A stretch of DNA of 64,000 nt from Aeromicrobium panaciterrae (GCF_031457275.1 NZ_JAVDWH010000001.1:434001-498000), one strand, 5' to 3'; counted from the first letter of the stretch, positions 1-64,000 are shown. The notes: a model not told the origin generated them from the sequence alone. Numbers and translations are program-made.

Positions 1-744
1 AACCCGTTGGCTTCCCCGGACTTCGTCGGGATCTCGTCAGGTGCGAGCCTCTTCGCAGTCTCGGCGATCGTGCTGTTCAACGCGAGCAGCACCCTCATCT
101 CGGGATCCGCACTCTTTGGCGCCTTGTTGAGCTCCGCGCTGATTTACCTTCTCGCGTGGCGCGACGGGATCACGGGCTATCGCTTCATCCTGATTGGCAT
201 CGGCGTCTCTCAGCTGATGATCTCGCTCGTCGGCTACATCGTGTCGCACGCCAGCATCCACGAGGCGCGTGAAGCGATGACCTGGCTCGTTGGCACTGTC
301 GGCCAGGCCGGTTCGGGCGAACTTCGTACGTTGGTAGTCGCTCTGGTCATCCTCGTGCCGCTGATTCTCGCGCTGGAGCGTCCGCTTCGGGCGCTGGAGC
401 TCGGCGACGACACCGCCAAGGCGCTCGGTGCACGGGTCGAGCTCCACAGACTGGGCCTGATCGGCGCCGCGATCGTCCTGATCGGCTTCGCTGTCGCCGT
501 CGCCGGACCGATCATGTTCGTTGCACTCATTGCCGGACCCATAGCCCAGCGACTGGTTGGCCAAGCTGCCGGCGGAATCCTGGCCGCCGGCTGCGTAGGC
601 GCCATCATCACGCTCGGCGCAGATCTCGTGTCGCACCAGCTCTTGCCGGTCGACCTCCCCACTGGTGTCATCACGGGCGTGATCGGGGCGCCATACCTGA
701 TCTGGCTCCTCGTCACCGTCAACAAGGAAGGACGTGGCGGATGA
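1..744 (+). CDS. Iron-siderophore ABC transporter permease (FecCD family), 5' truncated
   Basis: Inner-membrane permease subunit of a ferric-siderophore importer. The reading frame is open from base 1 and starts inside the conserved NPLASPDFVG-SGAS motif of FecCD/BtuC permeases, so roughly the first quarter lies outside the window. The remaining 247 residues contain about seven hydrophobic helices and the family's LGDDTAKALGARV cytoplasmic loop, which contacts the ATPase (near residue 140), and end with the usual P-TGVITGVIGAPYLIWLL block. It overlaps the following ATPase gene by 4 nt (ATGA), as expected for one operon. The substrate-binding protein and any second permease would be upstream. 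Which siderophore is carried cannot be read from the sequence. Confidence 0.93.
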   Translation, partial: NPLASPDFVGISSGASLFAVSAIVLFNASSTLISGSALFGALLSSALIYLLAWRDGITGYRFILIGIGVSQLMISLVGYIVSHASIHEAREAMTWLVGTVGQAGSGELRTLVVALVILVPLILALERPLRALELGDDTAKALGARVELHRLGLIGAAIVLIGFAVAVAGPIMFVALIAGPIAQRLVGQAAGGILAAGCVGAIITLGADLVSHQLLPVDLPTGVITGVIGAPYLIWLLVTVNKEGRGG

Positions 745-1559
745 CCAGTCACGAGCTGCGTGGCAGCAACCTGTCGCTGGGCTATGCCGATGTCGACATT
801 GTGCACAATCTCGACGTCGACATCCTCGCCGAGCGCATCACCGTCATCGTCGGCGCCAATGCGTGCGGCAAGTCCACCCTCCTGCGCGGACTCGCGCGCC
901 TGCTCAAGCCACGAGGCGGTGACGTCATCCTCGATGGCAAGTCGGTACACGACCTGCGAAGCATCGACGTGGCCAAGGTGCTCGGCTTGCTGCCGCAGTC
1001 GCCGGTCGCCCCGGATGGCATCACCGTCAGCGACCTGGTCGGTCGCGGCCGCTATCCGCACCAGGGCTGGTTCCGGAGGTGGACGACAGCCGACGATGAC
1101 GCGGTCATCGAGGCGCTCGAGGCAACAGGTACCGCCGAGCTCGCAGATCGCAACATCTCGGAGCTCTCTGGCGGCCAGCGCCAGCGGGTGTGGGTCGCAA
1201 TGGCGCTCGCGCAGGACACCGACCTGCTGCTGCTCGACGAGCCGACGACGTTCCTCGACATCAACCACCAGGTCGAGTTGCTCGATCTATTGACCGACCT
1301 CAACCGGCTCTCAGGCAAGACGATTGTGATCGTGCTGCACGATCTCAATCTCGCGTGCCGCTACGCCGATCGCATCATTGCGATGAAGGAAGGCGCGATC
1401 ATCGCGGAGGGTGTGCCGAGCGAGGTCGTGACGGCGGAGGTCATCACAACGGTCTACGGCCTGGATTGCGAAGTCGTACCGGACCCGGTCAGCGGTACGC
1501 CGATGGTGGTCCCGCGAGGTCGTCACCACGCGCGAGCCGCATCAGCCCTGACGCGCTAG
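741..1559 (+). CDS. Iron-siderophore ABC transporter ATP-binding protein (FepC-like)
   Basis: ATPase that powers the siderophore permease just upstream. The 272-residue protein has Walker A GANACGKST at about 38-46, a Q-loop near 85, signature LSGGQRQRV at 142-150, Walker B LLLLDEP at 162-168 and switch His 200 in VLHDLN. Walker A reads GANACGKS where FepC-type ATPases usually have GPNGCGKS, but the essential GKS is intact. Length and the PTTFLDINHQVELL stretch are typical of the FepC/FecE group. The start is fixed by the ATGA overlap with the permease stop. I saw no obvious DtxR/IdeR box within the visible part of the operon. Confidence 0.95.
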   Translation: MTSHELRGSNLSLGYADVDIVHNLDVDILAERITVIVGANACGKSTLLRGLARLLKPRGGDVILDGKSVHDLRSIDVAKVLGLLPQSPVAPDGITVSDLVGRGRYPHQGWFRRWTTADDDAVIEALEATGTAELADRNISELSGGQRQRVWVAMALAQDTDLLLLDEPTTFLDINHQVELLDLLTDLNRLSGKTIVIVLHDLNLACRYADRIIAMKEGAIIAEGVPSEVVTAEVITTVYGLDCEVVPDPVSGTPMVVPRGRHHARAASALTR

Positions 1560-1562
1560 CGT
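1557..1562 (+). promoter_or_regulatory. Leaderless -10 element for the OsmC gene
   Basis: TAGCGT matches TANNNT and ends 6 nt before the ATG at 1569, so the predicted transcript begins at the start codon. No Shine-Dalgarno sequence precedes the gene. The hexamer shares its TAG with the stop codon of the ABC ATPase gene. Confidence 0.55.
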
Positions 1563-1568
1563 CGAGGT

Positions 1569-1994
1569 ATGACTGCTGACACCGAACGATCTGTCGAGCT
1601 GAGCCGCACTGGCAAAGCGGCGTTCAGGGCCACCAACGTACGTGGCGGGACGCTCGACTTCGGCGAGGGAAACGATGCCGACTTCACTCCGGTCGAGCTG
1701 CTGCTCGTGGCCATCGCGGGATGCAGCGCGATCGACGTGGACTACCTGGTCGGCAAGCGAGTCGAGCCGTCATCGTTCGATCTCTCGATCCGGGCCGACA
1801 AGATCCGAGACGACCTCGGGAACCGCCTCACCGACATCAGGCTGACCTTCGACCTGACGTTCCCCGGAGGTGCCGAGGGCGACCATGCGAAGGAGATCCT
1901 GCCTCGAGCAGTTGCTCAGTCGCACGATCGCCTCTGCACGGTCACCCGCACAGTTGTCGTCGGCACTCCAGTCGAGTCGGTCATCGCCGACTAG
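1569..1994 (+). CDS. OsmC family protein
   Basis: Small (141 residues) OsmC/Ohr-fold protein, a family that includes thiol peroxidases acting on organic hydroperoxides. The two expected cysteines are present: C52 in AIAGCSAIDV and C123 in RLCTVTRT. The PVELLLVAIAGCSAID helix is characteristic. It more resembles general OsmC/YhfA-like members than Ohr, so peroxidase activity is likely but not shown. It has its own leaderless promoter. Its stop interlocks with the convergent gene at a shared CTAG (1991-1994). Confidence 0.88.
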   Translation: MTADTERSVELSRTGKAAFRATNVRGGTLDFGEGNDADFTPVELLLVAIAGCSAIDVDYLVGKRVEPSSFDLSIRADKIRDDLGNRLTDIRLTFDLTFPGGAEGDHAKEILPRAVAQSHDRLCTVTRTVVVGTPVESVIAD

Positions 1995-3463
1995 GCCTCG
2001 AGAGCCTCCGCTGCCTTGGCGATGTTGCGTTGCATCGAGCCGAAGATGATTCCATGGAACGGCAGGATCGACCACCAGTAGAGATGGCCGAACAGCCCGC
2101 GTGGGTGGAAGAGCGCCCGGTGGTGGAACGTCGTGGTGCCGCCATCGGTCGAGCCGACCTGCAGCTCCAGCCACGCCAGCCCGGGGACCTTCATCTCGGC
2201 TCGAAGACGTACGAAGGAGCGGTCGTCGGTCTCTTCGACCCGCCAGAAGTCGAGCGCGTCGCCGACCACGAGATCCCGCGGACTGCGCCGTCCTCGGCGC
2301 AGTCCGGGTCCACCCACCATGCGGTCGAGCACGCCGCGCACCCACCAGGCGAGCCGCCACGAGTACCAGCCGTTGCGACCGCCGATCCCTTCGATGACCT
2401 GCCAGAGGTGCTCGGGGCTGGCGGCGACCTCACGAGTGCGGTCGTCCTTGTAGAGCGAGCCGCCGGCCCAGTCAGGATCAGTGGGCAAGCCCTCCGCGGG
2501 TGCACCCGCCGTCGCAGCTGACGACCATGAAGTGGGTACGTCGAGGTTCTGGATCTTCGTCAACGCCAGCTCGACGGAACGGTCGAAGCCGATCAGTCCC
2601 TCGGGCGGGTCAGGCACGTACGTCGTGATGTCGTGCTCGGCAGCAACGACTTCGTTGCGCAGCGACTCGACGAGCGGGCGAGCCAGGCTTGCCGGGACTG
2701 GGGTGATGATGCCGACCCAGTGGCTCGACAGCCCGGGGGACAGTACCGGCACAGGAAGGACGCGGCGCTTGGGCAGGCCGGCAACGGCTGCGTACCGCTG
2801 CATCATGTCGAAGTACGTCAGGACATCAGGACCACCGATGTCGAAGCGCCGGTTGACGTCGCCGGGCAGCTCGGCGCAGTCAACGAGGTAGCGCAGCACG
2901 TCGCGGATCGCGATCGGCTGTATGCGCGTGTGCACCCACTTGGGTGTGACCATCACCGGCAGGCGCTCGGTGAGGTAGCGCAGCATCTCGAACGACGCCG
3001 ACCCTGAGCCGATGATGACGCCAGCCTGCAGGACGGCCGTTGGCACCCCGGAGCCGAGGAGCACGTCACCGACCTGCTTGCGGGACTCCAGGTGCTCCGA
3101 CAGTTCCTCACCCTCGGGGATCATGCCGCCGAGGTAGACGATGCGGTTGACGCCCGCTCGTTGCGCCTCGTCCGCGAAGGTCTGGGCCATTTCGCGCTCG
3201 GTGTCGCCGAAGTCTCCGCCGGTGCCGATCGAGTGGAGCAGGTAGTACGCGACGTCGACACCGAGCAGTGCCCCGCGTACGTCGACGGCCTCGGACGCGT
3301 CACCCTGCACGATCTCGACATCGCTCGACCAGGCGTGGGCCTGAGCCTTGGGCTCGTCGCGGACCATCACGCGTACGTGATGGCCTGCCGTCACGAGCTC
3401 GGGCACGAGTCGGCCACCGACGTAGCCGGTGGCTCCGGTGATAAGGCTGCGGGTCGGGCTCAT
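1991..3463 (-). CDS. NAD(P)-binding SDR-type protein with C-terminal DUF2867 domain
   Basis: A 490-residue two-domain protein. The N-terminal part (about 1-300) is an atypical SDR/NmrA-like Rossmann domain with glycine motif ITGATGYVGG at 8-17 and an acidic stretch after the second strand. The C-terminal part (about 340-490) matches the DUF2867 (SRPBCC-like) domain often fused to such proteins in actinobacteria. The active-site Tyr-X3-Lys of classical SDRs is not evident, so it may be a regulator or a reductase of unknown substrate. A GGAGGG Shine-Dalgarno lies just before the ATG at 3463. It is convergent with OsmC and stands alone on its strand. Confidence 0.85.
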   Translation of the reverse strand: MSPTRSLITGATGYVGGRLVPELVTAGHHVRVMVRDEPKAQAHAWSSDVEIVQGDASEAVDVRGALLGVDVAYYLLHSIGTGGDFGDTEREMAQTFADEAQRAGVNRIVYLGGMIPEGEELSEHLESRKQVGDVLLGSGVPTAVLQAGVIIGSGSASFEMLRYLTERLPVMVTPKWVHTRIQPIAIRDVLRYLVDCAELPGDVNRRFDIGGPDVLTYFDMMQRYAAVAGLPKRRVLPVPVLSPGLSSHWVGIITPVPASLARPLVESLRNEVVAAEHDITTYVPDPPEGLIGFDRSVELALTKIQNLDVPTSWSSAATAGAPAEGLPTDPDWAGGSLYKDDRTREVAASPEHLWQVIEGIGGRNGWYSWRLAWWVRGVLDRMVGGPGLRRGRRSPRDLVVGDALDFWRVEETDDRSFVRLRAEMKVPGLAWLELQVGSTDGGTTTFHHRALFHPRGLFGHLYWWSILPFHGIIFGSMQRNIAKAAEALEA

Positions 3464-3514
3464 CCCTCCACTGTTGGTGAGATGTGCACGACCCGCGAGT
3501 TGAAACGGTGTGAC

Positions 3515-3976
3515 TTAGGCCTTGCCGTCGTATGCGTCCTGCAGTCCCTGCACGCTGAGGCGCTTCATCTGCATCATCGCCGCCTGAGTTCGACCGGCCT
3601 TTTCGGGATCCGGATCACTCATGAGCTTGCCGAGGATTGACGGTACGACCTGCCACGACAGTCCGAAGGCGTCCTTGAGCCAGCCGCAGGAATCCTGGTA
3701 TCCGCCGCCCTCGATCAGAGCGTCGGAGATCTCGTCGACCTCTTGCTGGGTCTCCACGCCGACCGAGAGCGAGAACGCTTCCGTCAGCTGGTGAGAAGGC
3801 CCTCCGTTCATCAGGACGAGCTCCTGGCCCTGAAGGCGAATGGTTGCGATGAAGAAGGTGCCGTCGGGCATGCGGGACTCATCGACGATCTCGGTGTCCG
3901 GGAAGACCTTCTGATAGCGCTCGATGGCTTCGCCGGCGTTGTCGTTGAACCAGAGGAACGGGGTAACGGTTGTCAT
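3515..3976 (-). CDS. VOC family protein (PhnB / 3-demethylubiquinone methyltransferase-like fold)
   Basis: A 153-residue glyoxalase-fold (VOC) protein of the PhnB type. It opens with the family pattern TPFLWFNDNAGEAIERYQKVFPDTEI and carries LQGQELVLMNGGP and CGWLKDAFGLSWQVVP, the usual second half. Such proteins accompany ArsR-SRPBCC pairs in actinobacteria; the substrate is unknown. It is the third gene of the operon that starts at 4837 and overlaps the SRPBCC gene by ATGA. Confidence 0.9.
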   Translation of the reverse strand: MTTVTPFLWFNDNAGEAIERYQKVFPDTEIVDESRMPDGTFFIATIRLQGQELVLMNGGPSHQLTEAFSLSVGVETQQEVDEISDALIEGGGYQDSCGWLKDAFGLSWQVVPSILGKLMSDPDPEKAGRTQAAMMQMKRLSVQGLQDAYDGKA

Positions 3977-4473
3977 GATGTCTCTCCTTCATTGGTGGGG
4001 CTGTTGCGTAGGTGTGCTGGCGTGGCCAGCAGGGCGTCGAGCTTGTAGAGCGACTGGATCCAGCCGACCGTCGCGTTCTCCTGCATCTCCTGGGGCATGG
4101 GGCCCTGGCTGAGCTCGAGCCGAGTGCCTTCGCCCTCGGGGATGAACTCGATCGAGAGCGTCATACGGGTGCCATCGGCGAGGCCGGGGAATCCTTGGGC
4201 CAGCTCGTAGCCAACGAGCAGTCGGTTCTCGACGACCTCGGTGAATGTCGCGTCGATGGGCGCGCGCCACTCGGGGTTGTCCTTGCCGACCATCGTGATG
4301 CGCCAGTGGCCGCCAACCTTCGCGTCGATGGAGACGGTGTCGACCGGAACCGTGAACATCAATGGCCCGAACCATTGCGAGAGCTGCTCGCGGTCGGTGA
4401 ACGCGCGAAAGACGAGGGCAGGGGGCGCGTCGAAGTAGCGCGAGATCTTGACCTCATACGTTTGTTCAGTCAT
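3973..4473 (-). CDS. SRPBCC family protein (AHSA1-like)
   Basis: A 166-residue START/Bet v1-fold protein of the Aha1 C-terminal-like (AHSA1, COG3832) group. The hallmark phrases are present: KISRYFDAPPALVFRAFTDREQL-QWFGP near the N-terminus and a GG-WRITM strand. The family binds hydrophobic ligands; the ligand here is unknown. It is the second gene of an ArsR-SRPBCC-VOC operon, overlapping the regulator by 8 nt and the VOC gene by 4 nt, so the three are almost certainly co-translated. Confidence 0.9.
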   Translation of the reverse strand: MTEQTYEVKISRYFDAPPALVFRAFTDREQLSQWFGPLMFTVPVDTVSIDAKVGGHWRITMVGKDNPEWRAPIDATFTEVVENRLLVGYELAQGFPGLADGTRMTLSIEFIPEGEGTRLELSQGPMPQEMQENATVGWIQSLYKLDALLATPAHLRNSPTNEGETS

Positions 4474-4837
4474 CGGTGTTCTCTTCCTTGTTGGTGTCTT
4501 CGGTGTCCTGCAGTGCTTGCTTCATGGATGCCAAGTGGGCGTCGAGACGGTCGAAGCGGTCGTCCCACAGATGGCTCAGGTGCTCCATCCAGGTCGTCGC
4601 CTCCTTCAGAGGCTCGGCTCGCAGGCTGCTCGTACGCCACTGCGCCTGTCGGTCGCGAGCGATCAGGCCGGCACCCTCGAGCACCTTGAGGTGCCGAGAG
4701 ATGGCCGGAAGGCTGATGGGGAACGGTGCGGCGAGCTCGGTGACGGTTGCGTCGCCCTCTCCGAGTCGAGCCAGGATGTCGCGTCGGGTCGGATCGGCGA
4801 GTGCCGAGAAGACCCTGCTGAGCTGATCAGTTGCCAT
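4466..4837 (-). CDS. ArsR family winged-helix repressor
   Basis: A 123-residue ArsR/SmtB-type regulator with helix-turn-helix ATVTELAAPFPISLPAISRHLKVLEGAGLI at about 31-60. It has no cysteine cluster, so a classical metal sensor is unlikely; this branch usually controls an adjacent SRPBCC/VOC pair. An upstream in-frame ATG at 4849 would add four residues, but that ATG lies inside the -10 hexamer TATGTT, which places transcription start at the ATG at 4837. I therefore prefer 4837. It probably autoregulates through the GTTAATTAAC palindrome just upstream. Confidence 0.9.
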   Translation of the reverse strand: MATDQLSRVFSALADPTRRDILARLGEGDATVTELAAPFPISLPAISRHLKVLEGAGLIARDRQAQWRTSSLRAEPLKEATTWMEHLSHLWDDRFDRLDAHLASMKQALQDTEDTNKEENTDD

Positions 4838-4844
4838 GCCGCTT

Positions 4845-4863
4845 AACATACTCGTTAATTAAC
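4845..4863 (-). promoter_or_regulatory. Leaderless promoter and likely ArsR operator
   Basis: On the minus strand TATGTT (4850-4845) ends 7 nt before the ATG at 4837. Directly upstream, 4854-4863 is the perfect palindrome GTTAATTAAC, unusually AT-rich for this region and well placed for repressor binding against the -10 element. Confidence 0.5.
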
Positions 4864-4917
4864 TAACACGTCAAGTACGAGTCCAAAGGAGTTTTGCGCG
4901 GCCCTACGAGGGAGGTC

Positions 4918-5775
4918 TTAGTGCATCTTGAGCGACGGGTCGTGCGGCCCCTTGGGCTCAACCCAGAAGTCGAGGGCGAGCTGCTCCTCGGTGCCACCGT
5001 TGAGATAGATCGAGAAGTCGGTGACTCCGGCGTCCTCGAGAACGTCGTCATCGATCAGGAACTGGCCCGTGTATTCGCGGCTCGGCTTGATCAAGATCTC
5101 GTAGGCGGCGTCGGCCATGATGGCTGGCGTCCGTGAGTGACTGACGAGCTCTGCGCCGACGACATTGCGGACTGCTGCGGTGTCGATCGCAGTGCGCGGC
5201 CACAGCGAGTTGGCGGCAATGCCGTACTCGGCGAGCTCGACGCTGAGACCCAGGGTCACGAGGCTCATGCCGTACTTCGCCATCGTGTACGCCGTGTGCA
5301 CGGTGAACCACTTCGGGTCGAGGCTGATCGGCGGCGAGAGCGTCAGGATGTGCGGGTTCTCGGACTGCTTGAGCCACTCGATCGACAGCTTCGACAGCAG
5401 GAAGGAGCCACGCGCGTTGATGTCGTTCATCAGGTCGTACTTCTTCATCGTCACGTCTTCGGTCTTCGACAGATCGATGGCGCTGGCGTTGTTGACCACA
5501 ATGTCGATGCCGCCGAACTCCTCGGCAGTCTTCGCGATGGCCTCCGCGACGAAGGCATCGTCGCGTACGTCGCCGACGAGCGGGAGTGCCTTTCCGCCGG
5601 CGGCTTCGATTGCTGCGGCCGCGGTATAGATGGTGCCGGGCAGCTTGGGGTGAGGTTCTGTGGTCTTCGCGAGGAGGGCGACGTTGGCGCCATCTTTCGC
5701 AGCGCGTACGGCGATTGCCTCGCCAATTCCGCGGCTTCCGCCGGACATGATGATCGTCTTGCCTGCAAGGGACAT
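4918..5775 (-). CDS. HSDL2-like short-chain dehydrogenase/reductase
   Basis: A 285-residue NAD(P)-dependent SDR. Cofactor motif SGGSRGIG at 11-18, NNASAI at 95-100, and active-site Tyr163 and Lys167 in TAYTMAKYGMS. The phrases EPHPKLPGTIYTAA and NPHILTLSPPISLD are those of the hydroxysteroid dehydrogenase-like 2 subfamily, which acts in lipid metabolism; the true substrate is unknown. A TTG 22 codons upstream would extend the frame, but the ATG at 5775 gives the normal N-terminus and lies 7 nt after a -10-like CAAGAT. It is divergent from the hydrolase operon, and the two share one inverted repeat. Confidence 0.9.
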   Translation of the reverse strand: MSLAGKTIIMSGGSRGIGEAIAVRAAKDGANVALLAKTTEPHPKLPGTIYTAAAAIEAAGGKALPLVGDVRDDAFVAEAIAKTAEEFGGIDIVVNNASAIDLSKTEDVTMKKYDLMNDINARGSFLLSKLSIEWLKQSENPHILTLSPPISLDPKWFTVHTAYTMAKYGMSLVTLGLSVELAEYGIAANSLWPRTAIDTAAVRNVVGAELVSHSRTPAIMADAAYEILIKPSREYTGQFLIDDDVLEDAGVTDFSIYLNGGTEEQLALDFWVEPKGPHDPSLKMH

Positions 5776-5782
5776 GGCTTCG

Positions 5783-5827
5783 ATCTTGCCGCGAGCATCA
5801 CTTACAGTCAATACTGACGGTAAGTGA
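5783..5827. promoter_or_regulatory. Divergent promoter with 13-bp-arm inverted repeat operator
   Basis: Positions 5798-5810 (TCACTTACAGTCA) and 5815-5827 (TGACGGTAAGTGA) are inverted repeats with one mismatch, separated by ATAC. The repeat covers TTGACT (minus strand, 5811-5806), which sits 17 nt upstream of CAAGAT (5788-5783), itself 7 nt before the SDR start. The size and symmetry suit a TetR-type repressor controlling the SDR and the hydrolase operon together. No such regulator gene is adjacent. Confidence 0.65.
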
Positions 5828-5840
5828 GAAAGGTCGCGCA

Positions 5841-6710
5841 ATGAGCGAGCAGCATCCTGACTGGTTCAGTCACGCACTGGCCCAGCCGTACGAGAGTCGC
5901 GAGCTCGACGTCGACGGCGCACGCATCACCTACCGCGCCTGGGGCAAGAGTGGAGCCGCCCCGGTCGTTCTGGTGCATGGCGGAGCTGCACACGCCGGCT
6001 GGTGGGATACGACGGCGCCGTTCCTTGCCGCCGACCATCGCGTGATCGCGATCGACCTCTCCGGACATGGCGACAGCGACCGTCGTGAGTCCTACGCGCT
6101 CTCGACCTGGGCGACCGAGGTGGTGTCCGCCGCCGCTGCCGAGTCCGACGAGGCACCGATCGTGTTCGGGCACAGCATGGGTGGTTTCGTCGCGCTCACG
6201 GCTGGCCGCGACTACGGACGCGCATTGCGCGGTGTTGCGGCGATCGACTCTCCGGTGCGCGAGCTGTCGGCGGAGGCCAAGGCGTGGATCGCCGAGGGTG
6301 GGCACGGCGACATACCGGGCAACAAGTTCTATCCCGATCGCGAGACGATCCTCAGCCGGTTCAGGACCCTGCCGGAGGACACCTCGACGCTGACGTACGT
6401 CAAGGACCACATCGCCGAAGGCTCGGTCGTCGAGATCGACGGCCGCTGGACCTGGAAGTTCGATCCGCACATCTTCCTCAGCTCACGTATGGAGCCGGAG
6501 GAGCTCGCGGCGATCGATTGCGAGGTCGCGTTGATCCGCGGCGAACGTGGCATGGCCACAACCGACATCACCGACCTCGTCGCCGAACGGCTCGGTGGAC
6601 ACGTGCCTGTCACGCTGATCCCCGACGCGGGGCACCACATCATGCTCGACCAACCGGTAGCGCTCATCGCGGTGCTCCAGACTCTGCTCGGCCAATGGAG
6701 GAACACATGA
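5841..6710 (+). CDS. Alpha/beta hydrolase
   Basis: A 289-residue soluble hydrolase of the alpha/beta fold. It shows the oxyanion HGG motif at about 46-48, nucleophile elbow GHSMGG with Ser112, and a likely catalytic His in DAGHHIM near the C-terminus. It is the first gene of an operon with an enoyl-CoA hydratase-like protein and a nitroreductase-like protein, coupled by ATGA overlaps. Context points to degradation of a carboxylic ester or thioester, but the substrate is not evident. Confidence 0.9.
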   Translation: MSEQHPDWFSHALAQPYESRELDVDGARITYRAWGKSGAAPVVLVHGGAAHAGWWDTTAPFLAADHRVIAIDLSGHGDSDRRESYALSTWATEVVSAAAAESDEAPIVFGHSMGGFVALTAGRDYGRALRGVAAIDSPVRELSAEAKAWIAEGGHGDIPGNKFYPDRETILSRFRTLPEDTSTLTYVKDHIAEGSVVEIDGRWTWKFDPHIFLSSRMEPEELAAIDCEVALIRGERGMATTDITDLVAERLGGHVPVTLIPDAGHHIMLDQPVALIAVLQTLLGQWRNT

Positions 6711-7462
6711 GTGACTCAGTGCTCATCGACACCGTTGATGGTGTCTTGACGATCACCTGGAATGAGCCCGACCGGCTCAATGCCCTCACGGCCGAGATGC
6801 TCAACGCAGCCGCTGCATCGATTGAGGAAGCACCGTCGGAAACCCGCCTCGTAGTGATCACCGGGACCGGTCGCGCCTTCAGTTCTGGCGCCGCGCTGGG
6901 TGCTGACTTCGACGGGTCGGCAACCCTTGATGGCGCCAACCGTCTCGTACGGGCGATGACCCGTTCGCCTTTGCCCGTCATCAGCGCGGTCAACGGAATC
7001 GCTGCTGGCGTCGGTTGCTCTATCGCGATCGCCGCTGACATCACCTTGGCCAAGAGCTCGGGCTACTTCCTGCTCGCCTTCGTCAACATCGGTCTCATGC
7101 CTGACGGCGGTGCCACCGAACTCGTTGCGGCCTCCGTCGGTCGTGCCCGCGCCAACCGCATGGCAATGCTGGGCGAGAAGCTGCCTGCTGACGAGGCGGC
7201 CCAGATCGGCCTGATCTACAAGTCGCTCGATGACGAGGACTATGACGCCGAGTTCGCGACGCTCGTCGGCAAGATCGGCCGTGGACCGACCAAGGCGTTG
7301 TCGGCCATGAAGAAGGTCATCACGGCCAACACGCTGCCGAGGCTCGACGCCGCTCTCGATGCTGAGCTCGAGGGCCAGGTCGCCCTGTTCTCGACCAAGG
7401 ACGCGTTCGAGGGCGGCTCGGCGTTCCTCGAGAAGCGCCCCGCAGCATTCACGGGAGCATGA
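6707..7462 (+). CDS. Enoyl-CoA hydratase/isomerase family protein
   Basis: A 251-residue crotonase-fold protein. The oxyanion-hole segments RAFSSGAALG and NGIAAGVGCSIAIAAD are clear. At the second catalytic position it has Asp (NIGLMPDGGAT) rather than the Glu of true hydratases, which resembles PaaG-type isomerases, so isomerase activity is at least as likely as hydration. The ATG at 6707 overlaps the hydrolase stop (ATGA) and follows GGAGG. A longer open frame extends upstream but lies inside the hydrolase gene and is not coding. Confidence 0.9.
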   Translation: MSDSVLIDTVDGVLTITWNEPDRLNALTAEMLNAAAASIEEAPSETRLVVITGTGRAFSSGAALGADFDGSATLDGANRLVRAMTRSPLPVISAVNGIAAGVGCSIAIAADITLAKSSGYFLLAFVNIGLMPDGGATELVAASVGRARANRMAMLGEKLPADEAAQIGLIYKSLDDEDYDAEFATLVGKIGRGPTKALSAMKKVITANTLPRLDAALDAELEGQVALFSTKDAFEGGSAFLEKRPAAFTGA

Positions 7463-8130
7463 TGACGACTGATTTCGAGGTGCTCGACCGCCTGCTGACC
7501 AGTCGCCGAAGCTGTCGCGGATTCACCGATGAGCAGGTTCCGCGCGAGGTCATCGAGCAGCTCCTCGCCGCCGCCCAACGTACGGCGTCGTGGTGCAACA
7601 CCCAGCCCTGGCACGTCGTGATCACCTCGGGCGAGGCAACGACCAAGCTTCGTGAAGCGTTGCTCGAGTCGCCCGACGGCTACGGCACGGACTTCGACTT
7701 CCCAGCCGCGTACACCGGCGTCTACGACGAGCGTCGCAAGGACGTCGGTTGGCAGCTGTATGAAGCCGTTGGGGTGACCCGCGGAGACCGCGAGGCATCG
7801 GCACGCGAGATGCTGCGCAATTACGAGTTCTTCGGCGCCCCACATGCGGCGATCATCACGACGGAAGCCGACCTCGGCGTTTACGGGGCAGTCGACTGCG
7901 GACTGTATGTCGACTCGTTCCTGCTAGCAGCCGAAGCGCTCGGCCTCGGGACGTGTGCCCAGGCTGCGCTGGCGATGCGCTCGCAGTTCCTCCGCGACTG
8001 GTTCGATCTGCCCGAGACTCGCAAGGTCGTGTGCGCGATCTCCTTCGGTTACCCGGACCGCGAGCACCCGTCGGCCAACTTCACGTCTCGCCGAGCGGCG
8101 ATCCCTGAAGCAGCCGTCTTCGTTGATTAG
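7459..8130 (+). CDS. Nitroreductase family protein
   Basis: A 223-residue flavin-dependent nitroreductase-fold enzyme, normally FMN-bound and NAD(P)H-dependent. The N-terminal TSRRSCRGFTDEQVPREVIEQLLAAAQRTASWCNTQPW pattern is diagnostic, and ALGLGTCAQAAL is the usual late FMN-contacting helix. It ends the three-gene hydrolase operon. Its role may be reduction of an unsaturated intermediate. Its stop interlocks with the convergent gene (TTAG at 8127-8130). Confidence 0.9.
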   Translation: MMTTDFEVLDRLLTSRRSCRGFTDEQVPREVIEQLLAAAQRTASWCNTQPWHVVITSGEATTKLREALLESPDGYGTDFDFPAAYTGVYDERRKDVGWQLYEAVGVTRGDREASAREMLRNYEFFGAPHAAIITTEADLGVYGAVDCGLYVDSFLLAAEALGLGTCAQAALAMRSQFLRDWFDLPETRKVVCAISFGYPDREHPSANFTSRRAAIPEAAVFVD

Positions 8131-9554
8131 CCCCTGAGGGCTCCAATGCCGAGAACGGCGGCGAGGCCCAAGGCGCTGCGTGGGTGATAGGCGGACGTCC
8201 ACAGTCCGCCGTGCGCTGCATTGTTGGCCTCGTCGAGCCACGGTTCGGCTTGCTGTTCGGAGCCGGCTCGAAGGTCATGGACCAGCAGCGCTGCCATCAA
8301 CGTGTTGCTCGTCGCGGGGTCGAAGACCTCGACGCCGAAGCGGTGCGCGCCGGCATATGCCGCCGCGAGCGCCTTGTTCTTGACGACCGATCGCGTACGA
8401 GTTGCCGGCGCGACATTGAGCGACACCGTGGTGCCCTCGTTCCGAGCCGTCGTCGCGCGCCAGCGCTGTAGGCGCTTGGCGAGCGCGTAGTTGGGTCCTT
8501 GCTGCGGCACCAACGCATCGCAGATGCCGGGGTCTGCACCGGGCGGGTAGTTGCGCTGCAGCAGCCGTCCGCCGCTCGCCAGACGCAGCGGCGTTCGCAG
8601 CACCTTCGAGACACTCCGCGAGGCGTAGGCCGCATTGGCCACCTCGACCTCCTCGGCCGGTACGGCGAAGACGTCAGTCGGTGTTGCGAGGAACGCCAGC
8701 GCGGTGTCGGGTCGGTTCTGAAGGAGATGAGTTGCGAGCGCATCGGCGGCCATCGACACACGTACGTGGGTCGCCCCATCTGCGTAGCAATAGTTGCCGA
8801 GCACCAGGCGACCGTCGATGTGGTCGAGCCATTCAGCGACTGCCGGGAGCTCGGTGATCAGATCGGCACCGACGTCGGCACCACCGTTGGTCACAATGCG
8901 CGCTGGTACATGGAGTCGGCCGGCCGATTCGGCGGCGTACTCGCTGATCCGTGACTGCACATCTTCGCGAGGCAGATCTAGCGCAACGCAGGTTGCGCCC
9001 CAGCGCATCAGCGCGCGGTAGGGGCCCATCTCCGCGCCGGCCCCGAGCACGACCATGGTGTCGCCCTCGAGCCTCATCCACTCGGGATTGTCGATCACGG
9101 TCTGTACGGCTTCAGAGCAGGAGTGCGTGATGATGCCGCGGCTCACCCAGTCGTCGAGCTGGTCGAGCAGCGCCTTGCCGCGCAGTCGTTCGCCGCGGTA
9201 CGGAAGCGTCAGCTCGGTTTCGATCTCGGCGTCCCCCTTGATGGTCTGGGTGTGGAAGACCTGCGACAGCGGGGTGTTCGGGATTGCGTCGTCGAGCGAC
9301 CCGTCACCAAATCGCATGTGCTCGTGCGCGCTGCGCAATCCATCGGCCGCGATCGAGTGGGCGGCGGGTGCCTCGCCAATGCCCGCCTCGAGCGCGCGGC
9401 GGAAGTGCGCCAGATAGTTGCGTCGCCAGTTGGTCTCGTTTTCGACGGCGCGCGATCCGACCGGGTCGGCCTTTCGCAGCGCGTCTCCGATGATCGTTCG
9501 GGCGGCCGACGACGTGCTCTCGGACTCGAATGTGACTCCCTCAAATGCGCTCAT
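8127..9554 (-). CDS. Uncharacterised 475-residue protein with Rossmann-like glycine motif
   Basis: I do not recognise a named family. The protein is soluble, without signal peptide or membrane helix. At about residue 170 it has VVLGAGAEMGPYRALMRWGA followed by VALDLPRE, which reads as a strand-Gly-rich-loop-helix followed by an acidic residue, as in nucleotide- or SAM-binding Rossmann folds. Flanking regions are rich in Trp, His and Arg but match nothing I know. Long homologues annotated only as NAD(P)-binding or hypothetical are plausible in actinobacteria and photosynthetic eukaryotes (from memory, unverified). The start follows a leaderless -10. Confidence 0.8.
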   Translation of the reverse strand: MSAFEGVTFESESTSSAARTIIGDALRKADPVGSRAVENETNWRRNYLAHFRRALEAGIGEAPAAHSIAADGLRSAHEHMRFGDGSLDDAIPNTPLSQVFHTQTIKGDAEIETELTLPYRGERLRGKALLDQLDDWVSRGIITHSCSEAVQTVIDNPEWMRLEGDTMVVLGAGAEMGPYRALMRWGATCVALDLPREDVQSRISEYAAESAGRLHVPARIVTNGGADVGADLITELPAVAEWLDHIDGRLVLGNYCYADGATHVRVSMAADALATHLLQNRPDTALAFLATPTDVFAVPAEEVEVANAAYASRSVSKVLRTPLRLASGGRLLQRNYPPGADPGICDALVPQQGPNYALAKRLQRWRATTARNEGTTVSLNVAPATRTRSVVKNKALAAAYAGAHRFGVEVFDPATSNTLMAALLVHDLRAGSEQQAEPWLDEANNAAHGGLWTSAYHPRSALGLAAVLGIGALRG

Positions 9555-9560
9555 GTCGCC

Positions 9561-9580
9561 AGAGTAGGAGCCAAATTTGG
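9561..9580 (-). promoter_or_regulatory. Leaderless -10 for the 475-residue protein, with adjacent palindrome
   Basis: TACTCT (9566-9561, minus strand) ends 6 nt before the ATG at 9554. Next to it, 9571-9580 is the perfect palindrome CCAAATTTGG, in the 100-nt gap shared with the divergent molybdopterin oxidoreductase gene. Confidence 0.5.
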
Positions 9581-9654
9581 TTACTCACGAGTCAGGATCC
9601 TGAATATTTTCGAAGACGACCAATCCGCGGGTGCGAGCGTGGCGAATCAGTCAC

Positions 9655-11214
9655 ATGAACACAACGACGCCGGCTCGTACCGCGGCACCCTGGTGGGCCG
9701 GAGCCGTCGCCGGATTCCTCGCCGCCGCGTCCGGTGTTGCTGTCGGAACGGGTGTTGCGGCGTTGCTGCAAGGCGTTCCGTCCCCGATCGAATCGGTCGG
9801 CAACCGCGCGATTGACTACGCGCCTCCCTTCCTCAAAGAGTTCGCCGTCAAGCAGTTCGGCACCGCGGACAAGCCGATTCTCATCGGTGGCGTCGTTGTC
9901 ACCTTGGCGATCCTCGCGATGGTGGCCGGAGTCATCGGTCGCAGCAAGCCGCGCTTGGCCGTTGGTGCGGTTGCACTGATCGGCGTCATCGCTGTTGCAG
10001 CAGCGGCGATTGACCGCACGACCACCGCGAGCCGCGCCCTCACCCTCATTCCTTCTGTGCTGACACTTGCTGTCAGCCTGGCCGTGCTCATCGTCCTGCT
10101 TGGCACGCTCACCCAGCTGAACCGCAAGCTCGAGTCGCTTCCGGCCGGGTTCGATCGCCGCAAGTTCCTGAAGGTGGCGCTCGGCGCTTCGGCGCTGGTC
10201 GTTGTCGGTGGCGTTGTCGGCCGGGTCTACGGCAGCGCAGCAGCGGCCGCTTCGCGAGCCGGAATCCGCCTCCCGGGAGCTGCGATCGCTGCACCGCCGA
10301 TTCCTGCCGGCGTCCAGCTCGACCTGAAGGGCATCACCCCGTTCGTCACGCCCAACCGCGACTTCTACCGCGTCGACACCGCACTGCGGGTGCCCGACGT
10401 GCCGGCTGAGGGCTGGAACCTCCGCATCCACGGGATGGTCGACAAGGAGCTCAACCTCTCGTACCGCGACATCATGAACATGCCACTCGTCGAGAACCGC
10501 ATCACGCTCACCTGCGTCTCCAACGAAGTCGGCGGACGCTACCTCGGCAACGCCGCCTGGCTCGGCGTGCTGACCAAGGACCTGCTCGAGATGGCCGGAG
10601 TCCAAAGCGGCGCCGACGCGATCAAAAGCACGAGCGCTGATCGTTGGACCGCTGGTACGCCACTCGATGTCGTGACGGACGAGCGCAACGCGATGCTCGC
10701 GATCGGGATGAACGGCGAGCCGCTTCCCCTGGAGCACGGGTTCCCGGCGCGGCTGGTCGTACCTGGCCTGTACGGATTCGTCTCGGCGACCAAGTGGCTC
10801 GTCGACATCGAAGTGACTCGCTTCTCAGACTTCAAGGGCTACTGGACCACCCGCGACTACACCGCGGAGGCGCCGATCAAGTTCTCGTCGCGTATCGACG
10901 TTCCGAAGTCCTTCCAGAGCTTCCCGCGCGACAAGGTCCGCCTCGGCGGCGTCGCCTGGGCGCAGACCGTCGGGATCGAGCAGGTGGAGATCAAGATCGA
11001 CGACGGTCCGTGGGAGATCGCGACTCTTGGGGCGGAAGACAACCTCGAAACCTGGCGTCAGTGGATGTGGCAGTGGGACGACGCCACTGAGGGCACTCAC
11101 AAGGCGACGATCCGCGCCACCAACAAGAACGGCAAAACCCAGACTTCCGAGCGGGCGCGTATTCGCCCGAACGGGACGACCGGCTGGCACAGCGTCCAGT
11201 TCCGCGTCGAGTAG
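9655..11214 (+). CDS. Membrane-anchored molybdopterin-dependent oxidoreductase (sulfite oxidase/YedY-like)
   Basis: A 519-residue protein with about four membrane helices (15-38, 74-95, 101-119, 128-151) and a fifth hydrophobic stretch at 172-190, then an extracytoplasmic sulfite oxidase-type Mo domain and a C-terminal Mo-co dimerisation domain (about 410-519). Cys287 in [11 protein letters not shown] is the expected molybdenum ligand. I take the ATG at 9655; a GTG at 9631 is possible but less natural before the first helix. The substrate could be sulfite or an oxidised thiol/sulfoxide. It is followed 26 nt later by a fasciclin lipoprotein, a recurring actinobacterial pairing. Confidence 0.92.
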
Positions 11215-11240
11215 CACCACCCAACCCAAGGAGAAATGAA

Positions 11241-11885
11241 ATGCGTACAACCACCAAGAGCTTCGCCATCGCGGCGGTTGCCTCGCTGTCCCTGTTCACC
11301 GCGGCGTGCGGCTCGAGCGACAGCGATCCGGCTGCCTCCGAAGACACCACCACCTCGGCTGCTCCGATGGACGATGTCGCTTCCGACCTCGTTGGTCCGG
11401 GCTGCGCCGACTACGCCAAGGCCGTCCCCGAGGGCAAGGGCTCCGTCAGCGGCATGTCCGAGGATCCGGTTGCCACTGCAGCCAGCAACAACCCGCTCCT
11501 CAAGACCCTCGTGGCAGCTGTCTCCGGTCAGCTCAACCCCGACGTCGACCTGGTCGACACCCTCAACGGTGGAGAGTTCACCGTGTTCGCACCTGTCGAC
11601 ACGGCATTCGCCAAGCTCGACAAGGCAACGGTTGCCACCCTCGGCACCCCCGCCGGCGCAAAGACGCTCGAGAGCGTCCTGACGTACCACGTGATCCCCG
11701 GCCGCATCCTGCCGAAGGACATCGACGGAACGCTCAAGACTGTCAACGGTGCTGAGCTCAAGGTCACCGGCTCCGGCGACAACATCAAGGTCGGCGGCCA
11801 GGCCAGCGTGATCTGCGGTGGCGTCAAGACCGCCAACGCCACGGTCTACCTGATCGACTCGGTGCTCATGCCGCCTGCGGCCTGA
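11241..11885 (+). CDS. Fasciclin-domain lipoprotein
   Basis: A 214-residue secreted lipoprotein. The signal peptide ends in lipobox LFTAAC with Cys23. A Ser/Asp/Thr-rich linker follows, then a single FAS1 domain from about residue 75 with the [18 protein letters not shown] and [10 protein letters not shown] motifs. It resembles mycobacterial MPT70/MPT83-type cell-surface proteins. A strong GGAGAAATGAA ribosome-binding region precedes the ATG, and the gene appears co-transcribed with the molybdopterin oxidoreductase. A GC-rich hairpin follows. Confidence 0.93.
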
Positions 11886-11907
11886 TCCACACCACTTCAC
11901 ACCCGTG

Positions 11908-11936
11908 CGGGCCGGCTCCCTTTGGGGGCCGGCCCG
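11908..11936 (+). terminator. Terminator-like hairpin after the fasciclin gene
   Basis: Arms CGGGCCGGC (11908-11916) and GCCGGCCCG (11928-11936) pair perfectly, with further CCC/GGG pairing in the loop. Only TT follows, so it would be a GC-strong, U-poor actinobacterial type. Confidence 0.7.
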
Positions 11937-11947
11937 TTCGTCGTCGG

Positions 11948-11953
11948 TAGGCT
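11948..11953 (+). promoter_or_regulatory. Leaderless -10 for the histidine phosphatase gene
   Basis: TAGGCT ends 7 nt before the ATG at 11961. There is no Shine-Dalgarno sequence. Confidence 0.5.
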
Positions 11954-11960
11954 CCGACGC

Positions 11961-12602
11961 ATGGGTTCTGTGCACCTCATTCGCCACGGCCAGGCTTCGT
12001 GGGGCGCTGCCGACTACGACCAGCTGTCCGAGCTTGGGCAGAGGCAGTCGACCGCTCTCGGCATTTCGTGGGAGGCCTCGGACTGGTCGCCCACCACGGC
12101 TGTTGCCGGATCCATGAAGCGCCACGCTCAGACCGCGATCTCGGTGATCGATGCCTGCGGGCAGGGCGAGGGCTATGACGTCGACGCTGGTTGGGACGAG
12201 TTCGACCACATCGCGATTGCCCGCGCTCACGATCCTGCGTCGATGGACGCCGACCCCAAGGCCTTCCAGGCCATGCTCAACGTGGCGCTGGACGGCTGGA
12301 TTGCTGGAGGCGAGGGTGCTGGAGAGAGCTATCAGCAGTTCGTCGAGCGAGTCATGAAGGCTTTTGACCGCGCGGTCCTGGAGGCCGGCTCCGGCCGATC
12401 AGTAGCTGTGTTCACCTCGGGTGGGCCGATTGCGCTGGTCGCTTCTCACCTGATGACCGGCGGTGCCACGCTTTTCCAGCGCGTGAACGATGTCGTCATC
12501 AATGCCAGCGTGACGACGGTCATCGTTGGGCAGTCCGGACCGAGGTTGCTGACCTTCAACGAGCACGGGCACCTGCCCCGTGACATGGTCACCTTCCGCT
12601 GA
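11961..12602 (+). CDS. Histidine phosphatase family protein
   Basis: A 213-residue member of the phosphoglycerate mutase-like superfamily. The phospho-accepting motif LIRHGQASWG is at the N-terminus (RHG at 8-10, His9). The late second His, normally in a VSHGG-type motif, appears as VFTSGGPIAL, with Ser in its place. This variant occurs in an uncharacterised subfamily, and phosphatase activity should not be assumed. The ATG at 11961 is chosen over an upstream in-frame start because the leaderless -10 and the MxxxHLIRHG N-terminus both fit. Confidence 0.88.
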   Translation: MGSVHLIRHGQASWGAADYDQLSELGQRQSTALGISWEASDWSPTTAVAGSMKRHAQTAISVIDACGQGEGYDVDAGWDEFDHIAIARAHDPASMDADPKAFQAMLNVALDGWIAGGEGAGESYQQFVERVMKAFDRAVLEAGSGRSVAVFTSGGPIALVASHLMTGGATLFQRVNDVVINASVTTVIVGQSGPRLLTFNEHGHLPRDMVTFR

Positions 12603-12615
12603 CCCTTTCCGCGCG

Positions 12616-12621
12616 TAGCAT
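12616..12621 (+). promoter_or_regulatory. -10 element for the His-rich membrane protein gene
   Basis: TAGCAT gives a predicted short leader of about 20 nt containing AGGGAGCAAGG before the GTG at 12649. Confidence 0.4.
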
Positions 12622-12648
12622 CGAAGGTTCAGGGAGCAAGGAACCATC

Positions 12649-13812
12649 GTGACAGTCGACATTGAACCTCAACAGCGCACTTCGGGCGGCGCTGCTGATA
12701 GCGACCACCCGCTTCGCCCTCTGAAGGAGCTCGGCTCGTTTGGCTGGCTCGCGATTGTGGCCGCGGCGTCACTCGCCGCGGGGGCGATCCACGCGACGGC
12801 GATCGGTGCTCACAGCGAGCATCGCCAAGCGGCCCTGATCTTCACGCTCACTGCCGTCGTCCAGCTCGGCGTCGGTGTCTCCGCACTCATGCGCCCTGGC
12901 CCGGGCCTGCTCACCCTTGGCGCAATGGCGAACGTCGGCGCCGTCCTCGGGTGGATTCTCGCCAAGACGGTCGGACTGCCATTCGAAGGTCTCGACACCG
13001 CAGAACCGCTTCAGCGGGCCGACACCCTGGCTGCGATTCTGGCGACGCTTGCTGCGCTTGCCGCGATGGCGCATCTGAGGACGTTCGGTACGGCGCGACT
13101 GATTCGACACCCGCTCGTCACCGCAACAGTCGCGTTGGCCGTCGCGGCGCTGTCGGTGCCGGGCATGCTCGCGACCGGCGGTCATTCCCACGCTGGCAGC
13201 GAGGACCATGCGCACAGCAACGTGGCGAAGCCGTACGACCCCGCTCTGCCGATTGACCTCAGCGGTACGCCTGGCGTGACGCTCCAGCAGCAGGCTGCGG
13301 CGGAGAATCTCATTGCCATCACCTTGCTCCGACTCCCGCAATTCTCGGATGCCAGCAAGCTCGAGGCCCAGGGCTTCAAGTCGATTGGCGACGGATTCTC
13401 TGGGTTTGAGCACTACATGAACGTCGACAACATGTCGGACGGCAACATCCTCGATCCTGACCATCCCGAGTCGCTTGTCTACGACACGACCCAGACGCCG
13501 AAGAAGCTCGTCTCGGCAATGTTCATGATGAATCCGGGCGACACGCTCGACGATGTGCCCGAGCTGGGTGGCCGGCTCACCCAGTGGCACATCCACGACA
13601 ACCTGTGCTTCGCCGACGGCAAGGTGGTTGGACTGATCAATCCCGGCCAGCCGTGCCCGCCGGGATCGAGCATCGGTGGGGCCGTGCCGATGATCCACGT
13701 ATGGATTGAGGCGCATCGCTGTGGACCGTTCTCGGCTCTCGATGGCGTTGCCGCGGGATCGGTCAAGAAGGGCGAGGTCACCCTCTGCGATCACAAGCAC
13801 GGAGCCGTCTAG
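12649..13812 (+). CDS. Uncharacterised His-rich membrane protein with extracellular C-terminal domain
   Basis: A 387-residue protein I do not recognise. Residues 31-173 form about five membrane helices. A His/Asp-rich linker (HSHAGSEDHAHS, about 176-190) leads to a soluble domain of some 190 residues. That domain contains HYMNVDNMSD, LDPDHPESLVYD, TQWHIHDNLCF, HVWIEAHRCGPFSALDG and a terminal CDHKH. The dense His, Asp and Cys residues suggest metal (for example copper) or heme handling outside the membrane; this is inference. The start is GTG at 12649, with a plausible ribosome-binding site. Confidence 0.8.
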   Translation: MTVDIEPQQRTSGGAADSDHPLRPLKELGSFGWLAIVAAASLAAGAIHATAIGAHSEHRQAALIFTLTAVVQLGVGVSALMRPGPGLLTLGAMANVGAVLGWILAKTVGLPFEGLDTAEPLQRADTLAAILATLAALAAMAHLRTFGTARLIRHPLVTATVALAVAALSVPGMLATGGHSHAGSEDHAHSNVAKPYDPALPIDLSGTPGVTLQQQAAAENLIAITLLRLPQFSDASKLEAQGFKSIGDGFSGFEHYMNVDNMSDGNILDPDHPESLVYDTTQTPKKLVSAMFMMNPGDTLDDVPELGGRLTQWHIHDNLCFADGKVVGLINPGQPCPPGSSIGGAVPMIHVWIEAHRCGPFSALDGVAAGSVKKGEVTLCDHKHGAV

Positions 13813-13837
13813 ATTCGGATACCGCTAGTATCTGAAT
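13813..13837 (+). promoter_or_regulatory. Leaderless promoter overlapped by inverted repeat with an ATAC-N5-GTAT core
   Basis: ATTCGGATAC (13813-13822) and GTATCTGAAT (13828-13837) are 10-nt arms with one mismatch, ending directly at the ATG at 13838. The -10 TAGTAT (13826-13831) lies inside, 6 nt before the ATG. The core ATACCGCTAGTAT matches sites at 19511 and 21127. Confidence 0.65.
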
Positions 13838-14638
13838 ATGAAGATCGCCCCCAACTCGCGCGTCCTGATCACTGGAGGCGCCTCGGGCCTCGGCCTCGCA
13901 CTGGTCCTTCAGTTCGTTGAGCGTGGAGCCCGCGTGCTCGCCACTGACGTTCACGAGGAGATCCCTGACAGCCTGCGAGGGCTCGAAGGCGTCTCGTACC
14001 TGACGCTCAACGTCACCCAGGACGTCGATTGGGCGAAGGCCCGCGACTGGGTGACCGAGACCTGGGATGGCCTCGACTACCTGTTCAACAACGCTGGTGT
14101 GGCAGCGGGCGGTCGAATCGAGCTGTCCGAGATGGATCAGTGGCAGTGGATCGTCGACATCAACTTGCTTGGTGTCGCACGCGGCTGCCGTACGTTCACG
14201 CCGCTGATGAAGGAACAAGGTAGCGGACACATCATCAACACCGCATCCGCCGCCGGACTGATTCATCCCCCGCGGATGACGGAGTATGTCGCCGTCAAGG
14301 CGGGCGTGGTCGCGATCAGCGAGTCCCTCTTCCATGAGCTCAAGCCGTACGGCGTCAAGGTCTCGGTCATTTGTCCGACGTTCTTCAAGACCAATCTCAC
14401 GGAGTCGCTACGTGGCAAGGATGAGCAGGCCAACAAGTCAGCAGCCAAGCTGATCGACAAGGCCAAGTTGTCTGCCGACACGATCGCGGCGCGCGTGATC
14501 CGAGGTATCGAGAAGGACCGCCACATCATCCTCACCGACCGAGACGGCAAGGTGGCCTATGCGGCCAAACGATTTGCGCGTCCGCTGTACTACTCGATGA
14601 TGAAGAAGGCTTCATTCCAGATGGCGAAGAAGGACTGA
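13838..14638 (+). CDS. SDR family oxidoreductase
   Basis: A 266-residue classical SDR. Cofactor loop GGASGLG at 13-19, Asp37 after strand 2 (suggests NAD preference), NNAG at 84-87, and catalytic Ser137, Tyr150 and Lys154. It belongs with broad-specificity actinobacterial SDRs acting on lipophilic alcohols or ketones. It is leaderless, its promoter carries a probable operator, and a second SDR follows after 1 nt, forming a two-gene operon. Confidence 0.92.
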   Translation: MKIAPNSRVLITGGASGLGLALVLQFVERGARVLATDVHEEIPDSLRGLEGVSYLTLNVTQDVDWAKARDWVTETWDGLDYLFNNAGVAAGGRIELSEMDQWQWIVDINLLGVARGCRTFTPLMKEQGSGHIINTASAAGLIHPPRMTEYVAVKAGVVAISESLFHELKPYGVKVSVICPTFFKTNLTESLRGKDEQANKSAAKLIDKAKLSADTIAARVIRGIEKDRHIILTDRDGKVAYAAKRFARPLYYSMMKKASFQMAKKD

Positions 14639-14639
14639 C

Positions 14640-15398
14640 ATGCGCAAGAACGTTCTGATCACGGGTGCAAGCTCCGGCCTCGGCGAAGGCATGGCGCGCA
14701 TTCTCGCCGCGAAGGGCCACAACCTCGCCCTGACCGCACGCCGAGTGGATCGGCTCGAAGCCCTCAAGGCTGAGCTTCTTGAAGCCAACCCGAGCATCGA
14801 AGTCGTGGTGCACGAGCTCGACGTCAACGACCACGACCAGGTCTTCGCAGTGTTCAAGAAGGCCATCGTCGACCTGGGAGGCCTGGATCGAGTCATCGTC
14901 AACGCGGGACTCGGAAAGGGCGGACGCGTCGGTACCGGCAAGTTCTACGCCAACAAGCAGACGGCCGAGACCAACTTCATCGCAGCGCTGGCGCAGTGCG
15001 AGGCAGCGATGGAGCACTTCTACGAGCGCAAGGCCGGCCACCTGGTGGTCATCTCGTCGATGTCGGCAATGCGCGGAATGCCGTCCGCCCTCACCACGTA
15101 CGCGGCGACGAAGGCCGCAGTGGCGATGCTCGCCGAGGGCATTCGGTCAGACCTCATCGGTCGCAAGGGTCACGACATCAAGGTCACCACGCTCTACCCC
15201 GGCTACATCGCCTCGGAGATGAACGAGGCCGTGCAGAAGGAAGCGCGGATGATGGTCGACACTGAGACGGGCTGCAAGGCGCTGGTCAAGAAGATTGAGG
15301 CCGAGGTCGTCGACGCCGCCGTACCGGCATGGCCGTGGGCGCCGATCGGCAAGGTCATGAAGCACGCGCCACTAGGCGTCGTGCGCAAGATGGTCTGA
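14640..15398 (+). CDS. SDR family oxidoreductase
   Basis: A 252-residue SDR with GASSGLG at 9-15, TARR after strand 2 (suggests NADP preference), NAG at 88-90, and catalytic Ser140, Tyr154 and Lys158. The sequence around FVSTMSAMRG-like and LYPGYIASEMNE positions resembles the YdfG/EphD-like group of unspecified substrate. It begins 1 nt after the stop of the previous SDR and is probably translationally coupled to it. Its 3' end overlaps a possible small convergent gene by 27 nt. Confidence 0.9.
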   Translation: MRKNVLITGASSGLGEGMARILAAKGHNLALTARRVDRLEALKAELLEANPSIEVVVHELDVNDHDQVFAVFKKAIVDLGGLDRVIVNAGLGKGGRVGTGKFYANKQTAETNFIAALAQCEAAMEHFYERKAGHLVVISSMSAMRGMPSALTTYAATKAAVAMLAEGIRSDLIGRKGHDIKVTTLYPGYIASEMNEAVQKEARMMVDTETGCKALVKKIEAEVVDAAVPAWPWAPIGKVMKHAPLGVVRKMV

Positions 15399-15533
15399 AG
15401 TAGGGCTGAACTGCTTCAGCTTCTTGCGCCCGGAGATGAACACCCGGCTCGCGATGAACCCGACGCCGGCGGCATGGGTGGCGAGCACAAACCCGAGGAT
15501 GACGCCGCCAATGATCAGGATCCACTCGGTCAT
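15372..15533 (-). CDS. Possible small single-pass membrane protein (53 residues)
   Basis: An ATG at 15533 opens a 53-codon frame reading MTEWILIIGGVILGFVLATH, then a hydrophobic continuation and a basic tail GRKKLKQFSP. The predicted membrane helix (about 4-31) followed by positive residues looks like a genuine small membrane protein rather than chance. It sits between two genes and overlaps the end of the convergent SDR gene. No clear ribosome-binding site was seen, so it remains tentative. Confidence 0.45.
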   Translation of the reverse strand: MTEWILIIGGVILGFVLATHAAGVGFIASRVFISGRKKLKQFSPTSDHLAHDA

Positions 15534-15576
15534 GCAGCAACTTTAAAGGCTGGCCCAGTCTCGGTCAGCGGAACCG

Positions 15577-16896
15577 TCAGGCAATCGAGAACGGCTGCGC
15601 TGTTGATTCGAGGACGCTCAGCCAGAGATCGCCCTCGGGCGAGACATTGTGCGATCCCTGGGTCACGAACGGGATCGGCACGTTGACGAATCGATGGCGG
15701 CGCCGGCCGACGACGAGGTCAGTTCTGCCTGCCATCGCAGCGTGTACGGCGGTCTGGGCGAGGCGAGCGCAGTAGACCGAGTCGGACGCATCGGCTGGAA
15801 CAGAGCGGATCGCGTAGCCGGGGTTGAAGTAGCGCATCGTCAGCGGCTGGTCGGCGTTGGCGAAGTGCTTGGTGATCTGCTCGCGCAAGTAGCGCGCGAT
15901 GTCGCCGAGCACCGTGTTGCCACTTGGATCCATACGGTCGCTTGCCGGAATCAGGTGCTGCCCAGCTCCCTCGGCAAGCACGATGACGGCGCTGCCACGC
16001 TCGGCGACGCGTCGTTCGAGGAGGGCCAGCAGCCCGTTGTCACCGTCCAGCGAGAAGTCGACCTCGGGGATCAGGACGAAGTCGGCGTCGTGGTTGGCGA
16101 GTGCGGCGTAGCAGGCGATGAAGCCAGCATGGCGACCCATGACCTTGACGATGCCAATGCCGCCGACGGCTGCCTCGACCTCGACGCGTGCGGCCTTGAT
16201 CGACTCCGCTGCCTTCGCGAAGGCCGTCGAGAAGCCGAAGCTCTGACCGATGTGCGGGATGTCGTTGTCGATTGTCTTGGGTACGCCGACAACGCCGATC
16301 TTGAGTCCGCGACGCTCGATCTCGACCACGATGTTGTGGGCGCCGCGCATCGAGCCGTCGCCACCGATCACCATCAGGACGTTGATGCCCTCTTCGACCA
16401 GTCGGTGGACGATCACGGCGGGATCCTGGGCTCCCCGCGAGGTCCCGAGGACCGTGCCGCCGCGCTCGTTGATGCGTGCGACCGACTCAGGTGTCAGCGG
16501 AACGATGTCGTGACCGAGCTCAGGGACAAAGCCGGCGTAGCCGTGCTGGAGGCCGACGACATTGCGTACGCCGTAGTGCGTGTGGAGCTCGAGGACGATG
16601 GCGCGGATGACGTCGTTGAGACCGGGGCACAGTCCGCCGCAGGTGACGACGCCGACCTTGGTGGTGGCCGGGTCGAAGAAGATCTTGTCGCGTGGCCCAC
16701 CCGACTCGAACGTCGGCAGGTTCTCCAGCCCGACTCCGCGGGACTCGATCAGCGCGAGTGTGTCGTCGTACAGGATCCGATCGTGTTCACCGACGTAGTA
16801 CTCGTTGGTCGTGCGACCACCGACGTACAGCGCCAATGGCGAATCGACTGTGCACGGACCTAGTGAGCTGACCTGGAGATCGTCGAGGGTGACCAC
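15577..16896 (-). CDS. 6-phosphofructokinase (group III, ATP-type)
   Basis: A 439-residue phosphofructokinase converting fructose 6-phosphate to fructose 1,6-bisphosphate. Nucleotide motif VIGGDGS at 176-182 has Gly where PPi-dependent enzymes have Asp, which predicts ATP use. The catalytic PKTIDNDI (206-213) has Lys, as in the plant-like/group III clade, and MGRHAGFIA at 253-261 is conserved. The N-terminal extension of about 75 residues is normal for this longer clade. It starts with GTG at 16896, set by a leaderless -10. Confidence 0.92.
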   Translation of the reverse strand: MVTLDDLQVSSLGPCTVDSPLALYVGGRTTNEYYVGEHDRILYDDTLALIESRGVGLENLPTFESGGPRDKIFFDPATTKVGVVTCGGLCPGLNDVIRAIVLELHTHYGVRNVVGLQHGYAGFVPELGHDIVPLTPESVARINERGGTVLGTSRGAQDPAVIVHRLVEEGINVLMVIGGDGSMRGAHNIVVEIERRGLKIGVVGVPKTIDNDIPHIGQSFGFSTAFAKAAESIKAARVEVEAAVGGIGIVKVMGRHAGFIACYAALANHDADFVLIPEVDFSLDGDNGLLALLERRVAERGSAVIVLAEGAGQHLIPASDRMDPSGNTVLGDIARYLREQITKHFANADQPLTMRYFNPGYAIRSVPADASDSVYCARLAQTAVHAAMAGRTDLVVGRRRHRFVNVPIPFVTQGSHNVSPEGDLWLSVLESTAQPFSIA

Positions 16897-16902
16897 GAGT
16901 CA

Positions 16903-16924
16903 ATCCTATATGAGGAAATCCTCA
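16903..16924 (-). promoter_or_regulatory. Leaderless -10 and palindrome before the phosphofructokinase gene
   Basis: TAGGAT (16908-16903, minus strand) ends 6 nt before the GTG at 16896. Just upstream, 16911-16924 contains TGAGGA-AA-TCCTCA, a perfect 6-nt inverted repeat. Confidence 0.5.
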
Positions 16925-16939
16925 TGTTTGTCAGTGGTT

Positions 16940-17437
16940 TCAGGGCTTGAAGATCAGGCAGGTCGATGTCGCCGTGGCCAGCAGACGGCCATCTGAATCG
17001 CGTATGTCGGCCTCCACGAATGCTGCGCGCGAGCCCGGCTTGGTGACCCGGCCGTGGGCGACGACCCGTCCCGTGTCGGAGGTGATGCCGCGCAGGAAGC
17101 TGACGTTCAGATCGAGTGACGTGTACGCCGTGCCGACCGGCAAAGTTGTCTGCACAGCGCAGCCACACACCGAGTCGAGCAGAGTCGCGAAGAAGCCACC
17201 GTGCACCGAGCCGATCGGGTTGTAGTGCGACTCATCAGGAGTTGCGGCCATGACGGCCTCGCCCGGAGCGACGCTCGCGATCTCGAGGTTGATGTGGCTG
17301 GCGATCGGGGGCGCGGGGAGCTTGCCGTCGATCATGGCCTGCAGATAGTCGAGTCCGCTCATCGTCATGGCGGCTTCCAACTGAGGGTGCGGGTCAACCC
17401 AGGTGATCGTCTTGGACTTCTGCTCGAGCTCGGTCAT
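16940..17437 (-). CDS. PaaI family thioesterase (hot-dog fold)
   Basis: A 165-residue acyl-CoA thioesterase of the PaaI/YdiI type. The hallmark NPIGSVHGGFFATLLDSVCGCAV helix and NVSFLRGI strand are present. It would hydrolyse acyl-CoA in the cytoplasm; chain preference is unknown. A frame open from 17476 adds 13 residues, but AAAGGGA precedes the ATG at 17437, so I use that. It is divergent from an HxlR regulator that may control it. Confidence 0.9.
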   Translation of the reverse strand: MTELEQKSKTITWVDPHPQLEAAMTMSGLDYLQAMIDGKLPAPPIASHINLEIASVAPGEAVMAATPDESHYNPIGSVHGGFFATLLDSVCGCAVQTTLPVGTAYTSLDLNVSFLRGITSDTGRVVAHGRVTKPGSRAAFVEADIRDSDGRLLATATSTCLIFKP

Positions 17438-17478
17438 GGCGGGTCCCTTTCGGTGCGGACCAAAAGAGCGTAGCATCT

Positions 17479-17497
17479 AAGTTGGCAATCCAAACTC
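17479..17497. promoter_or_regulatory. Imperfect inverted repeat in the thioesterase/HxlR divergent region
   Basis: AAGTTGG-CAAT-CCAAACT is an imperfect inverted repeat in the gap between the divergent start codons, near TACGCT (minus strand). It is a candidate binding site for the HxlR protein. Confidence 0.35.
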
Positions 17498-17525
17498 AGC
17501 GTGAGCCAGATCTCAGGAGGAACGA

Positions 17526-17999
17526 ATGGCCTGGTCCGACTACGACTCGTCGAACTGCTCGATCGCGCGTACCGCGGAGGTTCTCGGCGATCGCTGGACC
17601 GTGCTGGTCGTACGCGATCTGTTCAACGGTGTGCGTCGTTTTGATGCTCTCCAGTTGCACCTCGGCATCGCCCGCGACGTGCTCGCGAAGCGGCTGAAGC
17701 TGCTGGTCGACGAAGACCTCGTCGAGCGACGCGACTACAAGGCCGAGGGTGAGCGGGCTCGCCAGGAGTACGTGCTGACACCGGCCGGACGAGATCTACG
17801 GACGGTTCTGGTCGCGCTGATGGACTTCGGTGACAAGCACCGAGCCGGCGTTGACGGTCCACCCGTCGCGCTTCATCACCGCGATTGTGGCGAGCCGATC
17901 CATGCCCACCTCACCTGCGAGGCGGGCCATCTGATCGACAGCACGACGCGGGCCGAGCTCATTCCGCTGCCGGGCGCCAGGCTGCTGGTTCAGGCGTAG
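17526..17999 (+). CDS. HxlR family transcriptional regulator
   Basis: A 157-residue winged-helix MarR/HxlR-type regulator. The family pattern is complete: CSIARTAEVLGDRWTVLVVRDLFNGVRRFDALQ, then GIARDVLAKRLKLLVDEDLVERR and YVLTPAGRDL. The C-terminal 40 residues carry HHRDCGEPIHAHLTCEAGH, two Cys with His residues, which could bind metal or sense redox. A strong AGGAGGAA precedes the ATG. It is divergent from the PaaI thioesterase and convergent, with 10 nt overlap, with the monooxygenase. Confidence 0.9.
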   Translation: MAWSDYDSSNCSIARTAEVLGDRWTVLVVRDLFNGVRRFDALQLHLGIARDVLAKRLKLLVDEDLVERRDYKAEGERARQEYVLTPAGRDLRTVLVALMDFGDKHRAGVDGPPVALHHRDCGEPIHAHLTCEAGHLIDSTTRAELIPLPGARLLVQA

Positions 18000-19477
18000 C
18001 GGTAGGCCTCGAGCGGGAATCGGCCGGCCTCGCGGAACGCGTTGATCGTCGAGGTCGGACGCAGGATCGCCGCTTCACCGTGCTGGTTGAAGTAGTAGCT
18101 GCGCGCTGTCGAGCAGCTACCAAGTGCGAACACGGAGTCCTCGAGCTTCTCAGTCATCCGGTCGAGGAACTCGGCGTTGGCCTCGGGTGTCACCTCGAAC
18201 GTCGAGGCGCGACGCTTGCTCACCTCGCCGAACAGCCGCTTCATGTGCTTCATCTGCGACTCGATTGTCGTGAAGTAGGACAGACCGCTGTATGAGTAGG
18301 GGCTGGCGAGCGTCAGGAAGTTCGGGAAATGCGGCACGGCAACGCCTTCGTACGCCTGGAAGCGGTTGTCTCGCCACCACTTGCCCAGGTTGCGGCCGTC
18401 GCGACCGATGATCTCGATCGCCGGGAAGTTGACGTCCCAGAGATTGAAGCCGGTCGCGAGGATCAGGGTGTCGATCGTCGTCTTCTTGCCGTCAGTCGTG
18501 ACGATGCCGTCCGGTTCGATCCGCTCGATCGACGTGGTCTCGAGGTGAACGTTGTCGCGGGTGAACGCCTTGAAGTAGTCGTTGGAGAACGTCGGGCGCT
18601 TGCAGCCGAAGTCGTAGTCAGGCGTCAGCTTCTTGCGCAGCTCCGGATCGTCGATCTGGCGAGCCATATGTCGCTTGGCGACCCGCTCAGCGATCTTGTT
18701 GAACATCTTGAAGCGGCGGTACTTCAGTACCGCGGCGACCATCAGCACTTCGAGGACGCCGGAGCCGAACCCGCGCACGATGCGCTGAGTGAGCGGCACT
18801 CGCGCGTACATCGAGCGCACACGCTTGGGGATCTTGGCGTCGGACTTGGGAGTCACCCAGATCGCTGTGCGCTGATAGACGGTCAGCTCGGCCAGGGTCG
18901 GCGCGATCTCTGGGATGAGCTGTACGGCGGTCGCGCCGGTGCCGATGACGGCGGCCTTCTTGCCCGCGAGGTCGTACGAGTCGTCCCACTTCGTGGTGTG
19001 GATGACCTTGCCCGCGAAGGTCTCGATGCCGTCGATCTCGGGCATCTTCGGTTGGGAGAGGAATCCAGTGGCGGTCAGCAGGTAGCGCGCGTGGAGCCGT
19101 TCGCCGCCGGCGATGTTGACGGTCCAGTGCTCGTTCTCGGCGTCCCAGACTGCGCCTTCGACGACTGAGTTGAAGCGCATGTTCTTGCGGAGGTCGTACT
19201 TGTCAGCGACATGCGAGGCGTACTTCTTGAGCTCTTCTCCGGGTGCATATAGGCGCGACCAGTGCGGGTTGGGCTCGAAGGAGTAGGAGTAGGTCGATGA
19301 GGGGATGTCGACTGCGAGGCCCGGGTAGCGGTTGACGTGCCAGGTGCCGCCGAGGTCGTCTTCGCGCTCGAGGATCACCAGATCCTTGAAACCGAGCCGT
19401 CCGAGCTGGATCGCTGCGCCCATTCCGCCGAATCCGGCGCCGATGATCGCTGCGTCGTGCACGTTGGTGTTCGTCAT
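17990..19477 (-). CDS. Flavin-containing (Baeyer-Villiger type) monooxygenase
   Basis: A 495-residue class B flavoprotein monooxygenase. FAD motif GAGFGG at 13-18, the fingerprint FAGKVIHTTKW at 154-164 (the Baeyer-Villiger F-x-G-x3-H-T-x2-W), and NADP motif GTGATA at 179-184. It probably inserts oxygen into lipophilic ketones or oxidises heteroatoms. The ATG at 19477 follows TAGGAGAAGAGC. Its promoter carries the same ATAC-N5-GTAT site as a nearby esterase and SDR, an arrangement reminiscent of the mycobacterial mymA monooxygenase/lipase/SDR set. Confidence 0.92.
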   Translation of the reverse strand: MTNTNVHDAAIIGAGFGGMGAAIQLGRLGFKDLVILEREDDLGGTWHVNRYPGLAVDIPSSTYSYSFEPNPHWSRLYAPGEELKKYASHVADKYDLRKNMRFNSVVEGAVWDAENEHWTVNIAGGERLHARYLLTATGFLSQPKMPEIDGIETFAGKVIHTTKWDDSYDLAGKKAAVIGTGATAVQLIPEIAPTLAELTVYQRTAIWVTPKSDAKIPKRVRSMYARVPLTQRIVRGFGSGVLEVLMVAAVLKYRRFKMFNKIAERVAKRHMARQIDDPELRKKLTPDYDFGCKRPTFSNDYFKAFTRDNVHLETTSIERIEPDGIVTTDGKKTTIDTLILATGFNLWDVNFPAIEIIGRDGRNLGKWWRDNRFQAYEGVAVPHFPNFLTLASPYSYSGLSYFTTIESQMKHMKRLFGEVSKRRASTFEVTPEANAEFLDRMTEKLEDSVFALGSCSTARSYYFNQHGEAAILRPTSTINAFREAGRFPLEAYRYA

Positions 19478-19507
19478 GCTCTTCTCCTACCCAAAAACAA
19501 GCACATT

Positions 19508-19533
19508 GACATACCGAGAGTATTTGAACTCAA
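19508..19533 (-). promoter_or_regulatory. ATAC-N5-GTAT site in the monooxygenase promoter
   Basis: 19511-19523 reads ATACCGAGAGTAT, overlapping the minus-strand -10-like TATGTC (19513-19508). A second short palindrome TTGAACTCAA lies at 19524-19533. The first matches sites before the genes at 13838 and 21149. Confidence 0.5.
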
Positions 19534-19607
19534 GTAAAACAGCAGACCGGCCATGTGACAACCCCGATGTCGCATTCAGTCGCGGATCTGTGAGGCATCA
19601 TGACCTC

Positions 19608-20264
19608 ATGACGCTCGAAATCACCGTTCGCGGTTCCGCCGAGACCAGCTATCCCGCCGAAAGGGCGACCGTCTCCCTGGCCGCTGCGATTGAGGGGTCA
19701 GACAAAGCGAAGGTGTTCGCCGACGCTGTGGCGCTGCAGGAGCCGCTCACCAAACAGCTCAAGGAATTAGTTGACCTGGGCGCGGTCGCGTCATGGTCGA
19801 GTGCGCAGGTGCGGGTGTTCAGCCATCGACCGTGGGACCCCGAAGGCAAGCGGTTGGATCTCGTCCACGTGGCCCGGGTCGAAGCGGTCGCGGAATTCGT
19901 GGACTTTGAGCGGTTGAGCGGCTTTCTCGACTTCTGGTCGGGCAAGGAGGGCATCGAGGTCTCCGGCATCGCCTGGGATGTGACGGTCAAGAACCGGCGC
20001 TCGTACGAGTCCGAGGCGCGCAAAGCTGCCGTCGAGGACGCGATCGCCAAGGCGCAGGTCTACGCCAACTCGGTACGCCGCGGCAAGGTCGTCGCGCTGC
20101 AGCTGTCCGATCCGGGCATGCTGAGCACCAGTCCCGACATGCCGGGCGCGATGCCGAAGGTGATGATGGCGCAGGCTGACATGGGCGGTGGACCGTCGCT
20201 GGCGCTTGCTCCGGAGCAGATCCTCATTCGCATCGAAGTGGATGCGCGCTTCGCGGCTGAGTAG
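19608..20264 (+). CDS. SIMPL domain-containing protein (DUF541)
   Basis: A 218-residue SIMPL/DUF541 protein. The N-terminal ITVRGSAETSYPAERATVSLAA strand is characteristic, as are the repeated VSGIAWDVTVKN and AVEDAIAKAQVYA segments. The family's role is unclear (periplasmic or surface proteins such as BP26, also cytoplasmic members). No signal peptide is seen here, so it is probably cytoplasmic. The ATG at 19608 gives the normal domain start; a longer open frame upstream is not family-like. Confidence 0.88.
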   Translation: MTLEITVRGSAETSYPAERATVSLAAAIEGSDKAKVFADAVALQEPLTKQLKELVDLGAVASWSSAQVRVFSHRPWDPEGKRLDLVHVARVEAVAEFVDFERLSGFLDFWSGKEGIEVSGIAWDVTVKNRRSYESEARKAAVEDAIAKAQVYANSVRRGKVVALQLSDPGMLSTSPDMPGAMPKVMMAQADMGGGPSLALAPEQILIRIEVDARFAAE

Positions 20265-20273
20265 CCCCGCGCT

Positions 20274-21041
20274 CTAGTCGAACCAGATGATCTTGATCAG
20301 CGCCAGTGTGCCGATCAGCAGAATGATCGCGCGCAGTACGAGCGGTGGCAGACGCCGGCCGATACGTGAGCCGAGCAGGCCGCCGATCAAGCTGCCTCCA
20401 CCGATGAGAGCCACGATCTTCCAGTCGATTCGGTCCCACGCGAAGATCATGAACGCGACTGCCGCGACTGCGTTGACGAGAGTGCCGAGGACATTCTTGA
20501 GTCCGTTGAGGGCCTGGATGCCAGCACTCAACATGATGCCCATCAGGCCCATGAGCAGAATGCCTTGCGCCGCACCGAAGTAGCCGCCGTAGACGCCGAG
20601 TCCGAAGATGCTGATGAACAGCGCAGGCGACACCCGTTCGACGTCGGTCTCTCGTTCGAGCTTGCGACGGGCAACGCGTCGCTGGATCGACGGTCCGACG
20701 ATGACCATGAAGAGAGCAAGAGCAATGAGCGCCGGAACGATCGCATCGAAGGAGCTGTCGGGCAGGGTCAGCAGTAGCGCGGCTCCGGTCGTTGCTCCGA
20801 GGACTGACGCCGGCGCAAGACGTACGAGGGTGGTCTTGAGTTCGCGTGCCTCGCGGCGGTAGCCGTACGTACCGGAGATGCCGCCGGCGACCAGGCCGAT
20901 GTTGTTGGAGACGTTGGCGGTCAGCGCGGGATAGCCGAACAGCAACAGCGTCGGAAAGGTGATGAGGGTGCCTGAGCCAACGATCGTGTTGATCATGCCC
21001 GCCCAGATTCCAGCGGCAAAGATCACGAGGCCCTCGAGCAC
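20274..21041 (-). CDS. TauE/SafE family permease
   Basis: A 255-residue integral membrane protein of the TauE/SafE (DUF81) family of putative sulfite/sulfoacetate or other anion exporters. It has about eight hydrophobic helices and the duplicated motif SGTLITFPTLLLFGYPALTANVSNN early and LMGIMLSAGIQALNGLKNVLG late. It starts with GTG at 21041, supported by a leaderless -10. It is convergent with SIMPL and divergent from the esterase. No sulfur operon is adjacent. Confidence 0.88.
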   Translation of the reverse strand: MLEGLVIFAAGIWAGMINTIVGSGTLITFPTLLLFGYPALTANVSNNIGLVAGGISGTYGYRREARELKTTLVRLAPASVLGATTGAALLLTLPDSSFDAIVPALIALALFMVIVGPSIQRRVARRKLERETDVERVSPALFISIFGLGVYGGYFGAAQGILLMGLMGIMLSAGIQALNGLKNVLGTLVNAVAAVAFMIFAWDRIDWKIVALIGGGSLIGGLLGSRIGRRLPPLVLRAIILLIGTLALIKIIWFD

Positions 21042-21047
21042 CCTCTG

Positions 21048-21053
21048 AGCGTA
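21048..21053 (-). promoter_or_regulatory. Leaderless -10 for the TauE/SafE gene
   Basis: TACGCT on the minus strand ends 6 nt before the GTG at 21041. Confidence 0.5.
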
Positions 21054-21125
21054 GCGCCCTCGTACGCGTACGCCTGATTATGCCTCTGACCTGCGTAAAT
21101 ACCTGACGGCAGCTTGGTTCAGACT

Positions 21126-21142
21126 CATACCGAAGGTATGCT
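21126..21142 (+). promoter_or_regulatory. Leaderless promoter with perfect CATACC-N3-GGTATG inverted repeat
   Basis: CATACC (21126-21131) and GGTATG (21135-21140) flank GAA. The -10 TATGCT (21137-21142) overlaps the right arm and ends 6 nt before the ATG at 21149. The core ATACCGAAGGTAT matches sites before the SDR (13838) and monooxygenase (19477) genes. Confidence 0.65.
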
Positions 21143-21148
21143 CGACGT

Positions 21149-22276
21149 ATGTTCTGGACCCAGCTGCGTAGGCGGCTCATGATCTGGCGACGCCCCAGCA
21201 GCACGGTTCGCATGCTGCTGCCCGGCCGTGGCCCGATGCGCGTTGTCTACGACAAGGCCGTCGTTCATGAGAGCTACAGCTTCCGCGCGCGAGTGCTCCA
21301 GCGTGCAGCCAGGCTTGTCTTTAAGCCACTGCTTCGGTTCACCCCACTCAACGATCGATCGCTCGCGACCATCCGCGCAGTCGACAAGTTGTCGGCCCGT
21401 CGACCCCGCTCGCCGTACGTGGAGTCGATCAAGTTCGAGCTCGGCGGCGTACCAGTTGAGTCGATGGTGCATCGTTTCGGCTCGACCAGCGACATGACGA
21501 TCCTCTATCTCCACGGTGGCGGATTCTTCTCCGGAAGCATTGAGACGCATCGCCGCATCTGTGAGCGGCTCGCGCGCAAGACGGGCGCCACCGTCATCTC
21601 GGTCGACTACATACAGCTTCCCGAAGGTTCGATCGCGGATTCGGTGCAGGACGTCATCACCGCATACGAAGCTCTGCTCGAGCAGAGCGTGCACCCGGAC
21701 AAGGTCGTCGTCGCGGGCGACTCGGCCGGGGGCTACCTCACGATGAAGGTCGCCGAGCTCGCTAATCGGCGTGGCCTCCAGGCGCCGGCAGCGCTGCTGT
21801 GCTTCTCGCCGCTGTTGAGCATTGACCCGGACCGTGAGGACAAGGCGGTCCAGCGCATCACCCGACAGCGAGACGCCTATCTCCCGGTCCAGCGCATCGC
21901 CCAGATCCGCGAGCGCTGGTTGCCCGAGGAGGGTTCAGCGATCGAGGGATATGCCTCACCGCTTCACGCCGCTGCCTACATCACCTCGCCGACCTTCTTG
22001 GTCGCCGTCGAGGACGAGATGCTCCGCCCCGAGGTCGAGGCCATGGCTCTGCTGTTGCATGAACGCGGTGTCGAGGTCGAGACGCATCTGTGGCGCAAGC
22101 AGGTGCACGCCTTCCCGGTGCTGGCAAAGGTGCTGCCCGAGAGCGAGATGGCTCTGCAGCTCGCAGCCGACTTCGCGAGCCGAGCCGTCGGCGAGCTCGA
22201 TCGACCGCCGTTCGTCGACCCGGATACGCACGACGAAGTCATCGTCGGCGAGCTACTCCCCGACGACGCTGCCTGA
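21149..22276 (+). CDS. Alpha/beta hydrolase, hormone-sensitive-lipase type (esterase/lipase)
   Basis: A 375-residue carboxylesterase of the HSL (alpha/beta hydrolase-3) family. Oxyanion motif HGGG at 122-125, nucleophile elbow GDSAGG with Ser192, and a likely catalytic His in KQVHAFPVL near 316. It resembles mycobacterial LipR/LipI-like enzymes. It is leaderless, and its promoter is overlapped by an operator shared with the monooxygenase gene; together they suggest Baeyer-Villiger oxidation followed by ester hydrolysis. That link is inference. Confidence 0.92.
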   Translation: MFWTQLRRRLMIWRRPSSTVRMLLPGRGPMRVVYDKAVVHESYSFRARVLQRAARLVFKPLLRFTPLNDRSLATIRAVDKLSARRPRSPYVESIKFELGGVPVESMVHRFGSTSDMTILYLHGGGFFSGSIETHRRICERLARKTGATVISVDYIQLPEGSIADSVQDVITAYEALLEQSVHPDKVVVAGDSAGGYLTMKVAELANRRGLQAPAALLCFSPLLSIDPDREDKAVQRITRQRDAYLPVQRIAQIRERWLPEEGSAIEGYASPLHAAAYITSPTFLVAVEDEMLRPEVEAMALLLHERGVEVETHLWRKQVHAFPVLAKVLPESEMALQLAADFASRAVGELDRPPFVDPDTHDEVIVGELLPDDAA

Positions 22277-22285
22277 GCCCTTCGC

Positions 22286-23788
22286 TCAGTCGAGCGTGAG
22301 GCGCAGTGTCGCCTTGATGAGTTTGTCGTCGAAGGTGCTCGACACAGCGAACGCCGACAACGGCTCCAGCTCGTTGAGAACGTCCTCGACGTCTGGCGGC
22401 GGGTTCGACGCCAGCAGTGCTTCGAGGATCGTGTCGATGTTGACGAACATCGCTGGGAACGCGCCCGGGTGAGCGACAGCTTCCTTGAAGTTCTTGGAGT
22501 CGCCGAGCTTGCCGTTGCCGGAGAACGCCTCGGCGGCTTCCGGGTTGGTCGCAATGACCACTCCGTCGTCCGTCGGTGAGGCGACGAGCGAGAAGCCCAC
22601 GTCGGCAGCCAGGTCGACCAGGCGCTTGGCCAGATCCGCACCCTTGGTCGGGTCGGTCGTCAGCTTGAGTCCGATGTCGAGTTGGGCGACATCATCCGGA
22701 CCCGACAGCATCGGCAACGTCTCGAGATTGCGGCCACCGACAGCGAGCATGAGTCCGTCGCCGAGCAGAGTTTCGAGATCTTCGGGCAGCTTGAAACCGA
22801 ACTCCTCCTCAATGGCCTTGAGCTCCTCTTCGGCATCCACTCCATCGGCCGCGAAGCCGCTCATGAACCCCTTGTCGAACTGCTCCTTCGCCTGATCGCC
22901 GAATCCGGAGATGGCGAATGCAAGGGCGGTGTCTTCAGGCAGATCTGCGAGGTTCGTCGACTCGACGACGTCTGGCTTCTCGTCGAGGTGTGCGATCGAT
23001 GCGAGCTCGAGCGATGACGAGCTGGCTCGCAAGGTGACGGCGGCCGTGGAGGCACCGGCGAAGGCGTCCTCCACTTCTGCACCGAAGGCTTCTTCGATTG
23101 CGTCGCTCTTGCTGATGCCCTCGAGATCGGCCCATGCCGAGAAGACACCCTGCTCGCCGAGTTCGTCCGTGTCCTTGGAGAACGTGGTGTTGTCGGCAAG
23201 CGACTTCTTGCTGGCAGCCTTGCTCGCCGCAGCTGCATCGGCCTTGCGTGGCGTGACGAGTGCGTAGCCGTCAAGGAAGGCGATGCCGGTCTTGCTGTCA
23301 GGACCTCCGCAGTCGGCAAGTGCATTGATGCCGATTCGTGCCTTGTCCTCATCGCTGATCTGTACGGCGACGATCGGAGTCTCGAGTTCGGAGTCGTACG
23401 CGACGCCGATGCGATGGCCGATCCAGGGCTCGATGTCCTTGTCATAGTCGAGGTCGCACTCGGCGACGAGGTCCTCCAGCAGTGGCTTGCGGACGTCCTG
23501 GTTGACGTCCTTGATGCCGAGTTCCTTGGCGAGCTCGGGGAACTTGCGGATCAACCGCAGGATCGCGATCTTCTGGCTCGCCGAAGGGTCGGCGTCGATG
23601 CGTGCGTACGCGACGACCGTCGAGGGGAGTACGTCGTGCGGCTGGGCACCGCCGCCCGAAAGCTTCTGCCAGGCGAACGCGCCCACAGCGACCAGGCCGA
23701 GCACCATTCCGGCTGCCACGCCGAGGATGAGGAACCGCTTGCGGCTGCGCTTCGTGGGCTCGATGACGGCGGGGGTCTCTTCAGTCAT
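22286..23788 (-). CDS. DUF3352 domain-containing membrane-anchored protein
   Basis: A 500-residue protein with a basic cytoplasmic N-terminus, one membrane helix (about 19-42) and a long extracytoplasmic acidic domain matching DUF3352, whose members contain repeated beta-rich substrate-like folds. The early phrase VLPSTVVAYARIDADPSASQKIAILRLIRKFP and central LPEDTALAFAISGFGDQAKEQF are typical. Function is unknown. An AAGGACG site precedes the ATG at 23788, with TACGCT further upstream. It is divergent from the array of six secreted paralogues. Confidence 0.85.
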   Translation of the reverse strand: MTEETPAVIEPTKRSRKRFLILGVAAGMVLGLVAVGAFAWQKLSGGGAQPHDVLPSTVVAYARIDADPSASQKIAILRLIRKFPELAKELGIKDVNQDVRKPLLEDLVAECDLDYDKDIEPWIGHRIGVAYDSELETPIVAVQISDEDKARIGINALADCGGPDSKTGIAFLDGYALVTPRKADAAAASKAASKKSLADNTTFSKDTDELGEQGVFSAWADLEGISKSDAIEEAFGAEVEDAFAGASTAAVTLRASSSSLELASIAHLDEKPDVVESTNLADLPEDTALAFAISGFGDQAKEQFDKGFMSGFAADGVDAEEELKAIEEEFGFKLPEDLETLLGDGLMLAVGGRNLETLPMLSGPDDVAQLDIGLKLTTDPTKGADLAKRLVDLAADVGFSLVASPTDDGVVIATNPEAAEAFSGNGKLGDSKNFKEAVAHPGAFPAMFVNIDTILEALLASNPPPDVEDVLNELEPLSAFAVSSTFDDKLIKATLRLTLD

Positions 23789-23864
23789 GGGTCGTCCTTA
23801 GCTGGGAGAAATCCGAGCGTATCGAACCTGACGAGATGCCATTTGTTGTTTGAAAAGACGGTGG

Positions 23865-23878
23865 TAGGGATTTCCCTA
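23865..23878. promoter_or_regulatory. TAGGGA-TT-TCCCTA palindrome upstream of paralogue 1
   Basis: A perfect inverted repeat whose right end lies 40 nt before the -10 TACATT (23919-23924), a position suited to an activator. Equivalent sites are at 24820-24833 and 25779-25792. Confidence 0.5.
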
Positions 23879-23918
23879 GACTTCCCGACGAACGGCCCGA
23901 TCGGGTGTACAGGAGACC

Positions 23919-23949
23919 TACATTTGGCTGTCGCCGATGGTCGGTGACA
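23919..23949 (+). promoter_or_regulatory. -10 and 5'-terminal hairpin, paralogue 1
   Basis: TACATT (23919-23924) predicts transcription from about 23931. TGTCGCCGA (23929-23937) pairs with TCGGTGACA (23941-23949) around TGG, with one G.U pair. The stem ends 20 nt before the ATG at 23970. Confidence 0.6.
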
Positions 23950-23969
23950 ACTCGATCGAGGTGCAGATC

Positions 23970-24755
23970 ATGCGCAAATCCACCGCCATTCTCTCGGCCG
24001 CCGTCATGGCGCTGGCCACAGCAGTGAGCATGTCACCAGCGCAGGCCGCGTCCTACGACGTGAGTGCCTCCATCTCCACGAGTAGCGCGCAGTCCGGCGA
24101 TGGGCCATACATCAAGGGTTCGATTTCGCCTGCCCGCTCAAAGGCGATCAAGGTGCAGCGCTACATCGGTGGGAACTGGCAAAACATCAAGTCGGCCACG
24201 ACCAATGGTGACGGCAAGTACGGCACGCGCCTGAGCCCCGAATACTTGGATGGCGCCCTGGGCTCACTGAAGTTCCGCGTAGTTCTTGACTCGCCCAATA
24301 CAGGTAAGAGCGGCACCGTCACCAAGACGATTTACGGCTGGCGCCACCTCTCGGACATGACCGCGTCGTCGGGTGACTCGTTCCGTTTCTATGACGATGG
24401 CGTGCATCTCACAGTCGACGGACATGATGCAGATGACGGCTGGATCTCGGCCATCGACGGTGTGGCGTACACCAAGTGGAACCTGCAGGAGAAGTGCATC
24501 AAGCTCACAGGGTTCGCCGGCCTCGATGACTACACTTCCGACACCGCGTCCCTGGCCAAGCTCTACATCGGTCTAGATGGCACTTCGCACGACTACGACC
24601 GAACGTTTAGCCAATATGAGACCGCGACGCTGGACAAGTCTCTCTACAAGACGCACTACCTGACGTTCAAGGCAAAGCGAATCGAGATCGACGAGAATGC
24701 GCCCCTCGGAGTTGGCTACCCCAGGGTGCTCTGCAGCAAGGACCTCACTGATTGA
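23970..24755 (+). CDS. Secreted two-domain protein, tandem paralogue 1 of 6
   Basis: A 261-residue secreted protein of a family I do not recognise. Sec signal peptide 1-26 ending SPAQA. Domain 1 (about 28-115) looks like a bacterial Ig-like beta-sandwich: strand pattern IKGSISPA, then VQRYIGGNWQNI, then SLKFRVVL. Domain 2 (about 120-261) contains the family signature YTKWNLQEKC, GFAGLDD, LYIGLDGTSHDYDRTF and GVGYPRVLCSK. The mature chain has two cysteines only, likely one disulfide. Domain 2 resembles NPCBM-type carbohydrate-binding modules in its G-x-DD/DG layout. The start is the ATG after GAGGTG; an upstream in-frame GTG falls inside the leader hairpin. Confidence 0.88.
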   Translation: MRKSTAILSAAVMALATAVSMSPAQAASYDVSASISTSSAQSGDGPYIKGSISPARSKAIKVQRYIGGNWQNIKSATTNGDGKYGTRLSPEYLDGALGSLKFRVVLDSPNTGKSGTVTKTIYGWRHLSDMTASSGDSFRFYDDGVHLTVDGHDADDGWISAIDGVAYTKWNLQEKCIKLTGFAGLDDYTSDTASLAKLYIGLDGTSHDYDRTFSQYETATLDKSLYKTHYLTFKAKRIEIDENAPLGVGYPRVLCSKDLTD

Positions 24756-24767
24756 CCTGCACCGACG

Positions 24768-24798
24768 AGGGCCTGGCCGGCACCGCTGGCCGGGCCTT
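24768..24798 (+). terminator. Terminator-like hairpin after paralogue 1
   Basis: AGGGCCTGGCC pairs with GGCCGGGCCT (one bulge and one wobble) and is followed by TT. Confidence 0.55.
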
Positions 24799-24813
24799 CG
24801 TACGTGTAAAAGC

Positions 24814-24970
24814 CGGTGGTAGGGATTTCCCTAGACTTCCCGACGAACGGCCCGAGCGGGTGCACTGGCGACCTACATTTGGCTGTCGCCGATGGTCGGT
24901 GACAACCCGATCGAGGTGCAGATCATGCGCAAATCCACCGCCATTCTCTCGGCCGCCGTCATGGCGCTGG
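24814..24970 (+). repeat. Direct repeat copy 2 (promoter, leader and signal-peptide region of paralogue 2)
   Basis: Second copy of 23859-24015, offset by 955 nt with no gap. The palindrome TAGGGATTTCCCTA is at 24820-24833. Confidence 0.75.
24874..24904 (+). promoter_or_regulatory. -10 and 5'-terminal hairpin, paralogue 2
   Basis: TACATT (24874-24879), then hairpin TGTCGCCGA/TCGGTGACA at 24884-24904, identical to paralogue 1 and again 20 nt before the start codon. Confidence 0.6.
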
Positions 24971-25722
24971 CCACAGCCGTGACCATGTCACCGGCTGAAG
25001 CCGCCAGCTACGACGTGAGCGCGTCCATTTCCACGAGCAGCGCACAGTCCGGCGATGGTCCCTTCATCAAGGGCTCGATCTCTCCTGCTCACTCGGGCAA
25101 GACGGTGCTGTTGGAGCGGTACTACAGCGGCGCCTGGCACACGCTTGCCGACACGTCGACCAACAGCAGTGGAAGGTACGGCGTGCGCTTGTCGCCTGAC
25201 GACCTGGATTACAACCTAGGCTCGATGAAATTCCGCGCCAGGCTCTATACGCCCAATACCGGCAAGAGCAGCACCGTCACCAAGACGATCTACGGCTGGC
25301 GCCACCTCGCCTACATGACCGCGTCCTCGGGTGACTCGCTGCGCTTCTGGGATGGCGGCGGTGAACTCACGGTCGACGGTGTGTACACGGATGAGGGCTG
25401 GCACGCGGGGCACCTCGATGGCGAAGGCATTGGCTACACCAAGTGGAACCTGCAGGAGAAGTGCATCAGGCTCCAAGGGTTTGCCGGACTCGACGACGAT
25501 GGGTCCTCCACGGGCGCCATCGGCAAGCTCTACATCGGCCTCGATGGCACCTCGCACGACTACGACCGAACGTTTGACAAGTTCGAGTATGCGGAGCTCA
25601 ACAAGAGCCTCTACAAGACTCACTACATGACGTTCAAGTCGAAGCGACTCAACCTCGACGAGAACACCGTCGTCGGTGTCGGCTACCCGCGGGTGCTCTG
25701 CAGCAAAGACATGACTGATTGA
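24925..25722 (+). CDS. Secreted two-domain protein, tandem paralogue 2 of 6
   Basis: 265 residues, closest to paralogue 1. Signal peptide ends SPAEA. Domain 1 includes LERYYSGAWHTLADTSTN and GSMKFRARLY. Domain 2 has YTKWNLQEKC, GFAGLDDDG, LYIGLDGTSHDYDRTF and VGYPRVLCSK. Again the only cysteines are those in EKC and LCSK. It was probably duplicated together with its control region from copy 1. A strong terminator follows, so it forms its own transcription unit. Confidence 0.88.
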   Translation: MRKSTAILSAAVMALATAVTMSPAEAASYDVSASISTSSAQSGDGPFIKGSISPAHSGKTVLLERYYSGAWHTLADTSTNSSGRYGVRLSPDDLDYNLGSMKFRARLYTPNTGKSSTVTKTIYGWRHLAYMTASSGDSLRFWDGGGELTVDGVYTDEGWHAGHLDGEGIGYTKWNLQEKCIRLQGFAGLDDDGSSTGAIGKLYIGLDGTSHDYDRTFDKFEYAELNKSLYKTHYMTFKSKRLNLDENTVVGVGYPRVLCSKDMTD

Positions 25723-25733
25723 TCTGAACTGAC

Positions 25734-25766
25734 AAAGGCCCGGTCGACGACGTCGGCCGGGCCTTT
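25734..25766 (+). terminator. Intrinsic terminator after paralogue 2
   Basis: AAAGGCCCGG (25734-25743) pairs perfectly with CCGGGCCTTT (25757-25766). The right arm ends in TTT. Confidence 0.8.
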
Positions 25767-25778
25767 GCGCGGGCAGGG

Positions 25779-25792
25779 TAGGGAATTCCCTA
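25779..25792. promoter_or_regulatory. TAGGGAATTCCCTA palindrome upstream of paralogue 3
   Basis: A perfect 14-bp palindrome ending 39 nt before the -10 TACGTT, equivalent to those before paralogues 1 and 2. Confidence 0.5.
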
Positions 25793-25831
25793 GAGTTCTG
25801 GGCGAAAGCCCCAACCGGTGCTCGAGAGACC

Positions 25832-25864
25832 TACGTTGAAAATGTCGCCGATGGGCGGTGACAT
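25832..25864 (+). promoter_or_regulatory. -10 and 5'-terminal hairpin, paralogue 3
   Basis: TACGTT (25832-25837). ATGTCGCC (25842-25849) pairs with GGTGACAT (25857-25864) around GATGGGC. The outer pair is A-U here but G-C in paralogues 4-6. The stem ends 18 nt before the start codon. Confidence 0.6.
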
Positions 25865-25882
25865 TCGAGCGAGGTGCACACC

Positions 25883-26704
25883 GTGCGCAAGTTCACCGTC
25901 ATTCTGTCAGCCGCCGTCATGGCGCTGGCAACAGTCGTATCCATGTCGCCGGCCCAAGCCGCGAACTACCACGTGACCGCTTCCGTTTCCACGAGTAGCG
26001 CCCAGTCCGGCGAAGGGCCGGTCATCGCGGGTCAGTTGACGCCTGCCACGCCCGGCAAAGTGGTCCATCTGCAGTACTACTACAACGGCGACTGGCGCAC
26101 GGTGGAAACGACGTCTACCAACCCTGACGGGTCCTACACCGATCTCATCTCGTCTGATGATCTGGGCTACGCAGTGGGCGCCTTGAAGTTCCGTGCCAAG
26201 GTCGTCGGCGCGGACGGGATCGGGACCGGCGCCAGCCCTACCATCACCAAGACGATCTACGGCTGGCAGCGACTGGCGTACGTCACGGCTATCTATGGCA
26301 ACTCGCGACGCTACGTTGACGGTGAAGGAGATTTGACCGTGAACGGGCATTCGACTGCTTCGCAGGAGGGGTGGCAGATCACGAATCCGCTCGTCAACCA
26401 GATCAGCACTCGCTACACGAAGTGGAACCTGCAGGAGAAGTGCATCAGGCTGATCGGATTCGCTGGGATCGACGACTACGCCTCCGACGTTGGGGCTCAG
26501 GGCCGACTCCTCATCGGCCTGGATGGCACCTCGCACGATTACGACCGAACGTTCGACAAGAATGAGCTCGCGTACCTCGACAAGAACCTCTACAAGTCGA
26601 AGTACCTCACCTTCAAGGGATACAAGCTCAACAGTGCTGCGACTCGAATTGGGGTCGGCGACCCCAAGGTGCTGTGCAGCAAGGCTCTTCCCATGAGCAA
26701 CTGA
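25883..26704 (+). CDS. Secreted two-domain protein, tandem paralogue 3 of 6
   Basis: 273 residues from GTG at 25883, aligned with the ATG of the other copies; GAGGTG lies 7 nt upstream. Another in-frame GTG at 25874 would add three residues. Signal peptide ends SPAQA. Domain 1 has LQYYYNGDWRTVETTSTN; domain 2 has YTKWNLQEKC, GFAGIDDY, LLIGLDGTSHDYDRTF and GVGDPKVLCSK. The two-cysteine pattern is kept. An insert of about eight residues (HSTASQEG region) lengthens the loop before YTKWNLQEKC. Confidence 0.87.
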   Translation: MRKFTVILSAAVMALATVVSMSPAQAANYHVTASVSTSSAQSGEGPVIAGQLTPATPGKVVHLQYYYNGDWRTVETTSTNPDGSYTDLISSDDLGYAVGALKFRAKVVGADGIGTGASPTITKTIYGWQRLAYVTAIYGNSRRYVDGEGDLTVNGHSTASQEGWQITNPLVNQISTRYTKWNLQEKCIRLIGFAGIDDYASDVGAQGRLLIGLDGTSHDYDRTFDKNELAYLDKNLYKSKYLTFKGYKLNSAATRIGVGDPKVLCSKALPMSN

Positions 26705-26718
26705 TCTGCACCGACGAG

Positions 26719-26746
26719 GCCCGGTCGACCTGGTCGACCGGGCTTT
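26719..26746 (+). terminator. Intrinsic terminator after paralogue 3
   Basis: GCCCGGTCGACC (26719-26730) and GGTCGACCGGGC (26732-26743) pair perfectly, followed by TTT. Confidence 0.8.
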
Positions 26747-26781
26747 CGTCAGTTTTGCCTCGGATGCCCGCTTGAAAGCCC

Positions 26782-26813
26782 TAGATTTGGGTGTCGCCGA
26801 CAGGCGGTGACAC
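26782..26813 (+). promoter_or_regulatory. -10 and 5'-terminal hairpin, paralogue 4
   Basis: TAGATT (26782-26787). GTGTCGCC (26791-26798) pairs with GGTGACAC (26806-26813) around GACAGGC, 20 nt before the ATG. The TAGGGA palindrome of copies 1-3 is absent. Confidence 0.6.
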
Positions 26814-26833
26814 TCCCGGAGAGGGTGCAGTTC

Positions 26834-27646
26834 ATGCGCAGATCCACCGCGATCCTGTCGGCCGCCGTCGTGGCGCTGACCACGGCAATATCGATGTCGC
26901 CGGCGCACGCCGCCGCCTTCCACCTGACCGCGTCCATTTCCACGCCCAGTGCCCAGTGGGGTGACGGGCCGATCATGGACGGTCAGCTCACGCCCGTCTA
27001 TTCAGGCAGGACGGTCTATCTGCAGCGCTACTACAGCGACTCCTGGCACACCGTTGACACGACCTTGACCGATGACAGCGGGAATTACCACGAGCATCTG
27101 ACCCCCGACGAGCTGAAGCACAAGGTCGGGTCGATGAAGTTCCGGGCCAGGGTCCTTGGTCACGACGGATACACCGCGGACTCCAGCCCCACCGTTACGA
27201 AGACGATCTACGGCTGGCAGTCGCTCGCCCACATCGATGCGACGTACGGCGACTCGCGGCGCTTCGTCGATGGCGAAGATCAGTTGGTTGTGAACTTCCA
27301 GGTCGCGGACCGCTCATGGCAGGTCAAGAATCCGCTCGTCAACGAGGTCGGCAGACGATACACCAAGTGGAACCTGCAGGAGAAGTGCCTCCAACTGCGC
27401 GGATTCGCCGGCATCGACGACGACTCCAACGCGAGTGCCCAAGGGCGAGTTCTGATCGGAATCGACGGGACCGCGTACGACGACGTGTACTCGTTCAGCC
27501 CGCACGACTATCAACCACTCGACAAGAACCTCCACAAGACGAAGTACTTGACCTTCAAGGCGTACAAGCTCAACGAATATGCCACGACGGTCGGGGTCGG
27601 CGTTCCTGAAGTGAACTGCTCAAAGAAGCTTCCGACCAACTACTGA
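26834..27646 (+). CDS. Secreted two-domain protein, tandem paralogue 4 of 6
   Basis: 270 residues. Signal peptide ends SPAHA. Domain 1 carries LQRYYSDSWHTVDTTLTD and GSMKFRARVLG. Domain 2 has YTKWNLQEKC, GFAGIDDDS, VLIGIDGTAYDDVYSF and GVPEVNCSKKLP. This copy diverges most in the loop after IDGT (AYDDVYSF for SHDYDRTF) and has NCSK instead of LCSK, but both cysteines remain. The start is the ATG at 26834, in line with the other copies. Confidence 0.87.
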   Translation: MRRSTAILSAAVVALTTAISMSPAHAAAFHLTASISTPSAQWGDGPIMDGQLTPVYSGRTVYLQRYYSDSWHTVDTTLTDDSGNYHEHLTPDELKHKVGSMKFRARVLGHDGYTADSSPTVTKTIYGWQSLAHIDATYGDSRRFVDGEDQLVVNFQVADRSWQVKNPLVNEVGRRYTKWNLQEKCLQLRGFAGIDDDSNASAQGRVLIGIDGTAYDDVYSFSPHDYQPLDKNLHKTKYLTFKAYKLNEYATTVGVGVPEVNCSKKLPTNY

Positions 27647-27660
27647 GGTCTTCGTAGGTC

Positions 27661-27697
27661 TGTGGGCGTTCTTTCAGAATTTGTTCGAACGCCCACA
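27661..27697 (+). terminator. Perfect 11-bp hairpin between paralogues 4 and 5
   Basis: TGTGGGCGTTC (27661-27671) pairs with GAACGCCCACA (27687-27697) across a 15-nt loop. No T-run follows, and the right arm recurs upstream of paralogue 6 (from about 28651), so it may be a regulatory site as well as, or instead of, a terminator. Confidence 0.5.
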
Positions 27698-27716
27698 AGT
27701 TCGTGCTCGGGAGATT

Positions 27717-27748
27717 TACATTGGGGTGTCGCCGACTGGCGGCGACAC
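27717..27748 (+). promoter_or_regulatory. -10 and 5'-terminal hairpin, paralogue 5
   Basis: TACATT (27717-27722). GTGTCGCC (27726-27733) pairs with GGCGACAC (27741-27748) around GACTGGC. The fifth pair is G-C here instead of G.U in copies 1-4. The stem ends 19 nt before the ATG. Confidence 0.6.
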
Positions 27749-27767
27749 CCGATCGGGGGTGCAGTCA

Positions 27768-28583
27768 ATGCGCAAATCCACCGTGATCCTGTCGGCCGCC
27801 GTCATGGCGCTGGCCACAGCCATATCCATGTCGCCGGCCCAAGCCGCGGCATTCCAAGTGACAGCTTCGATCTCGACCAGCAGTGCTCAGTCCGGCGACG
27901 GGCCCATCATCACGGGTCAACTGACGCCGGCAGTGGTCCACAAGGTCTACCTGCAGCGCTACTACAGCGATGCGTGGCACAACGTTGCCACGACCTTTAC
28001 CAACGGCAGCGGTCAATACATCAGGCACGTGACTTCTTCGGAGCTCGGCTACAAGGTGGGTTCGTTGAAATTCCGCGCCAAGGTCCTTGCCGATGGTGGG
28101 CCGTACTCAGCAGACGGCAGCCCGTCAGTCACCAAGACGATCTACGGCTGGCAGTCGCTTGCCTACATGGATGCGATGTCCGGCGCCTCATATCGTTACG
28201 TCGACGGCAACGATGAGTTCGTCGCGGACGAGTACACCGCGGACGACTCGTGGCAGATCAAGAGTCCGAACATCGGTACCGTCGGCACTCGCTACACCAA
28301 GTGGAACCTGCAGGAGAAGTGCATCAGGTTCCAAGGCTTTGCGGGTATTGACGACGACGAGTCCGTTCCGGGAGCCGTGGGCCGATTCATCGTCAGCATC
28401 GATGGCACCTCGCACGACACCGCAGAGAACTACGGGCCGAACGTGGCCGATTTCTTCGACGTGCCGATCTACAAGACGCACTATTTGGCGCTCAAGGCGT
28501 ACAAGCTCAACGGCAATGCCACCGTGATCGGAGTTGGAGAGCCCGAAGTGCTCTGCTCGAAGAAACTTCCGGTGGACTTCTAG
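27768..28583 (+). CDS. Secreted two-domain protein, tandem paralogue 5 of 6
   Basis: 271 residues, closest to paralogue 6. Signal peptide ends SPAQA. Domain 1 has LQRYYSDAWHNVATTFTN and GSLKFRAKVL. Domain 2 has YTKWNLQEKC, GFAGIDDDE, FIVSIDGTSHDTAENY, then IYKTHYLALKAYKLNGNAT and GVGEPEVLCSKKLP. The family's two cysteines are kept. Upstream in-frame starts exist but would translate through the leader hairpin, so the ATG at 27768 is used. Confidence 0.88.
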   Translation: MRKSTVILSAAVMALATAISMSPAQAAAFQVTASISTSSAQSGDGPIITGQLTPAVVHKVYLQRYYSDAWHNVATTFTNGSGQYIRHVTSSELGYKVGSLKFRAKVLADGGPYSADGSPSVTKTIYGWQSLAYMDAMSGASYRYVDGNDEFVADEYTADDSWQIKSPNIGTVGTRYTKWNLQEKCIRFQGFAGIDDDESVPGAVGRFIVSIDGTSHDTAENYGPNVADFFDVPIYKTHYLALKAYKLNGNATVIGVGEPEVLCSKKLPVDF

Positions 28584-28594
28584 TCACCTGCGAG

Positions 28595-28624
28595 GGTCCG
28601 GCCAACATCGTTGGCCGGGCCTTT
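28595..28624 (+). terminator. Intrinsic terminator after paralogue 5
   Basis: GGTCCGGCCAAC pairs with GTTGGCCGGGCC (one wobble) around ATC, followed by TTT. Confidence 0.75.
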
Positions 28625-28688
28625 GCACGAGTGTTGGACGTGCGTTCAGAATTTGCTCGAACGCCCACAAGTTTGTGCTTGGGAGCCC

Positions 28689-28720
28689 TACATTTGAGTG
28701 TCGCCGACTGGCGGCGACAC
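28689..28720 (+). promoter_or_regulatory. -10 and 5'-terminal hairpin, paralogue 6
   Basis: TACATT (28689-28694). GTGTCGCC (28698-28705) pairs with GGCGACAC (28713-28720) around GACTGGC, as in paralogue 5 and again 19 nt before the ATG. The upstream GAACGCCCACAAG block (about 28658-28670) is shared with paralogue 5. Confidence 0.6.
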
Positions 28721-28739
28721 CCGAGCGGGGGTGCAAAGC

Positions 28740-29555
28740 ATGCGCAAATCCACCGTCATTCTGACGGCTGCCATCATGGCGCTGGCCACAGTCGTATCGA
28801 TGTCACCGGCCCAAGCCGCGGCCTACCAAGTCACCGCGTCGATCTCCACGGTCAGTGCGCAGTCTGGTGACGGTCCCTATTTCACCGGGGCGATCTCGCC
28901 CGGCACGCCTGGCAAGACGGTCTACCTGCAGCGCTACTACAGCGGCGGTTGGCACACCGAAGCGACGACGAGCACCGACAGCGATGGTGATTTCGCGGGC
29001 CTTGTGTCGTCGGAGGACTTGGGCTTCAAGGTGGGCTCGATGAAGTTCCGCGCCAAAGTCATTGGGTCGGGGTCGTACACCTCAGGCGCCAGTAGTTCGA
29101 TCACGAAGACGATCTACGGCTGGCAGTCGCTCGCCTATATGGATGCGATCTACGGCGACTCGCGACGCTATTTCGACGGGAATGATGAGTTCACCGTCGA
29201 CGAGACCACGGCGGACGACTCCTGGCAGATCAAGGATCCACAAGTCGGCGTGATCGGCACCCGCTACACCAAGTGGGACCTGCAGAAGAAGTGCATCAAG
29301 CTCCAAGGATTCGCGGGCATCGACGACTTTGACTCCGTTCCGGGAGCTGAGGGGCGATTCATCATCAGCATGGACGGCACTGCCCACGACACGGGTGAAA
29401 ACTACGTCCTGGGGGACATCCGGCACCTCGAGGAGCCTCTCTACAACACGCAGTACTTGGCGCTCAAGGCCTACAAGAACAACGGCAACGCCACCACGAT
29501 CGGTGTTGGCGAGCCCGAAGTGCTTTGCTCGAAGAAGCTCCCCGAGAATTTCTGA
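28740..29555 (+). CDS. Secreted two-domain protein, tandem paralogue 6 of 6
   Basis: 271 residues. Signal peptide ends SPAQA. Domain 1 has LQRYYSGGWHTEATTSTD and GSMKFRAKVIG. Domain 2 has YTKWDLQKKC (slightly diverged from NLQEKC), GFAGIDDFD, FIISMDGTAHDTGENY and GVGEPEVLCSKKLP. Both cysteines are kept. It is the last member; the next feature is the palindrome controlling the TetR/AtuA operon, which may also stop transcription from this gene. Confidence 0.88.
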   Translation: MRKSTVILTAAIMALATVVSMSPAQAAAYQVTASISTVSAQSGDGPYFTGAISPGTPGKTVYLQRYYSGGWHTEATTSTDSDGDFAGLVSSEDLGFKVGSMKFRAKVIGSGSYTSGASSSITKTIYGWQSLAYMDAIYGDSRRYFDGNDEFTVDETTADDSWQIKDPQVGVIGTRYTKWDLQKKCIKLQGFAGIDDFDSVPGAEGRFIISMDGTAHDTGENYVLGDIRHLEEPLYNTQYLALKAYKNNGNATTIGVGEPEVLCSKKLPENF

Positions 29556-29570
29556 GCACTGACTAGGGTC

Positions 29571-29619
29571 AATCCCACAAACAATCAGGCTTGACTGTTT
29601 GTGGGATTGGCCGCATGCT
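29571..29619 (+). promoter_or_regulatory. 38-bp palindrome and leaderless promoter of the TetR-AtuA operon
   Basis: Arms AATCCCACAAACA (29571-29583) and TGTTTGTGGGATT (29596-29608) are perfect 13-nt inverted repeats, with an inner TCA-GGCT-TGA. TTGACT (29591-29596) is 17 nt from CATGCT (29614-29619), which ends 6 nt before the GTG at 29626. A TetR dimer bound here would cover the -35 element. Confidence 0.75.
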
Positions 29620-29625
29620 GGGTCG

Positions 29626-30234
29626 GTGACGACACAGGCTCAATCGAGAACTCCCCAAGGGGAGCGCACTCGCACGATGCGGCTTCGGCTCATGGAGGCG
29701 ACGGTCGACTGTCTGGTCGAACTCGGCTGGTCCGGTACGACGACCACGGTCGTCAGCAAGCGCGCGGGAGTCAGCCGCGGCGCCCAGCTGCATCACTTCC
29801 CGACCAAGCAGGATCTCGTGGTCGCCGCCGTCGGCCACCTCACCGAGCGACGCCGCGATGACATGCGCCAAGCCGCGGCCGATCTGCCGGAGGCCGGACG
29901 CACCCGAGCCGTGTTGGAGATCTTGTCTGCTCAGTTCGTCTCGCCGGTGTTCTTCGCCGCCCTCGAGCTGTGGGTTGCCGCGCGTACGGATGCCGAGCTG
30001 CGCGAATCTGTGGCTCCGCTTGAACGCCGCGTCGGCCGTGAGACTCATGCCTACGCTCTCGAGCTCCTCGGAGTCGACGAGTCACGCGGCCACAACCGCG
30101 AGGTCATCCAGGCCACCCTCGACCTGCTGCGTGGCCTTGGCCTCGCAGCGTCCCTGTCCGATGACGCGAAACGACGCTCAGTCGTCCTCGACTCATGGGC
30201 GATCATCCTCGACCAACAGCTGGAGCTCGCATGA
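29626..30234 (+). CDS. TetR/AcrR family regulator of the AtuA operon
   Basis: A 202-residue TetR repressor. The helix-turn-helix region TTTTVVSKRAGVSRGAQLHHFPTKQDLVVAAV is at about 38-70; the rest is the ligand-binding helical domain. The GTG start is set by the leaderless promoter and lies just after the palindrome it presumably binds. It overlaps the next gene by ATGA, so it is the first gene of the operon it is expected to control. By analogy with AtuR, the inducer may be an acyl-CoA; this is inference. Confidence 0.9.
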   Translation: MTTQAQSRTPQGERTRTMRLRLMEATVDCLVELGWSGTTTTVVSKRAGVSRGAQLHHFPTKQDLVVAAVGHLTERRRDDMRQAAADLPEAGRTRAVLEILSAQFVSPVFFAALELWVAARTDAELRESVAPLERRVGRETHAYALELLGVDESRGHNREVIQATLDLLRGLGLAASLSDDAKRRSVVLDSWAIILDQQLELA

Positions 30235-31022
30235 CGATTCTCGACCAGGTGCTCACTGACCTCGAAGCCGAGAGTGCCCAGCTCGACAGCTGGGTGTCTG
30301 TGCTCGACGCGGCTGGCTGGGAGACCATCACCACGCCTGAAGGCTGGACCGTCACGCATCAGATCGGTCACCTTCACTGGACCGACCTGGCATCGCACAT
30401 GGCGATCACCGACGAGGCGGCCTTCGCCGAGAACCTCAAGGAAGCTGCCAAGAACCCGACAGGCTTCGTCGACCTGGGCGCCGAAGAGATGGCCCTGACG
30501 CCGCCAGCCGAGCTTCTGACGCTCTGGCGAGAAGGTCGTACGGCGCTGCAGGCTGCGCTTCGCGGCGTGCCCGATGGTGAGCGGATCCCTTGGTACGGCC
30601 CGCCGATGAGCCCGGTCTCGATGGTCACGGCACGCCTGATGGAGACGTGGGCGCACTCGCATGACGTCGCTGAGGCGCTCGGCATCGAAGTGCCCAAGAC
30701 TTCGCGGGCCAAGCACGTGGCGCACATCGGCGTACGAGCCCGCGGGTTCGCGTACATGATGCGCGGCGAAGAGATCCCCGAAGGGGAAGTACGCGTTGAG
30801 CTCACCGGTCCCGATGGCGATCTCTGGACCTGGGGTCCAGAGGATGCGCCGGAGAGGGTCACCGGCAACGGCTACGACTTCGCGCTACTGGTCTCTCGTC
30901 GGCGCCACCGTGACGACGTCGATGTACGAGCAATCGGCGAGAACGCTGAGCACTGGCTGACGATCGCGCAGGCGTTCGCGGGCCTGCCCGGAAACGACCC
31001 CCAACGATTGGCTGACCGATGA
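30231..31022 (+). CDS. TIGR03084 family metal-binding protein (DinB/maleylpyruvate isomerase-like fold)
   Basis: A 263-residue member of the mycothiol maleylpyruvate isomerase-like four-helix superfamily. The N-terminal WTVTHQIGHLHWTD has the family's metal-binding His, with further candidates in METWAHSHDVAEALG. TIGR03084 proteins recur next to AtuA genes in actinobacteria, but their reaction is unknown; a mycothiol-dependent step is conceivable. ATGA overlaps link it to both neighbours. Confidence 0.87.
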   Translation: MTILDQVLTDLEAESAQLDSWVSVLDAAGWETITTPEGWTVTHQIGHLHWTDLASHMAITDEAAFAENLKEAAKNPTGFVDLGAEEMALTPPAELLTLWREGRTALQAALRGVPDGERIPWYGPPMSPVSMVTARLMETWAHSHDVAEALGIEVPKTSRAKHVAHIGVRARGFAYMMRGEEIPEGEVRVELTGPDGDLWTWGPEDAPERVTGNGYDFALLVSRRRHRDDVDVRAIGENAEHWLTIAQAFAGLPGNDPQRLADR

Positions 31023-32770
31023 GCACGATCCGCGTTGGCAATTGTTCTGGCTATTACGGCGACCGCCTCTCGGCGATGCGCGAAATGCTCGAGGGCGGTG
31101 ACCTGGACTACCTCACGGGTGACTACCTCGCCGAGCTGACGATGCTGATCCTTGGCCGCGACCGGATGAAGGACGCGTCGCTCGGATACGCCAAGACCTT
31201 CGTCAAGCAGATGACGGACTCGATGGCTCTGGCCAAGGATCTCGGCGTCAAGATCGTCGCCAACGCTGGCGGTCTCAACCCGGCAGGTCTCGCCCAGGCG
31301 CTGCGCACGATCGCCGCTGAGCAGGGACTCACCATCTCGATCGCTCATGTTGAAGGTGACGATCTGGTTGGCCGTGCAGAAGAACTCAACTTCGGTAGCG
31401 TCATGACGGCGAATGCGTATCTCGGTGCATTCGGCATTGCGTCGGCGCTGGAGGGAGGCGCCGACGTTGTGGTGACCGGCCGCGTCACGGATGCCTCCGT
31501 CGTGGTCGGACCAGCGATTGCCTCGTTCGGCTGGGGTCGTGAGGACTACGACGCACTGGCCGGCGCGGTCGTCGCGGGGCATGTCATCGAATGCGGCACC
31601 CAGGCAACAGGCGGCAACTTCTCGGGCTTCGGCACGATCGACACCTCCCGCCCGCTGGGCTTCCCGATCGCTGAGATCTCGGACGACGGATCGGTCGTCA
31701 TCACCAAGCACGAGGGCACTGGCGGGGCAGTGACTGTCGACACTGTCACGGCCCAGCTCGTCTACGAGGTCGGCGGGCCCGCGTACCTCGGTCCCGACGT
31801 GAGCTCGCGGCTCGACACGATGACGCTGACCCAGCAAAGTCCGGACCGGGTCGCGATCGCCGGCGTCACCGGCGAGGCACCGCCCGAGATGACGAAGGTC
31901 TGCCTCAACACGATCGGCGGATTCCGCAACAGCGTCGAGTTCCTGCTCACCGGTCTCGACATCCCTCAGAAGGCCGCCCTGATCCAAACGCAGATGAACC
32001 AGGCGTTGGCGGTCTCGCCTCCCGACTCAATCGAGTGGCAGCTTGACCGTACGGATGTGCCAGATCCCGCGACCGAAGCGGCGGCCACCTCGTTGCTGCG
32101 TTGTCACGTGAAGAGCGCTCAGGCCGAGCCGGTCGGACGCGCGTTCAGCGACGCAGCTATCCAACTGGCACTTGCGTCGTACCCCGGCTTCAGCGTCACT
32201 CGTCCACCTGCAGCCGGAACGCCGTTCGGCATCTATCGCGCGGCGTACGTCCCGCAGGATCGTGTGCCGCACATCGTCAAGCACGCAGACGGGAGGAGCG
32301 AGGACATCGCCCCGCCGTCGCGAGTGGCTCCGATTCTCGACGCATCGCCGCAACGAGAGCCCGCAGCGCCTGAGCCCACCGAAGAGTGGCTCGGCGAGGT
32401 GGTCCGTGCCCCGCTCGGCCGCCTCGCGTACGCCCGCTCCGGCGACAAGGGTGGTGACGCCAACGTCGGCGTCTGGATTCCCGCGGATCACCCAGACGCA
32501 CAGTGCGCGTACGAATGGCTGGTCGGATTCCTCGACGAGGCGACAGTGCGCGAGCTCTTGCCCGAGGCCGCGGCGCTCAAGCTCGAGATCCACCCGCTAC
32601 CCAACCTGCGAGCTGTGAACATCGTGATCCACGGTCTGCTTGGTGAGGGTGTCGCGTCATCGACCCGCCTTGACCCTCAAGCCAAAGGGCTCGGTGAGTG
32701 GCTGCGTGCCCGCGACTGTGCGATTCCCTCCAGGCTCGTGCCCGACGCACTCGTGGCAGGTGTCCTGTGA
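31019..32770 (+). CDS. atuA: Acyclic terpene utilisation AtuA family protein
   Basis: A 583-residue AtuA/DUF1446 protein. The N-terminal domain (to about 450) has the family motifs GNCSGYYGDRLSAM, LTGDYLAELTM, VANAGGLNPAGLAQAL and CGTQATGGNFSGF. The C-terminal 110 residues (LAYARSGDKGGDANVGVW) form the ferredoxin-fold domain often fused in actinobacterial versions. AtuA is required for citronellol/geraniol growth in Pseudomonas, but its biochemical role is unsettled. It overlaps its neighbours by 4 nt on each side. Confidence 0.92.
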   Translation: MSTIRVGNCSGYYGDRLSAMREMLEGGDLDYLTGDYLAELTMLILGRDRMKDASLGYAKTFVKQMTDSMALAKDLGVKIVANAGGLNPAGLAQALRTIAAEQGLTISIAHVEGDDLVGRAEELNFGSVMTANAYLGAFGIASALEGGADVVVTGRVTDASVVVGPAIASFGWGREDYDALAGAVVAGHVIECGTQATGGNFSGFGTIDTSRPLGFPIAEISDDGSVVITKHEGTGGAVTVDTVTAQLVYEVGGPAYLGPDVSSRLDTMTLTQQSPDRVAIAGVTGEAPPEMTKVCLNTIGGFRNSVEFLLTGLDIPQKAALIQTQMNQALAVSPPDSIEWQLDRTDVPDPATEAAATSLLRCHVKSAQAEPVGRAFSDAAIQLALASYPGFSVTRPPAAGTPFGIYRAAYVPQDRVPHIVKHADGRSEDIAPPSRVAPILDASPQREPAAPEPTEEWLGEVVRAPLGRLAYARSGDKGGDANVGVWIPADHPDAQCAYEWLVGFLDEATVRELLPEAAALKLEIHPLPNLRAVNIVIHGLLGEGVASSTRLDPQAKGLGEWLRARDCAIPSRLVPDALVAGVL

Positions 32771-33939
32771 GCACGCTTTGGGATACGGCGGAGCGTACAG
32801 CGCTGCGTGAGATGGTCACCTCCTTCACCGAGAAGGAGCTCGTACCGCACCTCCCTGCATGGGAAGACGCCGGCGAGGTTCCGCGCGACGTGCATGCCAA
32901 GGCGGCTTCGGCCGGACTGCTCGGCGTTGCCTTCCCGTCCGAGGTGGGCGGCCAGGGCGGCGACCTGATCGACGGCTCGACCGTCACCGAGTCGCTGATT
33001 CAGGCCGGTGGTTCGTCGGGACTCATCGCTGCGCTGTTCACCCACGGCATCTCACTGCCGCACATCGTGGCGTCGGGCAATGCCGACCTGATCGATCGCT
33101 ACGTACGTCCGACGCTTGCCGGCGAGATGATCGGGTCGCTCGGCATCACCGAGCCCGGCGGCGGTTCTGATGTCGCCAACATTCGTACGAAGGCAGTACG
33201 CGACGGTGACGACTACGTGGTCAACGGCGCCAAAACCTTCATCACCTCCGGCGTGCGCGCCGACTTCGTGACGACGGCAGTTCGCACCGGCGGCGAAGGG
33301 TATGCGGGCATCAGCCTGCTCGTCATCGACAAGGGGCTGCCCGGCTTCACCGTCGCCCGGCCGCTGCGCAAGATGGGCTGGCACTGCTCGGACACCGCCG
33401 AGCTGAGCTTCGACAACGTACGCGTGCCCGCGAGCCAGGTTGTCGGTGAGGCCGATGGCGGTTTCGTGCTGGTCATGCAGCAGTTCGTCAGCGAGCGCCT
33501 CGGCCTTGCCGTGCAGGGCTATGCGACCGCGCAGCGTGCACTCGACCTCGCCGTTGCGTACGCCCGCGAGCGCGAAACGTTCGGCAAGCCACTCATCACG
33601 CGACAGGTCATCCGCCACAAGCTCGTCGAGATGCATCGCCGTACGTCGGCCGCTCGGGCACTGACTCGTCAGGCCATCGAGCGCGCGGTCGACGGTGACC
33701 CTTCGACAGGCTCAGGGGGCGGGGGGACGGCGATCATCCTCGATGCCGTGATGGCCAAGAACCAGTCGGTCGAAGCGTGCGAGTGGGTCGTCTCCGAAGC
33801 CGTACAGATCTTCGGCGGCATGGGCTACATGCGCGAGTCCGAGATCGACCGGCACTACCGCGATGCCCGCATCCTCGGCATCGGCGGCGGCGCCACCGAA
33901 GTCCTGAACGACCTGGCCGCGAAACTCCTGGGGTACTGA
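32767..33939 (+). CDS. Acyl-CoA dehydrogenase (first of two in the operon)
   Basis: A 390-residue FAD-dependent acyl-CoA dehydrogenase. FAD/substrate motif LGITEPGGGSDVANIRTKA near 120-140 and the C-terminal QIFGGMGYMRESEIDRHYRD region are intact. Likely equivalent to AtuD/LiuA, oxidising a branched acyl-CoA. The GTG start overlaps the AtuA stop (GTGA). Oddity: a loop DPSTGSGGGG near residue 315 is encoded by what looks like a short dispersed repeat inserted in frame (33699-33717). Confidence 0.92.
   Translation: MSTLWDTAERTALREMVTSFTEKELVPHLPAWEDAGEVPRDVHAKAASAGLLGVAFPSEVGGQGGDLIDGSTVTESLIQAGGSSGLIAALFTHGISLPHIVASGNADLIDRYVRPTLAGEMIGSLGITEPGGGSDVANIRTKAVRDGDDYVVNGAKTFITSGVRADFVTTAVRTGGEGYAGISLLVIDKGLPGFTVARPLRKMGWHCSDTAELSFDNVRVPASQVVGEADGGFVLVMQQFVSERLGLAVQGYATAQRALDLAVAYARERETFGKPLITRQVIRHKLVEMHRRTSAARALTRQAIERAVDGDPSTGSGGGGTAIILDAVMAKNQSVEACEWVVSEAVQIFGGMGYMRESEIDRHYRDARILGIGGGATEVLNDLAAKLLGY
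33699..33717 (+). repeat. Possible intragenic short dispersed repeat
   Basis: CCCTTCGACAGGCTCAGGG lies inside the acyl-CoA dehydrogenase gene and encodes part of a Gly/Ser loop unlike its flanks. It resembles short repeats I remember from high-GC genomes. Only one clear copy is in this window. Confidence 0.4.
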
Positions 33940-35531
33940 TGCCAAAAACGACAGTCGACACCACGACCGAGACGTATGCGGGCAACCGCGAGTCGATGCT
34001 GGAGCGCATCGACGACCTCGAGGTACAGCACGCCAAGGCCCTCGAGGCGGGTGGAGAGCGCCACATCCAGCGGCACCGCGATCGCGGCAAGCTGACCGCA
34101 CGTGAGCGCATTGAGTTGCTGCTCGATCCCGACTCGCCATTCCTCGAGCTGTCGACCCTCGCGGCCTGGGGCACCGACTTCGCCGTCGGCGCATCGATTG
34201 TCACCGGAATTGGCGTCGTCGAAGGCGTCGAGTGCATGATCATCGCCAACGACCCCACGGTGAAGGGTGGCGCGTCCAACCCGAGCACGCTGCGCAAGGG
34301 TCACCGCGCGTCGCAGATCGCACAGGAGTGCGGCCTGCCCAGCATCAACCTGGTCGAGTCCGGTGGCGCCGACCTCCCGACGCAGAAGGACATCTTCATC
34401 CCGGGTGGCCGCTCATTCCGCGACATCACCCGCGCGAGCGCGGCTCGTCGCCCGACGGTGGCGCTGGTGTTCGGCAACTCGACGGCCGGTGGCGCGTACA
34501 TCCCGGGCATGAGCGACTACGTCGTCATGGTCAAGGAAGGCGCCAAGGTCTTCCTCGCCGGGCCGCCTCTGGTCAAGATGGCGACTGGCGAAGAGTCCAC
34601 GGACGAAGAGCTCGGTGGCGCCGAGATGCATGCGCGCCAGTCCGGCCTTGCCGACTATCTGGCCGTCGACGAGCGCGATGCGATCCGCATCGGCCGCTCG
34701 ATCATCAAGCACATCAACTGGACCAAGAAGGGCTTCGTGCCCGAGCCGACGTACGCCGAGCCGGTCTTCGATCCCGAAGAGCTGCTGGGCATCGTGCCGA
34801 CCGATCTGAAGATCCCGTTCGATCCGCGCGAGGTCATCGCCCGTCTGGTCGACGGCAGCGAGTTCGACGAGTTCAAGCCGTTGTACGGATCGTCGCTGGT
34901 CACCGGCTTCGCCCAGCTCCACGGCTACCCGATCGGCATCCTCGCCAACGCGCAGGGCGTGCTGTTCAGCCAGGAAGCTCAGAAGGCGACGCAGTTCATC
35001 CAGCTCGCCAACCAGACGGACACTCCTCTGTTGTTCCTGCACAACACAACCGGCTACATGGTCGGTGCGGAGTACGAGCAGGGCGGCATCATCAAGCACG
35101 GCGCACAGATGATCAACGCCGTCTCCAACTCCAAGGTCCCGCACATCTCGGTCGTGATCGGCGCCTCGTACGGAGCTGGTCACTACGGCATGAGCGGTCG
35201 TGCGTACGACCCGCGCTTCATGTTCAGCTGGGTCAACGCGAAGTCGGCGGTGATGGGAGCGACTCAGCTCGCCGGCGTCATCTCGATCGTCGCTCGCGGT
35301 GCTGCCGAGTCGAAGGGCCAGGCGTACGACGAAGAGGCCGACAAGCAGATGCGCGCCTTCATCGAGCAGCAGATCGAGGAGCAGTCACTGGCGTACTTCA
35401 CGTCCGGGATGCTCTACGACGACGGGGTGATCGATCCGCGGGACACCCGCTCGATCCTCGGCATCTGCCTCAGCGCCATCAACACCGTGCCCACCAAGGG
35501 TGCCGAAGGCTACGGAGTGTTCCGCGTATGA
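33939..35531 (+). CDS. Acyl-CoA carboxylase, carboxyltransferase (beta) subunit
   Basis: A 530-residue carboxyltransferase that moves CO2 from biotin to an acyl-CoA. Oxyanion and CoA-binding patterns are clear: LVESGGADLPTQKDIFIPGGRSFRDI, FGNSTAGGAYIPGMSDY and VVIGASYGAGHYGMSGRAYDPRF. It groups by context with methylcrotonyl-/geranyl-CoA carboxylases (LiuB/AtuC) rather than propionyl-CoA carboxylase. The ATG at 33939 shares one base with the preceding TGA. A longer frame upstream is inside the dehydrogenase gene. Confidence 0.93.
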   Translation: MPKTTVDTTTETYAGNRESMLERIDDLEVQHAKALEAGGERHIQRHRDRGKLTARERIELLLDPDSPFLELSTLAAWGTDFAVGASIVTGIGVVEGVECMIIANDPTVKGGASNPSTLRKGHRASQIAQECGLPSINLVESGGADLPTQKDIFIPGGRSFRDITRASAARRPTVALVFGNSTAGGAYIPGMSDYVVMVKEGAKVFLAGPPLVKMATGEESTDEELGGAEMHARQSGLADYLAVDERDAIRIGRSIIKHINWTKKGFVPEPTYAEPVFDPEELLGIVPTDLKIPFDPREVIARLVDGSEFDEFKPLYGSSLVTGFAQLHGYPIGILANAQGVLFSQEAQKATQFIQLANQTDTPLLFLHNTTGYMVGAEYEQGGIIKHGAQMINAVSNSKVPHISVVIGASYGAGHYGMSGRAYDPRFMFSWVNAKSAVMGATQLAGVISIVARGAAESKGQAYDEEADKQMRAFIEQQIEEQSLAYFTSGMLYDDGVIDPRDTRSILGICLSAINTVPTKGAEGYGVFRV

Positions 35532-37492
35532 GCGCCTCGATCTCATCTGTTCTCGTCGCCAATCGCGGTGAGATCGCGCGCCGGGTGTTCAGCACTTGCC
35601 GCGACCTCGGCATCCGTACGGTCGCGGTCTACTCCGACGCTGACGCCGGTGCGCCCTTCGTGGGTGACGCCGACGTCGCGGTACGTCTGCCCGGCAACGC
35701 GCCGTCGGACACCTATCTCCGTGGTGACCTCGTCATCGCCGCCGCACTCAAGGCTGGCGCCGATGCGATCCACCCCGGCTACGGCTTCCTCTCCGAGAAC
35801 GCGGCCTTTGCCCGCGACGTCGCCAAGGCAGGTCTGACCTGGATCGGTCCTGCACCGGACACGATCGACTCGATGGGCGACAAGATCCGCGCCAAGGAGC
35901 TGATGGACAAGGCCGGTGTGCCGATCCTCAGCGTCGACATTGAAGCGGTCAAGAAGTCGGCCAAAAAGGATTGGAATGGTCCGCTGCTGGTCAAGGCCTC
36001 GGCGGGCGGTGGCGGTCGCGGTATGCGCATCGTCTCGAACGCCAAGGACCTCGAAGGCGAGCTCACCGCTGCTGGCGCCGAGGCGCTCTCGGCGTTCGGC
36101 GATGCCACGGTGTTCGTTGAGCCCTACTTGCCGACCGCTCGTCACATCGAAGTCCAGGTCATGGCCGACACTTACGGCACCTGCTGGATCGTCGGCGATC
36201 GTGACTGCTCGATCCAGCGCCGTCACCAGAAGGTCGTCGAAGAGGCGCCGGCGCCTTCGGTGAGCGACGAAGTCCGCAAGGTTCTGCACGATGCCTCGCG
36301 TGCTGCCGTCGAGGCTGTTGGCTATGTCGGCGCAGGCACGGTTGAGTTCCTCGTCGCCGACGCTCACCTGGCGACTGGCAAGGCGTACTTCCTCGAGATG
36401 AACACCCGTCTCCAGGTCGAGCACCCTGTCAGCGAAGAAGTGTTCGGTGTCGACCTGGTCGCCCAGCAGATCCTCGTCGCCGAGGGCAAGCAGCTTGCCG
36501 CTGAACCCGAGGGCCCGAAGGGTCACGCGATCGAGGTCCGCCTGTACGCCGAAGATCCGGCCGACGACTGGCAGCCGCAGACCGGAACGGTTCGTACGTT
36601 CGACGTGCCCGACGGTCCGGGCTTGCGCGTTGACTCCGGGATCGAGAGCGGATCGGTCATTGGCATTCACTACGACGCCATGATCGCCAAGGTCGTCGCG
36701 TACGGAGACAACCGCGCTCACGCTGTACGGCTGCTGGGCGACGCGCTTCGCCGCACCCGCCTGCATGGCGTGACGACCAACATCGACCTGCTCCTCGGGA
36801 TCCTCGGCGACGACGAGTTCCAGGCCGAGCGCGTGCACACAGCACTGCTCGACGAGCGGCTCGCCGACTGGTCCAAGCCAGCCAACGGTGAACGCGCTAT
36901 ACGCAAGGCCGCTCTCGCGGCGGCCGTTGCCGAAGCCGCAAGCAGCACGGCGAATGCCAAGGTGCTGGGCCGAATCCCGACGGCCTACCGCAACGTGCCG
37001 AGCCAGGAGCGCACGCGCTCGTACACGGTTGGCACCGAGGAGATCACTGTCTCCTACCGCGGCATCCGTACCGGGCTCGTGCAGTCTGAGCTCGAGGGCG
37101 TCACGATCGGCGCGGTCACGTCGACGCGAGTCGTGCTCGACGACGACGGGCTCACCGAGACATACGACGTGGCAGTCGGCGTTGGATGGGTCGACGTTGA
37201 CGGTCCGGGTGGATCGTTCGACTTCACACCGATCCCGGAGTTCGTGGATCCGGCGGATGTCATCGCCGAAGGCTCCCTGCTCGCCCCGATGCCGGCCGCG
37301 GTCATGAGCGTCGCGGTCACCGAAGGACAACACGTCACCAAGGGCGACATTGTCGTCGTCCTTGAAGCCATGAAGATGCAGCACACCATCACGGCGCCGT
37401 ACGACGGCGTCGTCACCGAGCTGTCGGCCACCGCCGGCGCGCAAGTCGAATCTGGCGCCGTACTGGCAGTCATTGAAGGAGAAGCAGAATGA
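35528..37492 (+). CDS. Acyl-CoA carboxylase, biotin carboxylase/biotin carrier (alpha) subunit
   Basis: A 654-residue subunit combining biotin carboxylase (about 1-450; VLVANRGEIARRVF, KASAGGGGRGMRIV, EMNTRLQVEHPVSE), a linker domain, and a C-terminal biotin carrier domain with the biotinylated Lys in VLEAMKMQH near 628. It partners the beta subunit upstream (AtuF/LiuD role) and carboxylates an unsaturated acyl-CoA using ATP and bicarbonate. ATGA overlaps occur at both ends. The true start is the ATG at 35528. Confidence 0.94.
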   Translation: MSASISSVLVANRGEIARRVFSTCRDLGIRTVAVYSDADAGAPFVGDADVAVRLPGNAPSDTYLRGDLVIAAALKAGADAIHPGYGFLSENAAFARDVAKAGLTWIGPAPDTIDSMGDKIRAKELMDKAGVPILSVDIEAVKKSAKKDWNGPLLVKASAGGGGRGMRIVSNAKDLEGELTAAGAEALSAFGDATVFVEPYLPTARHIEVQVMADTYGTCWIVGDRDCSIQRRHQKVVEEAPAPSVSDEVRKVLHDASRAAVEAVGYVGAGTVEFLVADAHLATGKAYFLEMNTRLQVEHPVSEEVFGVDLVAQQILVAEGKQLAAEPEGPKGHAIEVRLYAEDPADDWQPQTGTVRTFDVPDGPGLRVDSGIESGSVIGIHYDAMIAKVVAYGDNRAHAVRLLGDALRRTRLHGVTTNIDLLLGILGDDEFQAERVHTALLDERLADWSKPANGERAIRKAALAAAVAEAASSTANAKVLGRIPTAYRNVPSQERTRSYTVGTEEITVSYRGIRTGLVQSELEGVTIGAVTSTRVVLDDDGLTETYDVAVGVGWVDVDGPGGSFDFTPIPEFVDPADVIAEGSLLAPMPAAVMSVAVTEGQHVTKGDIVVVLEAMKMQHTITAPYDGVVTELSATAGAQVESGAVLAVIEGEAE

Positions 37493-38652
37493 ACAACTTC
37501 ACCGAGACCGAAGAGCGCCTCGCGCTTCGCAAGGCAGTCTCTGACCTGGGCAAGAAGTTCGGGCGCGACTACTTCGAGCAGGCCGCCAAGCACGGTCGCA
37601 AGACGACGGAGCTGTGGGAGGAAGCCGGTAAGCTCGGCTACCTCGGCGTCGCCGTACCCGAGGAGTTCGGTGGCGGTGGAGGAGACATCGGCGACCTGGC
37701 TGCCGTGTGTGAGGAGCTTGCCGCCGCAGGTAGCCCACTGTTGCTGATGGTCGTCTCGCCGGCAATCGTCGGCACGATCATCGCCCAGTTCGGAACCCAG
37801 GAGCAGAAGGAGCGTTGGCTGCCCGGCCTCGCTGACGGCACCTCGACGTTCGCGTTCGGCATCACCGAACCGGACGCTGGATCCAACTCACACAAGATCA
37901 TCACGACGGCCTACCGGACCGACGATGGCGGATGGCGCCTCACCGGCACCAAGACGTACATCTCCGGCGTCGACGAGGCCAGCCACGTGCTGGTCGTCGC
38001 GCGTACGGAGGATGCCAAGACCGGCAACCTCAAGCCCGCGTTGTTCCTAGTACCTGTCGACTCGAAGGGGTTCACGCACCAGGAGATCGACATGGGCCTG
38101 ACCTCGCCCGAGAAGCAGTTCACGCTGTTCTTCGACGACGTGCTGCTGCCTGCTGACACGTTGATCGGCAGTGAGGACGCCGGTATCGACCAGCTCTTCG
38201 CAGGCCTCAACCCCGAGCGCATCATGGGAGCCTCGTTCGCCACCGGCACCGCGCGCCTCGCGCTGGCCAAGGCCACGGAGTACGCCAAGGACCGCCAGGT
38301 CTGGAAGGCGCCGATCGGCTCGCACCAGGCAATCGCCCACCCGCTCGCCGAGTCGTACATCGAGATCGAAATGGCTCGCCTGATGACGCAGAAGGCCGCG
38401 GCGTTGTACGTCGCGGGTGACTTCATGGCTGCTGGCGAAGCGGCCAACATGGCGAAGTACGCAGCTGGTGAGGCTGTCTGCAATGTCGTCGACCGTGCCA
38501 TCCAGACGCACGGTGGCAACGGTCTGGCCAACGAGTACGGTCTGGTGCAGATGCTGGCTGGTTCGCGCCTGTCGCGCATCGCGCCGGTGAGCAAGGAGAT
38601 GGTGCTCAACTTCATCGCCCAGTTCTCGCTCGGCCTGCCGAAGTCCTACTAG
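37489..38652 (+). CDS. Acyl-CoA dehydrogenase (second in the operon)
   Basis: A 387-residue acyl-CoA dehydrogenase distinct from the earlier one. It has FGITEPDAGSNSHKIITTA and IQTHGGNGLANEYGL motifs. N-terminal phrases ELWEEAGKLGYLGVAVPEEFGGGGGDIGDL are normal. Two dehydrogenases in one operon suggest two chain-length or branching steps of the same pathway. It overlaps the carboxylase alpha gene by ATGA. Confidence 0.92.
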   Translation: MNNFTETEERLALRKAVSDLGKKFGRDYFEQAAKHGRKTTELWEEAGKLGYLGVAVPEEFGGGGGDIGDLAAVCEELAAAGSPLLLMVVSPAIVGTIIAQFGTQEQKERWLPGLADGTSTFAFGITEPDAGSNSHKIITTAYRTDDGGWRLTGTKTYISGVDEASHVLVVARTEDAKTGNLKPALFLVPVDSKGFTHQEIDMGLTSPEKQFTLFFDDVLLPADTLIGSEDAGIDQLFAGLNPERIMGASFATGTARLALAKATEYAKDRQVWKAPIGSHQAIAHPLAESYIEIEMARLMTQKAAALYVAGDFMAAGEAANMAKYAAGEAVCNVVDRAIQTHGGNGLANEYGLVQMLAGSRLSRIAPVSKEMVLNFIAQFSLGLPKSY

Positions 38653-38659
38653 GAGCACC

Positions 38660-39403
38660 ATGACTGAGCTCGTACACCTCGAAGTTGCCGACCAGGTTGC
38701 CACGATCACGCTGGACAGCGACCACAATCGCAATGCGCTGAGCAAGCAGCTCGTCACCGAGCTCACGACTCATCTGGCGACGGCCGGGAGTGACGCTGCA
38801 GTCAAGGCCGTCCTCATCCGGTCGGCCGGCACGGTGTTCTGCTCTGGCGCTGACCTTTCGGAGGCTTCTGCCGACGGAATGGTCGAGGGCGCGAAGGGCA
38901 TGGTCGCAATGCAGCGCCAGATCGCGACGCTCGACAAGCCAGTGGTCGTTGAGCTTGGAGGTCCCGTACGCGCTGGTGGCCTCGGCATCGTCGGCGCTGC
39001 CGACATCGTGATCGCTGGAGAGTCGGTCACGTTCCAGCTGACCGAAGTACGTCTCGGACTCGCGGCTGCGGTCATCTCGCTATCGCTGCTGCCTCGGTTC
39101 ACTGACCGGGCCGCTGCCGATCTGTTCCTGACGGCGCGTAAGTTCGATGCCGCAGAAGCCGCTCAGGTCGGGCTCATCACCCGTGCGGTGGCAGACGCCG
39201 AACTCCAGGGTGATGTCGCACGCGTACTGGGCGACCTGGTCAAGGGCTACCCGCAGGGTCTGCGGGAGTCCAAGAAGCTCCTCAATCACGATCTGGTCGC
39301 CCGCATCGACGCACTCGGCGATCAGGTTGCAGCGCAGTCGGCTGCTCTGTTCGGCAGTGACGAGGCACGCGAGGCAATGACTGCGTTTCTCAGCAAGAAG
39401 TAG
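38660..39403 (+). CDS. Enoyl-CoA hydratase/isomerase family protein (AtuE/LiuC-like)
   Basis: A 247-residue crotonase-fold enzyme. Oxyanion segments TVFCSGADLSE and GPVRAGGLGIVGAADIVIA are present; FQLTEVRLGLAAAVIS supplies a Glu in the second region. By position it should hydrate the carboxylated enoyl-CoA (isohexenyl- or methylglutaconyl-type). GGAGCACC precedes the ATG. It appears to close the operon; no HMG-CoA lyase or acetyl-CoA acetyltransferase follows. Confidence 0.9.
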   Translation: MTELVHLEVADQVATITLDSDHNRNALSKQLVTELTTHLATAGSDAAVKAVLIRSAGTVFCSGADLSEASADGMVEGAKGMVAMQRQIATLDKPVVVELGGPVRAGGLGIVGAADIVIAGESVTFQLTEVRLGLAAAVISLSLLPRFTDRAAADLFLTARKFDAAEAAQVGLITRAVADAELQGDVARVLGDLVKGYPQGLRESKKLLNHDLVARIDALGDQVAAQSAALFGSDEAREAMTAFLSKK

Positions 39404-39500
39404 CCGCCTTAGCGTGGTGTCCGCCACCTGAGAGCCGCCTGCGGAATAGATCACCCACCGCCTAGACTTATGAGTTCGACAAACGGCAAAAGGGGCTGGG

Positions 39501-41621
39501 GTGACGACACACAGCGCTGAGCACATTGCTCAGCAAGAAGTCGCTGCCGAGCAGGCCTACGTCGACAACGTCTACGAGCGGCTCGAAGCGTCGGGCCAGA
39601 TGGCTCAGGCGCTCGTCGCCGAGGGCTACGCACGCGGCCACATTGGGCACGAAGGTGGCCTCGTCGAGCGCGACGCCATGGTCTTCCAGGCGTCCAAGCG
39701 CATCGCTGCGCTCAATGCCGCCCATGACGGACTCGTGTTCGGTCGCCTCAACCTTCTCGATGGAGAGTCGCGCTACATCGGCCGCATCGGCGTACGCGAC
39801 GAGAACCGTGACGTCATCGTCGTCGACTGGCGCGCACCTGCCGCTGCCGTTTTCTATCAAGCCACCGCTCAGGACCCGGCCGGCGTCATTCGCCGTCGCG
39901 TGCTGCGTTGCTCGGGCGAAAAGGTCATCGGCGTTGAAGATGATCTGCTGGATGCCGAGAACGCTGCGGACGATCTGGTCATCGTCGGCGAAGGTGCACT
40001 CCTTGCCAGCCTGAGCCGCGCTCGCGACAGCTCGATGCACTCGGTCGTCGCCACGATCCAGAAGGAGCAGGACGAAGCGATCCGCGCTCCGAGCCGTGGC
40101 GCCACGACGATTGGTGGCGGCCCGGGCACGGGCAAGACCGTCGTCGCGCTGCACCGCGCTGCGTACCTGCTCTATACCGACCGCCGCCGATTCGAGTCCG
40201 GTGGCGTGCTCGTCGTTGGCCCGTCGTCAGTCTTCATGAACTACATCGAACGCGTCCTGCCGAGCCTCGGCGAGACCAGCGTGACGCTGCGATCGCTCGG
40301 TGAAGTTGTCGACGGTCTGCGCGCCGATCGTCACGACGAGCCGGTGGCTGCTGCCGCCAAGGGTTCCTCTCGTATGACTGCGTTCATCGGTCGAGCCGCC
40401 GCTGCGCCGCTGCCGGGAGCGCCGACCGAGTTCCGCTTCTTCTACAAGGACGACGTCCTACGCCTCGAGGCTTCCGATCTCGACCGCATCCGCCGCCACC
40501 TGCTGTCTGGCGGCAAGCGCAACCGCGCGTACGACAAGGCTCCCGCGGCTCTCGTTGACGCGCTGTGGCGCCAGGTCGCGGGTGAACGAGCACTGGAGAA
40601 GGGTGAAGCCGAGTTCGTCGAGATCGTGACGACCGACGACCGATTTGTCTCGTTCGTCGAGGACTGGTGGCCGCCGGTTGACCCGATCGAGGTCTGGCGC
40701 ACGCTGCCGGACGTCATCGACTCGCTCGGCCGCGGCGCATTCTCGGCCGAAGAACTGAAGGCACTCAAGGCGTCGTGGGCGATTGGCGAGCCCAGTATCG
40801 AGGACATCCCGCTGATCGATGAGCTCCGCTACGTCATTGGCGAAATCCCTGACACCAACGACAACGACGATGACGGCCCCAAGCAGCTGATGAGCTTTGA
40901 GCGCCAGGAGCGCGAAGCGCGCGATGACCGTTATCGCGCAACCCGCAGCATCGAGGACGACGGTTTCGCTCACGTGCTCGTTGACGAGGCGCAGGACCTG
41001 TCGCCGATGCAGTGGCGCATGCTCGGCCGCCGTGGCCGTCACGCGAGCTGGACGATCGTTGGCGACCAGGCGCAGTCGTCCTGGCCGCACCCGCGTGAGT
41101 CCGAAGCGGCTCGCAAGGCAGCGCTCGAGGGCAAGCCTGAGCACGCATTCCGGCTCTCGACCAACTACCGCAACTCGGCGGAGATCTACGATCTCGCCGC
41201 CAAGGTCGCCGTGATTGGCGTCAAGGACCCTGACCTGGCCGATGCAGTTCGCCGTACGGGAGATCTGCCCCAGCACCACGTCGTCAGTGCGTCTGAGCTC
41301 ACCGCACAGCTGCGTACGAGCATCGGCGACATCCTGGAGCGCGTTGAAGGCACGGTTGCCGTGGTGGCTTCGCGCGCCGACTTGGAGCGACTCGAGGGCG
41401 AGCTCGCAGACCTGATTGAGGAGAACTCGGGACGCTTGCGCCTCCTCGACGGACTCGACACCAAGGGTCTTGAGTTCGACGGAGTTGTCGTTGCCGAGCC
41501 CGACGCGATCACCGATGAGTCGACGGCCGGATGGCGCACCCTGTACGTCGTGCTGACTCGCGCCACGCAACTCCTCACGACGGTCGGCACGACCGACCGC
41601 TGGCGAGAGCGGATCGTCTGA
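39501..41621 (+). CDS. helD: UvrD/HelD-like superfamily 1 helicase (RNA polymerase recycling type)
   Basis: A 706-residue SF1 ATPase. An N-terminal coiled-coil segment (about 1-75) precedes split motor domains: Walker A GGPGTGKT at 206-213, DEXX box VLVDEAQDLSPMQ near 495, motif IV-like LSTNYRNS, and motif VI VLTRATQ. The N-terminal arm inserted before motif I, the long insertion between motifs, and the length match HelD, which frees stalled RNA polymerase and in some actinobacteria confers rifamycin tolerance. It starts with GTG at 39501; a TAGACT -10 lies about 45 nt upstream. I saw no rifamycin-associated element. Confidence 0.87.
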   Translation: MTTHSAEHIAQQEVAAEQAYVDNVYERLEASGQMAQALVAEGYARGHIGHEGGLVERDAMVFQASKRIAALNAAHDGLVFGRLNLLDGESRYIGRIGVRDENRDVIVVDWRAPAAAVFYQATAQDPAGVIRRRVLRCSGEKVIGVEDDLLDAENAADDLVIVGEGALLASLSRARDSSMHSVVATIQKEQDEAIRAPSRGATTIGGGPGTGKTVVALHRAAYLLYTDRRRFESGGVLVVGPSSVFMNYIERVLPSLGETSVTLRSLGEVVDGLRADRHDEPVAAAAKGSSRMTAFIGRAAAAPLPGAPTEFRFFYKDDVLRLEASDLDRIRRHLLSGGKRNRAYDKAPAALVDALWRQVAGERALEKGEAEFVEIVTTDDRFVSFVEDWWPPVDPIEVWRTLPDVIDSLGRGAFSAEELKALKASWAIGEPSIEDIPLIDELRYVIGEIPDTNDNDDDGPKQLMSFERQEREARDDRYRATRSIEDDGFAHVLVDEAQDLSPMQWRMLGRRGRHASWTIVGDQAQSSWPHPRESEAARKAALEGKPEHAFRLSTNYRNSAEIYDLAAKVAVIGVKDPDLADAVRRTGDLPQHHVVSASELTAQLRTSIGDILERVEGTVAVVASRADLERLEGELADLIEENSGRLRLLDGLDTKGLEFDGVVVAEPDAITDESTAGWRTLYVVLTRATQLLTTVGTTDRWRERIV

Positions 41622-43150
41622 CCCGCACTCTCAAGGTCCTGCTTCTGGCGCTGCTTGCAATCAGCGTCGCGCTACCGACTGCGTACACGACGTTCATCCA
41701 CAGCGAGCGCTCGATCATCATCGGCGCGCACGAAGCGACGGTGCATCCAGACTTCAGCAACTACGCGCGCATCGATTTTGGTGCGGTGCTCCCGCAGGTC
41801 CGACTGCCGGCAGAGGCTCCTCTCGGGATCGGCGTCGACATACGGCTCGGGGACAGCGAGGTCTCTGACCTCAACAAGCTCGTGGCCCGCGACGCGGTCA
41901 TCGCATCCCAACCCCAGGGTGAGATCGCGGCCGTACGGTCGCAGGTCGTCTCGATGGCGATTGATGCGGCACTTCGTGGGCTGGGTGTCGCACTGCTGGC
42001 GTTGCTCATCGCAATCTTGGGTTGGAAGGCGATTGGTCGGAGACGGCGCCGTGCGCTCTGGGCAGCAGCACGCCATCCCAATCGAGGTCAGAAGATCGGA
42101 GCTGCGTCCGTCGCGGTCCTGACGATGGTCGCGCTCGCGCTCGTCGCCACGCCTGAGCGACCCAGGTCCGAGGACATCGCCTGGGTGCCTATCGGCACGA
42201 TCTTCCCGCTCCTGCCAGCCGACCCGGTGCTCGATCATGTCGAGATCGCCGAAGGCGCCTCCACGAGTGGCAGCAAGGCGATCGTAGAAGGCGCTTTGTC
42301 GACATATCGGGACTCGGTGTCGTTCTACGGCAAGCTCGCGGAGCAGGCCGAGTCGGTCACCGTACGTACGCCGCTCAAGGGCGAGACCACGGCACTGGTC
42401 GTGACCGATCGCCACGACAACATCGGCATGGACCCCGTTGCGCGTGCGATTGCCGACCGGGCCCAGGCCACGATGCTGATCGATCTCGGCGACGACACGT
42501 CGAGCGGTCAGGCTTGGGAGACGTTCAGCCTCAACTCGCTTGCGCGAGAGTTCCGTGGCTTCGAGATTGTGTCGGTTGCCGGCAATCACGACACCGGACC
42601 GACCGTCAGCAAGCAGATGAAGGACAAGGACTTCGCCGTTCTTGATGGCAAGCCGATCACGGTCGACGGCGTACGGTTCCTCGGCAGCAGCGACCCACGA
42701 AGCTCGGGGCTGACTGCCGGATACAACGGCAACGAGTCCGACAACATCGCCGCCATCAAGTCGCAGGACACTGAGCTCACGGCCTCGGCGTGTGACGACG
42801 GTGGCGTCAACGTCATCGCTGTGCACAGCCCGTCCTCGGCCAAGCAGGCTGCTGCCTCCGGCTGTGCCGATCTTGTGCTCTCGGGTCACCTGCATCGGCA
42901 GGTCGGTCCGACCGTGGTCGCCGGTACGAACGGCCGCTCGACGACAACGCTGTCCACCGGTTCTACGGGTGGAGCGGTTTACGCCTTCGCGTTGGGGAGC
43001 AAGCTCCGCCGCAGCGCGCAGGTCACGATTGTCACGTTCGACGACGGAGTCCCGGTCGGCCTCCAGCCGGTGACGTTCGAGCCTGGCGGCATCATCACCG
43101 TCGCGGACTACGCGCCGATCAACGCTTCACCTCGCGCTACTCAGGAATGA
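41531..43150 (+). CDS. Membrane-anchored metallophosphoesterase family protein
   Basis: Calcineurin-like phosphoesterase with two N-terminal membrane segments (about residues 34-56 and 146-170), then a transmembrane/linker region and an extracytoplasmic domain with IDLGDDTSSG, VAGNHDTG, VIAVHSP and LSGHLHRQ metal-binding motifs. The first Asp-containing motif appears as TDRHDN, a variant. The start is uncertain: the ATG at 41531 overlaps the helicase by 91 nt and adds about 29 Arg-rich residues, while a CTG at 41618 overlaps the helicase stop as CTGA and would begin just before the first membrane helix. Confidence 0.8.
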   Translation: MAHPVRRADSRHATPHDGRHDRPLARADRLTRTLKVLLLALLAISVALPTAYTTFIHSERSIIIGAHEATVHPDFSNYARIDFGAVLPQVRLPAEAPLGIGVDIRLGDSEVSDLNKLVARDAVIASQPQGEIAAVRSQVVSMAIDAALRGLGVALLALLIAILGWKAIGRRRRRALWAAARHPNRGQKIGAASVAVLTMVALALVATPERPRSEDIAWVPIGTIFPLLPADPVLDHVEIAEGASTSGSKAIVEGALSTYRDSVSFYGKLAEQAESVTVRTPLKGETTALVVTDRHDNIGMDPVARAIADRAQATMLIDLGDDTSSGQAWETFSLNSLAREFRGFEIVSVAGNHDTGPTVSKQMKDKDFAVLDGKPITVDGVRFLGSSDPRSSGLTAGYNGNESDNIAAIKSQDTELTASACDDGGVNVIAVHSPSSAKQAAASGCADLVLSGHLHRQVGPTVVAGTNGRSTTTLSTGSTGGAVYAFALGSKLRRSAQVTIVTFDDGVPVGLQPVTFEPGGIITVADYAPINASPRATQE

Positions 43151-43163
43151 CCCTCTGTAGGGC

Positions 43164-43169
43164 TACATT
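43164..43169 (+). promoter_or_regulatory. Leaderless -10 for the 37-residue membrane protein gene
   Basis: TACATT ends 6 nt before the ATG at 43176. Confidence 0.5.
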
Positions 43170-43175
43170 CAAAAT

Positions 43176-43289
43176 ATGAACGGATTTGGCACGTTCGAGG
43201 TCGCTCTTCTTGGGTTGCTGGCAATCCCGGCAGTCCTCGTGGTGTGGAGCATGTGGGCCACCGGCGCATTCCGCAAGGTGCCGCACTAG
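43176..43289 (+). CDS. Small single-pass membrane protein (37 residues)
   Basis: A short frame starting MNGFGTFEVALLGLLAIPAV, then LVVWSMWATGAFRKVPH. Residues about 7-29 form one membrane helix, with a short basic tail. Support for a real gene: a well-placed leaderless -10, a complete frame filling the gap between two genes, and a stop that interlocks with the convergent peptidase at CTAG. Function is unknown; small proteins of this type often associate with larger membrane complexes. Confidence 0.65.
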   Translation: MNGFGTFEVALLGLLAIPAVLVVWSMWATGAFRKVPH

Positions 43290-44491
43290 CCGCAGCGAGC
43301 GACGATCAGTGTGGCGTATGCGCGAGCGCACGCCACGACTTCCTCGATCAGTACGTTCTCGTCGATCGCGTGGGCGTCGATGATGTGGCCGGGTCCGTAC
43401 TGCAGCGTCGGTATGCCGGCCGCCGCGTACTGACGAAGATCCGAGCCGTACGGTGCGCCGACGAGCTGAGGAGTTTGCGCACCACTTGCGGTGACGGCTG
43501 CTGCGACCTCTGCACCGAATGGATGCTCGTGCGGGAGGGTTCCTGCGGCGAAGTGTCCGCCCGGCCAGGTGACTGTCGGTGGGTTTTCGGTGAGCCATTC
43601 GTTCTCAACGGCTGCGATGGCCTGCTCGAAGCTTCGTTTGGCGTCCGCGAATGACTCACCGGGCATCACGCCGTACCGACCTTCCGCCACCAATTGATCG
43701 GGCACGGTGCTGGCCCAGTCGCCAGCGTGCAGAATGCCGATGCTGATGGGCCACGGCAGATCTCCGAACGGTGCCGGCGGTGCCGCATTGCGTACGGTCT
43801 CGAGCTCGCGGAGCGCGCGGTTGAGAACCTCGAATGAGTCGATCGCACTACGCCCGGCCGCACGCATCGAGCCGTGGGTCGACCGTCCCTGAACCTCGAT
43901 CCGGAACGTCAAGGAGCCGGCATTGGCGGACACGATCTGTCTGTCGGTGGGCTCGGCGATGACACAGGCCTCACCGATGTGACCGCGACGAAGTGTGGCG
44001 AACGTCCCCAGTCCGCCATCCTCTTCGCCGATGACGGTGTGGACCGCGTACGGCTTGGCGAGCTTCAGGTCGCTGACCGCTCGAGCGGCGGCGATGATCG
44101 CGATGACCCCGCCCTTCATGTCGCACACGCCGCGCCCGTACCAACGACCCGCTTCCTCACGGATCAGCCACGGATCGCCGCTGGTCCACGACTCGGCTTC
44201 GCCTGGCGGTACGACATCGACGTGGCCGTTAAGAATGAGCGCGGGGGTGCCCGAGCCCGAGACCCCGACGACCCCCCAGGCTTCCTCGCGCTCAACTTCT
44301 TCGCCGGGGTAGTCGGCGTCAGCGCGCAACGCGTCGAGGTCCAGCTTCCACTGGTCGACCTCAAGTCCAAGACCGGTCAACGTCGCAGCGCACCAGCGCT
44401 GTGCGGTGATCTCTGCATCTGAGCCGCCGACGCTCGGAATGTTGACGAGCTGGGCCAGATCGCGCCTGATCAGATCGACGTCGATGTCCAT
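43286..44491 (-). CDS. M20 family peptidase (ArgE/DapE-like deacylase)
   Basis: A 401-residue zinc-dependent M20 amidohydrolase. Metal-site motifs: LILNGHVDVVPPGE (first His/Asp), YGRGVCDMKGG (bridging Asp), VIGEEDGG (catalytic Glu pair), AEPT and a late GHIIDAHAIDENV His. The dimerisation lid lies between about 180 and 290. It belongs to the acetylornithine deacetylase/succinyl-diaminopimelate desuccinylase-like group; with no biosynthetic genes nearby, the substrate may be another N-acyl amino acid. A CATGCT hexamer lies 6 nt before the ATG. Confidence 0.9.
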   Translation of the reverse strand: MDIDVDLIRRDLAQLVNIPSVGGSDAEITAQRWCAATLTGLGLEVDQWKLDLDALRADADYPGEEVEREEAWGVVGVSGSGTPALILNGHVDVVPPGEAESWTSGDPWLIREEAGRWYGRGVCDMKGGVIAIIAAARAVSDLKLAKPYAVHTVIGEEDGGLGTFATLRRGHIGEACVIAEPTDRQIVSANAGSLTFRIEVQGRSTHGSMRAAGRSAIDSFEVLNRALRELETVRNAAPPAPFGDLPWPISIGILHAGDWASTVPDQLVAEGRYGVMPGESFADAKRSFEQAIAAVENEWLTENPPTVTWPGGHFAAGTLPHEHPFGAEVAAAVTASGAQTPQLVGAPYGSDLRQYAAAGIPTLQYGPGHIIDAHAIDENVLIEEVVACARAYATLIVARCG

Positions 44492-44497
44492 GCCGCC

Positions 44498-44503
44498 AGC
44501 ATG
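44498..44503 (-). promoter_or_regulatory. Possible leaderless -10 for the M20 peptidase gene
   Basis: CATGCT on the minus strand ends 6 nt before the ATG at 44491. It is the same hexamer and spacing as before the TetR gene at 29626. Confidence 0.4.
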
Positions 44504-44528
44504 GCACCAGCCTCACAACTGCCGCCGA

Positions 44529-44534
44529 TAGGAT
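44529..44534 (+). promoter_or_regulatory. -10 element for the PhzE-like synthase gene
   Basis: TAGGAT ends 8 nt before the ATG at 44543, so the predicted leader is at most 1-2 nt. Confidence 0.45.
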
Positions 44535-44542
44535 CGACCCCT

Positions 44543-46408
44543 ATGACCGAGCTCGACGATCTCCTCGCGCAGCCGGCGTTCGCACTCATCAGGGTGCGCG
44601 ACGCCGACACGGTCACGCTCGTTGGCGGTACGCGAACCGATCTCGACTCGCTCGCAGACATCCCTGCAGTTCCGGGCTCCGGCGAGGGGTGGGACCACTT
44701 GGTGCTGGTGCCATTCGCGCAGGTACGTGAGCGAGGATTCGAAGCGCACCAGGACGGGACGCCGCTGACGTCGATCGCGGTCGACTTCTCAGCCGAGGTC
44801 CCGATCTCCGACCTGTTGCCGTCGCTGCCCGATCTGCCGATCGAGTTCGCAGATCGTGGCGGGTTCGAGACCAGCGATGACGACTACGCCGCGGTCGTGC
44901 GCCAGATCATCGATGACGAGATCGGCCAGGGCGAAGGTGCCAACCTGGTGATCGGCCGGCACTTCCGCGCGCAGGTCTCCGACTGGGGTCACGAGCGCGC
45001 ACTTACGGTGTTCCGCCGCCTGCTCGAGCGCGAGCGCGGTGCGTTCTGGACATTCCTGATTTTCACCGGCGACCGCTACCTGATCGGTGCGAGCCCCGAG
45101 CGCCATGTCAGCGTCGAGGCTGGCCAGGTCCGGATGAACCCGATCAGCGGCACCTTCCGTATGCGCGGTCTCGAGACGCATGCCGACAAGAAACGTGAGC
45201 TCCTCTCCTTCCTCAAGGACGAGAAGGAGATCTACGAGCTGTTCATGGTCGTCGACGAAGAGCTCAAGATGATGTGCGACATCTGCCACGAGGGCGGACT
45301 CGTTCTGGGTCCGTACCTCAAGCCGATGACGCACCTTGTGCACACCGAGTACCTCCTCGCCGGACGCACCCACCGCACGGTCAACGAGGTGCTGCGTGAC
45401 TCGATGTTCGCTGCCACCGTCACCGGCAGCCCGGTCGAGAACGCCTGCCGGCTGATCAAGCAGTACGAAGCGGAGGGGCGTGGCTACTACGCCGCCGTCG
45501 CCGCCCTGATCGGCCGCGATGCCGATGGGATGCCGCGCGCCGATGCCCCGATCCTGATTCGTACGGCGGACGTCGATCTCGACGGCAACCTCAAGGTCAC
45601 CGCGGGAGCGACGCTCGTACGCGACTCCGATCCGATGTACGAGACCAAGGAGACCTGGGCCAAGGCTTCGGGCATCCTCAGCGCGTTTGGACTCGTCGAC
45701 GCTGCGCCCGAACCGGTCGAAGGCTTCGACGCGTTCACCCGCGAGGACGACGTCATCATCGCTCTCGGTTCGCGCAACCAGCGACTCAGCCAGTTCTGGC
45801 TCACCGACCAGTCCGGTGCCGCCCCAGTCCCCTCTCTTGTCGGCAAGCGAGTCGTGATCGTCGACGGCGAGGACGACTTCGTCAACATGCTGTCGCACGT
45901 GTTTGGCGTACTCGGTATGACAACTGACATCGTTCGCCACGACGCCTACGCGGATGGTGATCTTGATGGCTACGACCTCGTCGTTGTTGGTCCTGGTCCC
46001 GGCGATCCGCGAGAGATCGACGATCCCAAGATGGCGGTCATGCACGGCGTCGTCGCTGGACTGCTCGAGACGAAGCGACCGTTCCTCGCCGTCTGTCTTG
46101 GCCACCAGGCACTGAGCTATCAGCTCGGCCTTGACCTCGCTTTCAAGGACATCGTCTTCCAGGGCACCCAGAGCAAGCTGCAGGTGCTGGAGCGCCCGGA
46201 GGTCGTGGGCTTCTACAACACCTTTGTTTCCCGGGTTCCTGCTGGCGGACTGCCTGATGGCGTCACGGTCGAGACCGATCCCGAGTCAGGCGACATTCAT
46301 CTGCTCGCCGGCCCGCACTTTCGAGGCGTGCAGTTCCACGCCGAGTCGATTCTGACTCAGAACGGCTTCGGCATCTTGCGAGACCTGGTCACCGACCTCA
46401 TCGGATGA
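44543..46408 (+). CDS. Fused chorismate-utilising synthase/glutamine amidotransferase (PhzE / anthranilate synthase type)
   Basis: A 621-residue fusion. Residues 1 to about 405 form a TrpE-like chorismate-binding domain (ERHVSVEAGQVRMNPISGTFRMRG; GSPVENACRLIKQYE; GYYAAVAALIG). Residues about 430-621 form a class I glutamine amidotransferase with Cys in AVCLGHQALS and His in VQFHAES. The fused architecture is that of PhzE, which makes 2-amino-2-deoxyisochorismate, and of fused anthranilate synthases; sequence alone does not decide between them. No other phenazine or trp genes are adjacent. The ATG at 44543 is supported by a near-leaderless -10. Confidence 0.88.
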   Translation: MTELDDLLAQPAFALIRVRDADTVTLVGGTRTDLDSLADIPAVPGSGEGWDHLVLVPFAQVRERGFEAHQDGTPLTSIAVDFSAEVPISDLLPSLPDLPIEFADRGGFETSDDDYAAVVRQIIDDEIGQGEGANLVIGRHFRAQVSDWGHERALTVFRRLLERERGAFWTFLIFTGDRYLIGASPERHVSVEAGQVRMNPISGTFRMRGLETHADKKRELLSFLKDEKEIYELFMVVDEELKMMCDICHEGGLVLGPYLKPMTHLVHTEYLLAGRTHRTVNEVLRDSMFAATVTGSPVENACRLIKQYEAEGRGYYAAVAALIGRDADGMPRADAPILIRTADVDLDGNLKVTAGATLVRDSDPMYETKETWAKASGILSAFGLVDAAPEPVEGFDAFTREDDVIIALGSRNQRLSQFWLTDQSGAAPVPSLVGKRVVIVDGEDDFVNMLSHVFGVLGMTTDIVRHDAYADGDLDGYDLVVVGPGPGDPREIDDPKMAVMHGVVAGLLETKRPFLAVCLGHQALSYQLGLDLAFKDIVFQGTQSKLQVLERPEVVGFYNTFVSRVPAGGLPDGVTVETDPESGDIHLLAGPHFRGVQFHAESILTQNGFGILRDLVTDLIG

Positions 46409-47094
46409 AGACGATCGGCCTGCTCGGCGGCATGAGCTGGGAGAGCACGGCTGAGTACTACCGACTGGCCAACGAGCTCGTACGTGATCAGCTCGGCGGT
46501 CTGCACTCCGCGAAGATCCTGATGAACTCTGTCGACTTCGCCGAGATCGAGGCGATGCAAGTCGAAGGACGCTGGGACGATGCTGGTGCATTGCTGGCCG
46601 AGGCTGCCGAGCGTCTGCAGGGTGCAGGTGCGGATCTGATCGTGCTGTGCACCAACACGATGCACAAGGTTGCGGCTCCGATCGAGGCAGCCGTGTCCGT
46701 ACCGTTCGTCCACCTCGGCGACACCACGGCCGAGGCGGTCAAGGCTGCCGGGATCACCAAGGTCGGCCTGCTCGGCACCATCTTCACGATGGAGCAGGAC
46801 TTCTACGTCGACCGGCTCAAGCAGCACGGGCTCGAAGTTGTGCTGCCCGGTAGCGAGGATCGCCAGCGCGTCAGCGCGATCATCTATGACGAGCTGTGCC
46901 TCGGAGTCGTACGCGATGAGTCGCGAGGGTTCTATCTCGATGCCATCGGCCGATTGTTGGCCGACGGGGCAGAGGGCGTGATTCTCGGCTGCACCGAGAT
47001 CGAGCTGCTCGTCGATCAGTCTCATGTGACGGCGCCGGTGTTCCCGACGACGCTGCTACACGTGCAGGCAGCCGTCAGACTTGCCCTGGCGTAG
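46405..47094 (+). CDS. Aspartate/glutamate racemase family protein
   Basis: A 229-residue cofactor-independent amino-acid racemase. Signature IGLLGGMSWESTAEYYR at the N-terminus; the catalytic cysteine pair is in LIVLCTNTMH (about 76-85) and VILGCTEIELL (about 193-203). It closely resembles YgeA/RacX-type broad-specificity racemases. The ATG overlaps the stop of the PhzE-like synthase (ATGA), so the two are co-expressed; a joint pathway is possible but unproven. Its end overlaps the convergent permease gene by 20 nt. Confidence 0.9.
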   Translation: MKTIGLLGGMSWESTAEYYRLANELVRDQLGGLHSAKILMNSVDFAEIEAMQVEGRWDDAGALLAEAAERLQGAGADLIVLCTNTMHKVAAPIEAAVSVPFVHLGDTTAEAVKAAGITKVGLLGTIFTMEQDFYVDRLKQHGLEVVLPGSEDRQRVSAIIYDELCLGVVRDESRGFYLDAIGRLLADGAEGVILGCTEIELLVDQSHVTAPVFPTTLLHVQAAVRLALA

Positions 47095-47989
47095 GCGCCG
47101 GCTCGACAACGACTGCCGTACGACGCTTGAGGCGAGTGATGGTCACGCCCAGCAGGCACAGGCCGCCGCCGATGAACGCGAGGGCTGTCGGGATCTCGCC
47201 GAGGTAGGCCCAGGAGATCAGCGTCGCCACGGCTGGGACCAGATAGGTGGTCGACGCGACCTGTCCTGCCGTGAGCCGCTTGAGTGCGTAGGCCCAGGTG
47301 CTGAAGCCGATGGCGGTCGGGAAGATGCCAAGGAACACCAACCAACCGATGTCGCCGGCCGATGCCTCGCCGAGCTCGTCGATCAACTGAGGCGCAAAGG
47401 GGAGGCACACGACGGTGCCGACCAGGCACGCGAGCCACACCGACATCACAGGTGACGTGTCGCGGAGCGCGACCTTCTGGCTGAGTGTGCCGATCGCGTA
47501 GCAAACTGCCGCGACGAGGCACAGCACGACACCGACCGTGCTGGCAGTCTCGACCGACGAGTTGCGTGTGCTGATCGCGATCAGTGCGATGCCGGCGAAC
47601 GCCACGGCCATGCCGATGATGAGGGGCTTGGGGAAGCCCTCCTTGAAGATGACTCCGGCGATCAGGGCAATCAGGATCGGCCCGATGTTGACGATCAGCG
47701 CGGTGGTGCCGGCGTCGAGGTCTTGCTCGGCGGCATTGAGGGCGACGTTGTAGGCACCGAACCAGACGACGCCGTACAGGATGATCAGCTGCAGAGACTT
47801 GCCCGTCGGCAAGGGCTCACGCTTCGGCCAGGCGATTGCCGTGAGAGCGATCGAGGCGGCGAGGAGTCGTCCGAGAGACAACGATCCCGCCGAGAACGTG
47901 TCAGCGATTGCGCGAATGCCAACGAATGCGGACGCCCAGAGGAGGACAGTGACCAGCAGCGCCGGGAGGGAAAGATCGCGGTTCTTCAC
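47075..47989 (-). CDS. EamA/DMT family transporter
   Basis: A 304-residue drug/metabolite exporter-type permease with ten predicted helices in two EamA repeats (LLWASAFVGIRAI at the start of repeat one; AVCYAIGTLSQKVAL at the start of repeat two). Substrate unknown. Upstream in-frame starts would add 11 residues, but the GTG at 47989 lies exactly 6 nt after TACCGT with no ribosome-binding site, so I use it. Confidence 0.88.
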   Translation of the reverse strand: MKNRDLSLPALLVTVLLWASAFVGIRAIADTFSAGSLSLGRLLAASIALTAIAWPKREPLPTGKSLQLIILYGVVWFGAYNVALNAAEQDLDAGTTALIVNIGPILIALIAGVIFKEGFPKPLIIGMAVAFAGIALIAISTRNSSVETASTVGVVLCLVAAVCYAIGTLSQKVALRDTSPVMSVWLACLVGTVVCLPFAPQLIDELGEASAGDIGWLVFLGIFPTAIGFSTWAYALKRLTAGQVASTTYLVPAVATLISWAYLGEIPTALAFIGGGLCLLGVTITRLKRRTAVVVEPAPTPGQV

Positions 47990-47995
47990 ATATTC

Positions 47996-48001
47996 ACGGT
48001 A
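47996..48001 (-). promoter_or_regulatory. Leaderless -10 for the EamA gene
   Basis: TACCGT on the minus strand ends 6 nt before the GTG at 47989, which decides the start. Confidence 0.5.
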
Positions 48002-48048
48002 GTGACCGGCACCGACAGGCACGAGCGATAATCGGCCATCCTGGCGTG

Positions 48049-48078
48049 CAAAACGGCCGACCTTTGCAGGTCGGCCGT
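48049..48078 (-). terminator. Intrinsic terminator after pepD
   Basis: ACGGCCGACCT pairs perfectly with AGGTCGGCCGT over a 4-nt loop (48053-48078). On the minus strand it is followed by a short T-run, so it ends the pepD transcript. Confidence 0.85.
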
Positions 48079-48088
48079 CCGCGAGTGA

Positions 48089-49669
48089 TCACTCTTTGAG
48101 GTCGCCGCCGTCAGAGTCGAGCGTGACGTTGACCGTTTGGGTCTTGCCACCGCGCTGATAGGTGACCTTGATGGTCTCGCCGGGCTGGTAGCCGCGTACG
48201 GATGCGACGAGCGCTTCATTGCTCGCCACCGCGTGGCCGTTGACGGCGGTGATGATGTCGTCCTTCTTGAGGCCGGCCTTGTCGCCCGCGCCGCCCTTGG
48301 TGACCTCGGAGACGAGGGCGCCGATGCCGGTGATGTCATCGGACGACACTGCCTGTCCGACCTTGACGCCGATGCGGGCGTGCTCAACCTTCTTGCCATC
48401 GAGCAACTGCTTGGAGACGTTCTTGGCCAGGTCGATCGGGATGGCGAACCCGAGGCCGATGGAGCCGGCATCGCTGCCTGCGGCACCGGAGCGGATCGCG
48501 GAGTTGATCGCCACGACATTGCCGTTGAGATCAACCAGCGGTCCACCGGAGTTGCCCGGGTTGATCGCGGCGTCGGTCTGTACCGCGGGGAATGTGGTGC
48601 CCTGGCTCGTCGCAGTGGCCGAGTTCGATGTGACCGGACGGTTCAGCGCCGAGATGATGCCGCTGGTCACGGTGCTTTCGAGGCCGAACGGTGAGCCGAT
48701 CGCGACAACTTCCTGACCGACCCGGAGGTCAGCCGAGCTGCCGAGCGATGCTGGCGTCAGGCCTGACTTGCCGGTCGCCTTGATGACCGCGAGGTCCGTG
48801 AGCGGATCCGTACCGATGATCGTCGCCTTGGCGTTGGAGCCGTCATTGAATGCGACGGTGAGCGTGCCGTCGTCGCCGGCAACTTCGACAACGTGGTTGT
48901 TCGTGAGGATCTCGCCATCGGAGCTGATGATGATGCCGGTTCCAGATCCAGCGTCGTCCTTGCCCTTGACGTTGATCTGTACGACCGAGGGCAGCACCTT
49001 CGATGCGACCTTCTCGACAGCGCCGGCGGGTCCACTGGTGTTGGTGGTGTTGCCCGTGTCGAGTGAGCTCACTGTGGTGGTGCCGTCGTTGTTGTCGACG
49101 AGTTCGTCGTACGCGTAGGCGCCGCCGAAACCTGAGCCCGCAGCGAGAGCCGCGATGGCCAGGGCGCTGACAACCTTGCGGCCGCGGCGCTTGGGCGGCT
49201 CGTCACCGGTGGTGTGGGCTGGAGGGAACGGGTCGCCTCCGTCAAAGGCAGGTGCGGCCGGGAACGTGGTGGTTGGCGCATGTGTCTCGAAGGGCGTCTC
49301 AAGCGGTGCCTGCGCGGCGGCGGTAAGCGCGGGCTCGCTGGAGTAGCGGTGCGTGTACGCGGGCGGCTCTTCGACGGGCGGAGCTGCGATGGGCTCGGCA
49401 GCAACGGGCTCTGCGGCGGGTGCTTCAGCGACGGGCTCGGCGGCGGGAACCACGTCGGCAGGCGCCTCGATGGCTGCCGCGAGGGCGGGCTCGAGAGCTG
49501 GCTCGTCGACTACTTCGTCGCTCACCGGTGCGGCTTCAGCGGGTACCTCAAGCTCGTCGGTTGCGACGGGAGTCTCGGTGGGCGCCTCTGCGGAGGCCTG
49601 CTCGTCCACGTCGCGCGCGGTCGGCGGGACGTACGGACGGTCGGCGAAGGGATCCTGCGTTTCACTCAT
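48089..49669 (-). CDS. pepD: HtrA-like serine protease with PDZ domain (PepD type)
   Basis: A 526-residue membrane-anchored protease. Residues 1-160 are a cytoplasmic Ala/Pro/Glu-rich tail, then one membrane helix (165-187) and an extracytoplasmic S1C domain with triad His259 (LTNNHVV), Asp292 (DLAVIK) and Ser374 (GNSGGPL). A PDZ domain (about 430-520) ends the protein. It degrades or chaperones misfolded envelope proteins. It lies downstream of a sensor/regulator pair in the same order as mycobacterial mprA-mprB-pepD, with its own upstream repeat site. Confidence 0.92.
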   Translation of the reverse strand: MSETQDPFADRPYVPPTARDVDEQASAEAPTETPVATDELEVPAEAAPVSDEVVDEPALEPALAAAIEAPADVVPAAEPVAEAPAAEPVAAEPIAAPPVEEPPAYTHRYSSEPALTAAAQAPLETPFETHAPTTTFPAAPAFDGGDPFPPAHTTGDEPPKRRGRKVVSALAIAALAAGSGFGGAYAYDELVDNNDGTTTVSSLDTGNTTNTSGPAGAVEKVASKVLPSVVQINVKGKDDAGSGTGIIISSDGEILTNNHVVEVAGDDGTLTVAFNDGSNAKATIIGTDPLTDLAVIKATGKSGLTPASLGSSADLRVGQEVVAIGSPFGLESTVTSGIISALNRPVTSNSATATSQGTTFPAVQTDAAINPGNSGGPLVDLNGNVVAINSAIRSGAAGSDAGSIGLGFAIPIDLAKNVSKQLLDGKKVEHARIGVKVGQAVSSDDITGIGALVSEVTKGGAGDKAGLKKDDIITAVNGHAVASNEALVASVRGYQPGETIKVTYQRGGKTQTVNVTLDSDGGDLKE

Positions 49670-49691
49670 AAACAGAGATTCTCGCCTATTT

Positions 49692-49707
49692 CTGAAACCC
49701 GGCTGAG
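49692..49707 (-). promoter_or_regulatory. Candidate MprA-type direct repeat before pepD
   Basis: On the minus strand it reads CTCAG-N6-TTCAG, with an 11-nt period, 23 nt upstream of the pepD ATG. It matches the site before mprA (51829-51844) in motif, orientation and spacing, as expected for an OmpR-family dimer. Confidence 0.55.
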
Positions 49708-49740
49708 GGCGGTGTGTGAGCGCGGAAAGAAAATCGTGCG

Positions 49741-51117
49741 CTAGTCGTCGTCAGAACCGGGCAGCGTGAGCGTGAAAAGTGTCCCGCCACCGTTGCCCGA
49801 TGACGCCTCGACCGTCCCGCCGTGGCGATCGGCGGCACGTCGCACGATCGAGAGTCCGAGTCCTGAGCCCGGCAACGTACGCGCTTCGCTCGATCGGTAG
49901 AACCGGTCGAAGACGTGCGGTAGGTCGGCGGCGTCGATGCCAGGTCCCTGGTCGGCCACGGTCAGCACGCCTTGGTCGAGACGGACGCGGACCGTGCTGC
50001 CGTCCGGACTCCACTTGGCTGCATTGTCGAGAAGGTTGGTCACAGCGCGCTCGAGCAACTGAGCTTCGCCGAACACCAGCCATGGCTCGAGCTCGACGTC
50101 GAAGGTCACCGCCGGAGCTCGCAGGCGTACGCGATCAGCCGACTGGGTGACGACGTCGGCGAAGTCGAGTGGCTCCGGGTCGCGACGCATAGGTTCGTCG
50201 CGGGCGAGCTCGACCAGGTCGCCGACCAGTGTCGTCATCTCCTCGAGCTGCGACCGTACGTCGCCCATGATCTCGTGGCGTTCCTCTGTCGACAGCGACC
50301 GCTCGTCGTTGTCCGCCGCCTGACCGATCAGCTCGATGTTGGTACGCAGGCTGGTCAGCGGTGTACGCAGCTCGTGGCCGGCATCGGCGACGAGCTGACG
50401 TTGGCGGTGCTGCGACGCGTCGAGAGCTTGGAGCATGGAGTTGAACGACGTCGTCAGACGGGCCAGCTCATCGCTGCCACTCACCTCGATTGGGCGAAGT
50501 TCTTGGGTGCGGGCGACGCGTTCGGTTGCGGCGGTGAGGCGACGGACCGGTCGCAGACCGTTGGCCGCGACGGCCCATCCCGCGATGCCTGCAAGAGCGA
50601 CACCGGCGGCACTGCTCAGCAGCAGGATCACCTTGAGTCGGTCGAGTGCCCGCTCAATCGATTCCATCGGCTGTGCCAGTACGAGTGCCACGCCTGGGCT
50701 CGCACTGACCGCCACGACTCGGTAGGAAACGCCGTTGTACGTGAGGGTGCGCATCGAGCGCTTCTCGGTGCCGATCGAAACGGCGACCTCGTGGTGGTCG
50801 AACGGGAAGTCGCGATCCGCCGTTGCGGGTGCGAACAGCTCGCCACCTCGTACGACGAAGGCCTTCACTCCGGTCAGTGCGTCCTCGGCGTCGTTCTTCT
50901 CCGACGGCACATAGTTGGCGGCAACGGCGTCGTTGGCGCGGCGGAACATCGAGTCATCGAGCGAGCTCTTGAACTCGGATGCCACCGTCACGTACACGAT
51001 GGCGCTGAGTGCACCGAGGGTCAGTGCGACGGAGAGGGTGGTCAGGATCGCGACGCGCAGCGCCAGCGACATACGTGACGTGAGCGGGCGGACCAGTTGG
51101 CGGAACGGCTCGATCAC
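49741..51117 (-). CDS. mprB: Two-component sensor histidine kinase (MprB-like)
   Basis: A 458-residue membrane kinase. Two membrane helices (about 23-46 and 163-187) flank an extracytoplasmic sensor of some 115 residues; then HAMP, H-box [18 protein letters not shown] with phospho-acceptor His248, N-box LLDNAAKW and G-boxes DQGPGI and GSGLGLSIV. The H-box wording and gene order match MprB, which senses envelope stress. The GTG start overlaps the regulator stop (GTGA). Signals sensed here are not evident. Confidence 0.92.
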
Positions 51118-51806
51118 GGTGGGGTCTCGCGCAGGACGTATCCGACGCCACGCACGGTGTGGAGCAGTCGCGGCTCACCTTCGGCCTCGAGCTTGCGACG
51201 TACGTAGCCGACATAGACCTCGAGGGAGTTGGCGGTGGTGGGGAAGTCGAAGCCCCACACCTCCTCGAGGATGAACGACCGTTCGAGCACCCGCTTGGGG
51301 CGTTGGAGGAACAGCTCGAGCAAGGCGAACTCGGTACGCGTGAGTGACAGCGCGCGCTCACCGCGTGTGACATCGCGCGTCACCGGATCGAGTGACAGAT
51401 CGGCGAACACCAGCGGCGCCTCGTCCGGCTCCACCGCGGCGGCCCGGCTCGAACGGCGGAGCAGCGAACGTACGCGAGCGAGCAGCTCCTCGAGAGCGAA
51501 CGGCTTGGTGAGGTAGTCGTCAGCGCCGGCGTCCAAGCCGTCGACGCGATCGGACACCGCATCGCGGGCAGTCAGGACGAGGATCGGTACGTCGTTGCCA
51601 GCACCACGCAACGCCCGAGTCGCTTCGAGACCGTCGAGCCGCGGCATCATCACGTCCATGATGATCGCGTCGGGGTTGATCTGGGGCACGCGCGCAAGAG
51701 CCTCGGCACCGTCAGACGCGAGGTCGACCGTGTAGCCGTTGAACTCCAGGGATCGCCGCAACGAGTCGCGCACAGCGCGGTCATCGTCGACGACAAGAAT
51801 TCGCAT
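51114..51806 (-). CDS. mprA: Two-component response regulator, OmpR family (MprA-like)
   Basis: A 230-residue response regulator, the same length as mycobacterial MprA. Receiver domain with acidic pocket DDD at 7-9, phospho-acceptor Asp51 ([12 protein letters not shown]) and Lys in YLTKPF; then a winged-helix DNA-binding domain ([30 protein letters not shown]). The ATG at 51806 begins the standard MRILVVDDD. It is expected to activate pepD and its own operon through the 11-bp-period repeats. Confidence 0.94.
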
Positions 51807-51828
51807 GGATTCAGTGTGCCCCTGCAGT

Positions 51829-51844
51829 CTGAGGAGTTGCTGAG
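51829..51844 (-). promoter_or_regulatory. Candidate MprA-type direct repeat before mprA
   Basis: On the minus strand it reads CTCAG-N6-CTCAG, period 11 nt, 23 nt upstream of the mprA ATG and inside the 38-nt gap to the neighbouring gene. It suggests autoregulation. Confidence 0.55.
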
Positions 51845-52723
51845 TTAGTCGCCAGAAGTGCCATCGAGCAAGGACTGCGCCGCGGAGGCGGCACGGGCAC
51901 CATAGGTTCCGCCGAACATCACGGCGTGCACGAGCAGCGGGTGCAACTGGTGAAGAGGAAGGCGTTCGCGCCAGCCGTCGGCGAGCGGTGCTGCTTCGTC
52001 GTACGAGTCGATCATCCGCTGGAGATGCGGAGCGCCGAACAGGGCGAGCATGGCCAGATCGGTCTCCCGATGACCGCCATGGGCGGCGGCGTCGATCAGC
52101 CAGATGTTGCCGTCGGCACCCCAGACGATGTTGCCGGACCAAAGGTCGCCATGGATGCGGGATGGCGCCTCGGCCTCACCGGCGAACTCGTGGATGCGAC
52201 GCATCACGGACTCGATCGTCTCGGCTTCTTCCAACGTCAGTGCTTGACGATCGACGGCAGCTCGTACGTACGGCATGACCCGTCGCGAGGCGAAGAACTC
52301 CGGCCACGTCGGCAGCGGACGGTTGGGCAACGGTGCCAGGCCGATGAACCCGTCGTTCTCGGCACCGAAGGTCGAGGCTCCGGCTGCATGCGTTGCGGCG
52401 AGATCGCGACCGAACCGTTCGGCTGCGTCAGCTGTGGGCTTGCCCTGCTCGACCCAGGCGAGGATCAGGCAGTCTTCGGCGACGGCGAGGACCTCAGGTA
52501 CGTGGGCGCCGCCGGCCTCGGCCAGCCAGCGCAGCCCCTCGGCTTCGCGGACGAACATGTCGACGGGGGCCTGGGGCCGGGTCTTGATGATGGCGTTGTG
52601 GCCGTCGGTGAGACGCAGACGCGTCGACGTACAAATGTCGCCGCCGGCGACTGAGGTGGTGGAAACGACACCTTGACCGAGAAGAGATTCCGCCCGTGCG
52701 GCGGTTCCGGTCATTCGTGCCAT
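51845..52723 (-). CDS. Fructosamine kinase/aminoglycoside phosphotransferase-like protein
   Basis: A 292-residue protein-kinase-fold phosphotransferase of the fructosamine kinase family. Catalytic loop [14 protein letters not shown] (HGD with metal-binding Asn) and [19 protein letters not shown] carrying the DFG-equivalent Asp are conserved. It would phosphorylate glycated amines or small molecules. The ATG at 52723 follows TAACGT by 7 nt (leaderless); a later ATG at 52714 is less favoured. It is immediately upstream of mprA on the same strand, but the 38-nt gap with a regulatory repeat suggests separate control. Confidence 0.88.
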
Positions 52724-52730
52724 GTCGCTG

Positions 52731-52736
52731 ACGTTA
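52731..52736 (-). promoter_or_regulatory. Leaderless -10 for the fructosamine-kinase-like gene
   Basis: TAACGT on the minus strand ends 7 nt before the ATG at 52723. Confidence 0.45.
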
Positions 52737-52773
52737 CCGCCTGCGCTGCCGTCACGTTTGTGAGTTGGAGAGG

Positions 52774-53262
52774 TCAGGACTCCAATAGGTCTGGCAATTG
52801 CTCGACCAGTTGGTCGGTGGTCCGCTCGATCATTGCGAGGACTGCGGCGAATCCCGAAGCGCCGCCATACCAAGGGTCGGGCACCTCGACGTCGCCCTCG
52901 ATGGCCTCGGGATCGAACTCCCGAAACATGCGAACGCGGGCCTGCTCTGCGACGGTCGGCGCTTGGTCGCTCATGTCGGCCTGGTTGCTGAGGTCCATCG
53001 CCAGCAGGAGGTCGTTCTCGACGAACCAGTCCGTGTTGAACGTACGCGCGACGTGCCGGCTCGGGTCGTAGCCGGCCGATCGCAGTACGTCAGCGGCGCG
53101 CGAGTCCATGGACTCGCCCTCGTGCCACCCGCCCGTACCTGCCGAGACAACCTCGACGCGGTCATCCAGCCCGGCCTTGGCGAGCCGGTCCTCCAGAACA
53201 ACGTGCGCCATCGGCGATCGGCAGATGTTGCCGAGGCACACCAGCGCGATGCGGTAGCTCAC
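52774..53262 (-). CDS. Low-molecular-weight protein-tyrosine phosphatase
   Basis: A 162-residue LMW phosphatase. The P-loop is VCLGNICRSP with nucleophile Cys9 and Arg15 (C-x5-R-S), and the general-acid loop is PDPWYGG. It resembles mycobacterial PtpA. The GTG at 53262 overlaps the stop of the preceding holin-like gene (GTGA), so the two are translationally coupled; a longer open frame upstream is inside that gene. The partner tyrosine kinase is not visible here. Confidence 0.93.
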   Translation of the reverse strand: MSYRIALVCLGNICRSPMAHVVLEDRLAKAGLDDRVEVVSAGTGGWHEGESMDSRAADVLRSAGYDPSRHVARTFNTDWFVENDLLLAMDLSNQADMSDQAPTVAEQARVRMFREFDPEAIEGDVEVPDPWYGGASGFAAVLAMIERTTDQLVEQLPDLLES

Positions 53263-53642
53263 TTCTTGTTGGTGAACGCCCCGAGCACCGTGTTGACCAG
53301 CGAGATCACGACAGCGCCGAGCACGGCCCACCAGAAGCCATCGACGAAGAAGTACGACACGTCGAGCTTGTCGGTGAGCCATTCCGTAAGCAGCAGGAGG
53401 AGGGCGTTGATGACGAGCAGCGCGAATCCGAGCGTGATGATGATGAACGGCAGCGACAGGGTCTTGATGACCGGCGCGACGAAGGTGTTGATCACCGCGA
53501 AGATGGCACCGACGATCGCGATCGAGACGACGCGAGCTGTCGTGCTGTCACCTTCGCCGATGTTCATGTGCGTGCCGAGGAGTTGGGCGGCGATCGCCAG
53601 GGATGCTGAGCTGAGAATCCACGTAGTCAGAAACTTGGGCAT
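53259..53642 (-). CDS. Phage holin family 4-like membrane protein (PF04020 type)
   Basis: A 127-residue protein with four membrane helices and the family phrases VINTFVAPVIKTLSLPFIIITLGFALLVINALLLLL. Despite the family name these are chromosomal membrane proteins of unknown role, common in bacteria without prophage; I see no phage genes nearby. Coupled by GTGA to the phosphatase gene. Confidence 0.88.
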   Translation of the reverse strand: MPKFLTTWILSSASLAIAAQLLGTHMNIGEGDSTTARVVSIAIVGAIFAVINTFVAPVIKTLSLPFIIITLGFALLVINALLLLLTEWLTDKLDVSYFFVDGFWWAVLGAVVISLVNTVLGAFTNKK

Positions 53643-53677
53643 GGCCCGATTGTTGCACTCTGGGTGTCGCAGGCGGC

Positions 53678-54619
53678 TTATTGCGGCGGCAGCGCCGCGG
53701 GAGCCGTCGTACGTGAGGTTTGCGCCAGGATGATGCCGCCGAGTACGGCGAGGGCGCCGAGCACCTGCACCGGGGTGAGCGATTCACGGAACCACGCCCA
53801 CCCGAGCACGTTCGCGATGACCGGTTCGAGCATGGCGATGACGGTGACGATCGTGGCGGGTATGTGGCGCAGCGCGACCATCTGCAGGAAGAACGGTGCG
53901 ACGGTGCCGAACACGACGACCCAGGCCACCACCAGCCACGGTGCGGCGGACAGATCCTCGAGGCGGCCGAGCATGCTCGTGCTCCCACCCAGCCCGGGCG
54001 ACGTCCAGATCGGCTGGATCAGGTTCATCACCACGGTTGCCACGACGAAGGCCCAGAGGATGACGCGCAGCGGGTCATCGACACCGACGTTGTGTTCGGC
54101 GAGCAGGAAGTAGGCCGCGAAGCTCACTGCAGCCAGCAACGCCATCACGACGCCGAGACCGTCGAAGGTGAGTCCATTCCACACGCGACTCACGACCGCG
54201 AGTCCGACGAGGGCGAGAGATACGGCCAGCCACATACGGGGGCGCACCTCTTCATGTCGGACAAAGCGCACCCACAACACGACCAGCACTGGCGCCAGGT
54301 ATTCGATCAGCAGGGCGATGCCGAGAGGCAGACGGGTGATCGCGACGTTGTAGGTCAGCTGCAGCGCGACGACGCCAACCAGTCCGAGCCCGACGATCAG
54401 CAGGAATGACGTTCCGGTTGGCCGCTTCAAGGCGGATCGGCGGAAGAGCGCGGCGTACAGAACAAACACCAGGGTCGCGCCGGTGATGCGGAGCGTTGTG
54501 AACATCTCGGGTGTCAGCTCGGTCGCCATGGCGACGCGCGAGACGCCACCGTTCAAGCCGAACAGCACAGCCCCGATCAGGACCAGCACGATGCCGAGTC
54601 GAGGGTTGCGGGCTGTCAC
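53678..54619 (-). CDS. EamA/DMT family transporter
   Basis: A 313-residue ten-helix permease with two EamA repeats (VLIGAVLFGLNGGVSRVA; LLAAVSFAAYFLLAEHNVG). It resembles RhtA/YdcZ-like amino-acid or metabolite exporters; substrate unknown. It starts with GTG at 54619, 6 nt after CACAAT, a weak leaderless -10. It is divergent from the aminotransferase gene across only 42 nt, so the two could share control, and export of a related amino acid is conceivable. Confidence 0.88.
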   Translation of the reverse strand: MTARNPRLGIVLVLIGAVLFGLNGGVSRVAMATELTPEMFTTLRITGATLVFVLYAALFRRSALKRPTGTSFLLIVGLGLVGVVALQLTYNVAITRLPLGIALLIEYLAPVLVVLWVRFVRHEEVRPRMWLAVSLALVGLAVVSRVWNGLTFDGLGVVMALLAAVSFAAYFLLAEHNVGVDDPLRVILWAFVVATVVMNLIQPIWTSPGLGGSTSMLGRLEDLSAAPWLVVAWVVVFGTVAPFFLQMVALRHIPATIVTVIAMLEPVIANVLGWAWFRESLTPVQVLGALAVLGGIILAQTSRTTAPAALPPQ

Positions 54620-54648
54620 GTGCCGATTGTGTCAGCCCTGCTCGGGGA

Positions 54649-54654
54649 TATGGT
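54649..54654 (+). promoter_or_regulatory. Leaderless -10 for the aminotransferase gene
   Basis: TATGGT ends 7 nt before the ATG at 54662. Confidence 0.5.
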
Positions 54655-54661
54655 CGGCTGC

Positions 54662-55720
54662 ATGACGAGTCCATCCGCACGCAGAGCGCTTGATGGCATC
54701 CCTGTCTACAAGCCGGGGAAGTCCGCTGCGGACGAGAACTACAAACTGTCGAGCAACGAGAACCCGTACGGTCCGCTGCCCGGTGTGATGGAGCGCGCGG
54801 CCGGTCAGCTCGGTCGGATCAACCGCTATCCCGACGCCGGCATGACCGTGCTCTATGACGCGCTGGGCGCCAAGTTCAAGCTCTCGCCTGATCACTTCGC
54901 GGCTGGCACCGGCTCGGTTGCCGTCCTGTTCGCGCTGCTCAATGCGCATTGCGAGGCCGGCGACGAGATCATCTACGCCTGGCGCTCCTTCGAGGCCTAT
55001 CCGATCGCTGCCGACCTCACCGGCGCGACGACCACGCGGGTGCCGCTTCGCGACGATGCGACCCATGATCTCGATGCCATGGCGGCGGCCATCACCGATC
55101 GCACTCGCGTCGTGCTGGTGTGCACGCCCAACAACCCGACCGGTCCGATCGTCAAGCAGGCCGATCTCGAGGCATTCCTCGCCAAGGTTCCGGCCGGAGT
55201 GATCGTGGTGGTCGACGAGGCATACGTGGAGTTCGTCCGCGATCCCGACGCCGCCGATGGCCTCGCTCTGCTCGCCGCGCACGACAACGTTGTCGTCCTC
55301 CGTACGTTCTCCAAGGCGTACGGGCTCGCAGGTCTGCGGGTTGGCTATGCCATCGCACAGCCGGCGGTCGCCGAGTCGATCCGCAAGGCGACCGCGCCGT
55401 TCAGCGTCACCGATCTTGCCCAGGCGGCTGCCGTTGCATCGCTCGATTCGGAGGCCGAGCTGACCGCTCGAGTCGAGTCGATCGTCAAGGAGCGCGAGGT
55501 CATGCTGGCTGCCCTACGAGGGCAGGGTTGGGATGTGCCCGAGGCGCAGGGCAACTTCGTGTGGCTGCCGCTCGGCGATGACGCAATGGAATTTGCGGCG
55601 GCCTGCGATCCCGTGTCGGTGCGCCCGTTCGCAGGTGACGGCGTACGCATCAGCGTCGGCGATCCGGCGGTCAACGCGGAGTTCGTCGCCCTCGCCGCCG
55701 CGTGGCGCGAAGTTCACTAA
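54662..55720 (+). CDS. Histidinol-phosphate/aromatic amino-acid aminotransferase (HisC-like)
   Basis: A 352-residue class I/II PLP aminotransferase. Motifs: KLSSNENPYGP near 28-38, TPNNPTG at 155-161, VVDEAYVEF with PLP-contacting Asp, and the Schiff-base Lys218 in TFSKAYGLAGLRVGYA. The family includes histidinol-phosphate (HisC) and aromatic (Pat) aminotransferases. It is away from any his operon, and a second hisC-type gene usually serves phenylalanine formation in actinobacteria, so Pat is a real alternative. Confidence 0.9.
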   Translation: MTSPSARRALDGIPVYKPGKSAADENYKLSSNENPYGPLPGVMERAAGQLGRINRYPDAGMTVLYDALGAKFKLSPDHFAAGTGSVAVLFALLNAHCEAGDEIIYAWRSFEAYPIAADLTGATTTRVPLRDDATHDLDAMAAAITDRTRVVLVCTPNNPTGPIVKQADLEAFLAKVPAGVIVVVDEAYVEFVRDPDAADGLALLAAHDNVVVLRTFSKAYGLAGLRVGYAIAQPAVAESIRKATAPFSVTDLAQAAAVASLDSEAELTARVESIVKEREVMLAALRGQGWDVPEAQGNFVWLPLGDDAMEFAAACDPVSVRPFAGDGVRISVGDPAVNAEFVALAAAWREVH

Positions 55721-55748
55721 ATCCTGTACACCTGTACGAATTGGGAAC

Positions 55749-55754
55749 TAGGGT
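55749..55754 (+). promoter_or_regulatory. -10 element for the secreted esterase gene
   Basis: TAGGGT precedes a short leader with GAGGAG 6 nt before the ATG at 55781. CTGTAC is repeated twice shortly upstream. Confidence 0.4.
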
Positions 55755-55780
55755 GTTGGCGACATCGCTGAGGAGCTCCC

Positions 55781-57103
55781 ATGTCCCGTCGTTTCATTGC
55801 CGCGATCGTGCTGACTGCAGCACTCGTCGCGCCCACATCGATCGCCCAGGCCTCACCGCCTGACAACAGTGACGGCCTCACGGTCATGGGTACACAGGTG
55901 ATCGACGCGAGGCAGACCGAGTACACCGTCTCGACAGCGGCTCTGAAGAAGCCCGTACGCATCCGCGTCGTGATGCCGACCGGGTATGACTCGAGCTCAT
56001 CGACCCGCTACCCGGTCCTGTACCTCTATCACGGCACGTCAGGCCGCCCCTCGGACTGGATCGGCGCCGGAGATGCCCTCGCCACCACGGCCGGCAAGAA
56101 CGTCATTCTCGTCCTGCCCGAAGCGGGCTACGACGGCGACGGCGGTGGCTTCTTCAATGACGAGTGGAATGGCGGAAAGCGCGGCGGCTCGAAGTGGGAG
56201 ACCTTCGAGTACGACCAGGTGATCCCGTGGATCGACCACAACTTCCCGACCATCGCCGACCGCGACCACCGAGCCATCGCCGGCCTGTCACAGGGCGGAT
56301 ACGGCGCTGCACACGGCGCCGCATTGCACCCTGACAAGTTCACCTCGCTCGCCACGTTCTCCGGAGCACCCGAGATCTTCAGGAACTCCGTCGTACGCGC
56401 GGGTGCGAGCTTCGTCATCGAAGCCATTACCGTCGGGCTCAACGGTCTGCCGCCCTTCACGATCCTGGGCGATCCGCTCCTCAATGCCGTGCACTGGCAG
56501 GGCCACGATCCGGGCACGCTGGTGGAGAACTTCCGCGGCATGGACGTCAGCCTCTGGACGGCGACGGGAATCCCGGGCGAACTGGACTCACCCGAGAACC
56601 AGTACGGCGGTGGCGCGGGCAATGTCATCGAAGGTGCGACGCACATCTCGACGCTGGCGTTTTCGTCGAGCCTCAAGAACGCGGGTATTCCGCACCGCCT
56701 CGACAACTACGTGTTCGGCACCCATTCGTTCCCGTATTGGGCCCAGGACTTCCGCGAGTACCTGCCGATGCTGATGGATCGGTTCGCCCACCCGGTGCCG
56801 ACGCCGACGACGATTACGTACTCATCGACCGCCAAGGCTTACAACCAGTGGGGCTGGAGTGTCGCGGTGAACCGGACGACCGCCGAGAAGCTCACGGCGC
56901 TCACGGCAGCGTCGAAGCTGCACTTCGGCTTCCGAGGCAGCGATCCAGCGACCATCGTCACGCCGCCCTGGTACGTACCCGGCACGACGAAGACCATCGA
57001 GATTGCATCCAAGGCCCCCAATCAGACGCTGCAGGTTGTGGTCGACCCGAGCGGGCGACTGACCATTCAGGTTCCCGGCGCGTCCACTGTCTTCGTCCAC
57101 TGA
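55781..57103 (+). CDS. Secreted alpha/beta hydrolase (esterase D/antigen 85-like)
   Basis: A 440-residue exported hydrolase. Signal peptide 1-24 ends SIAQA. The catalytic domain (about 35-330) has YLYHGTSGRPSDW, LPEAGYDGDGGGF, nucleophile elbow GLSQGG near 170, and a probable His in GTHSFPYWAQDF. This is the esterase D/antigen 85-type fold, whose members include mycolyltransferases and surface esterases. The last 110 residues form a separate beta-rich domain. The gene stands alone with its own ribosome-binding site. Confidence 0.9.
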   Translation: MSRRFIAAIVLTAALVAPTSIAQASPPDNSDGLTVMGTQVIDARQTEYTVSTAALKKPVRIRVVMPTGYDSSSSTRYPVLYLYHGTSGRPSDWIGAGDALATTAGKNVILVLPEAGYDGDGGGFFNDEWNGGKRGGSKWETFEYDQVIPWIDHNFPTIADRDHRAIAGLSQGGYGAAHGAALHPDKFTSLATFSGAPEIFRNSVVRAGASFVIEAITVGLNGLPPFTILGDPLLNAVHWQGHDPGTLVENFRGMDVSLWTATGIPGELDSPENQYGGGAGNVIEGATHISTLAFSSSLKNAGIPHRLDNYVFGTHSFPYWAQDFREYLPMLMDRFAHPVPTPTTITYSSTAKAYNQWGWSVAVNRTTAEKLTALTAASKLHFGFRGSDPATIVTPPWYVPGTTKTIEIASKAPNQTLQVVVDPSGRLTIQVPGASTVFVH

Positions 57104-57457
57104 GGTGGTGAACGACCGCTAACCTGCAGGTCAGAGGCGCAAAATGATCAGGCACCTACTCGACAGTAAGTGCGGATTTGTGGCTAAAGTCATGGTCAGG
57201 TGGGAGCACACCTAGGAGCAAACCATGACGTGTCGGGCCCTTCCCTACGCCCTTGCCAGGCCTGATCGCGACGCGACGCGACGCGCTCACCTGCACTGTT
57301 TGGTCGGTCAACCGAGCGCAGGATACGATCGCCGCAAGCGTGATGCCGGTCACGCCCGTGTGATCTTCACCAGTCCCAACACCCCTGGGTCCCGACGATT
57401 CCACAGCTTCGACATCTCGGCCCGGAGACCCCGCGGCCGCGTGATTGAGGGAGACGC
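57104..57457 (+). other. 354-nt intergenic region with two promoter-like sites and a possible leader ORF
   Basis: No clear gene. TAAAGT (57185-57190) precedes a small hairpin AGGTG/CACCT (57198-57213), AGGAG, and an ATG at 57225 whose 78-codon Arg-rich frame ends exactly overlapping the pdhA start (ATGA). Its third-position GC bias looks weak, so I do not call it a gene. TTGGTC (57300-57305) and TACGAT (57324-57329), 18 nt apart, could start a 5' leader of about 120 nt for the dehydrogenase operon. A GCGAC tandem repeat (3.6 copies) is at 57268-57285. Confidence 0.45.
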
Positions 57458-58603
57458 ATGAGCTTGACCACGCCTGACACCTACATGGCTGACGATCCAG
57501 CGGGAGACTTCCCGATCGTTCAGCTCCTGACGCCCGAAGGCGAGCGCGTCAGCCACCCTGAGTTCGCTTATGACGGCGACGACGAGAGCATCCGCGAGCT
57601 CTACCGCGACCTCGTCCTCATGCGCCGCGTCGACTTTGAGGCACACGCGCTGCAGCGTCACGGCGAGATCGGACTATGGCCTCCGGCGCAGGGTCAGGAA
57701 GCCGCCCAGATCGGTTCGGGTCGCGCTCTTCGCAAGCAGGATTTTGCCTTTCCGACCTATCGCGAGCACGGAGTTGCGCTGTGCCGCGGAGTCGAACCGG
57801 GCAAGCTCGTCGGACTCTTCCGAGGTACTGAGCTCGGCGGCTGGGACCCCAACGAGCACGGCATCGCGCTGTACAGCATCGTGATCGGCGCGCAGACCCT
57901 CCACGCGACGGGCTACGCGATGGGCCTGACCCTCGATGGAGCAGTCGGCCACAACGATCCTGACCGCGACGCCGCGGTCATCGCCTACTTCGGCGATGGT
58001 GCAACCAGCCAGGGCAGTGTCAACGAGGCATTCGACTGGGCGGCGGTCTTCAATGCTCCCGTCGTGTTCTTCTGCCAGAACAACCAGTACGCGATCTCGG
58101 CGTCCACAGATCGACAGACTCGTGGTCCGATCGCCCAGCGCGCTGGCGGCTTCGGCTTCCGGGGAATGCGCGTTGACGGCAACGATGTCCTCGCATGCCA
58201 TGCAGTGACCAAGGCGGCTTTGCAGAAGGCGCGCGATGGTGAGGGTCCGACCCTGATCGAGGCATACACCTATCGCATGGGCGCGCACACGACGTCCGAC
58301 GACCCGACCCGCTACCGCGAGACTGCCGAAGTCGAGACCTGGAAGCTCAAGGACCCGATCGAGCGCGTGAAGCGTTACCTGCAGGTGCAGGGCACGCCGC
58401 AGGAGTTCTTCGATGCCCTCGATGCTGAGGCCGAAGTGCTGGGCAAGAACCTGCGCGAGGCGTGCAAGGCGCTGCCGGAGCCCGATCTTGAGGCGCTGTT
58501 CAGCATGGTTTACGTCGATGGCGAGACGCCTGAGCTGCTTGAACAGAAGGCGGCGTACGTCGCGTTCAGAGATGGCCTCGAGACAGAAGGGACACCCGCA
58601 TGA
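57458..58603 (+). CDS. pdhA: 2-oxoacid dehydrogenase E1 component, alpha subunit (branched-chain or pyruvate)
   Basis: A 381-residue thiamine-diphosphate-dependent E1 alpha. The ThDP motif GDGATSQGSVNEAFDWAAVFNAPVVFFCQNN and the LWPPAQGQEAAQIGSG and YRMGAHTTSDDPTRYR patterns are intact. The three-gene E1a-E1b-E2 layout and the E2 sequence resemble the mycobacterial BkdABC branched-chain enzyme, so leucine/valine/isoleucine-derived 2-oxoacids are at least as likely as pyruvate. The ATG at 57458 follows GAGGGAGACGC. No E3 gene is in the cluster. Confidence 0.9.
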   Translation: MSLTTPDTYMADDPAGDFPIVQLLTPEGERVSHPEFAYDGDDESIRELYRDLVLMRRVDFEAHALQRHGEIGLWPPAQGQEAAQIGSGRALRKQDFAFPTYREHGVALCRGVEPGKLVGLFRGTELGGWDPNEHGIALYSIVIGAQTLHATGYAMGLTLDGAVGHNDPDRDAAVIAYFGDGATSQGSVNEAFDWAAVFNAPVVFFCQNNQYAISASTDRQTRGPIAQRAGGFGFRGMRVDGNDVLACHAVTKAALQKARDGEGPTLIEAYTYRMGAHTTSDDPTRYRETAEVETWKLKDPIERVKRYLQVQGTPQEFFDALDAEAEVLGKNLREACKALPEPDLEALFSMVYVDGETPELLEQKAAYVAFRDGLETEGTPA

Positions 58604-59574
58604 CGAAGATGCCCCTCTCCAAAGGTTTGAACGCCGGACTGCGCGCGGCCATGGAGGCCGACGAGAAGGTCCTGATCATGGGCGAGGATGTCGGCCGACT
58701 CGGTGGCGTCTTCCGCATCACGGACGGACTTCAGAAGGACTTCGGCGAGAGCCGGGTCATCGATTCCCCGCTCTCCGAGCAGGGCATCCTCGGCACCGCG
58801 GTCGGTATGGCGATGCGCGGCTATCGCCCCGTGCTTGAGATCCAGTTCGACGGTTTCGTCTACCCCGCGTACGACCAGATCGTCAGCCAGGTCGCGAAGT
58901 TCCACTTCCGCAGCGCCGGCAAGGTCAAGATGCCGATGGTCATCCGCATCCCATTCGGTGGAGGTATCGGCGCAGTTGAGCACCACTCGGAGAGCCCCGA
59001 GGGTCAGTTCGCGCTGACTGCCGGCCTCAAGGTCGTCGCGTGCTCCAACGCCAACGACGCCTACTGGATGATTCAGCAGGCCATCGCGAGTGACGACCCG
59101 ATCGTGTTCATGGAGCCCAAGCGTCGCTACTGGGATCAGGGCGAGGTCGACCTCGACCACGACCCGTTCCCGCTGCACAAGTCGCGCATCGTTCGTGAAG
59201 GCACCGACGCGACCCTGATCGCGTACGGGCCGATGGTCAAGACGTGCCTGGAGTCCGCTGACGCGGCAGCTGAGGACGGAGTCAACCTCGAGGTCATCGA
59301 CCTGCGTACGTTGTCGCCGCTCGACCTCGACCCGGTCTATGACTCGGTGCGCAAGACGGGTCACGCCGTCGTCGTGCACGAGGCTGCCCAGACCCTCGGC
59401 CTTGGTGCCGAGATCTCCTCGCGCATCACCGAGACCTGCTTCTACAGCCTTGAGGCGCCGGTACTCCGCGTCACTGGCTACGACATGCCGTATCCGCCGA
59501 GCCGCACCGAGGAAGAGTTCCTGCCGGGACTCGACCGCGTGCTCGACGCCGTCGACCGTTCGCTGGAGTACTGA
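58600..59574 (+). CDS. 2-oxoacid dehydrogenase E1 component, beta subunit
   Basis: A 324-residue transketolase-like partner of E1 alpha. Conserved GEDVGRLGGVFRITDGLQKDFG near the N-terminus, DSPLSEQGILGTAVGMAMRGYRPV, and the C-terminal EVIDLRTLSPLD and VVHEA strands. It overlaps E1 alpha by ATGA and E2 by one nucleotide, so the complex is made from one message. Substrate assignment follows that of the alpha subunit. Confidence 0.93.
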   Translation: MTKMPLSKGLNAGLRAAMEADEKVLIMGEDVGRLGGVFRITDGLQKDFGESRVIDSPLSEQGILGTAVGMAMRGYRPVLEIQFDGFVYPAYDQIVSQVAKFHFRSAGKVKMPMVIRIPFGGGIGAVEHHSESPEGQFALTAGLKVVACSNANDAYWMIQQAIASDDPIVFMEPKRRYWDQGEVDLDHDPFPLHKSRIVREGTDATLIAYGPMVKTCLESADAAAEDGVNLEVIDLRTLSPLDLDPVYDSVRKTGHAVVVHEAAQTLGLGAEISSRITETCFYSLEAPVLRVTGYDMPYPPSRTEEEFLPGLDRVLDAVDRSLEY

Positions 59575-60938
59575 TGAGTGAGTTCAAGCTTCCCGACGTT
59601 GGTGAAGGCCTGACCGAGGCAGAGATCGTTCTGTGGAAGGTCAAGGTCGGCGACGTCATCAAGGTCAACGACATCATCGTCGACATCGAGACAGCCAAGT
59701 CGATCGTCGAACTGCCCAGCCCGTACGAAGGCACCATCGACGCCCTGCTCGTCGCCGAAGGTGAGACGGTCGCGGTCGGTACGCCGATCATCCGCATCCT
59801 GTCGGCAGACGAGGCGGCAACACCTGAAGCCGCAGCGCCTGCGGCCGCAGCCCCCGCGGTGAGTGCGCCAACGGCCAGCGACTTCTCGACCCCAGAGTTC
59901 ATCGGCGCACCCGCGGCCGTTGGCTCGGCTCAGGCCGCCGAGCCGTCCGCACCTCCGGAAGAGCGCCAGAAGGTGCTCGTTGGCTACGGTCCGCGCGCAT
60001 CGTCGCTCAAGCGCCGCGCCCGCAAGGGCGCTGTCGCGTCGGTCGACACCGAGAAGGTTTCTCAGCGCAAGCCGCTGCGTGCGCTGGCCAAGCCGCCCGT
60101 ACGCAAGCTCGCCAAGGATCTCGGAGTGGACCTCGGCTCGGTGCCGAGCGCCGGCGAGATCATTACTCGTGCTGACGTCGAGGCGTTCGCCGGGCTCGCT
60201 GAGACGCCGGCTGCTCCTGCGGCCCGACCGTCGTCCGTTGGCGACGTACGCGTGCCGATCAAGGGTGTTCGCAAGATGACTGCCGCCGCCATGGTGTCGT
60301 CGGCCTTCACTGCGCCACACGTCACCGAATGGGTCACGGTCGATGTCACCCGGACGATGGATCTGGTCAAACAGCTCAAGAAGGACCCCGCGTTCAAGGA
60401 CGTCCGGGTCTCACCTCTGCTGATCGTCGCCAAGGCAGTGCTGCTCGCGATGAAACACACGCCCGAGATCAACTCGTCGTGGGACGAGGCCGCCCAGGAG
60501 ATCGTGCTCAAGGGCTCGGTCAACCTCGGCATCGCCGCCGCAACCCCGCGCGGACTGGTCGTACCCAACGTTGTTGGTGCCGACTCGATGACGATGGTCG
60601 AGCTGGGGCAGGCGTTCGGTGAGCTCATCACCACGGCCCGCGACGGCAAGACGCAGCCCGCCCAGATGGCTGGTGGATCGTTCACGATCACCAACATCGG
60701 CGTTTTCGGTATCGACGCGGGAACACCGATTCTCAACCCGGGTGAAGCCGGCATCCTCGCTGTGGGTGCGATCAACAAGCGCCCGTGGGTCGGTGACAAC
60801 GATGAGATCGTTGCCCGCTGGGTCACGACGTTGGCACTGAGCTTCGATCACCGTCTGGTCGACGGCGAACAGGGCTCGCATTTCCTCGCCGATGTCGCCG
60901 CGATCCTGCGCGATCCGGCAGTTGCGCTGACCTACTAG
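59574..60938 (+). CDS. 2-oxoacid dehydrogenase E2 component (dihydrolipoamide acyltransferase)
   Basis: A 454-residue E2. A single lipoyl domain (1-78) carries Lys42 in DIETAKSIVELPSP, a wording closer to branched-chain E2 (BkdC) than to pyruvate E2. An Ala/Pro linker follows, then the E3/E1-binding domain (KPPVRKLAKDLGVDL near 163-180) and the catalytic core with SFDHRLVDG (His426, Asp430). It completes the operon; a terminator follows within 15 nt of the stop. Confidence 0.93.
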   Translation: MSEFKLPDVGEGLTEAEIVLWKVKVGDVIKVNDIIVDIETAKSIVELPSPYEGTIDALLVAEGETVAVGTPIIRILSADEAATPEAAAPAAAAPAVSAPTASDFSTPEFIGAPAAVGSAQAAEPSAPPEERQKVLVGYGPRASSLKRRARKGAVASVDTEKVSQRKPLRALAKPPVRKLAKDLGVDLGSVPSAGEIITRADVEAFAGLAETPAAPAARPSSVGDVRVPIKGVRKMTAAAMVSSAFTAPHVTEWVTVDVTRTMDLVKQLKKDPAFKDVRVSPLLIVAKAVLLAMKHTPEINSSWDEAAQEIVLKGSVNLGIAAATPRGLVVPNVVGADSMTMVELGQAFGELITTARDGKTQPAQMAGGSFTITNIGVFGIDAGTPILNPGEAGILAVGAINKRPWVGDNDEIVARWVTTLALSFDHRLVDGEQGSHFLADVAAILRDPAVALTY

Positions 60939-60950
60939 CTTTGTGGATTT

Positions 60951-60972
60951 CCCCTGTCTCCACAGGGGTTTC
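60951..60972 (+). terminator. Intrinsic terminator after the 2-oxoacid dehydrogenase operon
   Basis: CCCCTGT (60951-60957) pairs with ACAGGGG (60962-60968) over CTCC, followed by TTTC. Confidence 0.8.
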
Positions 60973-61003
60973 ATTCACTCAAACGGCTGTCGGTGGTGCG
61001 TTC

Positions 61004-61009
61004 TAGGTT
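61004..61009 (+). promoter_or_regulatory. Leaderless -10 for the DUF222-HNH gene
   Basis: TAGGTT ends 6 nt before the ATG at 61016. Confidence 0.55.
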
Positions 61010-61015
61010 GGAAGT

Positions 61016-62257
61016 ATGTTCACCGAAATCGCCACCGAGGACGTGCTCAGGGCTGTCCGCGCGCACGATTTCGAGGATGAATCAGAACTCAGTTTTGGTG
61101 CTGCCCGCATCGATGCGCTGGTGGCGCTTGAGCGGCTGTCTCGCGTGGTCAGTTCCGAGCAGGCGAGGCACATTGCCGCGCTGCACGAGTCGCGCGCTGA
61201 GGACATGGGGATCGGTCGTGGCGACCCAACGCTGTCTGTCATCGGCGAGGTGGCGATGGCTCGCAACATCGGACCGTCAGCCGCAGGCACCCAAGTGGGT
61301 CTGGCCCTCGGGCTCAAGCGATTGCCGCGGGTTGCCGAGCTGTTCAGCGACGGTGTGATTCCTCAGCCAGTCGCGCAGGCCGTCGTCAACGAATCAGTGT
61401 GTCTCGACGTTGATGACTCGATCGTGTTCGACGGTGAGATCGCTCCGCGGCTACCAGGCCTGACGGCCAAGAAGGCGGCCAAGGCCGCGCGGCGTGAAGT
61501 CGTGCGGATCGACGTAGAGGCTGCCCGCGCTCGTGCCGAGCGCAACCGCGCCGACCAGCGCGTGTCGATGTTTCCCGACACCGATGGCGTCGCGATCCTG
61601 CAGGTTCGCGGACCGGCCGAACAGATTCTCGCCTCCTACAACGCCCTCGACTCGTGGGCTCGCGGTCTCCGTTCGGCCGGTGATGAGCGCACCGTCGGCC
61701 AGATCATGGCCCAGACCCTGGTTGAGCGTGTCACCGGACTCGCTAGTGCCGATGCGATCGATGTCGAGATCCAGCTCGTCGTGGATGCGCCCACCCTGCT
61801 CGGTCAGGATGGCGAACCGGTCGACCTCGTTGGCTACGGCCCCATCAGCCCTGATGTGTCAGACGACCTCATCGCCCACGCACCCAATCCGTCGATCCGC
61901 CGCCTGCTGACGGACCCGATCGACGGCGCACTCCTCGTACGCGAACCCCGCCGTCGGCGCTTCGACTCACCAACGCGCAGGCACATTCGGACCCGTGACC
62001 GGATCTGTCGCATGCCGGGGTGCGATGCCACGATCCGCGATGACGACCACATTCATGACCACTCGCTCGGCGGACTCACGACAGCCGACAACGGCCAAGG
62101 CCTCTGCAAGAGGTCGCACACCATCAAGTCTTTGCCGGGCTGGAAGGTCACGTCTCAGGGCAAGACCACGATCTGGCAGACACCGACTGGCCACACCTAC
62201 CGCAGCGACCCGCCATCAGTGCTGCCCCGCAGCCAACCCGGCCACCTCCGCCAATAG
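61016..62257 (+). CDS. DUF222 domain protein with C-terminal HNH endonuclease motif (13E12 family)
   Basis: A 413-residue protein of the actinobacterial 13E12/DUF222 family, usually present in many copies per genome. The N-terminal alpha-helical DUF222 region runs to about 310. The C-terminal HNH part has CRMPGCDATIRDDDHIHDHSLGGLTTADNGQGLCKRSHTIK, with both zinc-binding Cys pairs and the HNH His/Asn residues. Nuclease activity and role are not established for the family. Multiplicity suggests mobility, but no repeats or att sites flank it. Confidence 0.93.
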   Translation: MFTEIATEDVLRAVRAHDFEDESELSFGAARIDALVALERLSRVVSSEQARHIAALHESRAEDMGIGRGDPTLSVIGEVAMARNIGPSAAGTQVGLALGLKRLPRVAELFSDGVIPQPVAQAVVNESVCLDVDDSIVFDGEIAPRLPGLTAKKAAKAARREVVRIDVEAARARAERNRADQRVSMFPDTDGVAILQVRGPAEQILASYNALDSWARGLRSAGDERTVGQIMAQTLVERVTGLASADAIDVEIQLVVDAPTLLGQDGEPVDLVGYGPISPDVSDDLIAHAPNPSIRRLLTDPIDGALLVREPRRRRFDSPTRRHIRTRDRICRMPGCDATIRDDDHIHDHSLGGLTTADNGQGLCKRSHTIKSLPGWKVTSQGKTTIWQTPTGHTYRSDPPSVLPRSQPGHLRQ

Positions 62258-62306
62258 GTAGACATAAGCGGGCCTGCCAGCGCATTTCCCATCGAGACGC
62301 GTTGGA

Positions 62307-62780
62307 TCAGGATGGGAGCTGAACGAGCATGTAGGTCGCTGTTGCGCGAGCGAGATCTCGGCCCTCGGCGTCGCAGATCACGCATTCGGCACTCAGGATC
62401 AGACGCCCGCGATGGACAACGCTGGCGCGCGCAGTTAGTGGGCCGCTCTTCGGTTGCCGGAAGTAGCGGATGTGCATATCGGTGGTGACCTGGATGTGCT
62501 CCGTGTCGTTCAGCGATCGGGTGAGTGCCATAGCGGCGGTCACGTCGGCGAAAGTCGCAAGCATGCCGCCGTGCACCGTTCCAGGAGCCGATCCTGCCGT
62601 CTCCGCGTTGAGTTCCATGGTCGTCTCGGCTGAACCCTCGGTGATCGAAACAATCGTGATTCCCATGCGGTCATGAAGGCGAACCAGTTCACGGTTCAGG
62701 ATCGTGGCGGTCTCGAGATCGCCAGCGTTTAGGGCTGCAACGGCACGCTCGCGAACCGATGACTCAACTTCGTCCGACAT
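62307..62780 (-). CDS. PaaI family thioesterase (hot-dog fold)
   Basis: A 157-residue acyl-CoA thioesterase, different from the one at 16940. Motif GSAPGTVHGGMLATFADVTAAMAL and strands DMHIRYFRQPKSGPL are typical. It is leaderless (TAGGTT 6 nt before the ATG) and divergent from an MFS transporter across 38 nt, so the two may be jointly controlled. Confidence 0.9.
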   Translation of the reverse strand: MSDEVESSVRERAVAALNAGDLETATILNRELVRLHDRMGITIVSITEGSAETTMELNAETAGSAPGTVHGGMLATFADVTAAMALTRSLNDTEHIQVTTDMHIRYFRQPKSGPLTARASVVHRGRLILSAECVICDAEGRDLARATATYMLVQLPS

Positions 62781-62786
62781 CTGTCC

Positions 62787-62812
62787 AACCTACGCCTCCT
62801 GCGCTCTAGTCT
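62787..62812. promoter_or_regulatory. Divergent leaderless promoters (thioesterase and MFS gene)
   Basis: TAGGTT (62792-62787, minus) is 6 nt from the ATG at 62780, and TAGTCT (62807-62812, plus) is 6 nt from the GTG at 62819. The two -10 elements are only 14 nt apart, so simultaneous initiation would interfere. Confidence 0.55.
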
Positions 62813-62818
62813 GGCGGG

Positions 62819-64000
62819 GTGACCGAGGCCAGCCCACAACAGCGAGGCGCGCTGCTGGTGTGGTTCGTCGGGCTGCTGATCTACCTGCTCGCGGTGTTCC
62901 ACCGGTCGTCGCTGGCGGTTGCTGGTCTGGCTGCGACCGAGCGGTTCGACATCACGGCTGCGCAGCTGTCGACGTTCACGATGCTGCAGCTGCTGGTCTA
63001 CACCGCGATGCAGATCCCGGTGGGGCTGATCCTCGATCGCTTCGGCTCACGCCGCGTCATGCTCACCGGGCTGGTGACGCTCACGGCGGCGCAGACGTTG
63101 TTCGCGGTCGCCGACACGTACGCGATCGCCCTCATCGCGCGAGTCATCGTCGGCATCGGCGACGCCATGATCTTTGTGTGTCTCCTCCGCTTGGTGAACA
63201 CCTGGTTCGTGCCTCGTCGCATCCCGTTCTTCACGCAGATGACCGGCGTCCTCGGTCAGCTCGGCGCAATCATCGCGGCGGTGCCGATGACGTTGGCACT
63301 GCGCGAGCTCGGCTGGACCAAGGCGTATCTCCTTGCCGCGGCGATCGGCATCGTCCTTCTGATCGCACTCCTGATCTTCATTCGCGACTCGCCAGTTGAG
63401 CGATCCGCGAGCGGCCCGGCGATGTCGCTCACCACGATCCGACGCAGCCTGGCCGAGTCGTGGGAGCACCCCGGCACGCGCCTGGGCTTGTGGACGCATT
63501 TCACAACGCAGTTCAGCGCCACGACGCTCGGACTCCTGTGGGGCTATCCGTTCTTCGTACGCGGCGAGAATCTGTCCTCGGGGCAGGCCGGCGCGTTGCT
63601 GACGATCTTGGTGGTCGCGGTCATGGCGGCCGGCCCGGCGTTGGCGTGGTTCATCACCCGACACCCGTGGCACCGCTCAACACTGGTGCTCGCGATCGTC
63701 TCGGCGATTGTCGTGATGTGGACCATCGTGCTGGCGTGGCGAGGGGATGCGCCGTTCTGGTTGCTGGTCCTCCTGATGGTCGCGGTGGGCGTCGGTGGCC
63801 CTGCCTCGATGATCGGCTTCGACTTCGGGCGGTCGTTCAATCCCGAGCATCGCATGGGAGCAGCCATCGGCATCATCAACCAGGGCGGATTCTTCGCCAG
63901 CCTCGTGCTGGTCATTGCGATCGGCATCATCCTCGACTGGCGAACGCCCGGCAGCAGCACGGCGTACACACCCGAGGCATTCCGCTGGGCGATGTCGTTC
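62819..64000 (+). CDS. MFS transporter, 3' truncated by window end
   Basis: From the GTG at 62819 the frame stays open to the last base (394 residues so far). It has about eleven helices and the MFS loop 2-3 motif GLILDRFGSRRVML at about 67-80, with FHRSSLAVAGLAATERFDI near the start, as in NarK/oxalate-formate-type or sugar-phosphate antiporter-like members. Substrate unknown. The start is set by TAGTCT 6 nt upstream. Confidence 0.9.
   Translation, partial: MTEASPQQRGALLVWFVGLLIYLLAVFHRSSLAVAGLAATERFDITAAQLSTFTMLQLLVYTAMQIPVGLILDRFGSRRVMLTGLVTLTAAQTLFAVADTYAIALIARVIVGIGDAMIFVCLLRLVNTWFVPRRIPFFTQMTGVLGQLGAIIAAVPMTLALRELGWTKAYLLAAAIGIVLLIALLIFIRDSPVERSASGPAMSLTTIRRSLAESWEHPGTRLGLWTHFTTQFSATTLGLLWGYPFFVRGENLSSGQAGALLTILVVAVMAAGPALAWFITRHPWHRSTLVLAIVSAIVVMWTIVLAWRGDAPFWLLVLLMVAVGVGGPASMIGFDFGRSFNPEHRMGAAIGIINQGGFFASLVLVIAIGIILDWRTPGSSTAYTPEAFRWAMSF

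What the first reader, a model, noticed from the sequence alone, without database searches (positions are those of the whole stretch)
23859..29608. Six tandem paralogues of an unrecognised secreted two-domain family, each with its own promoter
Six consecutive genes of about 260-275 codons share a signal peptide, an Ig-like N-terminal domain and a C-terminal domain with the YTKWNLQEKC, GFAGxDD, xIGLDGT and VLCSK signatures. Each copy has its own -10 and leader hairpin, and most are followed by a terminator-like hairpin, so they are separate cassettes rather than an operon. Amplified families of exported binding-like proteins with graded divergence suggest diversification for ligand binding, competition or surface variation. 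I know no named system like this.
Basis: partly seen in the sequence, partly recalled or inferred. Interest (0 to 1): 0.82.

Follow-up and report, generated by a model that had tools for sequence, protein, structure and literature searches.

The report
Six tandem secreted lectin-like genes
An Aeromicrobium bacterium carries six neighbouring copies of a gene for a small exported protein made of an immunoglobulin-like stalk and a sugar-binding-type (CBM51) head, a recognisable family that related species also multiply, but whose sugar and purpose are unknown.

Summary
Six consecutive genes (23970-29555) encode 261-273 aa proteins with a Sec/SPI-type signal peptide and two domains. A 21-nt leader hairpin is found at these six places only in the 2.82 Mb genome, and a strong hairpin follows each gene. 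The family is recognisable: AlphaFold models of a window copy and of an Aeromicrobium homologue both give an Ig-like domain plus a CBM51/NPCBM domain (best PDB match CBM51 2vmi, Z 15.5 and 17.7). Two congener homologues pass Pfam's NPCBM cut-off; the window copies score just below it. The six form one clade (100/100) whose branching follows map order: stepwise local duplication. Copies are under purifying selection (dN/dS 0.32-0.49), not positive selection. Related genes occur across Aeromicrobium and other Nocardioidaceae, often in tandem (another six, at least five, many pairs), and cluster at two chromosomal addresses about 16 kb apart. Most likely these are secreted, enzyme-free, lectin-like proteins whose CBM51 head binds a surface or environmental glycan and whose Ig domain is a spacer. 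Ligand, role and diversification for binding are untested. Verdict: a new variant of a known kind, moderate interest.

The parts
23919..23924 (+). -10-like TACATT, copy 1 (copies 2-6: 24874-24879, 25832-25837 TACGTT, 26782-26787 TAGATT, 27717-27722, 28689-28694)
   Evidence: sequence and alignment; not supported by promoter scan
23929..23949 (+). leader hairpin, copy 1
23970..24755 (+). copy 1: signal peptide, Ig-like domain, CBM51/NPCBM-like domain (261 aa); PF08305 E 4e-4
24763..24803 (+). terminator-like hairpin after copy 1
   Evidence: z -5.5
24884..24904 (+). leader hairpin, copy 2
24925..25722 (+). copy 2 (265 aa), same architecture
25733..25767 (+). terminator-like hairpin after copy 2
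   Evidence: z -5.7
25843..25863 (+). leader hairpin, copy 3
25883..26704 (+). copy 3 (273 aa, GTG start), same architecture
26713..26750 (+). terminator hairpin after copy 3, with T tract
   Evidence: z -5.6; consensus scan
26792..26812 (+). leader hairpin, copy 4
26834..27646 (+). copy 4 (270 aa), same architecture
27660..27700 (+). hairpin after copy 4, overlapping the upstream region of copy 5
   Evidence: z -3.5
27727..27747 (+). leader hairpin, copy 5
27768..28583 (+). copy 5 (271 aa); PF08305 E 3e-4
28585..28630 (+). terminator-like hairpin after copy 5
   Evidence: z -6.9
28699..28719 (+). leader hairpin, copy 6
28740..29555 (+). copy 6 (271 aa); modelled: residues 26-126 Ig-like, 126-262 CBM51 fold
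29567..29612 (+). hairpin after copy 6
   Evidence: z -6.6
22286..23788 (-). flanking DUF3352 gene; in four congeners a single family gene lies on its other side
39404..39557 (.). empty second address of the family: congeners carry 1-6 family genes at this junction (enoyl-CoA hydratase | helicase)

Best explanation
Each gene makes a small protein that is exported by the Sec route (signal peptide shown by sequence; export inferred), cut after AxA, and released or loosely held at the surface because no anchor is present (sequence). The mature protein is an Ig-like domain, probably a spacer (inferred), joined to a CBM51/NPCBM-fold domain (shown by model and by profile matches) closed by two invariant cysteines, probably a disulfide (inferred). 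The CBM51 head binds a glycan on the cell's own envelope, on neighbours, or on plant or soil polymers (inferred from the fold family). It carries no enzyme, so it works as a lectin or coat protein, not as part of a glycosidase. The six copies arose by stepwise local duplication at one address in a family that repeatedly gains and loses copies at two fixed sites. Each copy is kept under purifying selection with its own leader and terminator-like hairpin, so the copies give either dosage or a small set of related binding specificities.
For: AlphaFold model of copy 6, pLDDT 82: residues 126-262 match CBM51 2vmi (Z 15.5, 2.2 A over 127 residues) and about ten other entries with CBM51 modules, well above unrelated rows; residues 26-126 match bacterial Ig-like domains such as 4kdv (Z 8.4, 26% identity). 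A homologue from Aeromicrobium sp. Root344 gives the same, Z 17.7. PF08305 hits in 9 of 14 family members, two above Pfam's cut-off (26.6 and 24.8 bits against 23.9). The six copies are one clade, 100/100, ladder ((1,2),(3,(4,(5,6)))) matching map order. dN/dS is 0.32-0.49. Two addresses. Tandem sets elsewhere. [quoted passage not shown]
Against: No ligand evidence: sugar-binding residues of CBM51 could not be mapped (no coordinates to hand), and NPCBM domains are also proposed to sense non-sugar invader molecules (PMC8195603). The window copies themselves stay below Pfam's cut-off (at most 21.3 bits). Structure matches have 10-12% sequence identity for the window copy. No carbohydrate enzyme or transporter was recognised beside the array.
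Confidence: 0.55

Rival explanations
1. Structural or adhesive coat proteins: the CBM51 fold is used for protein or envelope contact, with no sugar-binding pocket left, and copy number sets the amount of coat.
For: No enzyme domain, no anchor; the signal-peptide segment is unusually conserved at silent sites (pS 0.31 against 0.53, 2 of 10000 random codon sets as low), as for genes selected for output; paralogues under purifying selection.
Against: Dosage alone does not explain divergence to 47% identity, nor orthologous pairs kept apart across species elsewhere in the genus.
Confidence: 0.2
2. Diversifying recognition set: copies bind different glycans of competitors, phages or hosts and are selected to differ.
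For: The most variable stretches lie mainly between strands of both domains, for example alignment columns 221-235 with 25% mean identity and dN/dS up to 0.85; copy number varies strongly between species.
Against: No region exceeds dN/dS 1; no recombination cassette, reverse transcriptase or switching device was seen in the neighbourhood; no PADLOC match.
Confidence: 0.17
3. Secreted antibacterial or other effector proteins whose CBM51 head targets and whose remaining part acts.
For: Small, exported, amplified, species-variable.
Against: Both domains have non-catalytic folds with no extra region, and no immunity-like partner gene sits beside each copy.
Confidence: 0.04
4. Neutral leftover of tandem duplication with no selected role for most copies.
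For: Tandem duplication is common in the family.
Against: Six intact frames, dN/dS well below 1 at dS near 0.7-1.2, retained leader and terminator hairpins.
Confidence: 0.04

Closest known systems
CBM51 / NPCBM (PF08305) modules of Clostridium perfringens GH95, GH98 and ZmpB and Streptococcus pneumoniae GH98
   Same: Same beta-sandwich fold over the whole C-terminal domain (Z 14-17.7); weak to above-threshold Pfam profile matches in the family.
   Different: Those are parts of large enzymes; here the module stands alone behind an Ig-like domain in a 261-273 aa secreted protein, has two invariant cysteines and only about 10-17% identity.
Bacterial Ig-like domains (Big_3_5; extender domains of ice-binding adhesins, 4kdv, 4p99)
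   Same: Fold of the N-terminal domain (Z about 8, 26% identity); one congener matches Big_3_5 at 7e-5.
   Different: Single domain, not a long repeat stalk.
Homologues in other Aeromicrobium and Nocardioidaceae (e.g. Aeromicrobium sp. Root344, A. ginsengisoli, sp. 9AM)
   Same: Same signal peptide, Ig-like and CBM51 order, same cysteines, often tandem, often at the same two addresses.
   Different: About 35% identity or less to the window copies; none of those inspected shares the 21-nt leader hairpin.
Actinobacterial NPCBM immune-sensor proteins (eLife 2021, PMC8195603)
   Same: NPCBM domain in actinobacteria.
   Different: Those are described as invader sensors fused to Death-like, TIR or kinase domains; these are exported and fused to an Ig-like domain only.

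Membership tests
CBM51 / NPCBM (PF08305) | CBM51 beta-sandwich fold | tested here: met
   Z 15.5 (window copy 6) and 17.7 (Root344 homologue) to 2vmi, 2.2 A over 127-129 residues
CBM51 / NPCBM (PF08305) | Pfam gathering score 23.9 bits by the window proteins themselves | tested here: not met
   best 21.3 bits (copy 5), 20.8 (copy 1), 15.9 (copy 6), none in copies 2-4; two congener homologues do pass (26.6, 24.8 bits), so the link is through the family
CBM51 / NPCBM (PF08305) | binding of galactose, blood-group or GlcNAc-type glycan | not testable with these tools
   needs protein; literature: PMC3267712
CBM51 / NPCBM (PF08305) | module attached to a carbohydrate-active enzyme or peptidase (strict CBM definition) | tested here: not met
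   261-273 aa proteins hold only signal peptide, Ig-like and CBM51-fold domains; no catalytic Pfam match
Bacterial Ig-like domain | Ig-like fold | tested here: met
   residues 26-126, Z 8-10 to several Ig/FN3-type domains
Bacterial Ig-like domain | Pfam Ig-like profile in window copies | tested here: not met
   no Big_* match in copies 1-6; one congener at 7e-5, below cut-off
Known anti-phage defence systems | match to a PADLOC model | tested here: not met
   no match for two copies and two flanking genes
Described RNA families (leader) | Rfam match of the leader hairpin | tested here: not met
   no leader match even at E 5

The most novel reading that the evidence does not exclude
A birth-and-death repertoire of free-standing secreted lectins: Nocardioidaceae keep tandem arrays of Ig-CBM51 proteins at fixed chromosomal addresses, each paralogue recognising a different glycan, giving each species its own set of surface or environmental glycan readers.
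Probability: 0.22. Interest if true: 0.6.

Novelty: new variant of a known kind. Interest (0 to 1): 0.36.

Why it matters
CBM51 heads are known as parts of glycan-cutting enzymes. Here the head stands in small exported proteins without an enzyme, multiplied in tandem, and gained or lost at fixed sites across a genus. If they bind sugars, they are an unstudied set of actinobacterial lectins that would be easy to produce and test, and a natural series of paralogues for asking how CBM51 specificity changes.

Tried and rejected
Rfam on the array: no leader family. The leader as a genome-wide regulatory element: rejected, only the six places match well (my first pattern had one base too many and is void). 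Leader shared by homologues: not seen in 17 relatives. Positive selection: not found. PDB by sequence: nothing useful. Plasmid or phage carriage: no match. PHROGs: only weak, uninformative hits. NCBIfam: none. PADLOC: none. First genome-contig scan with the window copies found no named relative; the second, with a congener group, gave three Aeromicrobium records. One Pfam query (L057) was given in the wrong frame and was repeated correctly.

Full report
Observation. The window lies at 434001-498000 of a 2,818,240-base, one-contig genome. Six intact genes on the + strand run from 23970 to 29555. Protein identity between copies is 47-71%. Each copy carries, in the same order, a -10-like hexamer, a 21-nt inverted repeat, a GAGGTG/GGGGGTG-type ribosome site, the gene, and a strong hairpin. 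The 21-nt element occurs well matched at these six places only in the genome. Downstream hairpins have z of -3.5 to -6.9 and leader hairpins -1.6 to -2.7. Only one downstream hairpin has a T tract by the consensus scan and no usable -35 was found, so separate transcription is likely but unproven. G+C over the array is about 60-62% against mostly 63-68% around it.

What the proteins are. The AlphaFold model of copy 6 on a ten-sequence alignment has mean pLDDT 82 and pTM 0.72. VIA-align places residues 126-262 on CBM51 structures: 2vmi Z 15.5, 2.2 A over 127 residues; 2vnr, 2vng, 7jrl, 7js4, 2ygl and others 13-15.4. Residues 26-126 match Ig-like domains, among them 4kdv from an ice-binding adhesin with 26% identity. 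The second model, of an Aeromicrobium sp. Root344 homologue, repeats this with Z 17.7. By sequence, PF08305 (NPCBM) is hit by copies 1, 5 and 6 below the cut-off, by 9 of 14 family members, and above the cut-off by two congener homologues. The two cysteines that bracket the sandwich are invariant in 13 of 13 aligned members, probably a disulfide (inferred).

Distribution. In the genus, 35 of 49 genomes have a match to the family profile at 1e-6, though many of these are Ig-only matches in larger proteins. Full Ig-CBM51 genes occur in Aeromicrobium and in other genera of its family and class. Two-gene tandems are common; one congener (G447) has six in a row plus three elsewhere and another (G022) has at least five, cut by a contig end. 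In a sample of 296 genomes of the phylum the CBM51 half finds only three others, all in larger open frames; one (G558) reads as cell-wall-binding-type repeats followed by two NPCBM-like copies (repeat identity by eye). Contig lengths and names identify G026, G021 and G024 as Aeromicrobium sp. Root344, A. ginsengisoli and sp. 9AM, so the window is an Aeromicrobium.

Evolution. In a 50-sequence tree the six copies are one clade (100/100) with the order ((1,2),(3,(4,(5,6)))), i.e. neighbours on the map are sisters: stepwise local duplication within this lineage. In other species the members of tandem pairs are orthologous between species (G003, G443, G033, G447; G230, G190), so those pairs are old and kept apart. 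Overall dN/dS is 0.32-0.49; pooled sliding values peak at 0.85. Silent differences are fewer in the signal-peptide segment (0.31 against 0.53; 2 of 10,000 random codon sets as low), which fits constraint on the mRNA 5' end or gene conversion; the data do not separate them.

Place. The flanking gene order (lipase, DUF3352, TetR, MDMPI, AtuA, acyl-CoA dehydrogenase, carboxylase) is kept across the genus. The window's array sits between DUF3352 and TetR. In G026, G022 and G027 that gap is about 200 bp, and about 400-450 bp in G447, without an array; in others it holds a PepSY lipoprotein, a sortase with a surface-type protein, or a 2055-aa open frame. In G035, G012, G029 and G447 one family gene sits on the other side of DUF3352, where the window has about 10 bp. 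About 16 kb away, between an enoyl-CoA hydratase and a helicase gene, G447 has six copies, G443, G003, G033 and probably G012 two, G029 one (G005 one beside the hydratase); in the window this junction is about 100-150 bp and empty. The family thus turns over in copy number at fixed addresses; I saw no mobile element beside the array.

Mechanism. Shown: intact genes, signal peptide, two-domain fold (by model), single-lineage duplication, purifying selection, separate hairpins. Inferred: export, disulfide, spacer role of the Ig domain, glycan binding by the CBM51 head, separate transcripts. [quoted passage not shown] I favour secreted lectin-like or coat proteins, with ligand unknown.

Filing. 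It works like a CBM51 and belongs by fold and by family profile to the NPCBM group, but it is not a CBM in the strict sense because no enzyme is attached, the window copies miss the Pfam cut-off, and binding is untested. I rate it a new variant of a known kind: free-standing, tandemly amplified Ig-CBM51 proteins.

Noticed in passing
window 39404-39557; L166, L169, L188-L190, L192: A second fixed address for the same family, next to a leucine/isovalerate-type catabolic block, holds 1-6 family genes in congeners and is empty in the window species.
   Followed up: partly
L161 4741-6982 (DUF3352-TetR gap of Aeromicrobium sp. 9AM): At the position of the window's array this species has a PKD/Ig-like secreted protein, a sortase (PF04203, 1.7e-20) and a PepSY lipoprotein: the gap is a variable site for surface proteins.
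   Followed up: partly
L163 398-6565 (G035): A 2055-aa ORF fills the same gap in another congener; not analysed.
   Followed up: no
L194 7-1908 (G558, same phylum): Protein that looks like three cell-wall-binding-type repeats followed by two near-identical NPCBM-like domains.
   Followed up: no
window 23970-24050 and the same segment of each copy: Silent-site divergence is about 40% lower in the signal-peptide codons than in the rest of the genes; constraint or gene conversion.
   Followed up: partly
window 57776-57862: ARAGORN reports one tRNA-like gene with an odd four-base anticodon (cagt) inside a coding region; probably spurious.
   Followed up: no
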